This document shows, piece after piece, positions 1 through 43,214 of a stretch of 43,214 nucleotides of DNA. Both the position numbers and the translations under genes were made by a program. The stretch's first letter is position 1. Each line of letters begins with the position of its first letter. The stretch is taken from the IMG/VR virus record IMGVR_UViG_3300032308_001472, positions 1 through 43,214 of that record; one strand, given 5' to 3'. This DNA is from a virus. The notes below the pieces were generated by a model, which saw nothing but the letters and a program-made list of their open reading frames with translations, was not told the origin of the DNA and made no database searches.

Positions 1-421
1 CGGCCCAGGCGGCGGCGTCGGCGGCGGCCCTGGCGGCGGCGTCGGCGGCGGCCCTGGCGGCGGCCCAGGCGGCGGCCCAGGCGGAGGCCAATTCTTGATC
101 AGTGGCGTCGCCGTTGGCGTGACGCTCGGCAACATCCAGCGCGGCAATGCTGCGCTGATCAGCTATTATATGCGCAACCTGCCTTGCGCACCAGACAGCG
201 TAACGACGCCACAAGACTGAGTGGCCTGGTTCCGCCTTGCAGCACCAGATAGCATTTTCTGGGCCAACAGCATCCAAAATCGCTTCGTAGCTGATCGGCT
301 CATCGTCAGGTTCAGACTTGCCTGCTGCGTCCATCCCAGCGCTCCAGCCGTCCTGGCAAGGATGACAAGAATAGATGCGGTTGAGCGTCGTAGTGATTGG
401 GAAAACGAAGTGTGTTGTCAT
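1..421 (-). CDS. Ala-rich hypothetical protein, N-terminal part (continues at right end of window)
   Basis: The start ATG at 421 overlaps the stop of the upstream gene (ATGA). The frame is open to the left edge, giving 140 codons. The N-terminal half has Cys, Trp and charged residues (CHPCQDGWSAG, AIWCCKAEPG, YAVWCARQVAHI), then IAALDVAERHANGDATDQEL, then a low-complexity helix of WAAA, RAAA and DAAA units. The last 26 codons (AARDAQSAAFRQLV...) and the stop lie at 43214-43134, so the gene spans the window ends. Joining the ends with a 1-nt overlap restores the frame and the repeat. From memory, similar Ala-rich helical proteins are widespread and uncharacterised in bacteria and phages; I assign no function. 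The complementary Gly-rich reading on the plus strand is a shadow of this gene. Confidence 0.75.
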   Translation of the reverse strand, partial: MTTHFVFPITTTLNRIYSCHPCQDGWSAGMDAAGKSEPDDEPISYEAILDAVGPENAIWCCKAEPGHSVLWRRYAVWCARQVAHIIADQRSIAALDVAERHANGDATDQELASAWAAAWAAARAAADAAARAAADAAAWA

Positions 422-738
422 CACGCCAGCACCTCCAGCAGCTGGGCGCGGCGGCCGGAGCGCGTCAGGGCCTTATGACCTGCCGCACGAGCCATCAGGC
501 GAAGCTCTCGAACTGGAAGGGTGGCGAGCGCCACAGTGGGCGCCCCCAAGCCGACAAGCGAGCTCGTCGGCACTACTTGCGATCGGGCCGGCGGCAGTGC
601 CGGCAGTGTCTGTTCCCGGTGCAGGGTGGCCAGGGTGATCCCCAGGGCCACAACGGGAACCACGAGGTTTATCACGATGGTGCGGACGGCTGATGCAGTC
701 ATGGCGAGCCCCGTGAGAATGAGTTCATCGGTTGTCAT
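421..738 (-). CDS. small membrane protein with C-terminal SAP/Rho-N-like motif
   Basis: 105 aa. Residues about 19-39 form one hydrophobic segment (IVINLVVPVVALGITLATL), predicting a single membrane span. The last 30 residues (LPVRELRLMARAAGHKALTR...) resemble the short helix-extended-helix DNA or RNA binding fold of SAP and Rho N-terminal domains, in which LRxLARxxGxKGLxRxxR is typical. The start ATG lies in the 3' end of the preceding gene (14-nt overlap), preceded by an ACC-rich stretch, and the stop overlaps the next ATG, so it is part of a coupled early operon. The combination of a membrane anchor with a nucleic-acid-binding tail is inferred from composition only; the function is unknown. 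Confidence 0.6.
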   Translation of the reverse strand: MTTDELILTGLAMTASAVRTIVINLVVPVVALGITLATLHREQTLPALPPARSQVVPTSSLVGLGAPTVALATLPVRELRLMARAAGHKALTRSGRRAQLLEVLA

Positions 739-937
739 GGGTTTTGGTGGTGTTCGTTAGGAGAGAGAGAGAATCAATGGCATCTGTGAGCGATTCGATC
801 AACTGTTCGCGCTCGGTGTTGGTGAGCACTTCCAGATAAATCTTTATCGAGTCGTGTTCAACCTCAGCGGCGACATAGGGGCCGATCCATCGCACAACGG
901 CGACATAGGGGCCGATCCATCGCACTGTGAATTTCAT
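725..937 (-). CDS. 70-aa hypothetical protein with internal duplication
   Basis: 70 aa. The N-terminus carries a tandem repeat, VRWIGPYVA then VVRWIGPYVA, caused by two 28-bp identical DNA copies at a 30-bp period (868-925). The rest (IKIYLEVLTNTEREQLIESLTDAIDSL) looks helical. The start ATG is separated from the preceding stop only by the linker ACCACC, one of the ACC-type leaders found in this genome, and there is no obvious Shine-Dalgarno. It belongs to the leftward early cluster. No family is recognised. Early T7-type operons carry many such small host-interaction proteins, but that role is inference. Confidence 0.6.
   Translation of the reverse strand: MKFTVRWIGPYVAVVRWIGPYVAAEVEHDSIKIYLEVLTNTEREQLIESLTDAIDSLSLLTNTTKTHDNR
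868..925. repeat. tandem duplication, 2 x 28 bp at 30-bp period
   Basis: Two identical 28-bp copies (868-895 and 898-925) separated by AA. The 30-bp period keeps the reading frame and duplicates ten residues at the N-terminus of the overlapping small protein. Confidence 0.95.
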
Positions 938-943
938 GGTGGT

Positions 944-1135
944 TCAGAAGTCGAGACGGAAGTTCTCAGAGCGGTCCTCAAACACATCGATGCAGCCAGC
1001 GGCAAGGCTTGAGAGCCAGGCCGTCCTATTGCCGATCGCGGCAGTAAGCCGTTCCCGGCGACATGCTGCGCGGGCCTCATTCATGTTTCGGACCTTGAAC
1101 TCGGTCCCTGTGATCACATTGCGGACGGTGTACAT
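944..1135 (-). CDS. 63-aa hypothetical protein
   Basis: The ATG at 1135 is chosen because it overlaps the end of the upstream small gene (stop at 1114) and because the upstream in-frame extension is a proline run from the CCA microsatellite. The protein begins MYTVRNVITGTEFKVRNMNEAR, a compact beta-type start, followed by a helical basic stretch (ACRRERLTAAIG) and an acidic/aromatic end (DVFEDRSENFRLDF). It resembles the many small early proteins of T7-like phages. No domain is recognised and no function is claimed. The next gene starts 6 nt after its stop. Confidence 0.55.
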   Translation of the reverse strand: MYTVRNVITGTEFKVRNMNEARAACRRERLTAAIGNRTAWLSSLAAGCIDVFEDRSENFRLDF

Positions 1136-1302
1136 GGTTCGGTTGCTGTGGTTTCGGTGTTGAACAGTGGTCCCAGGTGGCCCCCATCCGAGAACGGGAG
1201 CCATCCCTGCTCCGGCTTCACCTGCGGCGGTGGTGGTGGGTTCCACTCCTTCGCATCGGCCAGCCCCGGAAGGCCTTCCATGCGGTAGCGGTTCTTGGGC
1301 AT
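1114..1302 (-). CDS. 62-aa Pro-rich hypothetical protein, first gene of early leftward cluster
   Basis: ATG at 1302, directly downstream of a CCA/ACC trinucleotide run on the coding strand. The product begins MPKNRYRMEGLPGLADAKEW, continues with a five-proline stretch and a Trp/Phe-rich part, and overlaps the next gene. Reading further upstream would translate the microsatellite as polyhistidine, so the start after the run is preferred. A palindromic promoter-like motif lies at 1346-1359, about 45 nt upstream. This is the first gene leftward of the divergent region. Function unknown. Confidence 0.5.
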   Translation of the reverse strand: MPKNRYRMEGLPGLADAKEWNPPPPPQVKPEQGWLPFSDGGHLGPLFNTETTATEPCTPSAM

Positions 1303-1308
1303 TGGTCT

Positions 1309-1343
1309 GTGGTGGTGGTGGTGGTGGTGGTGGTGGTGGTGTG
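1309..1343. repeat. (TGG)n / (CCA)n trinucleotide microsatellite
   Basis: About eleven GGT/TGG units on the plus strand (CCA/ACC on the minus strand). It lies in the 5' leader of the leftward gene starting at 1302. It is the longest of the many short ACC runs that precede starts in this genome and may be prone to slippage. Confidence 0.95.
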
Positions 1344-1345
1344 CC

Positions 1346-1359
1346 CTGCATCCCTGCAG
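1346..1359 (-). promoter_or_regulatory. CTGCA-N4-TGCAG motif, putative phage promoter (early leftward genes)
   Basis: Perfect CTGCA-TCCC-TGCAG on the plus strand. It lies 44-57 nt upstream of the leftward start at 1302. Orientation is ambiguous because the arms are palindromic, and the C-rich spacer would favour the plus strand. Confidence 0.45.
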
Positions 1360-1582
1360 AACTCCCCCATTGTGCGGCGGTGCGCCGGGGCGAGTGGCGG
1401 GGTGTGGCGTACTCGTAACAATTCGTAGCATACTCACCAAACTTTCACCTTCCTCTCACCCCTTCTCACTCGCGGGGCACCCCTGCCAGGCCCGGGCAAC
1501 CCCTGTCAGTGGATGTCGCATCCGCTTGCACGCCAGTGGTGGTAAGGGATCTGGCCCTGCTGATGCCCTGGTGATGCGGCAG

Positions 1583-1615
1583 TGGCCCCCAGGGCGGAAA
1601 TCGAGCAGGGGGCCA
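1583..1615. repeat. 8-bp inverted repeat TGGCCCCC / GGGGGCCA
   Basis: Perfect 8-bp arms at 1583-1590 and 1608-1615 with a 17-nt loop. There is no following T-run, so it is not a standard intrinsic terminator. It lies in the divergent region. Confidence 0.6.
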
Positions 1616-1734
1616 CGGGGGGCGCTCGCGCATCGCGCCGGTTTGGGACACCCCCCAGTCGCGCGACCCAAAAACGGGTCCAACGAGTTGCCCTTTCACC
1701 CCAGAGGTGCTACTGCCGCGAGAAAAAAATTGCG

Positions 1735-1777
1735 CCCCCCTAAATCCCCCTAAATCCCCCTAAATCCCCCTAAATCC
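1735..1777 (-). repeat. 10-bp tandem repeat forming a four-tract G-quadruplex motif on the minus strand
   Basis: On the plus strand six Cs are followed by three full TAAATCCCCC units and a partial fourth. On the minus strand this reads as four runs of five or six Gs, each separated by the 5-nt loop ATTTA, which is the canonical form for an intramolecular G-quadruplex. It is also iteron-like. It lies in the middle of the divergent region and is unique in the window. Confidence 0.85.
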
Positions 1778-1856
1778 TCTGAGGTTCTGTGATCTGCCCC
1801 TGGCCCCTCTACGACCCTGCGAGGGGCTTCTGAGGTGCCCTGGGGTCCATCCATGC

Positions 1857-1870
1857 CTGCGAGGGTGCAG
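1857..1870 (-). promoter_or_regulatory. CTGCA-type motif, putative phage promoter
   Basis: The minus strand reads CTCTGCACCCTCGCAG, close to the best copies (CTCTGCACCCGTGCAG). It lies in the non-coding divergent region about 555 bp upstream of the leftward genes, so it could give a long leader or a non-coding transcript across the G-tract repeat. Confidence 0.45.
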
Positions 1871-2258
1871 AGGGGTCTTCCTGGGGCTGCTGTGGGCTGC
1901 AGCGGTGGAGTGTGGCTTCGTTGGCCGGGTCCATGCTCGGCTTCGCCTGCGCGTGCCCCCTGCGTTGCCTCCTTCCTGGCTTCGTTGGGAGATCGGCGTT
2001 CCGCTCCTCGCGCTTCGCGCTCCGGTGCTCACTGAACGTGTGGTGGACGATGATGGGTGGATTCGTTCGGCTGGCGGAACAGCCGGCAGAGGTGGGCGGC
2101 CCTGAGGGCCTGTGCCCCGTTGGTGGCCGACGACTCGCATCACGCTCGCTGCCGTCCAATGAGAGTCATAGAAGGACGCCAAAAACGGCCCTGCTGGGGC
2201 AACGGATCCATCTGGGCTAACTAACCTGTTTTTGGGAGTTATGGTTGACTAGAAAGCT

Positions 2259-2272
2259 CTGCACCACTGCAG
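2259..2272 (+). promoter_or_regulatory. CTGCA-N4-TGCAG motif before rightward block
   Basis: CTGCA-CCAC-TGCAG, ending 2 nt before the ATG at 2275. It would give an almost leaderless mRNA if transcription starts at its 3' edge. It is the likely start of the rightward transcription unit ending in the large terminase. Confidence 0.55.
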
Positions 2273-2274
2273 CT

Positions 2275-2751
2275 ATGATTTCGTCAGACCCACCCGACAG
2301 GCCTCGAACGCCCCTCTTCGCCATGCATTGGCTGGCATCCGAACGACTCAAGACCCTGGTGGCCGGGGGGAAGCTGACCTGTGGCCATGTCGGGGTGCTC
2401 TGGTTCCTGGTGGATCACATGGACAAGACCGGCCACGCCTGGGTGACTCCCACCTACCTGGCCCAGGTGCTCGGCCGGGACGAGGCAGCGACCCGGCGCG
2501 AGGTGAAAAAGCTGGTAGACCTCCAGCTCGTCGCTCGCACCAGAAACCCACGCACCGGCCAGGTGGGCTACATGGTGAACCCGTACATCGCTCACGTCGG
2601 CTCGATCGCAAGCCGGCAGATCGCCTGGGGTCGGTTCAAGGCCTACCTGACCACCCGCAAGGGGGATCAGGACGTGTGCACCCTGAAGCCCGACACGATC
2701 GGCGCCGAGGTCGATCTGGAGCGCGAACAGCTCCAGGCGGTGGCGGCATGA
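2275..2751 (+). CDS. winged-helix DNA-binding protein
   Basis: 158 aa from the ATG at 2275; the ATG at 2323 is an alternative start. Residues about 30-100 read KLTCGHVGVLWFLVDHMDKTG..VTPTYLAQVLGRDEAATRREVKKLVDLQLVARTR. This is a winged helix-turn-helix with a recognition helix and a wing (RTGQVGYMVNP), as in phage and plasmid replication-initiation or regulator proteins. It is first in the rightward unit, directly behind a promoter-like motif and next to the divergent region. A regulator or an origin-binding protein are both possible; the latter would be of interest because no phage replicative polymerase is present. The stop overlaps the next start (ATGA). Confidence 0.65.
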   Translation: MISSDPPDRPRTPLFAMHWLASERLKTLVAGGKLTCGHVGVLWFLVDHMDKTGHAWVTPTYLAQVLGRDEAATRREVKKLVDLQLVARTRNPRTGQVGYMVNPYIAHVGSIASRQIAWGRFKAYLTTRKGDQDVCTLKPDTIGAEVDLEREQLQAVAA

Positions 2752-3023
2752 ACTGGGCCCGTACACAGGCCGGGATCGACGCCGCTGCAGCGTCCAGGCC
2801 CCGCACCACCAGCAGGCCGGGCCGCCGGGAGATCACCCATTTCGAGCCTGACGACCTGAGCTACCTGCGGGGACTGAAGGAAACCCTGGCAGCCGCCGGT
2901 CTGATGCCACCTGGCACCCGAACCGATCCCAACGCTCTCATCAATCCCCGGATGCTCAATCGGGCCCGCTTGGTTAAGGCCAGGTGGGATCCAGAATGTG
3001 AAGCTGACACCGAAGCCGCCTAA
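2748..3023 (+). CDS. 91-aa hypothetical protein
   Basis: ATG at 2748 overlapping the upstream stop as ATGA, so translation is probably coupled. The N-terminus is Ala/Arg-rich (SRPRTTSRPGRREI), followed by FEPDDLSYLRGLKETLAAAGLMPPGTRTDPNALINPRMLNRARL, a helical acidic/basic mix. It ends with TAA immediately followed by the linker CCACCACCACC and the next ATG. No family is recognised. Its position between a winged-helix protein and a secreted protein gives no clear hint. Confidence 0.6.
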   Translation: MNWARTQAGIDAAAASRPRTTSRPGRREITHFEPDDLSYLRGLKETLAAAGLMPPGTRTDPNALINPRMLNRARLVKARWDPECEADTEAA

Positions 3024-3034
3024 CCACCACCACC

Positions 3035-3298
3035 ATGAAACACCTCCCCCTCCTTCTCCTCCTGACCAGCTGCGCCGCGACCCCGGTCCATGCCCAGACA
3101 TGCGGCATCAACGGCGCTACGCCGGGGATGATCGGCGGCTGCCTGACGACTCCCACCTATGGCCAGCCGACCTACCGACTCGAGACCAGCACGGTGAACC
3201 GTGGGGTGATCCAGGTGACGCCTGGGTATGGCCTGCAACCGATCCAACAGGCGCCGTACACCACGGTGCCGCAGATCGTGCCGATCTGGAGGCAGTGA
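3035..3298 (+). CDS. secreted or lipoprotein-like small protein
   Basis: 87 aa. The N-terminus MKHLPLLLLLTSCAATPVHAQ is a typical signal peptide. LTSC could be a lipobox (lipidation at Cys13) and VHA|Q a signal peptidase I site. The mature part is Thr/Gln/Pro/Tyr-rich (TYGQPTYRLETSTVNRGVIQV), without a known domain. It is preceded by TAA plus an ACC-type leader. A phage-coded exported protein may act in superinfection exclusion or lysis; this is inference from export alone. The stop overlaps the next start (TGATG). Confidence 0.6.
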   Translation: MKHLPLLLLLTSCAATPVHAQTCGINGATPGMIGGCLTTPTYGQPTYRLETSTVNRGVIQVTPGYGLQPIQQAPYTTVPQIVPIWRQ

Positions 3299-3561
3299 TG
3301 GACAGCTACTGGAGAAAGATTGCAGCGCCGATCATCGCCAAGGTGATCGAGGAGGTGGGTGTCGAGGATGAGCGGGCACTGCGGAAGGCGCTGCTGGAGG
3401 CCTACCCCTTTGGGCAGCGCAGTCTGTGGCCCTACAAGGTGTGGCGCGATGAGGTGCGCCGGCAGCTGAGGGGGCCGATCGTGCGGAGCGCCCTGAAACG
3501 GTCCGGCGCCCTTAAGCGGCTGCCGGAGGAATCGCCGGGCCAGATGTCCCTGTTCGCCTGA
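3298..3561 (+). CDS. 87-aa hypothetical protein
   Basis: ATG at 3298 overlapping the upstream stop (TGATG). The sequence MDSYWRKIAAPIIAKVIEEVGVEDERALRKALLEAYPFGQRSLWPYKVWRDEVRRQL is a well-behaved helical protein with a basic C-terminus ending GQMSLFA. Similar short proteins built on the pattern AYPFGxRxxWPYKVWxxEV occur in cyanobacterial and phage genomes, from memory, without assigned function. Many are next to nuclease or replication genes, so a DNA-related role is possible but not shown here. Confidence 0.65.
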   Translation: MDSYWRKIAAPIIAKVIEEVGVEDERALRKALLEAYPFGQRSLWPYKVWRDEVRRQLRGPIVRSALKRSGALKRLPEESPGQMSLFA

Positions 3562-3572
3562 TCATCACCATC

Positions 3573-3806
3573 ATGAGCACCGACAACAAGTCCCTGCCGT
3601 TGTGGCAGGTGATGCTTGACGCATACACGCAAAACGTTAACCCGAGTGGGTGGCGATACGGCTATGCCGCCGAGATCCGCGCCCTTGCCGACATCATCGA
3701 GAAGCGCGGCGAGCGGCGACAGGACCTTGACCCCGGCGAGACTGCAGACTGGCTGCGGGCCGAGGCCGAGCGGGCCGAACTGGAGTCGCCAAAGGATTGC
3801 CGGTAG
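3573..3806 (+). CDS. 77-aa hypothetical protein
   Basis: ATG at 3573 after the short linker TCATCACCATC, another ACC/ATC-type leader. It begins MSTDNKSLPLWQVMLDAYTQ and its centre, YAAEIRALADIIEKRGERRQDLDPGETADWLRAEAERAEL, is acidic and helical. Ends at TAG 3806. Not recognised. It precedes the promoter-like motif at 3821. Confidence 0.55.
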   Translation: MSTDNKSLPLWQVMLDAYTQNVNPSGWRYGYAAEIRALADIIEKRGERRQDLDPGETADWLRAEAERAELESPKDCR

Positions 3807-3820
3807 ACTTGGGGTGAACT

Positions 3821-3834
3821 CTGCACCCGTGCAG
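3821..3834 (+). promoter_or_regulatory. CTGCA-N4-TGCAG motif, best copy, before terminase module
   Basis: CTCTGCACCCGTGCAG with perfect arms. The GTG start of the next gene begins on the last G of the motif, so initiation here would give a leaderless or nearly leaderless mRNA. Confidence 0.6.
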
Positions 3835-4076
3835 TGCCCTATCTGACGAACGACGAACGGATCCGGCTGGGGCTGCAGCACTTCGGCAGTGATGTGCCGG
3901 CCCATGAGATCGCCGCGGCCGAGCAGGAATGGCGGGAGCGACAGAAGGCTGAGGAGACACAGGAGGAGGCCGAGCCTGCCCCGGTGAAGCGCAAGCGGAC
4001 CCACAAGGAGCGCGGTCATTTCAAGGAGGATGACCCGACCACGCCGGACAAGAACGAGGCATGGGAGGGCGTGTAG
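3834..4076 (+). CDS. 80-aa charged hypothetical protein
   Basis: GTG start at 3834, inside the end of the promoter-like motif; there is no good later start before the conserved-looking part. The product (MPYLTNDERIRLGLQHFG...AEQEWRERQKAEETQEEAEPAPVKRKRTHKERGHF) is highly charged with an acidic then a basic region. It lies in the unit leading to the large terminase. No family is recognised. In T7-like phages small proteins before the terminase take part in lysis or packaging, but nothing in this sequence points to either. Confidence 0.55.
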   Translation: MPYLTNDERIRLGLQHFGSDVPAHEIAAAEQEWRERQKAEETQEEAEPAPVKRKRTHKERGHFKEDDPTTPDKNEAWEGV

Positions 4077-4108
4077 GATGAACTCGCGCATCCTCAGGCA
4101 GGATTGTC

Positions 4109-4279
4109 GTGGTCCGTTCGCGGCCTCCGGCGGTTGGCTTGGTGTTTGGGTGGGTCATCGGCACCGTGGTGGTGGTGATGTTGGAAGCCCTCTCGCCTCT
4201 CGGGGTGGGAGGGCTTCCCTTTGAACTGGACCAAGATGCTGGCCGATGCGGGGATCCCGGAGCCGCCGGGGCGCGCTGA
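4109..4279 (+). CDS. possible small membrane peptide
   Basis: 56 codons from a GTG at 4109. The central part, AVGLVFGWVIGTVVVVMLEALSPLG, is a strong membrane span, which is unusual for a chance frame in this GC-rich DNA. It overlaps the next gene in another frame by 59 nt and has no clear ribosome binding site. A competing frame starts at ATG 4078 (48 aa, ends 4224) and looks random. If real, its place before the terminase would suit a holin. Low confidence. Confidence 0.3.
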   Translation: MVRSRPPAVGLVFGWVIGTVVVVMLEALSPLGVGGLPFELDQDAGRCGDPGAAGAR

Positions 4280-4430
4280 AGCGATCGAGGCGATCCGCCA
4301 GAAGCGGGAGGACCGCCGGAGACTGGAGGCCCAGCAGCAGCAGGAGGCGTCGCAGCAGACCCTGGAGCGCCTGGCGGCCAAGGGGGACAGCAAGAAGGCG
4401 ATCCGCTCGAAGGTGCGGCTGGGTGGATGA
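4221..4430 (+). CDS. 69-aa coiled-coil-like protein upstream of terminase
   Basis: TTG start at 4221 with a GGGAGGG Shine-Dalgarno 7 nt upstream; ATG 4236 is an alternative. The product is short and helical, MNWTKMLADAGIPEPPGRAEAI followed by Gln/Arg-rich QKREDRRRLEAQQQQEASQQTLERL, and then a basic end. The stop overlaps the large terminase start (ATGA). The small terminase itself appears to be elsewhere (6195-6521), so this is probably an accessory protein of unknown role. A helical Gln-rich DNA-binding role in packaging is conceivable. Confidence 0.55.
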   Translation: MNWTKMLADAGIPEPPGRAEAIEAIRQKREDRRRLEAQQQQEASQQTLERLAAKGDSKKAIRSKVRLGG

Positions 4431-6226
4431 CCCTCTGGGAGCCCCTACCGCCTGAGCTGGAGCCGCTGCCGAACTTCGCGGCCTTTATCCTGCGCGAGAT
4501 CGGCCTGGTGCCACCGGACGGGGGGCCCACAAAGCAGCAGCTGGGCATCCTGGATTGGATGGAGCACGGCCCGAACCGCCAGATCACCATCGGGTTCCGC
4601 GGGGTGGCCAAGAGCACCATGGCCGCGATCTATGCCAGTTGGCGGCTGATGCGCGATCCGGTCAGCGAGAAGATCCTGATCCCTTCCAACACCCAGGAGA
4701 AGGCGGTCGAGATCACCACGCAGATGCTGAACTGGTTCCAGAACATCGAGCTGCTGCAGTGCCTGGCGCCGCGCCAGGACGGCCGGAGCAGCGCCAGGAA
4801 CTTCGACGTGGGCCCGGTGATCCCTGGCCGGGATCAGGCGCCATCGGTGCGGGCCGTGGGCATCCTCTCCAGCGCCCTGACCGGGAAGCGCTGCACCTGT
4901 GCCATCCCGGATGACATCGAGACCCTGAACAACTCCATCACGCCGCTGAAGCAGGAGCGCCTGGCCAATGCGGTGACGGAACTGGAGCAGATCATCATGC
5001 CGGACGAGGGCCAGTTGCTCCCCCGGCAGGTGATGTTTCTTGGGACGCCGCACCTGGAGACCAGCCTGTACCTGGAGCTCTCCCGCCGCCGGGGGTACGC
5101 CGTGCGGTACTGGCCGGCCGAGTATCCCGACCCGAAGGTGGGCGAGCAGATCGACTGCTACGACGGCAACCTGGATCCCCTGATCCTGGCCGAGGTGGAG
5201 GCGGACCCGTCACTGGTGGGGCAGCCCACGGACCCGGAGCGGTTCGGGTTCGATGAACTGCTGACGAGGAAGGCAGGGAACACCCGGATCAGCTGGCAGC
5301 TCAACTACATGCTGAACTGCCGGCTAAGCACCCTGGATCGGTTTCCGATCCGCCTGGGCGATCTGATCGTGATGCCGCTGGACGGCAAGGCGCTGCCGGA
5401 GACGGTGAGCTGGGGCAACGGGACCGACATGCGGCTGCAGGAGGTGGTCTGTACCGGCATGGGCGCCGACCGCTGGTATTACCGCCCGGCGTTCATCGGC
5501 ACCTATGTCCCCAAGGCTGAGGCGTGGCGGTGCGTGCTGGCGGTGGACCCCAGCGGCCGGGGCAAGGATGAGATGGCCTGGGCGGTGGTGGCCGAACTGA
5601 ACGGGAACCAGTTTCTGCTCGAGTCCGGCGGCACCCGGCTGGGGTATTCAGATGAGGCGCTGGAGGCCCTGGCCCAGATCGCCAAGCGGTGGGAGGTGAC
5701 CAACGTGGTGACCGAAGCGAACTTCGGGGATGGGATGTTCACCGCGGCCCTGGCGCCGGTGATGGCCAGGGTGTGGCCGTGCAGTATCGAGGAGGTGCGC
5801 CACAGCCAGCAGAAGGAGCGCCGGATCATCGACACCCTGGCCCCGTTGATCCAGCAGCACCGACTGGTGGTGGCCAAGGCGGTGCTGGGCAACGACTACC
5901 TGGAGGCCGAGATGGACCCCGATACGGGGCACCAGCGGAGCCTGGCGTACCAGCTCAGCCGGATCACCGCCGAGCGGGGCTGCCTGCCGTTCGATGACCG
6001 TATCGATGCGCTGGCGATGGCCGCGGCCTTCTTCGTGGAGTCGGTGGCCCAGGATCAGGCGAAGCAGGCCGAGCAGCGCCAGGCGGAACTGGATCAGGCG
6101 GTGCTGGACAGCTTCTTCTCGGACTGCGGGATGAGCGCCGATGCCATGGCGATGGGCCGGATGCCGGAACGCCGGGGCCGGACTGCCGGGGGGATCATGC
6201 GCCCTGTGATTCGGGCTCGCGTTTGA
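4427..6226 (+). CDS. terL: terminase large subunit (T7 gp19-like)
   Basis: 599 aa, close to T7 gp19 (586). ATPase: Walker A-type loop GFRGVAKST at residues 56-64 and Walker B CAIPDDIE at about 158-165. Nuclease: acidic residues in LAVDPSGRGKDEMAW (D373, D381), VVTEANFGDGMF (E430) and PFDDRIDALA (about 523-527). It cuts concatemeric DNA and translocates it into proheads through the portal. The ATG overlaps the upstream stop. Unlike in T7, it is on the strand opposite to all other virion genes and converges on the small terminase, with 32 bp of 3' overlap. No terminator lies between them. Confidence 0.97.
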   Translation: MTLWEPLPPELEPLPNFAAFILREIGLVPPDGGPTKQQLGILDWMEHGPNRQITIGFRGVAKSTMAAIYASWRLMRDPVSEKILIPSNTQEKAVEITTQMLNWFQNIELLQCLAPRQDGRSSARNFDVGPVIPGRDQAPSVRAVGILSSALTGKRCTCAIPDDIETLNNSITPLKQERLANAVTELEQIIMPDEGQLLPRQVMFLGTPHLETSLYLELSRRRGYAVRYWPAEYPDPKVGEQIDCYDGNLDPLILAEVEADPSLVGQPTDPERFGFDELLTRKAGNTRISWQLNYMLNCRLSTLDRFPIRLGDLIVMPLDGKALPETVSWGNGTDMRLQEVVCTGMGADRWYYRPAFIGTYVPKAEAWRCVLAVDPSGRGKDEMAWAVVAELNGNQFLLESGGTRLGYSDEALEALAQIAKRWEVTNVVTEANFGDGMFTAALAPVMARVWPCSIEEVRHSQQKERRIIDTLAPLIQQHRLVVAKAVLGNDYLEAEMDPDTGHQRSLAYQLSRITAERGCLPFDDRIDALAMAAAFFVESVAQDQAKQAEQRQAELDQAVLDSFFSDCGMSADAMAMGRMPERRGRTAGGIMRPVIRARV

Positions 6227-6521
6227 AGGGCAGCACGATGGCGCGCTTCTCCTGGAGGCCTTTGAAATCGAGCTTGCCCGCCAGCTTGGCGGCATTGTTC
6301 AGGCGGCTGCCATTGGGGGCGGGGGCGGTGACGCCGTTCTGCTTCAGGACCGCCAGGGCCATCCGCTGAACCGCCTGGCGCTGCTCCATCGGCCAGGCCA
6401 CCGGATTGCCGTCCTGGTCGATCGTCGGCTGATCCAGATCCTTGAGGTCGCCAAGGATCGAGTCGATCACCAGCTCGTGCATCGTGGCGAGCTTCGTGGT
6501 CAGCGATTGGTCTTCGGCCAT
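6195..6521 (-). CDS. terS: putative terminase small subunit (T7 gp18-like)
   Basis: 108 aa from the ATG at 6521; a GTG at 6563 would add 14 residues and overlap the upstream stop. It begins MAEDQSLTTKLATMHELVIDSILGDLK and continues with AVQRMALAVLKQNGVTAP.NGSRLNNAAKLAGKLDFKGLQEK, a helical DNA-recognition-type protein of the size and position of T7-like small terminases, downstream of the tail genes. In T7 the order is gp18 then gp19 on one strand; here the large subunit faces it from the other side and their 3' ends overlap. The identification rests on size, place and pattern. Confidence 0.6.
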   Translation of the reverse strand: MAEDQSLTTKLATMHELVIDSILGDLKDLDQPTIDQDGNPVAWPMEQRQAVQRMALAVLKQNGVTAPAPNGSRLNNAAKLAGKLDFKGLQEKRAIVLPFKREPESQGA

Positions 6522-6535
6522 GGCTTTTAAATTGC

Positions 6536-6877
6536 TCAGGGGGTTTTCTTTGGGGGGCAACACTCACTTACACTGTCGAACCAGTCGTGTAGATGGTTAA
6601 ATGCCATGATAGTCGGCAGCAGTAAAACAAACAGCATTTGTACCGTAAAACGCCCGACGCGAATCCGTATCCCACGCTCTGTTTCCAGCACTTCAACACG
6701 CCTATCCAACGCCATCATCTGCTCTCTCGCCTCAGTCTGAGCACGGGTGCCGGCCTGAATGTCGAGGCGCATTTCCACCAACGTGGCTTCAATCCTGCCC
6801 AGCATCCGGGAAATATCACCCGCTCGGGTGACGGGTACTCGCTCGGCAAAGGACTCATTGAGGGCGTCGTCGCTCAT
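6536..6877 (-). CDS. small membrane protein, candidate holin or spanin-like
   Basis: 113 aa. Residues 22-66 form a likely coiled coil (ISRMLGRIEATLVEMRLDI.., MALDRRVEVLETE) and residues 76-95 one membrane span (RFTVQMLFVLLLPTIMAF), followed by a short tail with a CC pair. A GAGGCAGG-type Shine-Dalgarno precedes the ATG. In T7 the holin (17.5) and Rz-like gene (18.5) lie exactly here, between tail fibre and terminase. Coiled coil then transmembrane helix is also found in phage holin-like accessory proteins. The gene is visibly less GC-rich than its surroundings. The lysis role is inferred from position and topology. Confidence 0.5.
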   Translation of the reverse strand: MSDDALNESFAERVPVTRAGDISRMLGRIEATLVEMRLDIQAGTRAQTEAREQMMALDRRVEVLETERGIRIRVGRFTVQMLFVLLLPTIMAFNHLHDWFDSVSECCPPKKTP

Positions 6878-6883
6878 CCTGCC

Positions 6884-7504
6884 TCAGCTGGGGGTGGGAG
6901 CCAGCGAGTAGAGGGTCGCCAGGTTGAACTGTTCGAGCAGTTCTTGCAGTTCCTCCTGCATCTCCTGGTTGGGTGCCAGCTCCTCCAGCAGGATCCAGAG
7001 GGCTGCCTGCAGGGCGGCGGGGTTCCCCCGGTCGTTGCGGGCCTCGCTGAACTGGCTCTCGAAGATCGTCAGCCGGCCGCTGATCGTGGTGGACAGGCCG
7101 CTCAGCACCAGCGGCAGGACAACCTCCTGGTAGGTCCGCGAGATCAGCAGGGCCCGGTAGAACCCCACGTAATCCGGTGGTGGGGTGTTGGCCGCGTCAT
7201 AGGCCGCGATCTCCTTCTCCGTCGCATCACGCACGGCCCACTGCTGCAGCCAGGCCTCCTTCCCGCCCACCTCCACGGGGCCCCAGATCGGGGTCACCTC
7301 CTCCACCCTCTTGAGGCGTGGATCGACCACGGGGGGCTCCGTTGGCTTCGGACGGGCCACATACACCCCGACAGCTGCCAGCGAGGCTAGCTCGTGGTCG
7401 GGCAGTTCGGCGCTCAGGCTTAGATGTGGCTCCTGGGCCCGCAGGTTGGCTGCGGTGTAGGGCCACTGAATGTAATTTTCGCGGAGTCGGAGGAGGTCGG
7501 TCAT
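6884..7504 (-). CDS. tail-fibre-associated protein / tail assembly protein
   Basis: 206 aa. The N-terminal part (ENYIQWPYTAANLRAQEPHLSLSAELPDHELASLAAVGVYVAR) and the following YxPxxxxVxExxPxWxxG, QQWAVRDATEKEI pattern match a common phage tail-fibre-associated family found downstream of fibre genes. The C-terminal half is helical (LQAALWILLEELAPNQEMQEELQELLEQF). The start is separated from the upstream stop TAA only by CCACC. It probably acts as fibre chaperone or small tail protein; the exact role is inferred from context. Confidence 0.55.
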   Translation of the reverse strand: MTDLLRLRENYIQWPYTAANLRAQEPHLSLSAELPDHELASLAAVGVYVARPKPTEPPVVDPRLKRVEEVTPIWGPVEVGGKEAWLQQWAVRDATEKEIAAYDAANTPPPDYVGFYRALLISRTYQEVVLPLVLSGLSTTISGRLTIFESQFSEARNDRGNPAALQAALWILLEELAPNQEMQEELQELLEQFNLATLYSLAPTPS

Positions 7505-7509
7505 GGTGG

Positions 7510-8406
7510 TTAAATCATCGGGGGAGCAGACTTATATGGGTGGCCTGCCGCAAGGATGCTCTGCTGGTTCCACTCAGCAGGGCTAGCCAGATAGCCTTCG
7601 CACCTTTGTGCTATGTCGATGGCAGCGGATATCCCCGCAAAGGGCAAGATCAGCCACTCGAATATATCGCCAACCAATGGGATCACTGGACCCGCAGAAT
7701 TGCCGGCTGCTCCTATCATCATCTGATGAGTAGAGGTCGCCGAGGACGCAGTATTTGTGAGTGTATTGCCCTGAACTGCCGTATTACCGTTGATCCTGAT
7801 CAGTGATCGATCGGCGGCGGCTGCCGCGCCGGGGTTGTTGATTACTGTGATAATTGTGGGCGTATTGGCTAGATGGGCGTTGTCTGCCGTTTCATTGAAT
7901 GATGCAGCACCCGCCACCCCTCTGGATATTTGAGTAATCAATCTGTCATTGACCGGCCTGCTACTTCTGTCATCATAAGCAATGTAGAATCCCACATTGC
8001 TTGACGATGCCGCGTTTGTTCCGCATAGTGCGTAAATCGCGTTAGGGTTACCGGTAGTTCCGGCCCTCCATAAAGCGATGAATATCCCACCAGTCGGGTT
8101 GTGCAGGATGTCCGTTATTGATTGTGCGCCAGCAAAAATCAGAAACTGCGACCCGTTAAACGTCAGCGCGGCCCTACCATTTAAAGCATTTGACGTTATC
8201 GTAGGCCTGTTTCCGGTAGTCCCCTGGTCATAGTTTCTCCCAGCAGTTCCCTTTACGTCTCTTACTTGCTGGACGCCCGACGATACTGTAACCGTACTGG
8301 CGACATCCGGCCTCCCCCATGATTCCGTGGTGGTGTCAAAAGGCGTCCATGGCCGCTGGCCGCTGGCAGCCGCCAAGAACGCCAGATCCTGGAGCCCGAG
8401 CGTCAC
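7510..8406 (-). CDS. tail adhesin with lectin/LamG-like domain
   Basis: 298 aa from a GTG at 8406 that overlaps the upstream fibre stop (GTGA). Following a short helix (LGLQDLAFLAAASG), residues from about 25 read TTTESWGRPDVASTVTVSSGVQQVRDVKG.AGRNYDQGTTGNRPTITSNALNGRAALTFNGSQFL, the typical beginning of a concanavalin A/LamG-like jelly roll in bacterial and phage adhesins. The rest keeps the beta-sandwich pattern (GIFIALWRAG, FYIAYDDRSSR, DIFEWLILPFAG). It is the third consecutive receptor-binding-type gene. The DNA is less GC-rich than the flanks, suggesting horizontal acquisition. It probably binds host surface glycans. Confidence 0.65.
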   Translation of the reverse strand: MTLGLQDLAFLAAASGQRPWTPFDTTTESWGRPDVASTVTVSSGVQQVRDVKGTAGRNYDQGTTGNRPTITSNALNGRAALTFNGSQFLIFAGAQSITDILHNPTGGIFIALWRAGTTGNPNAIYALCGTNAASSSNVGFYIAYDDRSSRPVNDRLITQISRGVAGAASFNETADNAHLANTPTIITVINNPGAAAAADRSLIRINGNTAVQGNTLTNTASSATSTHQMMIGAAGNSAGPVIPLVGDIFEWLILPFAGISAAIDIAQRCEGYLASPAEWNQQSILAAGHPYKSAPPMI

Positions 8407-9662
8407 GCCTGTACCCCCCAGGCCGCGATGCAATCCGCGTCCGCCGTGCCGAAGAACGTCAGCGACAACACGCCCGTCTTTGTCGCTGCGATGTTGGCCG
8501 GCTTCGACCCGAGGAACACCCACCCCGCCGGCACTGTCAGCGTCCGCAGGGTGCCATCACAGATCAGCCGGAGTGTGACCGTCCGCCCGTCCGCCCGGTT
8601 GCTTGAGGTCAGCGTCAGGTTCCCGGTGAGGGAGATGGTGCGGTACAGGCCGGTGAGCGCCGCCATGTCCAGATCGATGGTCGCCGCGTAGGTGATCGCT
8701 GCGGAGGCGAACGTCAGCGGCTGGGCGCCAGCGTTGGCAGCCGTGATGTCGTCCAGGTGCGCGATCGTGCCGGACTTGTTCTGCAGCGTGTAGGCGCGGT
8801 CTGCCGTGTTCGAGGTGCCGTCGAAGGTGCGGATGAATCCGTTGGCCCCTCTCCACGAAAGTGCGTTGCTGGGATTCGCGTAGAGCGTGAAGCCTGTGGT
8901 CGGTGCTGCCGGCGCCGTGCCCGCCAGGAATGACGCCAGCGTGAGCCGCCCGCTGGTGGGATCGATCAGCAACCCCGAGGCACCAGCGAAGGCGCCGCCC
9001 GCTGTGCGGTACTGCGTCTGGCCCGTGCTGCCGCCAGGGGTGGGAAGTGTGGGGATGCCACTCAGGTCCCCATAGGCCCCGCTCAGGGCCACCGGGCTCA
9101 GGCCGAGGAGCACCTGCTGCGCCGGCACGTTCGCCGCCGTGAACAGTGCCCTGCCGGCCGCCGTGCTGTCGCTGATCGAGGTGGCCAGCTGCGTGTGGGG
9201 CAGCGGGGCCCTGGCATCGGTGAACCGTGCATCGTCGCCAGCGGCCACCGTGCCGGCTGCGGTGCCGACATTCCGCGCCGCAGCGTTGCCCAGGGTCGGG
9301 CGACCGCTCAGGTCCGCATAGGCCCCGCTGGTGGCCACCGGCGCCAGGGCTGCGGCGATCACACCCAGGGAGTCGAGCAGGGTCTTATCCGCTGCGGTCA
9401 GCAGCCCCGCCAGGAGGGTGGTTGCCGCCGGCACCGTCGCATCGACGCCGGTGCTGCTGGCGATGTCGAGGGTGCTGGCGTTCCTGTTGATGATCGACAG
9501 GCTTGTGGGGGATCCGCCTTCTCCCCCGCCACCCGGCACGCCCCCGCTGTCTACAAGCTGCCGCTGGGTGAGTGTGCCGCCCCAAGAGGAATCTTCGCTC
9601 ATGCCACCCATGAACTGGTTCAGCGTGACGCCGCCACCCCAATCGAGGTCTTCCCCGGGCAT
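8403..9662 (-). CDS. tail fibre protein, repeat-rich
   Basis: 419 aa. It begins MPGEDLDWGGGVTLNQFMGG, then a Gly-rich linker and a fibre shaft with repeated segments of the form GAYADLSGRPTLG / GAYGDLSGIPTLP and AARNVGTAAGTVAAGDDARFTDAR, a pattern known from many phage tail fibres. The C-terminal half is beta-rich (LTFASAAITYAATIDLDMAAL.., TVTLRLICDGTLRTLTVPAGW) and ends in a compact VLSLTFFGTADADCIAAW domain. It lacks the T7 gp17 attachment domain seen in the upstream fibre gene, so it may attach via that protein. A promoter-like motif lies 31 nt upstream. Confidence 0.75.
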   Translation of the reverse strand: MPGEDLDWGGGVTLNQFMGGMSEDSSWGGTLTQRQLVDSGGVPGGGGEGGSPTSLSIINRNASTLDIASSTGVDATVPAATTLLAGLLTAADKTLLDSLGVIAAALAPVATSGAYADLSGRPTLGNAAARNVGTAAGTVAAGDDARFTDARAPLPHTQLATSISDSTAAGRALFTAANVPAQQVLLGLSPVALSGAYGDLSGIPTLPTPGGSTGQTQYRTAGGAFAGASGLLIDPTSGRLTLASFLAGTAPAAPTTGFTLYANPSNALSWRGANGFIRTFDGTSNTADRAYTLQNKSGTIAHLDDITAANAGAQPLTFASAAITYAATIDLDMAALTGLYRTISLTGNLTLTSSNRADGRTVTLRLICDGTLRTLTVPAGWVFLGSKPANIAATKTGVLSLTFFGTADADCIAAWGVQA

Positions 9663-9692
9663 GACGAAAGGAGGCGGCGACTCCCTGGAAGT

Positions 9693-9706
9693 CTACGTGG
9701 GTGCAG
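9693..9706 (-). promoter_or_regulatory. CTGCA-type motif before second fibre gene
   Basis: The minus strand reads CTCTGCACCCACGTAG. The left half is identical to the best copies and the right arm is degenerate. It lies in the 108-bp gap between the two fibre genes, 31 nt upstream of the ATG at 9662. Confidence 0.5.
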
Positions 9707-9770
9707 AGGTGGCGCCATCCCTGCGGCGGATCACGCCGGGGCCAAGGAGTGGGAGCGCTGCGGCTGGGCG

Positions 9771-11927
9771 TTATGCGGTCCTGGCGATGCTCAGGAAGGC
9801 ATCATTTCGGTTGTAACTCAGCGGGTTGCCAGAGTCCTGCCAGATTTCAAAGCGGATATTATCCCCCTGCGCAAGATAGAGGACGGCAGTGGCGAATACC
9901 CGCGTGTAACTCGTTGGGTGCGGAGGGAAGCGCATTTCCTGGCCGATTGGCGCACCGTTTCGCAAAATCTGAATCTTCCTGTTACCCGTGCTGTTGGCGT
10001 TAAAGGTGGCCGTTGCGTTGATCAAATACAGGCCCGATTCTTTGATATAAGCAGCGGCTGCATTGCTTGATGTGCTGTGCAGGCCTGAGGCGTCGTAAAT
10101 CTCTGTGCCGAGCAAGTCCACAGCGGTCCACTCGCTGGTTTGCGTGACCCCTGCATTTGCGTCCCCCTTCAGGGTCGCACCGGGGAACTGAATCCCCTGA
10201 TAATGCACAGCAGCCCCGCTCACCTCGCAATTCTTGCACGAAATGGTGATGTTCTTGTTGTAGTCCGTGGCGAGTGGGTTGATCGCAGGAACATTGTTCG
10301 CAAATCCGTAGCCAGTGGTTGGCACTGCTTGATTGTCCTCGACGGAGCACCCAACAAACTTTATATCTCTTGGGTACAAGCCATCGCTGTCTGTGTCTAC
10401 ATAGAACCCAGCCCGTGTTACATCAGCCCACCCTCCGGGCAGGCAGTTGACAGCCTTGCACCCTACGAAAAGGAGGCCCTGAGTCCTAAAGCTGTTGTTA
10501 GCAAGCGGGTGGGCAGGTTCTTGCGAAGAGCACACAAATCCGGATCCGGTCGTGTTATTCGCTATGCACCCAACGATCAGGCCATCATGGGTAACGTTGG
10601 CAAACTTAAATCCCCAGGTGCCTGAGTTGTTGGCCGCACATCCTGTCAGCGTGAAACGCCTGTTCCCTTCGTAGGAGGAAGGGCTTGTGCCGTCGATAAC
10701 GCTTCCTGAAAAGTCGAAGCCTTGGTCGGCGATGGTAGGGATGCAGTTGTTTACGGCGAAGTCTCGGCACTCAGCAAAAAGGAATCCACGGGTCCACTTC
10801 AGCGTGACAACTCCGGCGAGCCTGGTCCGTAAGTTGTATGCCTGGCAGTCGTCAAGTGTAAAGTTAGCGCAGTTGTTAATATGGAATCCATTCTGCGAAT
10901 CATTGGTAGGGTCCGGGGAAGATCCTGATACGCGGTCTCTGACCATGCAGCTGACCACGCTGAAGCGCTTGGCGTGACGGATGTGGATACCAGTGCCGCA
11001 ACCATTCCCGGTAACGGTGACGTTTGAAATGTAAAAGCTCTCGACGTAGGTAGTAGTGGTCCCAGGGCCGGAGCCGGATTGAGTGCCCAGAACGAACAGC
11101 CCGCTATTCACGTCATCCCCGAACAGCGTTGTGATATTGGTGCCCATGTTGATATTGACGTTCTCTACAAGGAAGCCAGAGATTCCCTCAATACGCAAGG
11201 TATGAGCTTGGGAAACGGTAGTGTTGCCGATCTGAATGAGGGTTGCGTTCCTTAGGCCCTTGAAAGATGTGGGCTGAAGGGTTCCATTGATCGCATACGA
11301 AAGCCCCCCTCCGTCTATAACTTTCCCGCTTTCAAGTGCGGCCTTGAGTGCGGCCCGGTCATCCGTGACCCCATCCCCCACTGCCCCGAAGGCCAACGGG
11401 GTCAGGGTGGTGCCGGCGGTGCCCTCGATCTCGGAAATGAGCTGCTTGAGCGCTCGCCCCTGGTTGGCGCTCAGCGCCGCCAGTTGGCTGGTGCTGGTCA
11501 GGTTGTCGATCACCTGGATCAGTGGCGCACCGCCCGCCACAAGGGCAATGGCGTCCTGCGTGATCGCCACCCGGTCGATGTACTCCTGAACTGCGTACAG
11601 GTTCTGGAGGTCTGCAGCGGTCAGCTCAGCAGCCGTGGGCGGGCTGCCGGCCTGCCACACCGATACCAGCGAATCGATGGGGGTCACCCTCGCCACCGTG
11701 ACCGTCTTCCCCAGTGGCGGGGGGACGGTCACGGTCACCAAGGTGTCACTCGGCCAGGTGAAGCCAGTTCCCGGCGCCAGCTCGCTCTCGAACTCCCCGG
11801 TGGTCGCGTTCCTGTTGATGTAGACCCGGACGTGTTCGCGGGCGATGTAAGGGAACGGCACCGCGAACGTGACGGTGGATCCATTCCCATCGTAAGTGCG
11901 ATAGGAGTAAGGGGTGGGGAGCGCCAC
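9771..11927 (-). CDS. tail fibre/tailspike with T7 gp17-like N-terminus and beta-helix
   Basis: 718 aa from a GTG at 11927. Residues 1-120 (PTPYSYRTYDGNGSTVTFAVPFPYIAREHVRVYI.., LQNLYAVQEYIDRV) are the T7 gp17-type virion attachment domain. From about 175, LTPLAFGAVGDGVTDDRAALKAALESGKVIDGGG marks the start of a right-handed beta-helix of the pectate-lyase type, continuing with many N-x-T/G-rich turns to about 560. The last 120 residues form a C1q/TNF-like beta domain (GLYLINATATFNANSTGNRKIQILRNG). Known tailspikes of this type bind and often cleave surface polysaccharides. The central part is clearly less GC-rich than the N-terminal part. A strong promoter-like motif precedes the gene. Confidence 0.85.
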   Translation of the reverse strand: MALPTPYSYRTYDGNGSTVTFAVPFPYIAREHVRVYINRNATTGEFESELAPGTGFTWPSDTLVTVTVPPPLGKTVTVARVTPIDSLVSVWQAGSPPTAAELTAADLQNLYAVQEYIDRVAITQDAIALVAGGAPLIQVIDNLTSTSQLAALSANQGRALKQLISEIEGTAGTTLTPLAFGAVGDGVTDDRAALKAALESGKVIDGGGLSYAINGTLQPTSFKGLRNATLIQIGNTTVSQAHTLRIEGISGFLVENVNINMGTNITTLFGDDVNSGLFVLGTQSGSGPGTTTTYVESFYISNVTVTGNGCGTGIHIRHAKRFSVVSCMVRDRVSGSSPDPTNDSQNGFHINNCANFTLDDCQAYNLRTRLAGVVTLKWTRGFLFAECRDFAVNNCIPTIADQGFDFSGSVIDGTSPSSYEGNRRFTLTGCAANNSGTWGFKFANVTHDGLIVGCIANNTTGSGFVCSSQEPAHPLANNSFRTQGLLFVGCKAVNCLPGGWADVTRAGFYVDTDSDGLYPRDIKFVGCSVEDNQAVPTTGYGFANNVPAINPLATDYNKNITISCKNCEVSGAAVHYQGIQFPGATLKGDANAGVTQTSEWTAVDLLGTEIYDASGLHSTSSNAAAAYIKESGLYLINATATFNANSTGNRKIQILRNGAPIGQEMRFPPHPTSYTRVFATAVLYLAQGDNIRFEIWQDSGNPLSYNRNDAFLSIARTA

Positions 11928-11935
11928 GGACTGCT

Positions 11936-11949
11936 CTGCACGGGTGCAG
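11936..11949 (-). promoter_or_regulatory. CTGCA-N4-TGCAG motif, best copy, before tail fibre
   Basis: The minus strand reads CTCTGCACCCGTGCAGAG, with arms extended to 7 bp. It lies 8 nt upstream of the GTG at 11927 and is identical in core to the copy at 3821-3834. Confidence 0.65.
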
Positions 11950-11951
11950 AG

Positions 11952-12206
11952 TCATTCTGCCGGGTCGTCCTCCTCGCGCCTAGTTCGGCGTCGTGCCTGG
12001 TTCAGGGCCGGGTTGGGGGTCCAGAAGCCGGTCTCGTAGCCAGCGCGGCCCGCAGTCCCCAGGCCCGCCAGGGCGCCGCCGGTCAGGTAGCAGCTGTCCA
12101 CCTTGCCGCCGTGCACCCGGCAGTCAACCAGAAAAATTACCCCGAAGGCGATGGCCAGCCAGGAGGCCCCGCCGATGGCGCGGGCAGTGGCGCGGGGATC
12201 CCTCAC
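11952..12206 (-). CDS. small membrane protein between internal core and tail fibre genes
   Basis: 84 aa. Residues 11-28 (IGGASWLAIAFGVIFLVD) form a membrane span and 38-57 a Gly/Ala-rich second hydrophobic stretch (SCYLTGGALAGLGTAGRAG). A charged C-terminal tail follows (NPALNQARRRTRREEDDPAE). The start overlaps the stop of the gp16-like gene. Two spans plus a charged tail is the layout of small holins, and it lies directly before the tail fibre gene, but similar small cyanophage virion-region proteins are uncharacterised. A holin is one of two candidates in this genome (the other is at 6536-6877). Confidence 0.6.
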   Translation of the reverse strand: MRDPRATARAIGGASWLAIAFGVIFLVDCRVHGGKVDSCYLTGGALAGLGTAGRAGYETGFWTPNPALNQARRRTRREEDDPAE

Positions 12207-15200
12207 CTCGCGCCACTCAGGGCGTTGATGATCGCCTGCAGCTTCTCCAGCGACTCCTTGGTGCGGGCCTTGACCGCAGTGGTCTTGGCATCGCTCCAGG
12301 CCTTGGCCTCGGCGCTCTTGCCTTCCCTGGCGCGAATCTCCAGCTCGTTGCGGGTCCGCTCCAGGTAATGCTCCTTGATGATCTGGATCATCAGCTGGGC
12401 CGGCTGCTGGCGTCGCAGCGACTGGGGCATGTCCTTGCGGGACAGGTCGGAGGTCAGCCGGGGGTCGGCCTCAAACCGCTGGTAGAGCGGGTCGTTGAAC
12501 AGGGAGCGCATGGCCTCGGCCACCTTCTTCCCCCTGACGTGCTTCTCGAGGTAGCTGGCCAGTTCGATGCTGACCGTCTCCCCGTCCTTCACCCGGACCC
12601 CGTTGGGCAGGACCGCCTGGTACTCGATCGGGTATCTGGCTGTGATGTTCCTGCCGGTCATCTCGTTAAGGGCCAGCAGCTTGTCACCCCTGACCGATCC
12701 GTAGATGTCCACGAACTCCCGCTGCAGGGCTGCAGACATCCCCACCCCGTCGAGGTTGCGGCGGCGGAGCTGCACCGGCGGGTCCAGCGCACCCATGGCC
12801 TCCAGCTCGGGATAGATCGGATCGTTTGGCCAGGCGCCAGGGAAGCCGATCGGGATCACCTTGGCGAAATCGATGCCGGCGATGTGGCCTCGGGGGCTGC
12901 CCAGCCAGTCCACATCTTTCTTGTTGCCTTGGAAGCCGGCCACGAACGGCACGGCGCTGTAGGCGAAATCCCGGAGCCTCTTCTGCACATCGGCCAGGGG
13001 GCCATCGATGTCACCAGCGAGGCCCAGCTGGTACTGCATCATGGGGGTGTTCTTGCCGTCCTGGTACTGGTTGGCCAGGTCCATGCCGAAAAGGCGCTCG
13101 ACCGAGTTCACGGCGCCGACGAAGGGCACATAGCCGCCCTTCACCATGAAGCCACCGAACTTGATCAGCGCATCCCACGCATCCATGTTCCCGTCCCCCA
13201 AGGCACTGACCAGTTGCTGCAGCTGAGCCATACCGGTGCCGCGCATGATGTAGCCGGTCAGCACCTGGGCGACCCCGTTGAACAACTCGTTGCCGTCCAG
13301 GTCGCTGGCGCCCGCCTTGGTCGCCGCGTCCTTGACGTCCTTCCACAAGAACAGGGTGGACAAGATGGGGATGCCGCCCAGGTAGGGGAGCCCCATGAAG
13401 CTGTTCCGCTTGGCGGGATCGGGGTGGGTGTTGCCGGTGATCAGGCCTGCCTGGTCCACGGCGGTGAACAGGGACAGCAGGCCCAGGGAAATGACCCAGT
13501 GGCCAGCCACTTCCTGAAAGAGCTCATCGTCCGAAGCCTTCCGGAACCCTTCGCCGACGTCGGAGAAAAAGCTCCCGACCCCCTTAAAGTCTGTCTGCTT
13601 ATAGATCATCGCCAGCATCTTGATCGGGTCGTAGAAGGGGCCGGTGGCCAGCCGCAGATCGAACAGAGTGGCATTGGCCGGGGCCCGCCAGTAGGGCACG
13701 ATCGTGTCGAGCCTCCAATCCTTTTTCGCCGCCATCACTGTGCGGTCAACGCCGCTGATCCAGTCTGTCCCGGGCTCCGCGCCCATGATGCGGCCCCAGT
13801 CCGAACTCGGCGTGCCCTGCATCCGCATCTCGGCTGAGTAGTTGAAGGCCCGCACCGATGCGGGGGTGGCAAAGGTTGGGCCACCGGCCACCTTCTGCTT
13901 CACCATCAGGTCCATCACCTCCTGATCGGTGTACCGGAAAAGGTCGTCATCGACCTCAGGCATCCCGTCAAGGCCCAGCTGGCCATCCATCTGGCCCAGT
14001 TTGTGCTGCTTGCGATACGCCTTGATGTTCGCCTCCGTGGGCGTCACCTGATAGATCGCCTGTTCGATCTGGTCCTGCACCCAGACGTCACGCTTGGCGG
14101 GGGTGTCCAGCTCCAGCGTCACTGCCTCAGCCCTGGCCTTCACCTCCAGGTCGCTCATCAGGTGGAACATGTATTGGAACTTCCCGTGCACCTCATCGAA
14201 GGCGCCGAGCAACCGGAGGGCCGGCTGCAGGGGCATGTCGTGCCACAGCTCCTGCAGCTTCAGTCGGACGGCCACATTCAACTTGGGCCCGGCCATTGCC
14301 ACGTTGGCCAGGAAGTTCTTGGTGGCCCACTGCTGCTGTGCGATCCGGTTGGCCTCTGCCCGCACCTCTGCGTTGGTGCTCATCCGTTTGCCGTAGGTGT
14401 CGGGGTTGCCCCCGAACTGACTTTTGCCCCTGAGCACGGCATCCTTGAATAGCTTCTTAAGCCCCTGCCGCGTCATGTGTAGGGCGTAGTTGTAGGCCTT
14501 GGCGCTGATCTTGGCGCTGTCCAGCAGCCCCAGCCGCTTCAGGCTGCCGGTGCCGGCGGGGACCATCACCAGCCCGTTCTTCATGGTCTTCTGAAGGGGC
14601 CCGTAGAGCATCATTGAGATGTTGGGCATTTCCCCGGACTTGATCAGGGTGACGGTGCTCGATAGCTGCGAGTCCTTGACCCAGGCCCGCCCCAGTCGCA
14701 TGGTGGTGTTGAACCAGTCCTTGTCCAGCTTGGCCTTGGGGTCGATGCCTTCGATCTCCAGGGCCTCCACGATGTCCCGGAGCTGCTGGGCGCCGCCGGG
14801 GCCCTGATCCACCGCGTCGATGATGCGGCCGATCACGGAATCAGGACCGACATCCTCAGCCGTCAGCCCCAGGGTTTCCTCCGGGCCTATCACGCGGGTG
14901 GGCATCACGTCTCCATCCTTGGCGCCCTCGGCGCCCCCGGGGATCAGCCGGTCCTCGGGCTTGGACAGCCAAGGCACATCAATGAAGTCGGGGATGTCCC
15001 CCTCGATCATGTCCGACTGCAGGCTCCGCAGGGTCTTGGCGGTTTGCCCACGGGCGAAGGCCCAGTGGCGCTCACCCAGTAGGGCCAGCTTCGACCACTT
15101 GTAGGCGTCTTGCTTGTACGCGGCGGGCACCTCGGCGCCGGGCAGCCCCTCCATGAAGTCGGCCAGCCTCTCGGTGGCAGCCATGAGCTTCTTCTTCGTC

Positions 15201-15787
15201 CGATCGGCGAACAGGCGGATCCTCGCCATCCGCTCCACCAGTCCGATGAAGCCCGCGGCGTCGTTGGCCATGCGGGCCTGCACCTCGGGCACCGTTACCC
15301 CGAACTCGCTCAGCGCCTCGGCCATGACCTCGGCCATCCGCTCGCGCCCGTACACCTGAGTGACGAAGGCGTAATCCTTGGGGTCCATCTTTTCCCAGGC
15401 ATAGCCCAGGGCCCGCGCCAGCTTGGCGTAGTCCTTGGCTTGGGAGATGTCAATCTCCCGCAGGATCCGGTCATAGTTCTGGAACTGCCCCTCGGATCCC
15501 ACTGGGCGCCGCCGCAGCCCCATCGACCGATCAACGAAATCCTCGAGCTGCTTGCTGTCCAGTGAATCGGCCAACTGCTGGAGGCCACGGTTCAGGTCGC
15601 TCGTGTTCACGATCCGGGGCTTCCCATCGACCCCCGGCAGGATCACGTCGTTGCCGGCCTCGGCGGTGGTGAAGCGATCACCGGCCCGGCGGGCCCGCTC
15701 GGATTCCTCCAGCCGGCGCTGGAGCTCCTGCTTCTGCTTCTGCAGTTCTTGGGACTGCTGGAAGAAGTTGTCGCAAGTGTTGGCCAT
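12203..15787 (-). CDS. internal virion protein D-like (T7 gp16-like)
   Basis: 1194 aa. A helical N-terminus (FFQQSQELQKQKQELQRRLEESERA) is followed by a long mostly helical protein with hydrophobic patches (VISLGLLSLFTAV, MGLPYLGGIPILSTLFLW, VKGGYVPFVGAVNSVERLFGMDLANQYQ). The position, size and layout directly before the fibre genes match the largest ejected core protein of T7-like phages, which forms the DNA-translocating channel across the cell envelope. I see no transglycosylase motif at the N-terminus; in this genome the wall-cleaving domains sit in the protein at 19209-22514 instead. The ATG is 2 nt after the preceding stop. Confidence 0.8.
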   Translation of the reverse strand: MANTCDNFFQQSQELQKQKQELQRRLEESERARRAGDRFTTAEAGNDVILPGVDGKPRIVNTSDLNRGLQQLADSLDSKQLEDFVDRSMGLRRRPVGSEGQFQNYDRILREIDISQAKDYAKLARALGYAWEKMDPKDYAFVTQVYGRERMAEVMAEALSEFGVTVPEVQARMANDAAGFIGLVERMARIRLFADRTKKKLMAATERLADFMEGLPGAEVPAAYKQDAYKWSKLALLGERHWAFARGQTAKTLRSLQSDMIEGDIPDFIDVPWLSKPEDRLIPGGAEGAKDGDVMPTRVIGPEETLGLTAEDVGPDSVIGRIIDAVDQGPGGAQQLRDIVEALEIEGIDPKAKLDKDWFNTTMRLGRAWVKDSQLSSTVTLIKSGEMPNISMMLYGPLQKTMKNGLVMVPAGTGSLKRLGLLDSAKISAKAYNYALHMTRQGLKKLFKDAVLRGKSQFGGNPDTYGKRMSTNAEVRAEANRIAQQQWATKNFLANVAMAGPKLNVAVRLKLQELWHDMPLQPALRLLGAFDEVHGKFQYMFHLMSDLEVKARAEAVTLELDTPAKRDVWVQDQIEQAIYQVTPTEANIKAYRKQHKLGQMDGQLGLDGMPEVDDDLFRYTDQEVMDLMVKQKVAGGPTFATPASVRAFNYSAEMRMQGTPSSDWGRIMGAEPGTDWISGVDRTVMAAKKDWRLDTIVPYWRAPANATLFDLRLATGPFYDPIKMLAMIYKQTDFKGVGSFFSDVGEGFRKASDDELFQEVAGHWVISLGLLSLFTAVDQAGLITGNTHPDPAKRNSFMGLPYLGGIPILSTLFLWKDVKDAATKAGASDLDGNELFNGVAQVLTGYIMRGTGMAQLQQLVSALGDGNMDAWDALIKFGGFMVKGGYVPFVGAVNSVERLFGMDLANQYQDGKNTPMMQYQLGLAGDIDGPLADVQKRLRDFAYSAVPFVAGFQGNKKDVDWLGSPRGHIAGIDFAKVIPIGFPGAWPNDPIYPELEAMGALDPPVQLRRRNLDGVGMSAALQREFVDIYGSVRGDKLLALNEMTGRNITARYPIEYQAVLPNGVRVKDGETVSIELASYLEKHVRGKKVAEAMRSLFNDPLYQRFEADPRLTSDLSRKDMPQSLRRQQPAQLMIQIIKEHYLERTRNELEIRAREGKSAEAKAWSDAKTTAVKARTKESLEKLQAIINALSGAR

Positions 15788-15789
15788 GA

Positions 15790-18700
15790 TCAGCAGCCCT
15801 CCTCGGCGGCACGTTGGCGGATGGATTCCAGCTCCGCATCGATGGCGTCGATGGCTCCCTTGATGCTCTTGGGCTTGCTCTTGGGTTTGACCCCCTTGCC
15901 GCCCGTCTCGTTCAGAAGTTTCTCGGTGTCGTTGAGCAGCTGGTCGATCTCCTTGAACATGCGGCGGTCGCTCTCCACCAGTTCTCTCAGGGTTTCTCTC
16001 ATGCCATCGGCCACGGGGGTGCGGCTGGGCTCCTTGCCCATCACGGTGGTGGGCATCACGCCGTCATCCGGGGGCTCGCTCAGCCGCAGCCGCTCGGGGC
16101 GGACAGGGGCCTGGATCTCTCCGGCTTCCGCCTTGGGCGCGGGCGCCTCGGCGTCATCCCACCCATCGATCATCCCCAGCGCCTTCTTCTCCTCGAAGGT
16201 GCGCTCGTCGTAGCCGTAGGCCTCCCGCAGTTGCTGCTCGGCCTCCCACCGGTTGGCGGCATCGTCCAGGGCCTGCTCACCGGTCAGCCGGATCTCATCC
16301 TCCAGGGCCTGGGCTCCGGGGCTGCCGGGCTCCACCGCCTGGCGGGCATGGATGTCGGCAATGGCGTCGTCGGGCCGCACCCTTGGGCCATCGCTCAGCT
16401 CGGGGATTGGGGTGGTGGGCGGCCGGGCTTCGCCGTTCCGGATCGCCCTGGCCGTGATCCGCATCTTGGCGGCCTCCAGCTCCGCGCCCGTGGGCCTGGG
16501 CTCCACTGGCGGCCCGGCCTGCTCGGGCGGGGCGAACAGATCCACCTGGTCGGGGTTGGCCTCGGGGACCGGCGCCTTGCCCATGGCGGCGTCCATCTCC
16601 CGCTGCAGGATCGCCGGCATGTCATCGGCCACCTGGCGCGCCACCGCCGCCGGCTGCTCACCATCGGCGATCTGCTGGGCTGCACGGTTCAGGCGGTCGG
16701 ACACCTCGCCCGTCTGGTACTTGAGCCGGCTGAAGGCATCCAAGGTCGCCGTGGACTCCTCGGCCACCGCCTTGGAGCCGGCCCGGTCGATCGTGTTTGC
16801 GGCCTTGCTCTCCAGTTGGCCGGCGGCCCTGGCCACCCCACCGAACGCCTTGGCGTCCTTCCGCAGCAGCTCCTCCACCTGGCGCACCAGCCGCACCTTG
16901 GCCCGCGCCCCCTCGTCCACCCCGTAGCTCTCCATGCCGGGGATGCCCCCCTGGCGGGGCTTCACCGCCGGGGAGCTGGCGGTCATGGTGCCGAGCTCCT
17001 TCAGCTCCCAGTCGGGGATGTTCGGATTCCTCCGCACCTCATCGGCCAGCATCCGCATCCCGCCCTCCGGCAGGCCCGAGTCACCGATGATCACCGCCTT
17101 TCGCAGGCTGATGTCGCCCTTCACCGCGGAGCCATAGAGGTCGTCGGGCAGCTTGCTGAGCGCCAGGCCATCACGGGCCCAGCTGCGCTCCCCGGTCATC
17201 CCGGCGGCCTTCAGTTGCTGGGGGGTGGTGAGGCCTGATTCCCGCATGAACTTGGCGGCATCGAAGGCATTGCCCTGGCCTTGGGCGATGTTGGAGATTG
17301 CCCCAAAGGCTCGGGCCGCTGATGCCTTGGTGGCCGTGATCCGGTTGATCGGGAGGCTGGGGATCCCCAATTTTTCGGCGAGCGCAAGGCGGTTGTGACC
17401 GTTCCCCATGTATGTCTGCCCGTCCGCTGGGTCGTCCCACACATCCACCACCCCCTCGGCCTTGGGGTTCCAGAACTCTTCGTCCGATAGGGACGCACCG
17501 ATCTGCTCGCCCTTCTCGTTGACCCCACCCTTGTACTGGAACCGCACCGGATCCCGTCTCATGTCGGCGGTCGCCATGAACTCCTGGCCGCTCAGCCGCT
17601 CCACCAGCACCGTGCGCCCCTTGTGGGACAGAGACCGCAGCGCATCCCGGATGTCGGTGGCTGTGGCGTCCTCCCAGCCGCCCCGCATGTTGATCAGCTC
17701 CTGCACCACCTCGGGGGAGGCGTCGGGGTTGTTCAGGGCCCTCAGTGCCGCCGGGTCCACGGCGTCCAGCATCGCGCTCCAGCCCTCAACCTCGCCCATG
17801 CCCTCCATGTAGAGCTGGCTGACCCGATCGGTGGGGGCCGCCACCTGATCGAAGCGGATCGGCTCGGGCTGCGGCGTCATCGCCTGCTCCTCCTGGAACC
17901 GCTGCACCGGCTCGGTGATCGGCCCATCGGTGCGGTCCAGTTCTCGGATCTGCTCGGGGGCGAGCTCATCCAGCGTCTTCAGCACATCAGTGGCCTCGGG
18001 CAGCTCTGGGTCGAAGTCGTCCCATGGGTTCACCTCCGGGTCCATGGGATCGGGCAGATCCCCCTGCTTGGGCTTGGCGAACCCCTCCACCGCTGCGGTG
18101 TTCTGCTGGTTCATCGCAGCGATCTGGCTATCCACGTCGGCCAGTTGCTGCTGCAGGGCGGGGTCCGCCGCAGGGGTGGGCGCCGGCTCCTGCCCCAGCC
18201 GCTGGCGCATGGCCGCATCAGCCTCGGCGAAACCCGCCGGGGGCTTCTGTGGTGCCGCATCGGCCACAGCAGGGCCCGGCCTGGTGGCGCCATCCCCGGT
18301 GTCCTCGGTCACCCCGCCCTGGTTCAGGCGGCCCCGGGCGTTCACCTCGTTCTGTCTCAGCCTCGCCCCCCGCAGCCAGCGGGCCGTGGCAGGCAGCGCC
18401 TTGGCAGCAGCGCCGATGGTGGCACCGACCGCCTGGCCGCCCACCACGTTCCCCATGAAGGTGGCGCCGGCCGCATCGATCATGTCGAGCTTGCCGGCCT
18501 TGTCCCCCAGCCCGCCCGGCAGCTTGGTGCCCAGCATCTGGTTCACGAAGTCCACGAACCCGCCGCCGGTGTTGTCGTCCAGGAGCTGGCTCAGGGCCTC
18601 GTTCGCGCTGAAGCTGGCGGCGCCGCGTACCATTTTCCCGGTCAGGGTGGCCGCCCTCAGCGCACTGACGCCGCCGGTGGCGGGGGCCAGGCCAATGTTC

Positions 18701-19209
18701 AGGAGGAGGGAGCGGTTGAACATGTCCTTGTCCCGCTCCCCCCTCGTCTGCTCGCTGGGAGGCTTGGCCCCCAGCAGCCGGTAGGCGTTGTCCACCCCAC
18801 CGTCCAGGAGCGGCCCAAGCCGCCCCCCGCTGGGGTCCGCACGCTTGGCGCCTCGCGACCGCTGGTAGGCCGAGTAGCCCATCCGCAGGGCGTTGTCGGC
18901 CACCCCAACCGGGCCGGCCAGCATCTGGGGGGCGTTGACGTTGCCGAAGGCCACCCGCGTCATCGCAGGGTTCACGTTCCTTGCCAGCCGCATCATCGAC
19001 CGCACCGGATCCCTGCGGGCCTGGCGGAACTCGTAGGTGACATCGTTGGCCAGTTGCTGAAACGGGTTTAGCGGGCGGCGGCGGGCGGCGGGCCGCGGCT
19101 TCGGCTTGGCCTTGGTGTCCTCCTGCGGCACAGAAGGCAACAGGTCTGCAGAGGAATCCGTGCCGACGATCGTGGCTTTTCCGTTGATGATGCGGATGCT
19201 GGTGGGCAT
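15790..19209 (-). CDS. internal virion protein with embedded DdrB/ParB-like domain
   Basis: 1139 aa. The N-terminal 70 residues are basic (KPKPRPAARRRPLNPFQQLA). A Pro/Gln/acid-rich centre follows. Residues about 575-680 contain VVDVWDDPADGQTYMGNGHNRLALAEKLG, ITATKASAARAFGAISNIAQGQGNAFDAAKFMRESGL. This is the signature of DdrB-like/ParB-superfamily domains found in large phage 'polyvalent' proteins delivered with the genome. A helical C-terminus ends in a long charged region. It lies between the gp15-like and gp16-like genes and is expected to be part of the ejected inner core. The ParB-like domain suggests that it also acts on DNA in the cell; that part is inference. Confidence 0.75.
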   Translation of the reverse strand: MPTSIRIINGKATIVGTDSSADLLPSVPQEDTKAKPKPRPAARRRPLNPFQQLANDVTYEFRQARRDPVRSMMRLARNVNPAMTRVAFGNVNAPQMLAGPVGVADNALRMGYSAYQRSRGAKRADPSGGRLGPLLDGGVDNAYRLLGAKPPSEQTRGERDKDMFNRSLLLNIGLAPATGGVSALRAATLTGKMVRGAASFSANEALSQLLDDNTGGGFVDFVNQMLGTKLPGGLGDKAGKLDMIDAAGATFMGNVVGGQAVGATIGAAAKALPATARWLRGARLRQNEVNARGRLNQGGVTEDTGDGATRPGPAVADAAPQKPPAGFAEADAAMRQRLGQEPAPTPAADPALQQQLADVDSQIAAMNQQNTAAVEGFAKPKQGDLPDPMDPEVNPWDDFDPELPEATDVLKTLDELAPEQIRELDRTDGPITEPVQRFQEEQAMTPQPEPIRFDQVAAPTDRVSQLYMEGMGEVEGWSAMLDAVDPAALRALNNPDASPEVVQELINMRGGWEDATATDIRDALRSLSHKGRTVLVERLSGQEFMATADMRRDPVRFQYKGGVNEKGEQIGASLSDEEFWNPKAEGVVDVWDDPADGQTYMGNGHNRLALAEKLGIPSLPINRITATKASAARAFGAISNIAQGQGNAFDAAKFMRESGLTTPQQLKAAGMTGERSWARDGLALSKLPDDLYGSAVKGDISLRKAVIIGDSGLPEGGMRMLADEVRRNPNIPDWELKELGTMTASSPAVKPRQGGIPGMESYGVDEGARAKVRLVRQVEELLRKDAKAFGGVARAAGQLESKAANTIDRAGSKAVAEESTATLDAFSRLKYQTGEVSDRLNRAAQQIADGEQPAAVARQVADDMPAILQREMDAAMGKAPVPEANPDQVDLFAPPEQAGPPVEPRPTGAELEAAKMRITARAIRNGEARPPTTPIPELSDGPRVRPDDAIADIHARQAVEPGSPGAQALEDEIRLTGEQALDDAANRWEAEQQLREAYGYDERTFEEKKALGMIDGWDDAEAPAPKAEAGEIQAPVRPERLRLSEPPDDGVMPTTVMGKEPSRTPVADGMRETLRELVESDRRMFKEIDQLLNDTEKLLNETGGKGVKPKSKPKSIKGAIDAIDAELESIRQRAAEEGC

Positions 19210-22200
19210 CAGGGTTTTCCTCGTTGGTTCGGATCGACCATGACCCGGATGCGCTCCACACCCCGGCTGGTGGAGCCAAACAGCCTCGTAAAGGCTACCG
19301 GTGACAGGTCGATCAGGCGATCCGCTGGCTTCTTCTCAGTGCCGCCCATCTGCCCGGTGTCGTTGGCCCAGACCCGGACTTTCCGGCCGGTGTTCACGTC
19401 CTCCACGATGAGCCATTTGTTCATCAGCCTCGGCTTCAGCGACCACTGCACGGCTGCAGTCATCTGCTTGCCGGTGAACACCTCCCCATTGGCGGTCCTG
19501 CCACCCAGCACCCCATCACTGCCGCCGCTGCCGGTGTAGAAGGTGGCCATGCCGGTCATGGCCCCACGGGCGCCGCTGCCGCGCCCCCCTGACGCGCCAG
19601 GGCTGCCAACGCGAATCAGCCCGATGGCCCCGCTTCGGGATGGGTTCAGCTTGCCGCGGGTTGTCTCGGCAGTCCCCATCCTGCCGCTCAGGTGCTCAAG
19701 GTGAAGATGTGGCCCCGTGCTCCTACCGCTGCCAACCTCTCCCTTCGCACCACCGGAATACGCAATGATCTGATTGGGCGAGATTGGCGTTCCGTTCCGG
19801 ATGTTGTCGGGGATGCGCGAAAGGTGCGCCATCCGGATCACGGAACCATTGGGGAGCTGGACATCAACGAAGTTGCCGTATCCCCCATTGGCTTCGGAGG
19901 CCCTGCTGTTCGTCCTGGAGACGCGGACAACGGTCCCACCTACGCCCAGGCCAAGCGGGGTTCCTTGTGCGATCGCGGCATCCTGGCCTTCGTGGGGGCG
20001 GCGGCGGAACGATTCATGCGCGCCGAAACCGCTGCCCAGTTCAGCGGGCTTTAGGCCCCGTGGGGATGCCAGCATGGTCTGGCCTTCCGATCCCTCGGTG
20101 AACCGGCTCCGCAGGGAATGGAAAGGCATCCCGCCTCTGCTCGCGGCCCTGGCCGGCTGGATCCCCAGCATGATGTCGGCCAGCCAGTTGCCGGCCACTG
20201 CGAACGGGCTGGGCCTGCCGGAGCTGCTGATCTTCTGGCCGGCGGCGGTGGCCTTGTTCGCCTTGTCCAGCAGCCGCTTGCGCTCGGCTGGCCCCAGCAG
20301 CCCGGGGTAGCCGTCGCTCTGGCGCAGGAGCCACCGGGCGGGGCTCATGCCGGCGGCCCTCGCCGCACGCTGCACGGCTGCGCTGGGCGCCTGCCCATCC
20401 AGCACCCGCATCACCTCCTTCATGGCACTGGGCTTTTCGAGGACGACATCGCCGCGCTGGAGCACCTTCGGGTCCACGTTGTCGAGGTTGCTGCTGGTGA
20501 CCGTGGGCGTCCTGCTCCACTGCCGGCCGGGTGGGGGCGGCGGTTCCGGGTTGCCGGTGCCGGACTGCGGCGGCTCCACCTTCCCGCCCTGGACGCCCGG
20601 GCCGCCGCTGAGGCCACCGGGGAACAGGTACTTCCGCAGGTTCTCGTCCTTGGTGGCCAGATACTCGTTGAGGGCCTGGGTGGCGATGGCGGTCTGCTGG
20701 GTGTTGTTCAGCCGGCCGCCGGCCTTGACCTCCGCCTCGTCTATCCGCGCCTGCATGTGCTTGCGGGCCCCCTCGGACAGGCGGGTTGTAGCGGTGCTGA
20801 GGTTGGCATCGTTGAATGCTATGAACCCCTCTATGTCCTTCAGCCCTAGTTTCAACGCCGCCGCAATGCTCTCCGGATACTCGCGCTGCAGTGCCGCAAT
20901 GACCCCCTGTCTCAGGATCGGGTCGATGATCCCCCGCTTGCTGTTCTGCGCCTCCTTCTCCTTGGCGGTCGCCATGACGTGGAACCGCTTCAGGTATTCG
21001 GCTTGGACGTCATCGGGCATCCCGGCGATCCGCGCCTTCAGTTCCAGCAGTGCTCTGGCCCGGTTGAAGCCTGCCGGGCCGATGGCGTCCAGGGCACCCA
21101 AGAGCTCCTCCGGGCCGGTTCGCACGGCTTCGCGCTCGGCGATGTTGCCGACGACCCGCCCGTACTTGTCGGTGGCCTCCAGCATCTGGGCCTTCCCCAT
21201 CCCCTTCTTTTTCCATTCGGCTTCCAGCTCCAGCAGTGCCGCGCCCCGCTCGGGTGACGCCTCCGGGTATTCGGAAAGCACCATCGCCAGTTCGTCCTCG
21301 TAGCCCCTCTGCAGCGTTGCCTCCTGCCGGGCCTGCTCCTCATACCTCCAACGCTTCTCTGCCCTTATCTCCTCACGGCTCTGACTTTCGTCTTCCGCGA
21401 AGTCAGGAGCGAACATGCTCCACGCCCGCGGCCTCTTGCCGTCCTTGCCCTTGGGCCCCACCGGGACCCCCTGCAGGATCTCAAGGAACTCCGTCATCTC
21501 CCCCTCTTCTTCCTCGGTCTTCGCCTGGGTCAGCCGGCTATAGGTGACCTCTCGCAGGTAGTCGATGGTTTTGCGGATCGTTTCCGTGGTCTCCCCCCGG
21601 AGGCCCATCTCTGCCCGGATCCTGCTGATGGACTGGCCAAGCACCAGCTGCATGACGTTCTTGAAGTTGGGGTCACCCACCGCTGCAGTCAGAACGATCC
21701 GTTCGCCAGTGTCATCGTCGAATCCCCTGTAGGTGACGCTCCCCTCCGTCCTGGCGTTGGCGTAGCTCTGCAGCATCTCCACGGCAGCCATCGGCGCCAC
21801 GGTGCTCTTCTGGAAGGCAGAGAAGGCGTCGTAGTGCTCGGACGAAACCCTGTCCCACGCCTGCGCGATCTCCGGGTTCACGTAGTCCTGGAAGCCGGCG
21901 CTGGTCTCGCTCAGCCCGTACTTCTGCAGCAGCCCCTTGGTGGCGTCCACCTTGATCTGGGCCAGCCGCGGGTCGTTCGGCTCCCAGGTGTTCGCCTCCG
22001 GCGTGCTGCGGTACGCGTCAAGGACGGTGGTCTTCACCTCCCCCGCCGCCAGCCGGGCCAATTGGTTCTCTCGCCCGGCCTGCCGGAACGGGTTCACCCG
22101 ATCCATCAGCTGACCGGCGATCGGATCGACCGCATCCACCGCCCGGTTCTGTGCCGCATACTCAGCCCCCGCCCGCAGCCGCTGCTGGTTGGCGAGCACC

Positions 22201-22514
22201 TGGGCCCGCACGGCGTCGTTCCGGCCCTTCTGATACTCGGTGCTGGCGTAGAGCTCCACCCCGGCGCCGGCCGCCTTGGTCAGCGCGGCGTTGAAGGGCT
22301 GCAGGGCATTGGCCAGCTGGGCCCACTGGTTGGAACCCTCCGTGCTCCCGCCGGTGCCTGCCACCGTGGTCTGCATCTGCAACGGGTTGCTGCTCAGCAC
22401 CCGAAGCTGGGGGAGGCCAGCCTGTTGGTTGCGGGCTGCCGGCCGCAGGAAGGTGTCTACCCCCTGGGCGACAGGGACGATCGAACCGCCTGGTAGTTCT
22501 CTCATGGTCGTCAC
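19209..22514 (-). CDS. internal virion protein C-like with M23 peptidase and RlpA-type barrel
   Basis: 1101 aa. The N-terminal about 700 residues are helical, as in T7 gp15 (core protein). Residues about 831-945 form an M23 metallopeptidase: H841-EGQ-D845 as first zinc ligands, and GPHLHLEH with H936 and H938. Residues about 990-1092 are an RlpA-like double-psi beta-barrel (MATFYTG, GGRTANGEVF, TAAVQWSL, VRVWANDTGQ, RLIDLSPVAF) with the conserved Asp at about 1052. Two peptidoglycan-active domains in one ejected protein would open the wall during DNA entry. The gene overlaps its neighbours by a few bases, in T7 order between gp14-like and gp16-like genes. Confidence 0.85.
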   Translation of the reverse strand: MTTMRELPGGSIVPVAQGVDTFLRPAARNQQAGLPQLRVLSSNPLQMQTTVAGTGGSTEGSNQWAQLANALQPFNAALTKAAGAGVELYASTEYQKGRNDAVRAQVLANQQRLRAGAEYAAQNRAVDAVDPIAGQLMDRVNPFRQAGRENQLARLAAGEVKTTVLDAYRSTPEANTWEPNDPRLAQIKVDATKGLLQKYGLSETSAGFQDYVNPEIAQAWDRVSSEHYDAFSAFQKSTVAPMAAVEMLQSYANARTEGSVTYRGFDDDTGERIVLTAAVGDPNFKNVMQLVLGQSISRIRAEMGLRGETTETIRKTIDYLREVTYSRLTQAKTEEEEGEMTEFLEILQGVPVGPKGKDGKRPRAWSMFAPDFAEDESQSREEIRAEKRWRYEEQARQEATLQRGYEDELAMVLSEYPEASPERGAALLELEAEWKKKGMGKAQMLEATDKYGRVVGNIAEREAVRTGPEELLGALDAIGPAGFNRARALLELKARIAGMPDDVQAEYLKRFHVMATAKEKEAQNSKRGIIDPILRQGVIAALQREYPESIAAALKLGLKDIEGFIAFNDANLSTATTRLSEGARKHMQARIDEAEVKAGGRLNNTQQTAIATQALNEYLATKDENLRKYLFPGGLSGGPGVQGGKVEPPQSGTGNPEPPPPPGRQWSRTPTVTSSNLDNVDPKVLQRGDVVLEKPSAMKEVMRVLDGQAPSAAVQRAARAAGMSPARWLLRQSDGYPGLLGPAERKRLLDKANKATAAGQKISSSGRPSPFAVAGNWLADIMLGIQPARAASRGGMPFHSLRSRFTEGSEGQTMLASPRGLKPAELGSGFGAHESFRRRPHEGQDAAIAQGTPLGLGVGGTVVRVSRTNSRASEANGGYGNFVDVQLPNGSVIRMAHLSRIPDNIRNGTPISPNQIIAYSGGAKGEVGSGRSTGPHLHLEHLSGRMGTAETTRGKLNPSRSGAIGLIRVGSPGASGGRGSGARGAMTGMATFYTGSGGSDGVLGGRTANGEVFTGKQMTAAVQWSLKPRLMNKWLIVEDVNTGRKVRVWANDTGQMGGTEKKPADRLIDLSPVAFTRLFGSTSRGVERIRVMVDPNQRGKP

Positions 22515-23398
22515 TTATCGAGGAGGGAGCCCTTCACTGCCCAGCCGGCCGTGGCACTGCTGGATCCCGAAAGGGGGTTGGACTTGCCGCTGCCGGTGTA
22601 GGACTGGAACCGGTTGGTGGCCTTGACGCCGTAATCAATCCCGCTGAGCACTGCAGTGCCGATGCGGAGGCCGGCGGCGGCACTGCTGGGCGCCGCGCCG
22701 GTCATCGTCGGGGCCCCGGGCAGCACCAGCGACGGCAGCGGAATGAAGGGCGCCATCGGCTCCAGATAGGGCTGGGCCTCATAGAACGCCTGGCTGTTGT
22801 AGGCATTGAGGTACTGGGCCACCGCCCCCGCCTGCTCCCGCCGGTACTGCCGCTTCCTCAGCCCCTCATTGATGGCGGTGATCGTCTGGTAGTCACCCTC
22901 CTGCCGCAGGAAATCATTCATCAGCCGGTCGATCGTGGCGCCCATCTGCGGGTTGGCACGGATCGCGGCCCGGTTCTTCAGGGCCGCGATGCTGTACTGC
23001 TGCAGCGCCACAGCATCGGCCATGCCCTGCTCGCTCAGCCGCTGCTGGATCGCGTCGGCAGTGGCGACGAACTGCTCGCCGGCCGCCTGGCGGGTCTCGC
23101 GCACGATCTCGGCCTGGTCGATCTGCTTCACCAGATCGACGTTCCTCTGCGACCGTGCATAGGCGAGATCCTGGTTGTACTGGACCGTCTGCGCCCAGTA
23201 GTTCTGCTGCTGGTTGGCCCGGTTGATCGCCGTTTCGATTGAGGTCCGCCAGCCGGCGTAACGTGCGTTCGCCTGCTGCAGTGCCTGCTCGTTCAGATAC
23301 TGCTGCTGCTCGGCCCTGTTCGTCGCAACGGCGCCGAAGATGTTCAGGCCCGTGTTGACGGCGCCGAGACCAATGCCGAGCAGCGCAGGAAGGGCCAT
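22511..23398 (-). CDS. internal virion protein B (T7 gp14-like)
   Basis: 295 aa (T7 gp14 is 196). The hydrophobic N-terminus MALPALLGIGLGAVNTGLNIFGAVATNRAEQQQYLNEQALQQANARY is typical of cyanopodovirus gp14 homologues. A long Gln/Ala-rich helical region (AINRANQQQNYWAQTVQYNQDLAYARSQRN) follows, then a Pro/Ser/Gly-rich C-terminus. In T7, gp14 is ejected and forms the outer-membrane pore of the translocation channel; the N-terminal hydrophobic helix suits this. The start overlaps the stop of the upstream gp13-like gene by 1 nt, and the stop overlaps the gp15-like start. Confidence 0.8.
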   Translation of the reverse strand: MALPALLGIGLGAVNTGLNIFGAVATNRAEQQQYLNEQALQQANARYAGWRTSIETAINRANQQQNYWAQTVQYNQDLAYARSQRNVDLVKQIDQAEIVRETRQAAGEQFVATADAIQQRLSEQGMADAVALQQYSIAALKNRAAIRANPQMGATIDRLMNDFLRQEGDYQTITAINEGLRKRQYRREQAGAVAQYLNAYNSQAFYEAQPYLEPMAPFIPLPSLVLPGAPTMTGAAPSSAAAGLRIGTAVLSGIDYGVKATNRFQSYTGSGKSNPLSGSSSATAGWAVKGSLLDK

Positions 23399-23856
23399 TA
23401 CATCTTCAGCCTGAAGTAGTGGAACAGGTTGCAGCTGGGTCCGTGCGGCTCAGGTGGGAACACCTCGAACCCCAAAGACTGCAGCCACCGCACCGATTCT
23501 AAGTTGCGTGCACAGACCCAGTTATGGAGCAGTGCCCCGCCGCTCTGCAGTCTCTCCTGCACCAGTGAATTGATCCAGGCCCTGGCACCCCGGGCCAGTT
23601 GCCGCCGGTGCGATTCGGTCGCGGTGAGCGCATCGGTGCCGAGCATCCAGACAAAATGCCCGTTCACCCCGGCCAGGCCGCAGGGCTGCCCGTCGTCCCC
23701 TTCGATCCCGATCACCACATCGCTGTGGCAGAAGGCATCCATGCACGCGATCTGTGGGTGCCGGCCCTCGGCCGCCTGGAGTTCGAAGCGGTCAGCCTGC
23801 CGCAGGTTGCGGGCCACGGCGCGGGCGAAGGCCCCCGATGGGCGGACGATCCTCAT
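23398..23856 (-). CDS. internal virion protein A-like / GNAT-fold protein (T7 gp13 position)
   Basis: 152 aa from the ATG at 23856, which overlaps the upstream stop (ATGA). It shows acetyltransferase-fold features: a basic N-terminal helix (GAFARAVARNLRQADRFEL), a beta strand region (DVVIGIEGDDGQPCGLAGV) and the C-terminal signature NLESVRWLQSLGFEVFPPEPHG. T7 gp13, at the same place after the tail tubular genes, also has a GNAT-like fold and is needed for virion assembly. Whether it has catalytic activity cannot be told; the acetyl-CoA loop is not obvious. Confidence 0.7.
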   Translation of the reverse strand: MRIVRPSGAFARAVARNLRQADRFELQAAEGRHPQIACMDAFCHSDVVIGIEGDDGQPCGLAGVNGHFVWMLGTDALTATESHRRQLARGARAWINSLVQERLQSGGALLHNWVCARNLESVRWLQSLGFEVFPPEPHGPSCNLFHYFRLKM

Positions 23857-26306
23857 CGTGCCTTCCCTCCCAGGATCCCCACCCACTCCAGCGTGGTGAA
23901 CTTGCACGGCCTGGCGGTCCCGTTTCGCAGCGTCACCCTGGCCCGCCGGCCCTCGCTCATGATCGGGATCGAGAAGATCCCCTCGGCCGCCGGCCCGGGA
24001 GCAGTGAACCGGTAGACCGCTTCGGCCCGGCCCTCGGGCGTCACCGTGGCCTCGAAGTAGCCGCTGTCGTGGTAGCGGAGCTTGGCGCTCCGGATCTGGG
24101 TCCGCACCTCATTCAGCGCCACCTTGCCGCCCCCGATCTCCTTCATTGCCTTGAACCGGGTGAACTCGTAGAAGAAGTCGTAGGCCTCCCCGAAGAACAC
24201 CTGGGCTGCGCTCCAGTTCCCTTTCGCGGTGATGGTGGTGGCCCACATGCTGGCCGTGCCGATCCTCACCCCCTCCTCCCAGGCGCCGCCGCTGCCGTAG
24301 GCCGACCACGCCTGCACGGGGCCCGCCGCGTAATAGGGCAGGGTCCAGGTGGTGGTCTGGGTCGTTGCGTTGTACACCCCGGGCGCCACCCGCAGGGCCG
24401 CCGGTGTCGCCGTGGTGGTGCTTACCCGCCGGTCCAGCAGCAGGGGGTGCAGGGGGCTGTCGTCGTCCACCTGGCGGTCAGCCACCCGCATCCGCTCCAG
24501 CCACACGGACCCGTCCGGGTACTGCACCAACAGGTACAGCACCTCCTCGACCACGCTGATCTCCATGATCTTGGTGGCGCCGTTGATCTGCCAGTAGCTC
24601 CAACTGGCCTGCACCCGCTCGCCGCCGGCCCCGCTGTTGCGGAAGAAGAACTTGTGGGTGTAGATCCGGTTCCGGTAGCCCGCCTTCTGGCTGATCGCAT
24701 ACCAGGCGTTGCCGGTGGCGTTCACCGCCAGCCGGAACACATCGCCAGGCACATAGGAGCCGGCCTTCTCGTTCAGGCCCTGGGCATCGGCCACCAGTGC
24801 GTTGCCTGCCCCCCGGATCGAGAACTCTCTGAACTGGGTCCACTGCCCGTTCTTCTGGGCGAACACGATGGCGCCGGCCACCTGGATAGGCCGCACGTCC
24901 GGGTCGATCTCGTACTGGGTAAGGACCGTGATCTGCGCCGATGCGGGGGTCAGTGCCTGCTCGGAAGATCCAAGGCGGAATTGCAGCTGCTCGGAGAACA
25001 GAATCAGCTCGTCCTGATAGGTGACCGCATACCGCAGGATCGAAACCTGATTGTTGCTGGCGCTCAGATCGATGGGGTCGCTGTCGAGAACTGCGATCGT
25101 GGTCTCGGGGAAGAACTCGAAGAAGTCCTGTGCCCGACTGAGGATCACCGCCTCGTCTGACAGTATGCCCAACCGGTTCCGATATACGAAAATGTCGTTA
25201 ATCGGCTTCCCTATAAATGTCGGGTCAGGCGCACTTTCGTAGTCCCCAGCCGTTCGCCCGCCCCACTGCGGCAGTTCATAGCCGCTGTAGGTGGTGCCAT
25301 TGGCCGGGCCGAAGTAGAACTGTCCGCTCGCCAGGCGCACCAGCACGTGGGGCATGGTGGCCGGGTTGATCTTGTACTCCACCCCGGGCGCGACGGTCTC
25401 CTCCCAGCTCCCCTCCCCGAAGGTGCCGCCGCCAGTCCGCACCTGGAAGCTCACGTAGTAGCCGTCGTAACGGTTGCCAGGATCGCCCACTACCTCCACC
25501 TGATACCCCTGCGGGGCGATGGTCGGCAACTGGGTGAATGACTGCACGCTGTTGGTGATGGCGGTGATGTCGGCGTTCGCCCGCGCATCGGTGGCCTGCA
25601 GGGTGATGGGGTATTCGCTCATGAAATGCAGGACCGATCCCCTCTGATCCATGTACACCCAAGGCGTGACCACCCCGCCCGTAAACAGGGCCTGTCTCAG
25701 CTCGGTGGCGATTCCCTCAGTGCTGATCGGGTAGGTGGTCGTCGTGCCGCCGCTGACGATCACCGGCGCCACCTGAGTCGTCACGGTGGCCTGGACGCCG
25801 TTTACGTTCAGCTTGTAGGTCTGGCCATAGCTCGCGGCCTTTACCCACACCAAGGCCTCATGCACTGCCCGGGGGGTTGCCGGGGCCAGGGCGTAGTCCA
25901 TGGCGGCCGACACCAGCCGGTTGGAGATGAAGGTGACATCGGCGATGGATGTGGCCCGCAACTGCCCGTTCGGATCGGTCACCCCCGCCAGGTAGCCATA
26001 GCCGCTCGGGGCGTTCACCGTTCGCGGGCTGCCGTCGAGGGCGAACACGTTGATGCCACCGGCGCGGATCACCGCCTGGTAGCGCTCGTTCCCGTCGCGA
26101 AGGATCGTGTGAACGAACGCATCGCCGTAGCTGCCGTCGGATATCTTGGCCAGGGCCACCGTGGGATCGCGCTTCCGCAGCCCCTCGCCCAGGGAGCTGA
26201 CGGCGTTGATCTGCTCCTTGGCCTGGGTCGGATCCCGCTGGGCATCCGCCTGCTGGGACACCCCCTGGATCAGGTTCGGGATCAGGTAGGTGGTGAGCTC
26301 AGCCAC
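23853..26306 (-). CDS. tail tubular protein B (T7 gp12-like nozzle)
   Basis: 817 aa (T7 gp12 is 794). The N-terminus MAELTTYLIPNLIQGVSQQADAQRDPTQAKEQINAVSSLGEGLRKRDPTV is the highly typical gp12 start. Further family features are FVHTILRDGNERYQAVIRAGGINVFALDG, KPINDIFVYRNRLGILSDEAVILSRAQDFFEFFP and ILRYAVTYQDELILFSEQLQFRLGS. It forms the tail nozzle below the gp11 ring. The start overlaps the end of the tail tubular A gene by 8 nt, and the two are translated in tandem. Confidence 0.95.
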   Translation of the reverse strand: MAELTTYLIPNLIQGVSQQADAQRDPTQAKEQINAVSSLGEGLRKRDPTVALAKISDGSYGDAFVHTILRDGNERYQAVIRAGGINVFALDGSPRTVNAPSGYGYLAGVTDPNGQLRATSIADVTFISNRLVSAAMDYALAPATPRAVHEALVWVKAASYGQTYKLNVNGVQATVTTQVAPVIVSGGTTTTYPISTEGIATELRQALFTGGVVTPWVYMDQRGSVLHFMSEYPITLQATDARANADITAITNSVQSFTQLPTIAPQGYQVEVVGDPGNRYDGYYVSFQVRTGGGTFGEGSWEETVAPGVEYKINPATMPHVLVRLASGQFYFGPANGTTYSGYELPQWGGRTAGDYESAPDPTFIGKPINDIFVYRNRLGILSDEAVILSRAQDFFEFFPETTIAVLDSDPIDLSASNNQVSILRYAVTYQDELILFSEQLQFRLGSSEQALTPASAQITVLTQYEIDPDVRPIQVAGAIVFAQKNGQWTQFREFSIRGAGNALVADAQGLNEKAGSYVPGDVFRLAVNATGNAWYAISQKAGYRNRIYTHKFFFRNSGAGGERVQASWSYWQINGATKIMEISVVEEVLYLLVQYPDGSVWLERMRVADRQVDDDSPLHPLLLDRRVSTTTATPAALRVAPGVYNATTQTTTWTLPYYAAGPVQAWSAYGSGGAWEEGVRIGTASMWATTITAKGNWSAAQVFFGEAYDFFYEFTRFKAMKEIGGGKVALNEVRTQIRSAKLRYHDSGYFEATVTPEGRAEAVYRFTAPGPAAEGIFSIPIMSEGRRARVTLRNGTARPCKFTTLEWVGILGGKAR

Positions 26307-26955
26307 GGAGAATCGAGGTGCGGCGGCCGTGGACCAGCCCGAAGCCGGGGCTGAAGGTGGGGAAGGGCTGCAGCCCAGGGCCGGCGGTGAGGATGTTGGG
26401 CTGCTGCTGGTCGTTCTCCACCCGCAGCAGTTCCGCCCATGCCCTGGCCTCCTGCTCGGCGCTGCTCTGGCTCACCGCCTGGCTGGTCAGCACCCGCTCC
26501 GAGAACACCCGGGAGGCCCGCACCGTGACCCACCGGTTGTAGGCCTCGGGGCACTCGTCCCAGCTCAGGAACAGGATCACGTCGGCCTCCAGGTAGGCCA
26601 CGTCCAGCTCATAGGTGCGGGCTTCCTTGTCGTAGACCCGCAGGCCCCGCAGCTGGAACCGGTGCGCCCACTGGAACCGATCGGTGGTGAAGCTCACCAC
26701 GTTGGCTGGGACCACGATCTCGCCCGTGGAAACATCCCGCTCGAACCTGTAGCCCTCCTCCCGGTTCCACGTCCATCCCCTGGTCTGCCCCTCCTTGTGG
26801 AGCTCCAGGATCACCCGTTCGGCCATCATGGCCTCGGCGTTCTGCTCGTCCTCGAGGGTGGCCACCGGCGACTCGCCGATGGCGCCCAGCAGCACGTTCA
26901 CCGCCTCCACAAGGTTCGTCCGCCCTGGGGTCAGGCTCTGGTTCAGCAGGCCCAC
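26299..26955 (-). CDS. tail tubular protein A (T7 gp11-like)
   Basis: 218 aa from a GTG at 26955, chosen because it follows the promoter-like motif at 26963-26976 by 7 nt and gives the usual gp11 N-terminus LVEAVNVLLGAIGESPVATLE (T7 gp11 is 196 aa). Later parts fit too (AERVILELHKEGQTRGWTWNREEGYRF, YDKEARTYELDV, FSERVLTSQAVSQSSAEQEARAWAELLRVENDQQQPNIL). It forms the ring between portal and nozzle. An upstream in-frame extension to 27084 runs back through the motif and the capsid terminator and is not believed. Confidence 0.93.
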   Translation of the reverse strand: MGLLNQSLTPGRTNLVEAVNVLLGAIGESPVATLEDEQNAEAMMAERVILELHKEGQTRGWTWNREEGYRFERDVSTGEIVVPANVVSFTTDRFQWAHRFQLRGLRVYDKEARTYELDVAYLEADVILFLSWDECPEAYNRWVTVRASRVFSERVLTSQAVSQSSAEQEARAWAELLRVENDQQQPNILTAGPGLQPFPTFSPGFGLVHGRRTSILRG

Positions 26956-26962
26956 GGGACAG

Positions 26963-26976
26963 CTGCAGGGGTGCAG
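26963..26976 (-). promoter_or_regulatory. CTGCA-N4-TGCAG motif before tail tubular A
   Basis: The minus strand reads CTGCA-CCCC-TGCAG, ending 7 nt before the GTG at 26955 and located just after the capsid terminator. It would re-initiate transcription of the tail genes. Confidence 0.6.
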
Positions 26977-27005
26977 CCCAATCGTACCGGCGAACTGCAG
27001 CCATG

Positions 27006-27033
27006 AAAAAGGGGGCCCCCTCACAGGCCCCCT
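27006..27033 (-). terminator. rho-independent terminator after major capsid gene
   Basis: On the minus strand an 8-bp perfect stem AGGGGGCC / GGCCCCCT with an 8-nt loop is followed by a run of Ts. It begins about 24 nt after the capsid stop. It corresponds in place to T-phi, which follows gene 10 in T7 and limits read-through into tail genes. Confidence 0.85.
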
Positions 27034-27056
27034 GGTTCTGCCTTCGCCCTCAGAGT

Positions 27057-28064
27057 TTAGGGGATGGAGATGCTGGCGGCACACTCGGGCCTGAGACTCT
27101 TCATGCCGATGGCCATTTTGGCGGTCATCAGGTGAGCCTGGTACATCTTGAAGAAGTCACCGCTGGGATCGGTCATCTCCAAGGTGGGCCGCTTCAGGAT
27201 CAGCAGGCCGGCGGCGTCCGGGTGCCAGATCAGGGCCCGACACTTGGTTAGATCCTGCTGGTACTCCGCGTTCCGGTCGCCGGTCACGTTGGTGTAGGCG
27301 GCCTGGGTGACGTGGTTCGACTCGATCACCGGGATCCCCTTGATCCGAAGCCGGGGGGAGCCGTCAGCAATCGAACCGTTCTCACGGCCGGCGAAGTCGG
27401 CGTTAATGGCGCGGGTCGATTCCAGGAGGAAGTCGTACTCGTCCGGCGGAACAGCACAGATGAGGTTGTTCGTGGGGACGCGCTTCTTCTTCATGGCCAC
27501 CTTGGCGTTACCGATCAGGGAGATCAGTTCGTCGCCTTTGGCGGCCTTGGTGGCAGCGGCATAGCCGGCGCTCGTGGTCAGGCTGGTGCCGACCCGGTTG
27601 GCGTTGATGGCCTTCGCCAGCTGGGGGGTGCTCCGCTTGGAACAAGCAAAGATCACCCGGGCCCCACGGCGGTCCACGTCCTCAGCCAGTGCCTCGCCGG
27701 CCTGGTGGGAATAGTCCTGCCGCACCGAGTAGTACGCCATGGCCTCGTCCAGCTCGTAGATCTTCTGGGGCGCCACAAGCAGCGCATCCAGGTTGATCTC
27801 CTCCTCGGCGTGGTCCGAAGGTACGTTGGTGTCCATCTCCGCGATGTTCACACCGGGGGTGTGATACGCGGCGACGGCGCGGCCGCTCACCGGGAACTTG
27901 GCCGAACGGCCACCGGTGATGGTGCGGGTCTTCAGCTTGTCTTTGAAAACGCAGTTCTCATCGAACGAGGTAAGCATCTCGGCAATGCCGAGCCGGAGGA
28001 ACATGGCGAGTGCGTCGCCGGTCCCTCCGATTTGCCCAGTACGGGCGAGGTTGATGGTGGCCAT
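27057..28064 (-). CDS. major capsid protein (T7 gp10-like)
   Basis: 335 aa (T7 gp10A is 345). It begins MATINLARTGQIGGTGDALAMFLRLGIAEMLTSFDENCVFKDKL and has the T7-like HK97-fold capsid pattern TRTITGGRSAKFPVSGRAVAAYHTPG, INLDALLVAPQKIYELDEAMAYYSVRQDYSHQAGEALAEDVDRR, and C-terminal LILKRPTLEMTDPSGDFFKMYQAHLMTAKMAIGMKSLRPE. It is preceded by a promoter-like motif about 80 nt upstream and followed by a strong terminator, giving the capsid its own high-level transcript. No frameshift site for a second capsid form was noticed at the 3' end. Confidence 0.97.
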   Translation of the reverse strand: MATINLARTGQIGGTGDALAMFLRLGIAEMLTSFDENCVFKDKLKTRTITGGRSAKFPVSGRAVAAYHTPGVNIAEMDTNVPSDHAEEEINLDALLVAPQKIYELDEAMAYYSVRQDYSHQAGEALAEDVDRRGARVIFACSKRSTPQLAKAINANRVGTSLTTSAGYAAATKAAKGDELISLIGNAKVAMKKKRVPTNNLICAVPPDEYDFLLESTRAINADFAGRENGSIADGSPRLRIKGIPVIESNHVTQAAYTNVTGDRNAEYQQDLTKCRALIWHPDAAGLLILKRPTLEMTDPSGDFFKMYQAHLMTAKMAIGMKSLRPECAASISIP

Positions 28065-28142
28065 TGGCCCAGGGTTTGCAGTGAGCGACTGCTACCTCTC
28101 TGGGCCTGGCCGGGTTCTCCCCCTCGGGGGGCCCTCCATCCA

Positions 28143-28156
28143 CTGCAGGGTTGCAG
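28143..28156 (-). promoter_or_regulatory. CTGCA-N4-TGCAG motif before capsid gene
   Basis: The minus strand reads CTCTGCA-ACCC-TGCAG. It lies in the 117-bp gap between scaffold and capsid genes, about 79 nt upstream of the capsid ATG. It is the longest leader among the structural sites. Confidence 0.55.
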
Positions 28157-28181
28157 AGCAGACTCGTGACGCAAGGTTACG

Positions 28182-29093
28182 TCAGAAGTTGCTCCGTGCA
28201 ACTGCAGCGTCTACTTCTTTTCGGTATTTCGGGTCCGTGGTGTAGAGCTTCCGGCCGCGCTCATCCGTCTTGGCCATGGCCGCCTGCAGTTCCTCCATGT
28301 CCTCGAAGACCATCCCGCCGCCGCTGAGGTTCGCCTTCCCCCCGGCGATCAGCTGGGGCTCCCGGGGCGTCGCCGCGCTGTAGCGGGCATCGAAGCCCTT
28401 CAGCATCGCCAGGGCCGCGGCGCGGTTGCCGCTCTCCAGCATCCCGTTGAAGGCTTCGATCTCGGCCTGATCCACGTTGGCGGTGACCCACTCATTCACC
28501 CGGGCCATGCGCTCAGCGCCGCCGGCCTGCTGCACGATCTCAGCCACGGCGGCCTGATCCAGCGGGGTGCCCTGGGGGGCGGCCTCGGGCGCCGGGCGGA
28601 AGGAGTTGATGTAGCCCTCCACTACTGCCTTGGGGTGGCCGGTGGCCTCGGCCAGCTTGTCGATCGTGGCGGCGTCGATCTCCTGTCCGGCCCGCACCTT
28701 GGCGTCGATCTCGTAGGGGTTCACCTCAGCCGACTCAAAGGCCGCTGTCAGGCCCTCGCCGTAGTCGGCGACGGACTTCTCGCGGTTGAACTCGGGCGCC
28801 TCCACCGGGGCGGGGGGCTGCTGGTTGGCGCGGTACTCCTGCTCGATCTGCATCAGCCGGAACACCTCGGCCGCGCTCTTGCCCTTGTATTTCTCGGGCA
28901 GGCCGTCGTCCTCGGCGGGGGCCGGGGGCTCCTCCTGCCCCTGCAGGAACTGGCTCAGCGGATCGGCGGCGCCGCCCCGGCCCTGCTCCTCGCCGGTCTG
29001 TTCCTGCAGGAACTCTTCAAGCAGTCCTTCCTGGCCAGGGCCAGCCATGAAGGCAAGTGGGTGCTTCTCGGTGGTGGTCGGGGTGGTGGTCAT
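28182..29093 (-). CDS. scaffolding / capsid assembly protein (T7 gp9-like)
   Basis: 303 aa (T7 gp9 is 307). Acidic and Pro/Gln-rich with the typical gp9 features DDGLPEKYKGKSAAEVFRLMQIEQEYR, ESAEVNPYEIDAKVRAGQEIDAATIDKLAEATGHPKAVVEGYIN, ERMARVNEWVTANVDQAEIEAFNGMLESGN, and a C-terminal helix-turn-helix-like end DPKYRKEVDAAVARSNF that usually contacts capsid. It lies between portal and capsid as in T7. The start follows an ACC/CCC-type leader (CCCACCACCCAACC), and the protein itself begins with a Thr/Pro run. Confidence 0.93.
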   Translation of the reverse strand: MTTTPTTTEKHPLAFMAGPGQEGLLEEFLQEQTGEEQGRGGAADPLSQFLQGQEEPPAPAEDDGLPEKYKGKSAAEVFRLMQIEQEYRANQQPPAPVEAPEFNREKSVADYGEGLTAAFESAEVNPYEIDAKVRAGQEIDAATIDKLAEATGHPKAVVEGYINSFRPAPEAAPQGTPLDQAAVAEIVQQAGGAERMARVNEWVTANVDQAEIEAFNGMLESGNRAAALAMLKGFDARYSAATPREPQLIAGGKANLSGGGMVFEDMEELQAAMAKTDERGRKLYTTDPKYRKEVDAAVARSNF

Positions 29094-30736
29094 GGTTGGG
29101 TGGTGGGTTGTTCGCCTTCCGGCGGGGTGTTGGCCATCTGCTGGTAGGCCTGGGCCGCCTGCGCCTGCTTGGCGGGGTCAGCCGCCGGGGCGGCCATGGC
29201 GGCCTGGGCCATCTCCATCTGCCGCTGCTGCTGCATCTGCTCCTGTGCCGCCTGGGCCTCCTGCGCCAGCTCCTCCTCCGTCTTGATCGCATCGAGGTTT
29301 GGCAGGTTGCTGGCGGTCGCCATCTGGGTCACCAGTCGGTTCACCTTCAGGAATTGCGGCACGGCCTCGGGGCCCAGCAGCTTCACCAGCAGATCCACGA
29401 ACTGGGTGATCCGCTCCAGGTCGTTGCCACGGCCAACGGCGGCCAGGCCCACGGACACCACCGGCTTGACCAGCCTCTTGTCCAGCGTCGGCAGCTTCCC
29501 TTCCCTCGTCAGCAGGGCGATCATCCGGCGCACGTAGGGGTGCTGGAACTCCACCACGAGGATGCTGTAGAGCGACCCCAGGGCGTTCTCCAGCTGGAGC
29601 GCCTGCAGCCGCACCTCGCTGGCTGTGGTCCGCTCGGAGTCGCGGAAGTTCTGCAGCATCATGGCCTGGGACAGCCTGGCGGTGATCCGCTGCTCGGTCT
29701 GGGCTGCCACCGCCAAGTCGGCACTCTTGCCCACCTGGATCGGAAACACGTCATCCGGCATCACGGAGATGGCCGCACCGTTCGCCGCATCGGTGAACTG
29801 CTTGGGTGTCACCTGGCTGTGGGGCTTCACCCCGAAGATGCACCGGGCGCTGATCAGGGCCCCCTCGGCGATCGCCTGGCTCAGCACATCACCGGTGTGC
29901 AGGTCGGCCATGCAGGCGGCCTCCACGAACCCGGGGCTGTAGTCCTGGCCGTCCAGGTGGTACATCCGGAGCGGGATCCAGGGCGACTCATCGATCGGGC
30001 TGTGCCCATTGGTGTCCGGGATCTTCTGCTTGTGGAGCTCCTGATGCCAGGTGACCTTCTTCGCCTTCCAGTCCCACTCGATCAGGGTGTAGACCTTCAC
30101 CAGCTTGTGCTGGCTGCCCAGGCCCGGGGCCCGCTCGTCCTCCTTGCCCACGCTGGCCTTATGGATCTTCAGCGCCGCCTCGGGCAAACTCTTAACCGTG
30201 AGCTGTTCGCAGATCACCGCCAGGCTCGGCCGCCCGCTCGGCTCCCGCTTCAGCACGTACCGGCCCAGCCCGTACATCCGCAGCCCCTCGGCCGGCCGGT
30301 AGGCCAGCACGTTGCCAACCACCAGCAGTTGCAACACCCCCTCATGCAGCACTGGCCGGTCGTTGCTGTGCTCGATCGCCTTCAGCGTGCTGCGCTCGAT
30401 CACATTCAGCGCCTTGTCGAACTCGGCGCGCTCCTTCGCCACCTGATCCTTGTCCTCCCGGTCGGCGGTGACTCGGGCCATCTCGATCTCATCAATCGTC
30501 AGGCGGAAGAACGGCTCGGTCGGTGGCAGCAGTGCCATCAGCAACCGGCTTGCCAGGTTGGTGATCCCCTGCTGGCCCACGCCATTCCACGGCAGCGACA
30601 GATCAGGGGTGGACCCCGGGGTGGGGGTCTCCTCTGGCATCAGGTAGGGGATGGTCAGCTGGGCCGCCTGCTTCCCCCGGTTGATCCAGTAAGCCCGGTC
30701 ACTCAGCAGATCGTTGTAAAGCTCCTCGGCGCTCAC
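29090..30736 (-). CDS. portal / head-to-tail connector (T7 gp8-like)
   Basis: 548 aa (T7 gp8 is 536). It begins MSAEELYNDLLSDRAYWINRGKQAAQLTIPYLMPEE with a GTG at 30736. Family features: LPWNGVGQQGITNLASRLLMALLPPTEPFFRLTIDE, LQLLVVGNVLAYRP, TAARLSQ-type segment RITARLSQAMMLQNFRDSERTTASEVRLQALQLENALGSLYSILVVEFQHPYVRRMIALL, and a Gln/Ala-rich C-terminal tail. It is the dodecameric gate for DNA packaging and ejection. The stop overlaps the scaffold start. Confidence 0.97.
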   Translation of the reverse strand: MSAEELYNDLLSDRAYWINRGKQAAQLTIPYLMPEETPTPGSTPDLSLPWNGVGQQGITNLASRLLMALLPPTEPFFRLTIDEIEMARVTADREDKDQVAKERAEFDKALNVIERSTLKAIEHSNDRPVLHEGVLQLLVVGNVLAYRPAEGLRMYGLGRYVLKREPSGRPSLAVICEQLTVKSLPEAALKIHKASVGKEDERAPGLGSQHKLVKVYTLIEWDWKAKKVTWHQELHKQKIPDTNGHSPIDESPWIPLRMYHLDGQDYSPGFVEAACMADLHTGDVLSQAIAEGALISARCIFGVKPHSQVTPKQFTDAANGAAISVMPDDVFPIQVGKSADLAVAAQTEQRITARLSQAMMLQNFRDSERTTASEVRLQALQLENALGSLYSILVVEFQHPYVRRMIALLTREGKLPTLDKRLVKPVVSVGLAAVGRGNDLERITQFVDLLVKLLGPEAVPQFLKVNRLVTQMATASNLPNLDAIKTEEELAQEAQAAQEQMQQQRQMEMAQAAMAAPAADPAKQAQAAQAYQQMANTPPEGEQPTTQP

Positions 30737-30737
30737 G

Positions 30738-31130
30738 TCACACCCCCAGGTTCAGGCCAGCGCCTGCTTCGTTCTGGGTGCTGCCGGGCGTGATCTTCAG
30801 GCTGTCCTTCCGCTTGCGCCGTGGCGTGGTCGCCTCCGTGGTCAGCGGTGTGGTGGGCGCCTCGGCCGTGGTTGTGGTGGCGTAGGTGGTGGTCTGCCTG
30901 GCGGCGGCCTCAGCAGCAGCGGCGGCCTCTTCGGCGGCCAGCTCTTGCTGGCGCTGCAGCGTCATCTGGGTGATCGTGTCCGTCTGCGCCTGCAGCTGTG
31001 CAGCCATCGCCTGCTGCTGAGCGTTGGATTCCTGGATGAACTGCTTGGTTTCCTTCTCCTGCTTCCGCATCGCCTTCTTGTCGTACTTCTCTTCCCGCTG
31101 GCGTGGCTGGGTTGGTCCTCCTCCGCACAT
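30738..31130 (-). CDS. gp7.3-like virion-associated protein, second copy
   Basis: 130 aa from the ATG at 31130 (MCGGGPTQPRQREEKYDKK). A helical Gln-rich middle (KETKQFIQESNAQQQAMAAQLQAQTDTITQMTLQRQQELAAEE), a Thr-rich linker, then KRKDSLKITPGSTQNEAGAGLNLGV. The C-terminal pattern basic-x-SLxI..G.GLN(I/L) is that of T7 gp7.3, a tail assembly protein next to the portal gene. It shares the MCGGG start and the C-terminal pattern with the upstream gene, so the two are probably paralogues. The N-terminal Cys could matter for attachment, but this is unknown. Confidence 0.65.
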   Translation of the reverse strand: MCGGGPTQPRQREEKYDKKAMRKQEKETKQFIQESNAQQQAMAAQLQAQTDTITQMTLQRQQELAAEEAAAAAEAAARQTTTYATTTTAEAPTTPLTTEATTPRRKRKDSLKITPGSTQNEAGAGLNLGV

Positions 31131-31140
31131 GGCAAAATCC

Positions 31141-31536
31141 TCAGGTGATGTTGAGACCGACGCCGACCGCATCGGGGATGGTGCTGGCGCGGTTGATCCG
31201 CAGCAACCTCTTGCCCTCTGCCCGCTTCTGTCCGGTGCGGGCGTCGGCCACCTTCGGGGCCTCGGCGGTTTTCTCCGGCGCCGGGGGGCCCAGCAGGTTG
31301 GCCAGGCGATCGGCGTTCGCCTGGGTCTCGTTGGCGCGTAGGGTCTTCACCTGGGCCAGGTCTTCCAGCACCAGCTCCTGCCCCTGCAGCGCCATGTTCA
31401 GCCCCACCTGTGCCGCCTCGAGGACGCCTTGGCGCTGGGCCTTCATCACCTTCAGCTGGAGGGCCGCCTGCTCGTTCGCCTGCTTGTAGTTGGGGGATGT
31501 GATCGTGGCGCCCCCGCCGCCCCCACCGCCGCACAT
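31141..31536 (-). CDS. gp7.3-like virion-associated protein, first copy
   Basis: 131 aa (MCGGGGGGGATITSPNYKQANEQAALQLKVMKAQRQGVL...). A helical Gln/Ala-rich middle and a basic C-terminus, GQKRAEGKRLLRINRASTIPDAVGVGLNIT, close to the end of T7 gp7.3 (KSLSVARSSGGGINI, from memory). It lies just upstream of its likely paralogue and the portal. The start overlaps the stop of the small upstream gene (TGATG). A virion or tail assembly role is inferred from position and tail motif. Confidence 0.65.
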   Translation of the reverse strand: MCGGGGGGGATITSPNYKQANEQAALQLKVMKAQRQGVLEAAQVGLNMALQGQELVLEDLAQVKTLRANETQANADRLANLLGPPAPEKTAEAPKVADARTGQKRAEGKRLLRINRASTIPDAVGVGLNIT

Positions 31537-31703
31537 CAGTAGTGCCCCTTGTTGAGGTTGATTTCAGCCTCTACCAACCGCACCACTTCGACGTTGCCGG
31601 TGATGCGATCCATGGTGCGATGATCGGTGCCCGGGTCAGGACACCGATCAGGGAAGCGGGCCCTGAGCCACGCGAGATGTTCCTCGGTCCAGATCGGGAG
31701 CAC
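31536..31703 (-). CDS. 55-aa hypothetical protein
   Basis: GTG at 31703, which lies inside the first bases of the promoter-like palindrome, giving LPIWTEEHLAWLRARFPDRCPDPGTD and EVVRLVEAEINLNKGHY. The segment IWTEEHLAWLRARFPD looks like a small HNH- or helix-turn-helix-type helical start and is unlikely by chance. The stop overlaps the next ATG. It is the first gene behind the motif at 31703-31716, as the GTG gene at 3834 is behind its own copy. Function unknown. Confidence 0.55.
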   Translation of the reverse strand: MLPIWTEEHLAWLRARFPDRCPDPGTDHRTMDRITGNVEVVRLVEAEINLNKGHY

Positions 31704-31716
31704 TGCAGGGCTGCAG
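31703..31716 (-). promoter_or_regulatory. CTGCA-N4-TGCAG motif before head genes
   Basis: The minus strand reads CTGCA-GCCC-TGCAG. The final G is the first base of a GTG start. It is placed to drive the gp7.3-like, portal and scaffold genes. Confidence 0.55.
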
Positions 31717-31730
31717 ATGTTGGCCCAAGT

Positions 31731-31988
31731 CTACGGGTCCCCGCTATCGCTTCCTAGGCCTTGCCACACCAGGCACAGCCCGTGGCCGGCCCGGCGCCGC
31801 AGCACGTAGGTGACAACGGTCAGAAACTTTTTCTCCCACGGCGTACTGGGGTCGGTCGGCACATCCCAGGGGACTTGCTCGGGATCTTCGGGCAAGTTGA
31901 ATTGGAAGGTGGTGCCCACGAGCCCGACAGTGACGAGGCGGCCATCCAGGGGGCCGCCGAAGCACTTGAAGGTGCGCTGTTCAGTCAT
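31731..31988 (-). CDS. 85-aa hypothetical phage protein (GGPLDGR type)
   Basis: ATG at 31988, inside the end of the upstream gene (8-nt overlap). It begins MTEQRTFKCFGGPLDGRLVTVGL; short phage proteins beginning with xxGGPxDG and a Trp/Tyr-rich beta domain are common and uncharacterised. It continues with TPWEKKFLTVVTYVLRRRAGHGLCLVWQGL. It ends the run of coupled genes before the structural module, 15 nt before the promoter-like motif. No function is claimed. Confidence 0.6.
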   Translation of the reverse strand: MTEQRTFKCFGGPLDGRLVTVGLVGTTFQFNLPEDPEQVPWDVPTDPSTPWEKKFLTVVTYVLRRRAGHGLCLVWQGLGSDSGDP

Positions 31989-32454
31989 GGTCCTCCACCT
32001 CCAGGTCGTGGGGGCCACCGACCAGTTCCCAGCGGCCCCGCATGACCTTCTGCTGGCCTTCCAGAAAGTGGGACAGGGTGGAGTAGGGGATGCTCCACCT
32101 TCTGGCCCATGCCTTGCACTGATCCACGGGGATCCGCTGCCGCATCCGAGACTTCAGATCGCGGATCACATAGGCCGGCGCCAGATTGGGGTCCATCCTG
32201 TCGTTCGCGGATCGCTTCACCCAGTACACCCAGGTGCCCCGGGTGTTGGCGTTGGGGCACGCACCCACCAGCCCCTTCCGCATGAGCCGGTAGAGGTTGC
32301 GGGTGAGCGTGTCCCTGCAGAGTCCTAGGTCTTCGGCCAGCTCGGTCTGGCTGGGCCACCAGCTGGGGCAGCGCTGCTCCAGCTGCACCATCGTCAGCAG
32401 CATCTCGGCGCGGATCGTGCCCCGGAGGGAGGTGAGGAAGGCGGGGTCGATCAT
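31981..32454 (-). CDS. winged-helix DNA-binding protein
   Basis: 157 aa. Residues about 10-75 read TIRAEMLLTMVQLEQRCPSWWPSQTELAEDLGLCRDTLTRNLYRLMRKGLVGACPN, a winged helix-turn-helix with recognition helix CRDTLTRNLYRLMRKG and a wing. A second helical part with a possible second helix-turn-helix follows (VDQCKAWARRWSIPYSTLSHFLEGQQKV). The start overlaps the ASCH gene stop (ATGA). It lies at the boundary between nucleic-acid genes and structural genes, so a switch to late transcription is one possibility, by inference only. Confidence 0.65.
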   Translation of the reverse strand: MIDPAFLTSLRGTIRAEMLLTMVQLEQRCPSWWPSQTELAEDLGLCRDTLTRNLYRLMRKGLVGACPNANTRGTWVYWVKRSANDRMDPNLAPAYVIRDLKSRMRQRIPVDQCKAWARRWSIPYSTLSHFLEGQQKVMRGRWELVGGPHDLEVEDHD

Positions 32455-33083
32455 GACGCCACACCTCCGTCAATCCGCCGGAACGACAGGACCCACACCA
32501 ATGGGTTGGCGTCCCATGAGCCGTCACCATGGATAGAGCGCCAGAGCCGCAGAAACGCGCCCCGTGGTGTTCGTGAGTGCATGGACCGATGAGGAGCAGC
32601 AGTCCACCACGCCCCCGGCTCGTCACCCTGTAGTGAAAGCTCTGTGATCCCTTCCAACCGGGCATCGTCGTCGCTGATCTCGTGCAGCCGCTCCACCCGC
32701 ACGTCGGTGATCTCCAGCAGGATGCGGGAGGCAGCGCGGGGCATGAAGATCGACGGGCGCCAGCGAAGCCCCGTCTGTTCGTCGTCCCATCCGGGGTCTG
32801 TGGCCCGATACAGAACGCCATCGGCGTCATCGGGGCATCCGGTGCCGCCTGATAGCCAGGCGAACGTCTCCCGCACCCAGAGCCGGTCCCCTGGCACGCC
32901 GTAGCGGCAGCGATAGGGGCGGGCGTCGGTGTCGTGCCATGGCCCGTTGATGAGCTTGGCAAGGCCATCTTCGTCGGGCTGCGGCTTCACCACCCGCCTT
33001 GTCTTCGTCTTGGTGCCGGCCAGGATGGCGCGGATCATCGGGCCGGAAAACAGGATCGGCCTTTCCTTCGTGGGGTCGATCAT
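32451..33083 (-). CDS. ASCH-domain protein
   Basis: 210 aa from the ATG at 33083 (ATGA overlap with the exonuclease stop). The ASCH pattern is clear: RPILFSGPMIRAILAGTKTKTRRVVKPQ near the N-terminus, YGVPGDRLWVRETFAWL, RWRPSIFMPRAASRILLEITDVRVERLHEISDDDARLEGI, and C-terminal FLRLWRSIHGDGSWDANPLVWVLSFRRI. ASCH domains have a PUA-like fold and are thought to bind RNA or modified bases; some cleave modified nucleosides. In this phage it is coupled to the exonuclease and a winged-helix gene. The exact substrate is unknown. Confidence 0.85.
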   Translation of the reverse strand: MIDPTKERPILFSGPMIRAILAGTKTKTRRVVKPQPDEDGLAKLINGPWHDTDARPYRCRYGVPGDRLWVRETFAWLSGGTGCPDDADGVLYRATDPGWDDEQTGLRWRPSIFMPRAASRILLEITDVRVERLHEISDDDARLEGITELSLQGDEPGAWWTAAPHRSMHSRTPRGAFLRLWRSIHGDGSWDANPLVWVLSFRRIDGGVAS

Positions 33084-33814
33084 CCCGGCACCCACAAGCG
33101 AGGAACCCCCAGGTCGAAGTCATATTCCCCCGGGCGGAGGATGCGGGCGCATCTCGCCTGTTGCAGGGCGAACACCTCGGACTGCCCTGCCTTGGCGAAG
33201 GTGGCCACCACCCTCTCCCACATCTCCTGAACGGTGGAGGCCTCCCCCAGAACCTGCTCGGCCTTCACGGAGCCGATGCCCTTGCAGCCGGGGTAACCAT
33301 CGGCCGTGTCACCAGTGAGGGTCTGGATCATCCACTGCCGATCTGCCATCGCCTCGGTGATCTCCAGCAGCTCCCCGTTCCGCAGGAGGACTCCCGGCAC
33401 CGTGAGCATGTCCTTGTCGTCGCTGGCGATCACATCCCCCGGAAAGGCCAGCAAGGCCATGGCGTCGTCCCCCTCCGCCTCCGCCATGGTCATAGACATC
33501 CAGCCCATCCCCCGGCCAGCGGTCTTCACCCACTCGGCCAGGGCCCGGTAGCCGGCGGGTTTCTTGAGGCCCTTTCGGTTGCTCTTGTAGCCGGGGTAGA
33601 CCCCGTAGCGGAAGCTGGCGGGGCCACCGAAAGCCATCACCGGCTGGTGGTCGGGGGCGATGGCCATCAAGTCGGAGACGATCCCCTGGAATCCCGCCTT
33701 GGCATCGCCGTGGCGGCAGAGGTAGGTCCATTCGTCGGGGGCCCACTCGGCTTCGTACTCGGCCGCGGCGGCGGCACGGAAGAGGTAGAGCTCGGCGTCG
33801 ATTAGTAACTTCAT
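33080..33814 (-). CDS. 5'-3' exonuclease (T7 gp6-like)
   Basis: 244 aa (T7 gp6 is 300). FLAP/5'-3' exonuclease pattern: MKLLIDAELYLFRAA with the first metal Asp, FGGPASFRYGVYPGYKSNRKGLKKPAGY, EAEGDDAMALLA and IASDDKDML with the acidic metal ligands, and the helix-three-turn-helix TGDTADGYPGCKGIGSVKAEQVL. It degrades host DNA and removes RNA primers during replication and concatemer processing. The start overlaps the upstream stop (ATGA). In T7 this gene follows the DNA polymerase; here only small genes separate it from the endonuclease. Confidence 0.92.
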   Translation of the reverse strand: MKLLIDAELYLFRAAAAAEYEAEWAPDEWTYLCRHGDAKAGFQGIVSDLMAIAPDHQPVMAFGGPASFRYGVYPGYKSNRKGLKKPAGYRALAEWVKTAGRGMGWMSMTMAEAEGDDAMALLAFPGDVIASDDKDMLTVPGVLLRNGELLEITEAMADRQWMIQTLTGDTADGYPGCKGIGSVKAEQVLGEASTVQEMWERVVATFAKAGQSEVFALQQARCARILRPGEYDFDLGVPRLWVPG

Positions 33815-34176
33815 GGATTACTCCAGTCGAATGTCGCGTTGATTGGCTGAACATGCTTCCAGCGAGAGATCTCCGTCTTGATCTGTCTTGCGTTGGCGCG
33901 GGACTTGATTTCGCCCTTTTCCCTAAGGTGCATCCTTCGCTCTCTGTAGGTTGCCTGAATCTCGGCTCCTACGCTGAAGGTTGGCCAAGAGTCCATCCAG
34001 TTTTCGGGGCCACTTCTCGCGGCCAGCAGCTTCACCCTCTCCAAGAACTCAATCTTTTCCTCTAGGTAGGCGATCTGCTTCATTAGAAATGTGTACCTTT
34101 CCCGATCTTCGCCTGTCAGCAGTGAGGGTCGGTACAGATTCTTCAGCGTCTTTTGCGCCTTAACCGATCCGCTCAT
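33811..34176 (-). CDS. 121-aa hypothetical protein, basic
   Basis: ATG at 34176 with GAGG upstream. The sequence MSGSVKAQKTLKNLYRPSLLTGEDRERYTFLMKQIAYLEEKIEFLERVKLLAARSG contains a coiled-coil-like stretch, and the C-terminal half is basic (RERRMHLREKGEIKSRANARQIKTEISRWKHV). Its base composition is less GC-rich than that of all neighbours, suggesting recent arrival. It is coupled to the exonuclease gene through an ATGA overlap. DNA binding is plausible from charge; no family is recognised. Confidence 0.6.
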   Translation of the reverse strand: MSGSVKAQKTLKNLYRPSLLTGEDRERYTFLMKQIAYLEEKIEFLERVKLLAARSGPENWMDSWPTFSVGAEIQATYRERRMHLREKGEIKSRANARQIKTEISRWKHVQPINATFDWSNP

Positions 34177-34198
34177 CGGCTGGGCCTCTTGAAGGTGT

Positions 34199-34378
34199 TC
34201 ATGGTGGCGGTGTGGTGGTGGTGTTGTGATACCCAAGGATTACAAGCGCCTCATCCAGGGCTTCGATGAACCCTGCGATGTGGTCGCCATCGGAGGCGGT
34301 GCGGTTGCGCTTCGGATCCCAGAACTCCTGGGCCTTCTCCTCCCGCAACTCGAGGATTCGCCAGATTTCAGGGGTCAT
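34199..34378 (-). CDS. 59-aa hypothetical protein
   Basis: ATG at 34378, overlapping the end of the upstream gene by 11 nt. The sequence MTPEIWRILELREEKAQEFW, RTASDGDHIAGFIEALDEALVILG is a compact acidic helical protein, and it ends in a Thr/Pro run coded by the ACC-rich stretch that precedes the next genes. Similar short proteins with a xIxELREEKAxEF start are frequent in phages, without known function. It lies within the coupled gene string between endonuclease and exonuclease. Confidence 0.5.
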   Translation of the reverse strand: MTPEIWRILELREEKAQEFWDPKRNRTASDGDHIAGFIEALDEALVILGYHNTTTTPPP

Positions 34379-34589
34379 GGCCCTGTCTCCTGCGATAGGC
34401 CGCGAGGTCTCGGAAGTGGCGGTCCTTGAACTGGGGGTGCTGCTCCAGGAACTCCAGGCTTGGGAGCACCGGACTCAGTGCATTGCCCCGGATGATGTCG
34501 TTGACGGACCAGAGGCCATGCAGCAGGCCACGCTCAAAGATCCGGCGCAGTTCCTCCTGCGAGTAGAGGCCGGGCTGCTCAGGTGGCAT
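34368..34589 (-). CDS. 73-aa hypothetical protein
   Basis: ATG at 34589, overlapping the upstream gene by 11 nt. The sequence MPPEQPGLYSQEELRRIFERGLLHGLWSVNDIIRGNALSPVLPSLEFLEQHPQFKDRHFRDLAAYRRRQGHDP is helical with a regular, protein-like composition. No domain is recognised. It is translated in a string of overlapping small genes, where T7 has its primase-helicase and polymerase, but it is far too short for either. Confidence 0.55.
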   Translation of the reverse strand: MPPEQPGLYSQEELRRIFERGLLHGLWSVNDIIRGNALSPVLPSLEFLEQHPQFKDRHFRDLAAYRRRQGHDP

Positions 34590-35085
34590 GGGCCTCCCCT
34601 CGCAGGTAGGCCTCCCACTGTTCGTCTGTCATCCCCACCTCCGCCCGTTTGGGTGGCAGCAGGGACTGTTCGCCGCCGGACGACATAAAGCACTGGTATT
34701 CGGCCCCGGGGTGGGGCTTCAGGGTCTGCGCCTGGCGGGGCAGCAGGGCCCGCTGCTGCTCGGTGGGCTGGAGCCAGGCCGGCAGGGATCCCCTGAAGCC
34801 ATAGGAGCGGTTGGCCAGGCCCCCCTCGGTGCCATAGAGGTTGGCCATCAGCTCGGCCCAGGCGGGGAAGCGCAGGAAGTCCTGCCCCGCCGTGCCCTGG
34901 ATCCACTGCTCGCAGGCCCATAGGAACTGCTCGCGGTCCACCTCAGGGAAGGCGCCACGGAACGAGGCGAACTTCAGTTTGCAGGCCATCTCCCCCCACC
35001 GGTCGCTTTCCCTCATCCGCACGTGGGACATCAGGAGCTCGCAGCCGGCAAGGAACGCCTCGGGGGTCAGATCGGTTCGTGCCAT
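34579..35085 (-). CDS. phage hypothetical protein, possible replication accessory protein
   Basis: 168 aa. It begins MARTDLTPEAFLAGCELLMSHVRM and has a Trp/aromatic-rich core, FRGAFPEVDREQFLWACEQWIQG..QDFLRFPAWAELMANLYG.EGGLANRSYGFRGSLPAWLQPT, and a looser C-terminus. From memory, relatives occur in cyanobacterial prophages and phages with unknown function. The N-terminal part (FLAGCELL..DREQFLWACEQWI..FLRFPAWAELMA) resembles the helical domains of phage helicase-loader-type or DnaB-interacting proteins, but only weakly. The ATG overlaps the upstream gene by 19 nt. Confidence 0.55.
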   Translation of the reverse strand: MARTDLTPEAFLAGCELLMSHVRMRESDRWGEMACKLKFASFRGAFPEVDREQFLWACEQWIQGTAGQDFLRFPAWAELMANLYGTEGGLANRSYGFRGSLPAWLQPTEQQRALLPRQAQTLKPHPGAEYQCFMSSGGEQSLLPPKRAEVGMTDEQWEAYLRGEAHAT

Positions 35086-35606
35086 CGATCCAGTGCGGAC
35101 TGCATGGCTGGGCTGTTGGGGCCGGTGCGAGAGCCGGCGGCGGCCTGGTTGCGCTGAACCATCGGGGAGGACAGGTACTTGGGATCAAGGGTCTGCCAGC
35201 CCTTCTCCACCCCCTGCTCTACCAGCTCCTTGGCCCGAGCAGGGTCAACGGCGTGGAGCTGCTGGACCCGCTGCAGGCTGGACTCGAAGGCCCTGAAGGT
35301 CCAGACCGCTCGGCTGCGCTGCTTCGACCACCTGGACACTTGCCACCAGTGGGCAACGTCCTGGGCCAGCTCAGCGGGCAGGCCCCAGTGGTCGGAGGGC
35401 AGCACCAGCTTTCTGTACCTGGCCTCCGGGGGTGGCGAGTTCAGGCGGTTTTTGTACTCCTTGCCGGTGAAGACAACCGCGTGCTCCACGCTGGTGAAGC
35501 TGAGGCCGCAGGAACCGCAGACCCGGTAACGGCGATAGCCCCCGTCTTCCAGGTAATCGGCACCGTTGGTCCTTGGGTTGCGGGCGTGGCACTCGGGGCA
35601 CTTCAT
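35067..35606 (-). CDS. zinc-ribbon protein with replication-protein-like C-terminus
   Basis: 179 aa from the ATG at 35606 (ATGA with the upstream stop). An N-terminal zinc ribbon: CPEC at residues 3-6 and CGSC at about 30-33, with NPRTNGADYLEDGGYRRYRV between, like NrdR-type ribbons and the zinc domain of phage primases. The C-terminal part, DVAHWWQVSRWSKQRSRAVWTFRAFESSLQRVQQL and ARAKELVEQGVEKGWQTLDPKYL, resembles ends of phage replication or helicase-loader proteins (xxGWxxLxPxYL). It might recruit the host helicase or bind DNA. No catalytic primase motifs are seen. Confidence 0.6.
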   Translation of the reverse strand: MKCPECHARNPRTNGADYLEDGGYRRYRVCGSCGLSFTSVEHAVVFTGKEYKNRLNSPPPEARYRKLVLPSDHWGLPAELAQDVAHWWQVSRWSKQRSRAVWTFRAFESSLQRVQQLHAVDPARAKELVEQGVEKGWQTLDPKYLSSPMVQRNQAAAGSRTGPNSPAMQSALDRWHEPI

Positions 35607-35809
35607 GCGGCGCTCCGCAGCTGTGCCACCGGGGGCAGGGTCGGCTCCTGGGGGATGGGAGGAAACCGGCGCCACTCCGGAGTGCTGGTCTCCTCCGATG
35701 CCCACCAGACAGATCCGTCGTTGCAGAGGGCGAAGCAGATGGCCCACTGATCAGGGTGCTCATCCATCCCAGCAACTGCTATCTGGATGATCTTGCGGGG
35801 TTCGTTCAT
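35603..35809 (-). CDS. 68-aa hypothetical protein
   Basis: ATG at 35809 overlapping the endonuclease stop (ATGA). The sequence MNEPRKIIQIAVAGMDEHPDQWAICFALCNDGSVWWASEETSTPEWRRFPPIPQEP has a beta-rich repeat-like pattern, IQIAV..AICFALCNDGSVWWA, similar to short cyanobacterial and phage proteins with a single beta-blade motif (xxLxxDGxVW). The function is unknown. The stop overlaps the zinc-ribbon gene. Confidence 0.55.
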   Translation of the reverse strand: MNEPRKIIQIAVAGMDEHPDQWAICFALCNDGSVWWASEETSTPEWRRFPPIPQEPTLPPVAQLRSAA

Positions 35810-36168
35810 GGCATGGCCTCTCGTTGTTGCAGGGCCGCCAGCCGGGCCCACTGGTCGATGGTCTGGGTCGCCCGCCAGCCCCCGCCACGGAACCGGATAA
35901 AGGTGGTGGCGAAATTGGCCTTGGCGTTCTCGCGTTGCATGTCGGCCTCGATCGGTTTGATGCGGGCCGCGGCGGCGACATCAGCCCAGCTCGCCACCTG
36001 GATCACGTGATCCCGGAGGCCGAAGATGTCGCCGGTGTCCTGCTTGCGGCCGGCGCCCAGGGCCCGCTCACAGCACACCTCGATGTTGTGAACCAGTAGG
36101 GCCTGGTTCAGCAGGGCCGCCAGCTCCAGCTCCGCCCTGTCTCCCTTGCGCTTCTGGGGGTTGGCCAT
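35806..36168 (-). CDS. PD-(D/E)XK-like endonuclease / Holliday junction resolvase
   Basis: 120 aa. The pattern KRKGDRAELELAALLNQAL, ERALGAGRKQDTGDIFGLRDHVIQVASWADV fits small resolvase-type nucleases of the PD-(D/E)XK fold: Glu in the first helix, GDI with the metal Asp, and VIQVA in place of the usual xVxxK strand. It sits directly after the SSB, where T7 has endonuclease I (gp3), so it probably takes over resolution of branched DNA before packaging. The missing Lys after the third strand is common in phage members of the family. The start overlaps the SSB stop. Confidence 0.75.
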   Translation of the reverse strand: MANPQKRKGDRAELELAALLNQALLVHNIEVCCERALGAGRKQDTGDIFGLRDHVIQVASWADVAAAARIKPIEADMQRENAKANFATTFIRFRGGGWRATQTIDQWARLAALQQREAMP

Positions 36169-36863
36169 CAGAAGGGGATGTCGTCGTCGGAGGGGAAGGG
36201 ACGAGCCTCGGCCTGCTGTACCAGCGCGGCCGCGCTCCCAGCCCGCTGCTTCATCCGCTCAGCCATCGACACCGGTCTGGCGGGCGCCTCGTCCTTGAAG
36301 GGGGTCTCGACTGCACCCGGCGCCTCGTAGCCCTCCTCCTCGGCGAACACGTCCTGCGCCGTGGCCTTGACGTAGGGCTTGTAGTCGATCACCTGGACCA
36401 TGTTCAGCCACAGGGACAGGCCCTTGAACTGGGGGATCTTGGGGTTCTCCCAGGGGAAGGGATCGAAGGCGATCTTGCCCGTGCTGCCGTTGCCGATCAG
36501 CTGGTCAGCGGGCCAGGGCTGCCGCTTCGCGTCCACGATCACCGGGGGAGGCAGTGTCTTGCCCTTCTGGGTGGTCTCGTTCCGCTTGAACTTGAAGATC
36601 ACTCGGCCTGTTGCCTCGCCGTTGGCGTCCAGCTCGTCCTTGAAAGGCCAGCCCTTGCTGTCCACCTTGGCCCCGGCGCCATGCTGGGTCTGAAACTCGG
36701 TTTCGATGAGGGCGACGAACTGCAGGGTGGCCGGGTCGTTCACGTCAAGGAGGCCTTCGATGGTCCAGGCCCGGGGCTTGCCTTTTTCCATGGAATCCTC
36801 AGGCTCGAACACCTTGGCCCATTGAAACTCCATGAGAGGAGTCACGATCAGGGGCTTTGCCAT
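36168..36863 (-). CDS. ssDNA-binding protein (T7 gp2.5-like)
   Basis: 231 aa (T7 gp2.5 is 232) from the ATG at 36863, 5 nt behind the promoter-like motif; an upstream extension through the motif is rejected. OB-fold core: FQWAKVFEPEDSMEKGKPRAWTIEGLLD, GRVIFKFKRNETTQKGKTLPPPVIVDAKRQPWPADQLIGNGSTGKIAFDPFPWEN, LSLWLNMVQVIDY. The tail ends FPSDDDIPF, the acidic tip that in bacterial SSB and gp2.5 contacts polymerase, helicase and primase. Since no phage polymerase or helicase is seen, the tail may contact host replication proteins (inference). Confidence 0.9.
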   Translation of the reverse strand: MAKPLIVTPLMEFQWAKVFEPEDSMEKGKPRAWTIEGLLDVNDPATLQFVALIETEFQTQHGAGAKVDSKGWPFKDELDANGEATGRVIFKFKRNETTQKGKTLPPPVIVDAKRQPWPADQLIGNGSTGKIAFDPFPWENPKIPQFKGLSLWLNMVQVIDYKPYVKATAQDVFAEEEGYEAPGAVETPFKDEAPARPVSMAERMKQRAGSAAALVQQAEARPFPSDDDIPF

Positions 36864-36868
36864 GTGGT

Positions 36869-36882
36869 CTGCATCAGTGCAG
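36869..36882 (-). promoter_or_regulatory. CTGCA-N4-TGCAG motif before SSB gene
   Basis: The minus strand reads CTCTGCA-CTGA-TGCAG, ending 5 nt before the ATG at 36863. It would start transcription of the SSB-endonuclease-exonuclease string. Confidence 0.6.
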
Positions 36883-36905
36883 AGGACCCCCACACCATAC
36901 GCACA

Positions 36906-36932
36906 CTCCTAAGACTCCGCAAGTCCTAGGAG
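36906..36932. promoter_or_regulatory. 11-bp inverted repeat at end of RNA polymerase gene (operator or attenuating hairpin)
   Basis: Arms CTCCTAAGACT and AGTCCTAGGAG (one mismatch), 5-nt loop, overlapping the polymerase stop codon and 24 bp upstream of the SSB promoter motif. There is no T-run, so it is not a standard terminator. The half-site CTCCTAGGA recurs in the palindrome before the MarR-like gene. Confidence 0.55.
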
Positions 36933-39367
36933 AACAGGGCAGGGTTGGAGCCGAACAGCCCAGGGCTCAGGTCACCCTTTACCGGCGGCTTCGGCAGCCC
37001 CTGAATCCCCGTGCGCCGGCCGATCTCGCGGGTGATCTCCCCCAGCCAAGGGGTCTTGTGCATCTCCCGCATCTCCTCCAGTAACTGCTGGTGCAGCCAG
37101 CCCGCACGGCCCGCCGTGGTAGCGAAGCAGTCGTGATTGGTCAGGATCGGCACCTGTTGCGCTGCAGCGGCGCAGACGATCGCGTGACAGAGGGCAGCGT
37201 CGAAGCTGTGGATCAGGTTGGCCGGCAGCGGGATCTTCGTCTGCCGCAGGCTGAGCTCCCCATCGGGCGCCGCCTCCTGAATGTCCATCTGCATGGACTG
37301 CAGCCCGAACAGCTCGGTGCGGAACCGGTGCATGGTGGGGGTGGGTCTACCCTGCCGCATCGGGAATCCCATGGGCCCGGTCCACTCCAGCGGTTGCTGC
37401 TGGACGATCACCGGCTTGGCCAGGTTCCGGGTCCACTCAAGGAACGCCATGGCCGTGGCCAGTCGCTCATGCAGCACCCGGTTGACGATCTTCGACAGCC
37501 ACACCGATGCGTTCGCCACCTGGGTCTCGTACTCATGCAGCGGGAGCCAGCCGGTCTTCTCCTCCCGGGCCAGGCAGAACCCATCCACCAGCCCGGCGAA
37601 CCGTCCCCCGTAGGGCAGGGCCAGCACGGGCCCCTTCAGCAGCTTCCGATCGATCCCATGCTCCAGCCAGAGGCAGGCCATGTCGTGCTCCCGCCTGCTC
37701 TCCCCGTGCTGCCGGCGGCGCACCTCCTGGCGCACTTCCTGGGCGATGGTCTCGTAGAGGTCGCGCCCGGTGTCCCCCCAGAGGTTGGTCTCCCGGCCCA
37801 GCCACCGATCCCGCAGCAGGGCCGCGATGATCCCGCAGCCGCTGGTGGTCTGATCCATCCGCACCGGGCAGCCGATCGGCACGTTCGGATCGTCCAGCCA
37901 GCTGGCCACGGCCCGGCACGCCTGCAGGAACTGCCACGGTTCCTTCGCCCCCTTCCACAGGTCCAGCCGATCCAGCGGGGCGTCAGCCACGGCCACGGCC
38001 AGCTCCAGGTGTCGCTTGCTCCACGCCACCCGATCGGCCCACGGCTCCCGGCCCATCCCCCAGTGACCGGCCATGCCCCACAGCAGCCACTCGAATCCAT
38101 CCACATCCAGCTGCTCCCCTCCCCGGAAGGCGATCGCTGCCTTCTCGTGGTCCTGCCCCTGGTGGCTGGCGATCCGGTTGGCGGTGTAGACCCGGCCCCG
38201 GTCATCCAGGTCGTGCGCGAACCAGCAGGGGGTAGGTGCATCCTCAAGGGCTGCCAGGCTCCGCTCGATCCGCATCCGCCGGCCGGCGTTCTTTCTCAGG
38301 TCGGCATGGTGCTGCGCCACCTCCCGCCGGTGGCGAATGAAGGCCTCCTCCTGGGCCTCGGGGCTGGGCAAGGTGGGCAGGGGGAGCGGCCGGCTCGACA
38401 CCTTGAACAGGCCCAGGCCCCCGGCGTTCCATGCCTCCCGGGCCACGGCCACCAGCCCTTGGTCGATCTCCAGCTGCCGGCCCTGCAGGTAGTTCACCAC
38501 CGTCAGCGCGCGGCTCAGGTCGGCACCCTTCAGGTGATCGATCTGCCCATCCCTGCTCCGCACCAGCTGGGCCTTGCCGGTCAGGCTCCCGCCCCCACTC
38601 AGCCCCTCCCATGGCCGCGGCGGACAGGCCATCGCCCCCCGTGCGGTGCTCCAGCGGCCGGGCGCCACCTCCCGCACTAGCGCCATGGCGGTCTCGGTGG
38701 GGCGCACCATCCGCACGTTCCGGCCGCCCACCTTCTCTACCTGAATGATGATCAGCTCGGTCCTCTGCTCCACCAGATGGAGCATCAGGGCGCCGATCTC
38801 GTACCGCTGCACCGTTGTCCACGGCTCGGCGCTCCCCCGCCCGCATAGCTGCTCCTGAATCTTCCGCCGGGTGAGATGGCTGCGCTTCTCGTGGTGCCGC
38901 TTCAACTGGCGGAACATGGTGGGCTTGGCCGCGGCCATCTTCTGGCCCCTCAGCTCCTGCTCCAGGGTCATGCCGATGACCCCTGCAAGGGTGACGTGCT
39001 TGTCTCCCCCGGTCAGCCGATCAACGATCACCCGCAGGGCGATCAGTGCCGCGTGCTGGGGCCGGCGGAACAGGGGCAGCAGGTTCAATCCGGCATGGCC
39101 CACGCCTGCTGTGGGGTTCACCAGTTGGACCGCGGCCAGGTCGTTCAGCCCCAGGGCCACGGGCCGGGAACAGTCCCGCAGCAGCCGGCGGCCATGGGTC
39201 AGCCGGGACTCCCGGCGCATGGCCCGCAGCCGGGCCTCATTGGCGCTCTGCCGCTCCCATGCACGGCGCTCCTCCCGCCGCTCGCGGAGTAGCTGGAGCT
39301 CAGCATCACCCAGGGTGGATGTGGTGCCGATGCTGCTGGGTGATGCCGATTCCGCCTCTGAGAGCAT
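36926..39367 (-). CDS. single-subunit RNA polymerase (T7 gp1-like)
   Basis: 813 aa from the ATG at 39367 with GGGGAGG 7 nt upstream (T7: 883). Conserved parts in order: HDLDDRGRVYTANRIASHQGQD (T7-family DxRGR region, about 386-405), VRMDQTTSGCGIIAALLRD with catalytic Asp at about 505 (motif A), DRKLLKGPVLALPYGGRFAGLVDGF with Lys and Tyr of motif B (about 573-597), and ILTNHDCFATTAGRAGW with catalytic Asp at about 746 (motif C). It transcribes phage genes from phage promoters. It lies directly downstream of the attachment region, as in P-SSP7-like cyanophages. The 5' end of the gene is partly duplicated beyond the attachment site. Confidence 0.96.
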   Translation of the reverse strand: MLSEAESASPSSIGTTSTLGDAELQLLRERREERRAWERQSANEARLRAMRRESRLTHGRRLLRDCSRPVALGLNDLAAVQLVNPTAGVGHAGLNLLPLFRRPQHAALIALRVIVDRLTGGDKHVTLAGVIGMTLEQELRGQKMAAAKPTMFRQLKRHHEKRSHLTRRKIQEQLCGRGSAEPWTTVQRYEIGALMLHLVEQRTELIIIQVEKVGGRNVRMVRPTETAMALVREVAPGRWSTARGAMACPPRPWEGLSGGGSLTGKAQLVRSRDGQIDHLKGADLSRALTVVNYLQGRQLEIDQGLVAVAREAWNAGGLGLFKVSSRPLPLPTLPSPEAQEEAFIRHRREVAQHHADLRKNAGRRMRIERSLAALEDAPTPCWFAHDLDDRGRVYTANRIASHQGQDHEKAAIAFRGGEQLDVDGFEWLLWGMAGHWGMGREPWADRVAWSKRHLELAVAVADAPLDRLDLWKGAKEPWQFLQACRAVASWLDDPNVPIGCPVRMDQTTSGCGIIAALLRDRWLGRETNLWGDTGRDLYETIAQEVRQEVRRRQHGESRREHDMACLWLEHGIDRKLLKGPVLALPYGGRFAGLVDGFCLAREEKTGWLPLHEYETQVANASVWLSKIVNRVLHERLATAMAFLEWTRNLAKPVIVQQQPLEWTGPMGFPMRQGRPTPTMHRFRTELFGLQSMQMDIQEAAPDGELSLRQTKIPLPANLIHSFDAALCHAIVCAAAAQQVPILTNHDCFATTAGRAGWLHQQLLEEMREMHKTPWLGEITREIGRRTGIQGLPKPPVKGDLSPGLFGSNPALFS

Positions 39368-39373
39368 CAAATC
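39339..39373. repeat. direct repeat copy 1 (RNA polymerase 5' end)
   Basis: Contains GGTGATGCCGA (39339-39349) and AGCATCAAATC (39363-39373), both found again at 39539-39564, 200 and 191 bp to the right. It also holds CCGATTCCGCC (39346-39356), which is identical to 11 bp in the tRNA half (39479-39489). Confidence 0.75.
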
Positions 39374-39430
39374 CTCCCCACCTATGCAGAGTCCTCCTGG
39401 CCCAGTCGCTGGCCTGTCCCTCCGGTTGAT

Positions 39431-39444
39431 CTACAAGGGTGCAG
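39431..39444 (-). promoter_or_regulatory. CTGCA-type motif before RNA polymerase gene
   Basis: The minus strand reads CTGCA-CCCT-TGTAG, 64 nt upstream of the polymerase ATG and directly after the tRNA half. A further half site CTCTGCA lies at 39385-39391. If it is a phage promoter, the polymerase would drive its own gene. Confidence 0.45.
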
Positions 39445-39457
39445 GGATGGGTAGAGC

Positions 39458-39497
39458 TTTTTAAGTCCGCTGCGTATACCGATTCCGCCATGCCCCC
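39458..39497 (-). other. 5' half of tRNA-Leu(UAA), putative attP core
   Basis: The minus strand reads GGGGGCATGGCGGAATCGG, TATACGCAGC, GGACTTAAAA. This has the acceptor 5' strand, the class II D-arm typical of Leu, the anticodon stem 5' strand and the loop CTTAAAA with anticodon UAA. After the loop the sequence turns to AGCTC and no longer pairs, so no tRNA can form. P-SSP7 carries a 42-bp match to the same half of its host's tRNA-Leu next to its integrase gene (established). This 40-bp element is thus the expected integration core. Confidence 0.85.
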
Positions 39498-39538
39498 GCC
39501 TGTCACTGCAATGGTTCTCGGGGATTCCAACTGCTGCA

Positions 39539-39570
39539 GGTGATGCCGAATTAAGCATCAAATCGGCACC
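39539..39570. repeat. direct repeat copy 2 and hairpin in attachment region
   Basis: Second copy of GGTGATGCCGA and AGCATCAAATC, here only 4 bp apart. It also forms TGATGC / GCATCA (39541-39546 and 39555-39560, 8-nt loop). It could be an integrase arm site, a decayed duplication of the polymerase gene start, or a terminator without T-run. Confidence 0.6.
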
Positions 39571-39603
39571 AGCTGGGCACCACATCCATTCCAGTGGACA
39601 CAT

Positions 39604-39900
39604 CTACTTTACAAGGCAGGCTTCAAGGAATCCCACATCGCTCTGGCCGATGATCTCGATCTCGATGTGGTGGTCGTCGGGGTGACGCCAGACCGGCAGC
39701 CCGTCGAGGCTCATCTGGTTGACCGTGACGAACCGCTCCCCGTGCTTCCGCTCGTGCGCCTGCACGGCATGGTCCCGCAACTGCTGCCACTGGTAGGCCC
39801 CCAGGTGGTAGCTCACGGGTTCCAGGCCGCGCTCGATGGCGGCCCTGGCGAACTCCCGAAGCCGGCCCTTGATGTGGGGCCCCAGGTCCTGCTGTGCCAT
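39604..39900 (-). CDS. 98-aa hypothetical protein next to attachment site
   Basis: ATG at 39900, 3 nt behind a promoter-like motif. The sequence MAQQDLGPHIKGRLREFARAAIERGLEPVSYHLGAYQWQQLRDHAVQAHERKHGERFVTVNQMSLDGLPVWRHPDDHHIEIEIIG ends in a short beta/His-rich part. The place between integrase and attP suits a recombination directionality factor or another small regulator, but the sequence shows no clear helix-turn-helix. The size fits; the role is unproven. Confidence 0.6.
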   Translation of the reverse strand: MAQQDLGPHIKGRLREFARAAIERGLEPVSYHLGAYQWQQLRDHAVQAHERKHGERFVTVNQMSLDGLPVWRHPDDHHIEIEIIGQSDVGFLEACLVK

Positions 39901-39903
39901 GGT

Positions 39904-39917
39904 CTGCAACAGTGCAG
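39904..39917 (-). promoter_or_regulatory. CTGCA-N4-TGCAG motif between integrase cluster and attachment region
   Basis: The minus strand reads CTCTGCA-CTGT-TGCAG, ending 3 nt before the ATG at 39900. Confidence 0.55.
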
Positions 39918-39956
39918 AGTTTCAACCATTCTGGCGATTGGCCGGGGGCAGCACCA

Positions 39957-40169
39957 CTACGGGAAGGCCCCGCTCCGCTTCATTAGCACGAACAGGGCTG
40001 CCCTGGTCTCCCGAGAGGTGAGCAGATCAAACGGGATGCCGCAGAACAGGAAGGTGTGTCTGGTCTCCCGCATCTCCTCCATGTCCCGCTCGATCATCGC
40101 CAGCATGGTTTCCGGGATCGCTTCGACCATCCGCTCTATCCGTTTTGAATACAGTGCCGGGTCGTCCAT
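39957..40169 (-). CDS. 70-aa hypothetical protein coupled to integrase
   Basis: ATG at 40169 overlapping the integrase stop (TGATG). The sequence MDDPALYSKRIERMVEAIPETMLAMIERDMEEMRETRHTFLFCGIPFDLLTSRETRAALFVLMKRSGAFP is acidic and helical in the first half. Tight coupling suggests action with the integrase, for example as an excisionase-like or control protein, though no DNA-binding fold is obvious. The long in-frame upstream extension inside the integrase gene is rejected. Confidence 0.6.
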   Translation of the reverse strand: MDDPALYSKRIERMVEAIPETMLAMIERDMEEMRETRHTFLFCGIPFDLLTSRETRAALFVLMKRSGAFP

Positions 40170-41167
40170 CAGCGGGCCTCCAGCGCCGACACGCAAGCAT
40201 CTAGCGCATTGGTGGACAGGTGCAGATACCGCTGGCACGCTGCCAGGCTCGTCCACCCTCCGAAGGCCTGCAGCTGGGCCAGGCTCACCCCTGCACTGGC
40301 CAGCTTGCTGGCGCACGTGTGGCGCAGGGTGTGGATCCCGATCGGCTCCTCCCCTAGGCCCGTGTGATCCAGGGCCCGCTGCAGTAGCCGGCGCATCGTG
40401 TGGTACGGGTAGGGCCACACCCGATGGGTGCGGACAGCCGGGAGGTGCGGGCGGATCGCATCCTGCGCCCGGCGGGTGAGCGGAACGCTGCGGGGCTTGC
40501 CGGTCTTTGTGATCCAGAAGGTGACTCGCCCCTTCTCCAGATCGACATCACCCCCCTTCAGCCGCTCGGCCTCCCCCCAGCGGGCGGCAGTCTCGAGGAA
40601 GAACACGATCAGATCGGCCGCGGCAGGCTCTCCAGCCCTGACCAGCCACTCGCAGATCGCATCCCTTTCGTGATCCAGCAGCACCCGATCCCGGTGGTTG
40701 TCGGCCCGGAGCTGGCGGGGCATCTGCGGGGCGGCCTCGAGGTGGCCATGCAGCACGGCGTCCGACAGCATCCCCCGCAGGGCGGACAGCTTCCTGTTGG
40801 CCGTGGCCGGGCGGATCCCCTGGCGCATCAGCTGCTGCCGCCATGCCTCCACCTTGGGGGCCGTGATGGTGGCCAGCTGGGTGTCGGGCCCGAAGGCCTC
40901 CATCACGAGCCGGGCATTGATCAGGCTCGTGCGCTCCCCCTTGGTCCCCGCCCACCGGATGGTGGCCGAGAGGTTGAAGGCGTCGCGCATGGTGAAGCCC
41001 CCCGGGGTGCGGCTGCCGGCAGCCTTGGGGGCGGTGAGCTCATCGAGGAGCTGGCGGCGGCGGGCCAGGGCCTCGGTCTTGGTGGCGGCCCGGCCGATCC
41101 GGCGCACACCATTGACGGTCACATCAGCGATCCAGCCGCGCTCAGTGCGGCGAACGGTTCCGGCCAT
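40169..41167 (-). CDS. int: tyrosine recombinase / integrase
   Basis: 332 aa. The N-terminal arm-binding region (TVRRTERGWIADVTVNGVRRIGRAATKTEALARRRQLL) is followed by a SAM-like core-binding domain (about 58-150) and the catalytic domain with Arg196 (ETAARWGEAERL), Lys in ITKTGKPRSVPL (221/224), His279-x-x-Arg282 (IHTLRHTCA), Trp305 (GGWTS, in place of the second His, which is allowed in the family) and Tyr314 (CQRYLH). All catalytic positions are present, so it should be active. With the tRNA-Leu half at 39458-39497 it predicts integration into the host tRNA-Leu(UAA) gene. Confidence 0.95.
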   Translation of the reverse strand: MAGTVRRTERGWIADVTVNGVRRIGRAATKTEALARRRQLLDELTAPKAAGSRTPGGFTMRDAFNLSATIRWAGTKGERTSLINARLVMEAFGPDTQLATITAPKVEAWRQQLMRQGIRPATANRKLSALRGMLSDAVLHGHLEAAPQMPRQLRADNHRDRVLLDHERDAICEWLVRAGEPAAADLIVFFLETAARWGEAERLKGGDVDLEKGRVTFWITKTGKPRSVPLTRRAQDAIRPHLPAVRTHRVWPYPYHTMRRLLQRALDHTGLGEEPIGIHTLRHTCASKLASAGVSLAQLQAFGGWTSLAACQRYLHLSTNALDACVSALEAR

Positions 41168-41170
41168 CGG

Positions 41171-41458
41171 TCAGTCCTCCTCGCTGCTGAGGGGCACCCG
41201 GCCGATGAGGATGGGGCGGGGAGGGCTCAGCTTCATGGCCTCCTCGAGCATCCCCATCAGGCGGCCGTTTTCCTCCAGCAGCAGCCGGATGAGCTCCTGC
41301 TGCGAAATGGCAGCCCTGACGGCGTTCCTGGCCCAGGGGTTGTTCCGCATGGCCTCCTCGCCGACCGTATCGATCGTCACCGGTGGCGATACTGGCTCCC
41401 GGGCCGCCCTCGCAGCCCTCAGTGCCTGCTCCGTGGCTGTTTCCTTGCGTTCTTCCAT
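41171..41458 (-). CDS. 95-aa hypothetical protein upstream of integrase
   Basis: ATG at 41458 after the run CACCACCACCACC. The sequence MEERKETATEQALRAARAARE, a Pro-rich linker, then NAVRAAISQQELIRLLLEENGRLMGMLEEAMKL, a short leucine-zipper-like helix. It may dimerise. The stop lies 3 nt from the integrase ATG, so the two are co-translated. No family is recognised. Confidence 0.55.
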   Translation of the reverse strand: MEERKETATEQALRAARAAREPVSPPVTIDTVGEEAMRNNPWARNAVRAAISQQELIRLLLEENGRLMGMLEEAMKLSPPRPILIGRVPLSSEED

Positions 41459-41533
41459 GGCTCGGTGGTGGTGGTGACCAATTGGCCGCCTGACGCCTGA
41501 AAACCAAGGCGGGGCGGCGGTTTTGGGTGGTGT

Positions 41534-41848
41534 TCACAGGGCCCCCAGCTCCTTGGCCAGGGCCCTGCCTTGCTTGGTGAGTCGGGCCCGGTATCTGCGG
41601 CCCTCGTCGGGATCGATGTAGGTCTCGATCAGGTTGTGCCCCCGGTCCCCCTTGCGATGGCGGGGGCCCAGGGCGTTCAGCGTGCGGCTGACGCTGCTGT
41701 TGGTCAGTTCCAGCGCCTCCTCGATTTCTCGATAGGTGCAGCTGGCCCTCTGGGCAACGAACAGGAAGGTCTGAACGAAATGCAGAGGCATCTGCGGATC
41801 CAAAACCGCGAAACGCTGCAGACCCCGCTCCAGTTGACCCAGACCCAT
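41534..41848 (-). CDS. MarR-like winged-helix regulator
   Basis: 104 aa. LQRFAVLDPQMPLHFVQTFLFVAQRASCTYREIEEALELTNSSVSRTLNALGPRHRKGDRGHNLIETYIDPDEGRRYRARLTKQGRALAKEL is a compact MarR-type winged helix: recognition helix TNSSVSRTLNAL, wing about 70-90, C-terminal helix. A MarR-like gene near the integrase and RNA polymerase is also known from P-SSP7-type cyanophages. A perfect 14-bp palindrome lies 17 bp upstream of the start and is a likely autoregulatory operator. It may control the choice between lysogeny and lysis (inference). Confidence 0.8.
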   Translation of the reverse strand: MGLGQLERGLQRFAVLDPQMPLHFVQTFLFVAQRASCTYREIEEALELTNSSVSRTLNALGPRHRKGDRGHNLIETYIDPDEGRRYRARLTKQGRALAKELGAL

Positions 41849-41864
41849 GACCCATGATGCTTGC

Positions 41865-41878
41865 GACTCCTAGGAGTC
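41865..41878. promoter_or_regulatory. 14-bp perfect palindrome GACTCCTAGGAGTC, probable regulator operator
   Basis: Perfect dyad GACTCCTAGGAGTC just upstream of the MarR-like gene and adjacent to a degenerate CTGCA-type motif. Its half-site recurs in the inverted repeat at 36906-36932. Confidence 0.6.
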
Positions 41879-41892
41879 TGGCACCGATGCAA
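41879..41892 (-). promoter_or_regulatory. degenerate CTGCA-type motif before MarR-like gene
   Basis: The minus strand reads TTGCA-TCGG-TGCCA. Only part of each arm is conserved. It is listed because spacing and place fit. Confidence 0.3.
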
Positions 41893-42035
41893 GGATAGTC
41901 CGGTTCGGTCGGTTCGGCCGGGGGGAAACGGGGCAACGATACTGATTTCATGCCACCAGCGGCCCCAAGGAATCGCAGCGGTTGCGATGAGGATCACGCG
42001 GGAAGAACTCTTCATGTAGGAGGCGCGAGAGGACG

Positions 42036-42049
42036 ATGCACGGATGCAG
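42036..42049 (-). promoter_or_regulatory. CTGCA-N4-TGCAT motif upstream of MarR-like gene
   Basis: The minus strand reads CTGCA-TCCG-TGCAT, in the 206-bp gap between two regulator genes (41849-42054). The gap otherwise holds only the palindrome and a weak second motif. Confidence 0.45.
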
Positions 42050-42054
42050 CAGAT

Positions 42055-42384
42055 CTAATCCGGCTGCAGATACTGGATCAGTTGCCGACCGTTTGGGGAC
42101 AGTGAGTAACACAAAGCCCCAGGGATATGGGGATGGGGCCGGGTGATCAGGAGCTCCAGCGGGCTTTCGGCCCACTTCCCCTGAACCCACCGGGCCTTCC
42201 CCCGCAGGATCTGAAGGCATCGGGTGATGGTGGCCCTATCCACGTCGGGAACGGCCTCCTCCAGCTCCTTGCGGTTGTCGATGCCGGCGGCCACGTGCAA
42301 CAGCACCTCCAGCGCGGTGAGCGACAGGGTGGGTGCTGCGGTGCGGATGCCGGCGATCCAGTTGGCGGCCTTGGCGGGCTTCAT
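42055..42384 (-). CDS. winged-helix protein, last gene of early cluster
   Basis: 109 aa from the ATG at 42384, overlapping the upstream stop (ATGA). The sequence MKPAKAANWIAGIRTAAPTLSLTALEVLLHVAAGIDNRKELEEAVPDVDRATITRCLQILRGKARWVQGKW..LELLITRPHPHIPGALCYSLSPNGRQLIQYL is a MarR-like winged helix with a recognition helix DRATITRCLQILRG and a wing before YSLSPNGRQLI. It is a second small regulator beside the MarR-like gene at 41534. Targets are unknown; the intergenic palindromes are candidates. Confidence 0.7.
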   Translation of the reverse strand: MKPAKAANWIAGIRTAAPTLSLTALEVLLHVAAGIDNRKELEEAVPDVDRATITRCLQILRGKARWVQGKWAESPLELLITRPHPHIPGALCYSLSPNGRQLIQYLQPD

Positions 42385-42629
42385 CGCCTGCGGCTCCGCT
42401 CGAACGGGCGCACCGTGTTGGCGGCCCGTGCGATCTCGGCCTCTTCCTGCCATTTCTGCCAGTTGCTCCGGGGATCCACGCCAGGGGGCGGATCTGCCCG
42501 CTCAACGATGACGACCCAGAGGACCGACAGCGGCAATGCCAGGCTGAGCACACCAACGACGCCGGGCAACCCCAGGGCGATGCCTGCGGCGATGCCAGCG
42601 GCCAGCCAGCCGAGGGTGGTGCGGTTCAT
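42381..42629 (-). CDS. 82-aa membrane protein
   Basis: Two hydrophobic segments at the N-terminus (residues about 5-20, LGWLAAGIAAGIALG, and 22-43, PGVVGVLSLALPLSVLWVVIV), then a charged cytoplasmic-type tail (RSNWQKWQEEAEIARAANTVRPFERSRRR). GGAGGGC precedes the ATG by 5 nt. It is an early-cluster gene, coupled to both neighbours. Small early membrane proteins in phages often act in exclusion of other phages or in altering host transport; neither can be shown here. Confidence 0.65.
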   Translation of the reverse strand: MNRTTLGWLAAGIAAGIALGLPGVVGVLSLALPLSVLWVVIVERADPPPGVDPRSNWQKWQEEAEIARAANTVRPFERSRRR

Positions 42630-42925
42630 TTGGCGCCCTCCTGCAGGGCCTGCAGCGCGAGTTCCATGGCATCGCGGTCGTGAATGTTGAGAAAGTCAGG
42701 GGTCGCTAGCTGCTTTCGCAACCGAGCCAGCGCCCGCTCCCGCAGGGTCGGTAGTGCGGGTCGCGGGGCCTTCCTTTCCAGGAAGTCGGCGCCGGCGTTG
42801 TATTCGTGCTGCCTCATGTGGGCCACCACGGCATCAAGGGCCACGCGGGCCTCAAGCTCGGCGTAGTGGCTCCCGGTCTCACTTCTGATGGCATCCGCCA
42901 TCGCCTCGATCAGCGGGCAGCTCAT
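42626..42925 (-). CDS. 99-aa hypothetical protein
   Basis: The sequence MSCPLIEAMADAIRSETGSHYAELEARVALDAVVAHMRQHEYNAGADFLERKAPRPALPTLRERALARLRKQLATPDFLNIHDRDAMELALQAL is helical with a balanced charge pattern. GGAGGGGG lies 4 nt before the ATG. It overlaps both neighbours by 4 nt. No family is recognised. Confidence 0.6.
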   Translation of the reverse strand: MSCPLIEAMADAIRSETGSHYAELEARVALDAVVAHMRQHEYNAGADFLERKAPRPALPTLRERALARLRKQLATPDFLNIHDRDAMELALQALQEGAK

Positions 42926-43137
42926 CGCACCCCCTCCAGCTGGTTCAGCACGTGATGCAGCTGGTGCAGTTCCTCGCTGGTGTAAGCCCAGCTGTCGTCC
43001 CCAGGCGGCAGGGACTGCACCTGAGCTTCGAGCAGATCCCGCAGGGTCTGCAGATGGACCCGCAGCAGGGGTCTGAGGAGCCCCGCCTGTGTGGTGCTGA
43101 TCTGCAGGAGTGTGGTGGTTCGTGGTTGGTAGCTCAT
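42922..43137 (-). CDS. 71-aa hypothetical protein
   Basis: MSYQPRTTTLLQISTTQAGLLRPLLRVHLQTLRDLLEAQVQSLPPGDDSWAYTSEELHQLHHVLNQLEGVR is a helical protein with a regular Leu pattern. The ATG at 43137 overlaps the stop of the Ala-rich gene (ATGA) and is preceded by CCACCCACCACCACTAACCC, an ACC-type leader. It belongs to the early cluster that continues at the left end of the window. Function unknown. Confidence 0.6.
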   Translation of the reverse strand: MSYQPRTTTLLQISTTQAGLLRPLLRVHLQTLRDLLEAQVQSLPPGDDSWAYTSEELHQLHHVLNQLEGVR

Positions 43138-43214
43138 GGGTTAGTGGTGGTGGGTGGGAGTGTTCCAGTCGTGACCAGTTGGCGGAAAGCAGCTGATTGG
43201 GCGTCCCTGGCGGC
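43134..43214 (-). CDS. Ala-rich hypothetical protein, C-terminal part (begins at left end of window)
   Basis: 26 codons plus stop: AARDAQSAAFRQLVTTGTLP and then PTTTNP. The frame is open to the right edge. It is the natural end of the Ala-rich protein starting at 421 (…DAAAWA then AARDAQSAAF). Joining the ends with one shared base gives a 166-aa protein. The stop overlaps the ATG at 43137. Confidence 0.7.
   Translation of the reverse strand, partial: AARDAQSAAFRQLVTTGTLPPTTTNP

Follow-up and report, generated by a model that had tools for sequence, protein, structure and literature searches.

The window, i.e., the whole stretch of 43,214 nucleotides analysed here (IMG/VR record IMGVR_UViG_3300032308_001472), was recognised as T7-like (Autographiviridae-like) by its PF00940, PF14700, PF12236, PF03906, PF22530 and PF25675 domains and a gp2.5-like SSB, and its head and tail genes are also T7-like. 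On the minus strand, the genes follow one another in the order MarR-like regulator, tyrosine integrase, a 0.67-kb gap holding half a tRNA gene (hereafter the core), and T7-type RNA polymerase (Table 1). The integrase satisfies the R-K-H-R-(H/W)-Y pattern, with an R in the box I region, a K, H279-R282, GGW and Y314, and its stop codon (40169) lies 672 nt from the core. The core is located directly downstream of int and before the RNA polymerase gene, on the same strand as both, which is the arrangement of the P-SSP7/S-TIP37 module. The ATG of the polymerase (39367) is found 92 nt further downstream and is preceded by a ribosome-binding site, GGGGAGGA. In the window, we found no terminator in the stretch separating the core from the RNA polymerase gene, and a promoter scan upstream of the 5'-half cores of the window and its relatives performed no better than on shuffles. 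A perfect 13-bp inverted repeat, TGGATGTGGTGCC (window 39316-39328 and 39576-39588), flanks the att core, one of its arms lying within the beginning of the polymerase gene.

Table 1. Features of the att region and neighbouring genes (window coordinates; signed distances are counted from the core).
Feature	Position	Strand	Remarks
T7-type single-subunit RNA polymerase	36926..39367	-	PF00940/PF14700; same strand as core
Second P'-arm motif CTCTGCA	39385..39391	-	+68 to +74
P'-arm motif TGCACCCTTGTAGATCA	39427..39443	-	+16 to +32; clade consensus TGCA-CCCTGCAGA-CA
attP common core	39459..39497	-	5' half (positions 1-38) of tRNA-Leu(UAA), 38/39 vs freshwater picocyanobacterial genes
Anticodon loop CTTAAAA, predicted 7-bp overlap (strand-exchange) region	39459..39465	-	presumed
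GCGGA, 5' strand of anticodon stem, predicted core-type integrase site	39466..39470	-	common to most clade cores
Single base unlike host tRNA-Leu	39476	-	T vs host G; D-loop, about position 20b
P-arm motif CCCGAGAACC	39513..39522	-	-25 to -16 from core; 42 aligned attP sites
Tyrosine integrase, 332 aa	40169..41167	-	PF00589; catalytic residues present
MarR-like transcriptional regulator, upstream of int	41534..41848	-	phrog_9665

Read from 39497 to 39459, the core is GGGGGCATGGCGGAATCGGTATACGCAGCGGACTTAAAA (39 nt). A search with it retrieved intronless tRNA-Leu(UAA) genes in 11 freshwater Synechococcus/Cyanobium-type contigs at 38/39 identity, for a chance expectation of 0 in shuffled windows with up to three mismatches allowed. 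The initial annotation had described an exact-looking, 40-bp 5' half of a cyanobacterial tRNA-Leu(UAA), about 0.7 kb from an intact tyrosine integrase and next to the RNA polymerase, and had read it as an attP. The genes, their distances, the place and identity of the half-tRNA and the cyanobacterial host group are borne out by our results, and the attP reading is supported by the intact integrase, the conserved arm motifs and the host match. The exactness is not, since the T at 39476 differs from hosts and position 39458, the 40th base of that interval, is a second mismatch. A relation to the group I intron, which splits the tRNA-Leu anticodon after U34, had also been proposed, the match supposedly ending at the intron site. 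We reject it: the match takes in the entire 7-nt anticodon loop CTTAAAA, running 4 nt beyond the intron site, and none of the 30 host genes inspected has an intron. As expected of half a tRNA, an Rfam scan of the core region returned nothing relevant, and ARAGORN detected no complete tRNA in the whole window. The window carries the 5' half, not the classical 3' half, with which the rebuilt tRNA retains the host promoter, and with its 39-nt core and no tRNA gene it departs from tRNA-dependent lysogeny, which combines a short core with a complete replacing phage tRNA.

The mismatch within the core changes the D-loop string from GGTAGA in hosts to GGTATA in the window. When position 20b and its neighbour 20 were left open in a search of 400 Cyanobiaceae-family genomes, all 115 host tRNA-Leu places had GGTAGA, the sole other form belonging to a phage contig that had been placed in a genome bin; a separate count gave GGTAGA in all 146 host places. 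Every sampled host therefore differs from the core by this one D-loop base. The half could be an exact copy, with zero drift, of the tRNA-Leu of an unsampled host which itself has GGTATA: functional-looking tRNA-Leu genes with GGTATACGC are present in other contigs. We consider this quite unlikely, given that 0/115 Cyanobiaceae tRNA-Leu places vary at 20/20b and that the relatives of the phage display five different variants. Avoidance of a restriction site as the cause of the D-loop change was also dropped: GTAGAC and GTATAC are cut by the same enzyme, both being AccI sites.

Profile searches recovered 53 loci in viral records and several in genome bins, whose integrases are mostly 52-61% identical to that of the window. 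This single integrase clade has three kinds of core, i.e., tRNA-Leu(UAA), a tRNA with anticodon CAU, and tRNA-Tyr(GUA), the Tyr cores being 3' halves on the opposite strand with a whole tRNA-Thr adjoining. By aligning 42 int-RNA polymerase gaps on their cores, across the three tRNA targets, we identified arm motifs at fixed distances from the core, which are also present in the window. The stem CAGCGGA-N7-TCCGC is kept in most clade cores and its GCGGA arm recurs in most Leu, CAU and Tyr cores; in the window the right half-site is weak (AGCTC vs TCCGC). We predict the anticodon loop to be the overlap region because the attP/attB identity ends there and because relatives with other targets carry that tRNA's own loop at this place, between the same GCGGA/TCCGC-like arms. 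The kind of core switches at least five times on the integrase tree, and two integrases which are 99.4% identical (L135 and L137) have a Leu and a CAU core, respectively. Since the stem is constant in most cores, the loop tracks the target and near-identical integrases have different cores, target choice appears to go with stem and loop, and the remaining half would most simply serve tRNA rebuilding. In two loci, complete CAU-anticodon tRNA genes replace the half in the int-RNA polymerase gap (L153 5234-5306 and L196 4501-4573); each is possibly a phage tRNA replacing the host one. These comparisons also bear on whether the half-tRNA has some other role, such as an RNA element within the polymerase mRNA leader, which would account for its tRNA likeness and agree with its place on the same strand, 92 nt upstream of the start and with no terminator between. 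This is very improbable: in the Tyr-type relatives this place is occupied by the other half of the tRNA, lying on the other strand, which a leader role hardly allows, and the arms and integrase point to recombination.

Prophages with such an integrase were to be expected at tRNA-Leu(UAA) according to the initial annotation. Neither the window phage nor any Leu-type relative turned up as an integrated copy in the 400 Cyanobiaceae-family genomes or in IMG/VR contigs; in IMG/VR, the search used a complete-tRNA pattern and returned four contigs, none with a window-type integrase. Integrated relatives were found instead at tRNA-Tyr, because the integrase clade changes target. Integration elsewhere, which had been named as evidence against the proposal, thus speaks in part against it for relatives, though not for the window phage. 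The first case is a T7-like genome with an integrated layout at tRNA-Tyr and both junctions readable (UViG_3300044621_001214 of IMG/VR, 41,324 b; L243/L244/L171). It starts inside a tRNA-Thr, followed by the tRNA-Tyr 3' half, the P' arm and the RNA polymerase (252-2651), and finishes with int, tRNA-Thr, a complete tRNA-Tyr and a non-phage, host-like flank. A 129-bp stretch is repeated at its two ends (99.2% identity), and the sequences diverge beyond this repeat, so that a circular overlap is ruled out. The second junction comes from a genome bin (L235 7360-8717, G210 contig 71), in which a clade integrase lies beside tRNA-Thr and a complete tRNA-Tyr, next to host genes for dehydroquinase (aroQ), MiaE (miaE), ARD and a ligase. 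The tRNA-Tyr flanks of both cases agree over about 23 bases, and a search of the genus of the Tyr provirus host gave no further integrated case. This putative freshwater T7-like provirus, seen in two assemblies and separate from the window phage, is noteworthy because earlier work saw neither intact prophages nor lysogeny in T7-like cyanophages, and it bears on why these phages carry integrases. At a tRNA-Leu site, another genome bin (L237 5715-6826, G191 contig 25) has an intact tRNA-Leu gene preceded, 1,024 bp upstream, by a second 5' half; the interval is devoid of long ORFs, and the arrangement looks like a small integrated element or a remnant.

The att site of the window could also be vestigial, i.e., the fossil of a past integration in a phage that is now effectively lytic, its D-loop change being decay. 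Its core mismatches all sampled hosts, the Leu-type provirus is missing from the collections searched, and in marine relatives integration affects no more than about 1% of infected cells and does not lead to lysogeny. Decay, however, should strike stems and loops alike. Among 29 integrase-distinct Leu-type sites, 27 depart from hosts at D-loop position 20 or 20b, in five combinations, and by parsimony 33/39 steps fall in the D-loop and 0 in the D or anticodon stems, so the stems are nearly unchanged in 29 lineages. In the CAU type, the host D-stem is GCA..TGC in 46/47 genomes and the phage sites have GCT..AGC or GCC..GGC instead; the pair 12:23 shifts from A-U to U-A or C-G and pairing is retained. 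When each of the 19 distinct Leu-type halves was completed with a host 3' half, ARAGORN called a tRNA-Leu every time (in one case with anticodon CAA), and the window half with a host 3' half scores as tRNA-Leu(UAA). With stems intact and changes confined mostly to the D-loop, pure decay is disfavoured; the integrase and arms are intact as well, and we judge a vestigial site unlikely.

From these comparisons, phage half-tRNAs appear to evolve under a tRNA-folding constraint. This in turn suggests that the rebuilt tRNAs must work in the descendants of integrated cells, and integration of T7-like cyanophages may therefore not be a pure dead end. The D-loop differences may reflect tolerated drift since capture or selection; L135, whose bases at 20/20b are exactly those of hosts, may have captured its half recently. 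In the Leu-type core of L183, one anticodon-loop base is changed to C (CTCAAAA), which would make the rebuilt anticodon CAA if the crossover keeps this C.

Taken together, the core is very probably the attP of a T7-like phage that infects freshwater Synechococcus/Cyanobium, from which we infer recombination by this phage. This reading rests on the 38/39 host match with the integrase and RNA polymerase intact on either side, on the MarR-int-att-RNA polymerase order also seen in P-SSP7 and S-SRP02, on arm motifs fixed across the 42 attP sites, on the conserved Leu-type stems with a rebuilt half scoring as tRNA-Leu(UAA), and on the same kind of module integrating in S-TIP37/P-SSP7 (PMC8776855) and leaving readable junctions in an integrated relative. 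Against it count the absence of a Leu-type provirus from the genomes and contigs searched, the core mismatch, the weak right half-site, and the lack of a recognisable promoter upstream of the core for the rebuilt tRNA. In the proposed attP reaction, the integrase would bind both the arm motifs on the two sides and the core, which resembles an anticodon stem; the 7-bp anticodon loop, with a presumed crossover point, would be where strands are exchanged with the tRNA-Leu(UAA) gene of the host. The phage would insert, its 5' half joining the host 3' half to give a tRNA-Leu one D-loop base off the host's, which would presumably be expressed.

The tRNA half carried (5' vs 3') might further decide whether a T7-like phage can lysogenise, an idea that we put forward tentatively and regard as rather doubtful. 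In the 5'-half phages (Leu, CAU), insertion would deprive the rebuilt tRNA of the host promoter and bring the RNA polymerase of the phage directly behind this promoter, and would thus self-induce or starve the cell. In the 3'-half phages (Tyr), the host promoter would stay on the rebuilt tRNA and the provirus could rest. This polarity fits our data because provirus junctions were seen only in 3'-half types (2/5 distinct integrases vs 0/42, small numbers in a non-random set), and because of the absence of both a promoter-like site upstream of 5'-half cores and, in the window, a terminator on the way from the core to the polymerase gene. If true, it would explain integration but not lysogeny in T7-like cyanophages, and it makes the question of their integrases testable. 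The lysogeny of pelagiphages, which likewise carry 5' halves, would bear strongly on it. Indeed, the T7-like pelagiphages HTVC105P, HTVC121P and HTVC201P share with the window the MarR-int-att-RNA polymerase order and a tRNA 5' half as core, in hosts that differ from the window's. In HTVC105P this half comes from tRNA-Leu and shares the strand of int and RNA polymerase, and in HTVC121P (L247) and HTVC201P (L248) it is an apparent tRNA-Cys(GCA) 5' half on the opposite strand.

Other tRNA-linked phages offer a partial parallel. The imperfect core of mycobacteriophage Boilgate (43 bp, five mismatches) still rebuilds a functional tRNA, with the 3' half unlike in the window, and other phages of tRNA-dependent lysogeny carry a whole compensating tRNA, which the window lacks (PMC10865867). 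The nearest isolate is the freshwater Synechococcus phage S-SRP02 (MW822601, PMC8790148), with an integrase and an RNA polymerase 60% and 41% identical, respectively, to those of the window. It has the same MarR-int-att-RNA polymerase layout with a Leu half-tRNA in the int-RNA polymerase gap, but differs by a KilA-N and other genes between int and core and by more changed D-loop bases; the searched passages of its description do not mention an att site (PMC8790148). The closest experimental precedent is marine. S-TIP37 and P-SSP7 were shown to integrate at tRNA-Leu, int and attP being both needed: integration is abolished in the delta-attP and delta-int mutants of S-TIP37, and integration mutants have normal fitness (PMC8776855). 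Integration occurs in 0.3-1% of infected cells, without stable lysogens (PMC8776855). In these two phages as in the window, int is followed directly, on the same strand, by 39 nt corresponding to the first half of tRNA-Leu(UAA) (PMC8776855), and as in P-SSP7, which the initial annotation had rightly invoked, the window core is upstream of the RNA polymerase and a MarR-like gene precedes int, although the integrases of the window and P-SSP7 are only about 24% identical. Unlike the marine attP, a perfect match to the first half of the host tRNA-Leu in 11/11 cases (PMC8776855), the window core is at 38/39 to the hosts sampled and 27/29 Leu-type sites of its clade deviate in the D-loop. Hence, the kind of module and tRNA-Leu integration with such a layout are already known, and proven, in marine T7-like cyanophages (PMC8776855). 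What is new in the window attP is the freshwater clade to which this proven marine module is extended, with Leu cores nearly all off-host at two D-loop positions and with tRNA stems intact, the imperfect core itself, and the target switching of one integrase clade among tRNA-Leu, tRNA-CAU and tRNA-Tyr sites.
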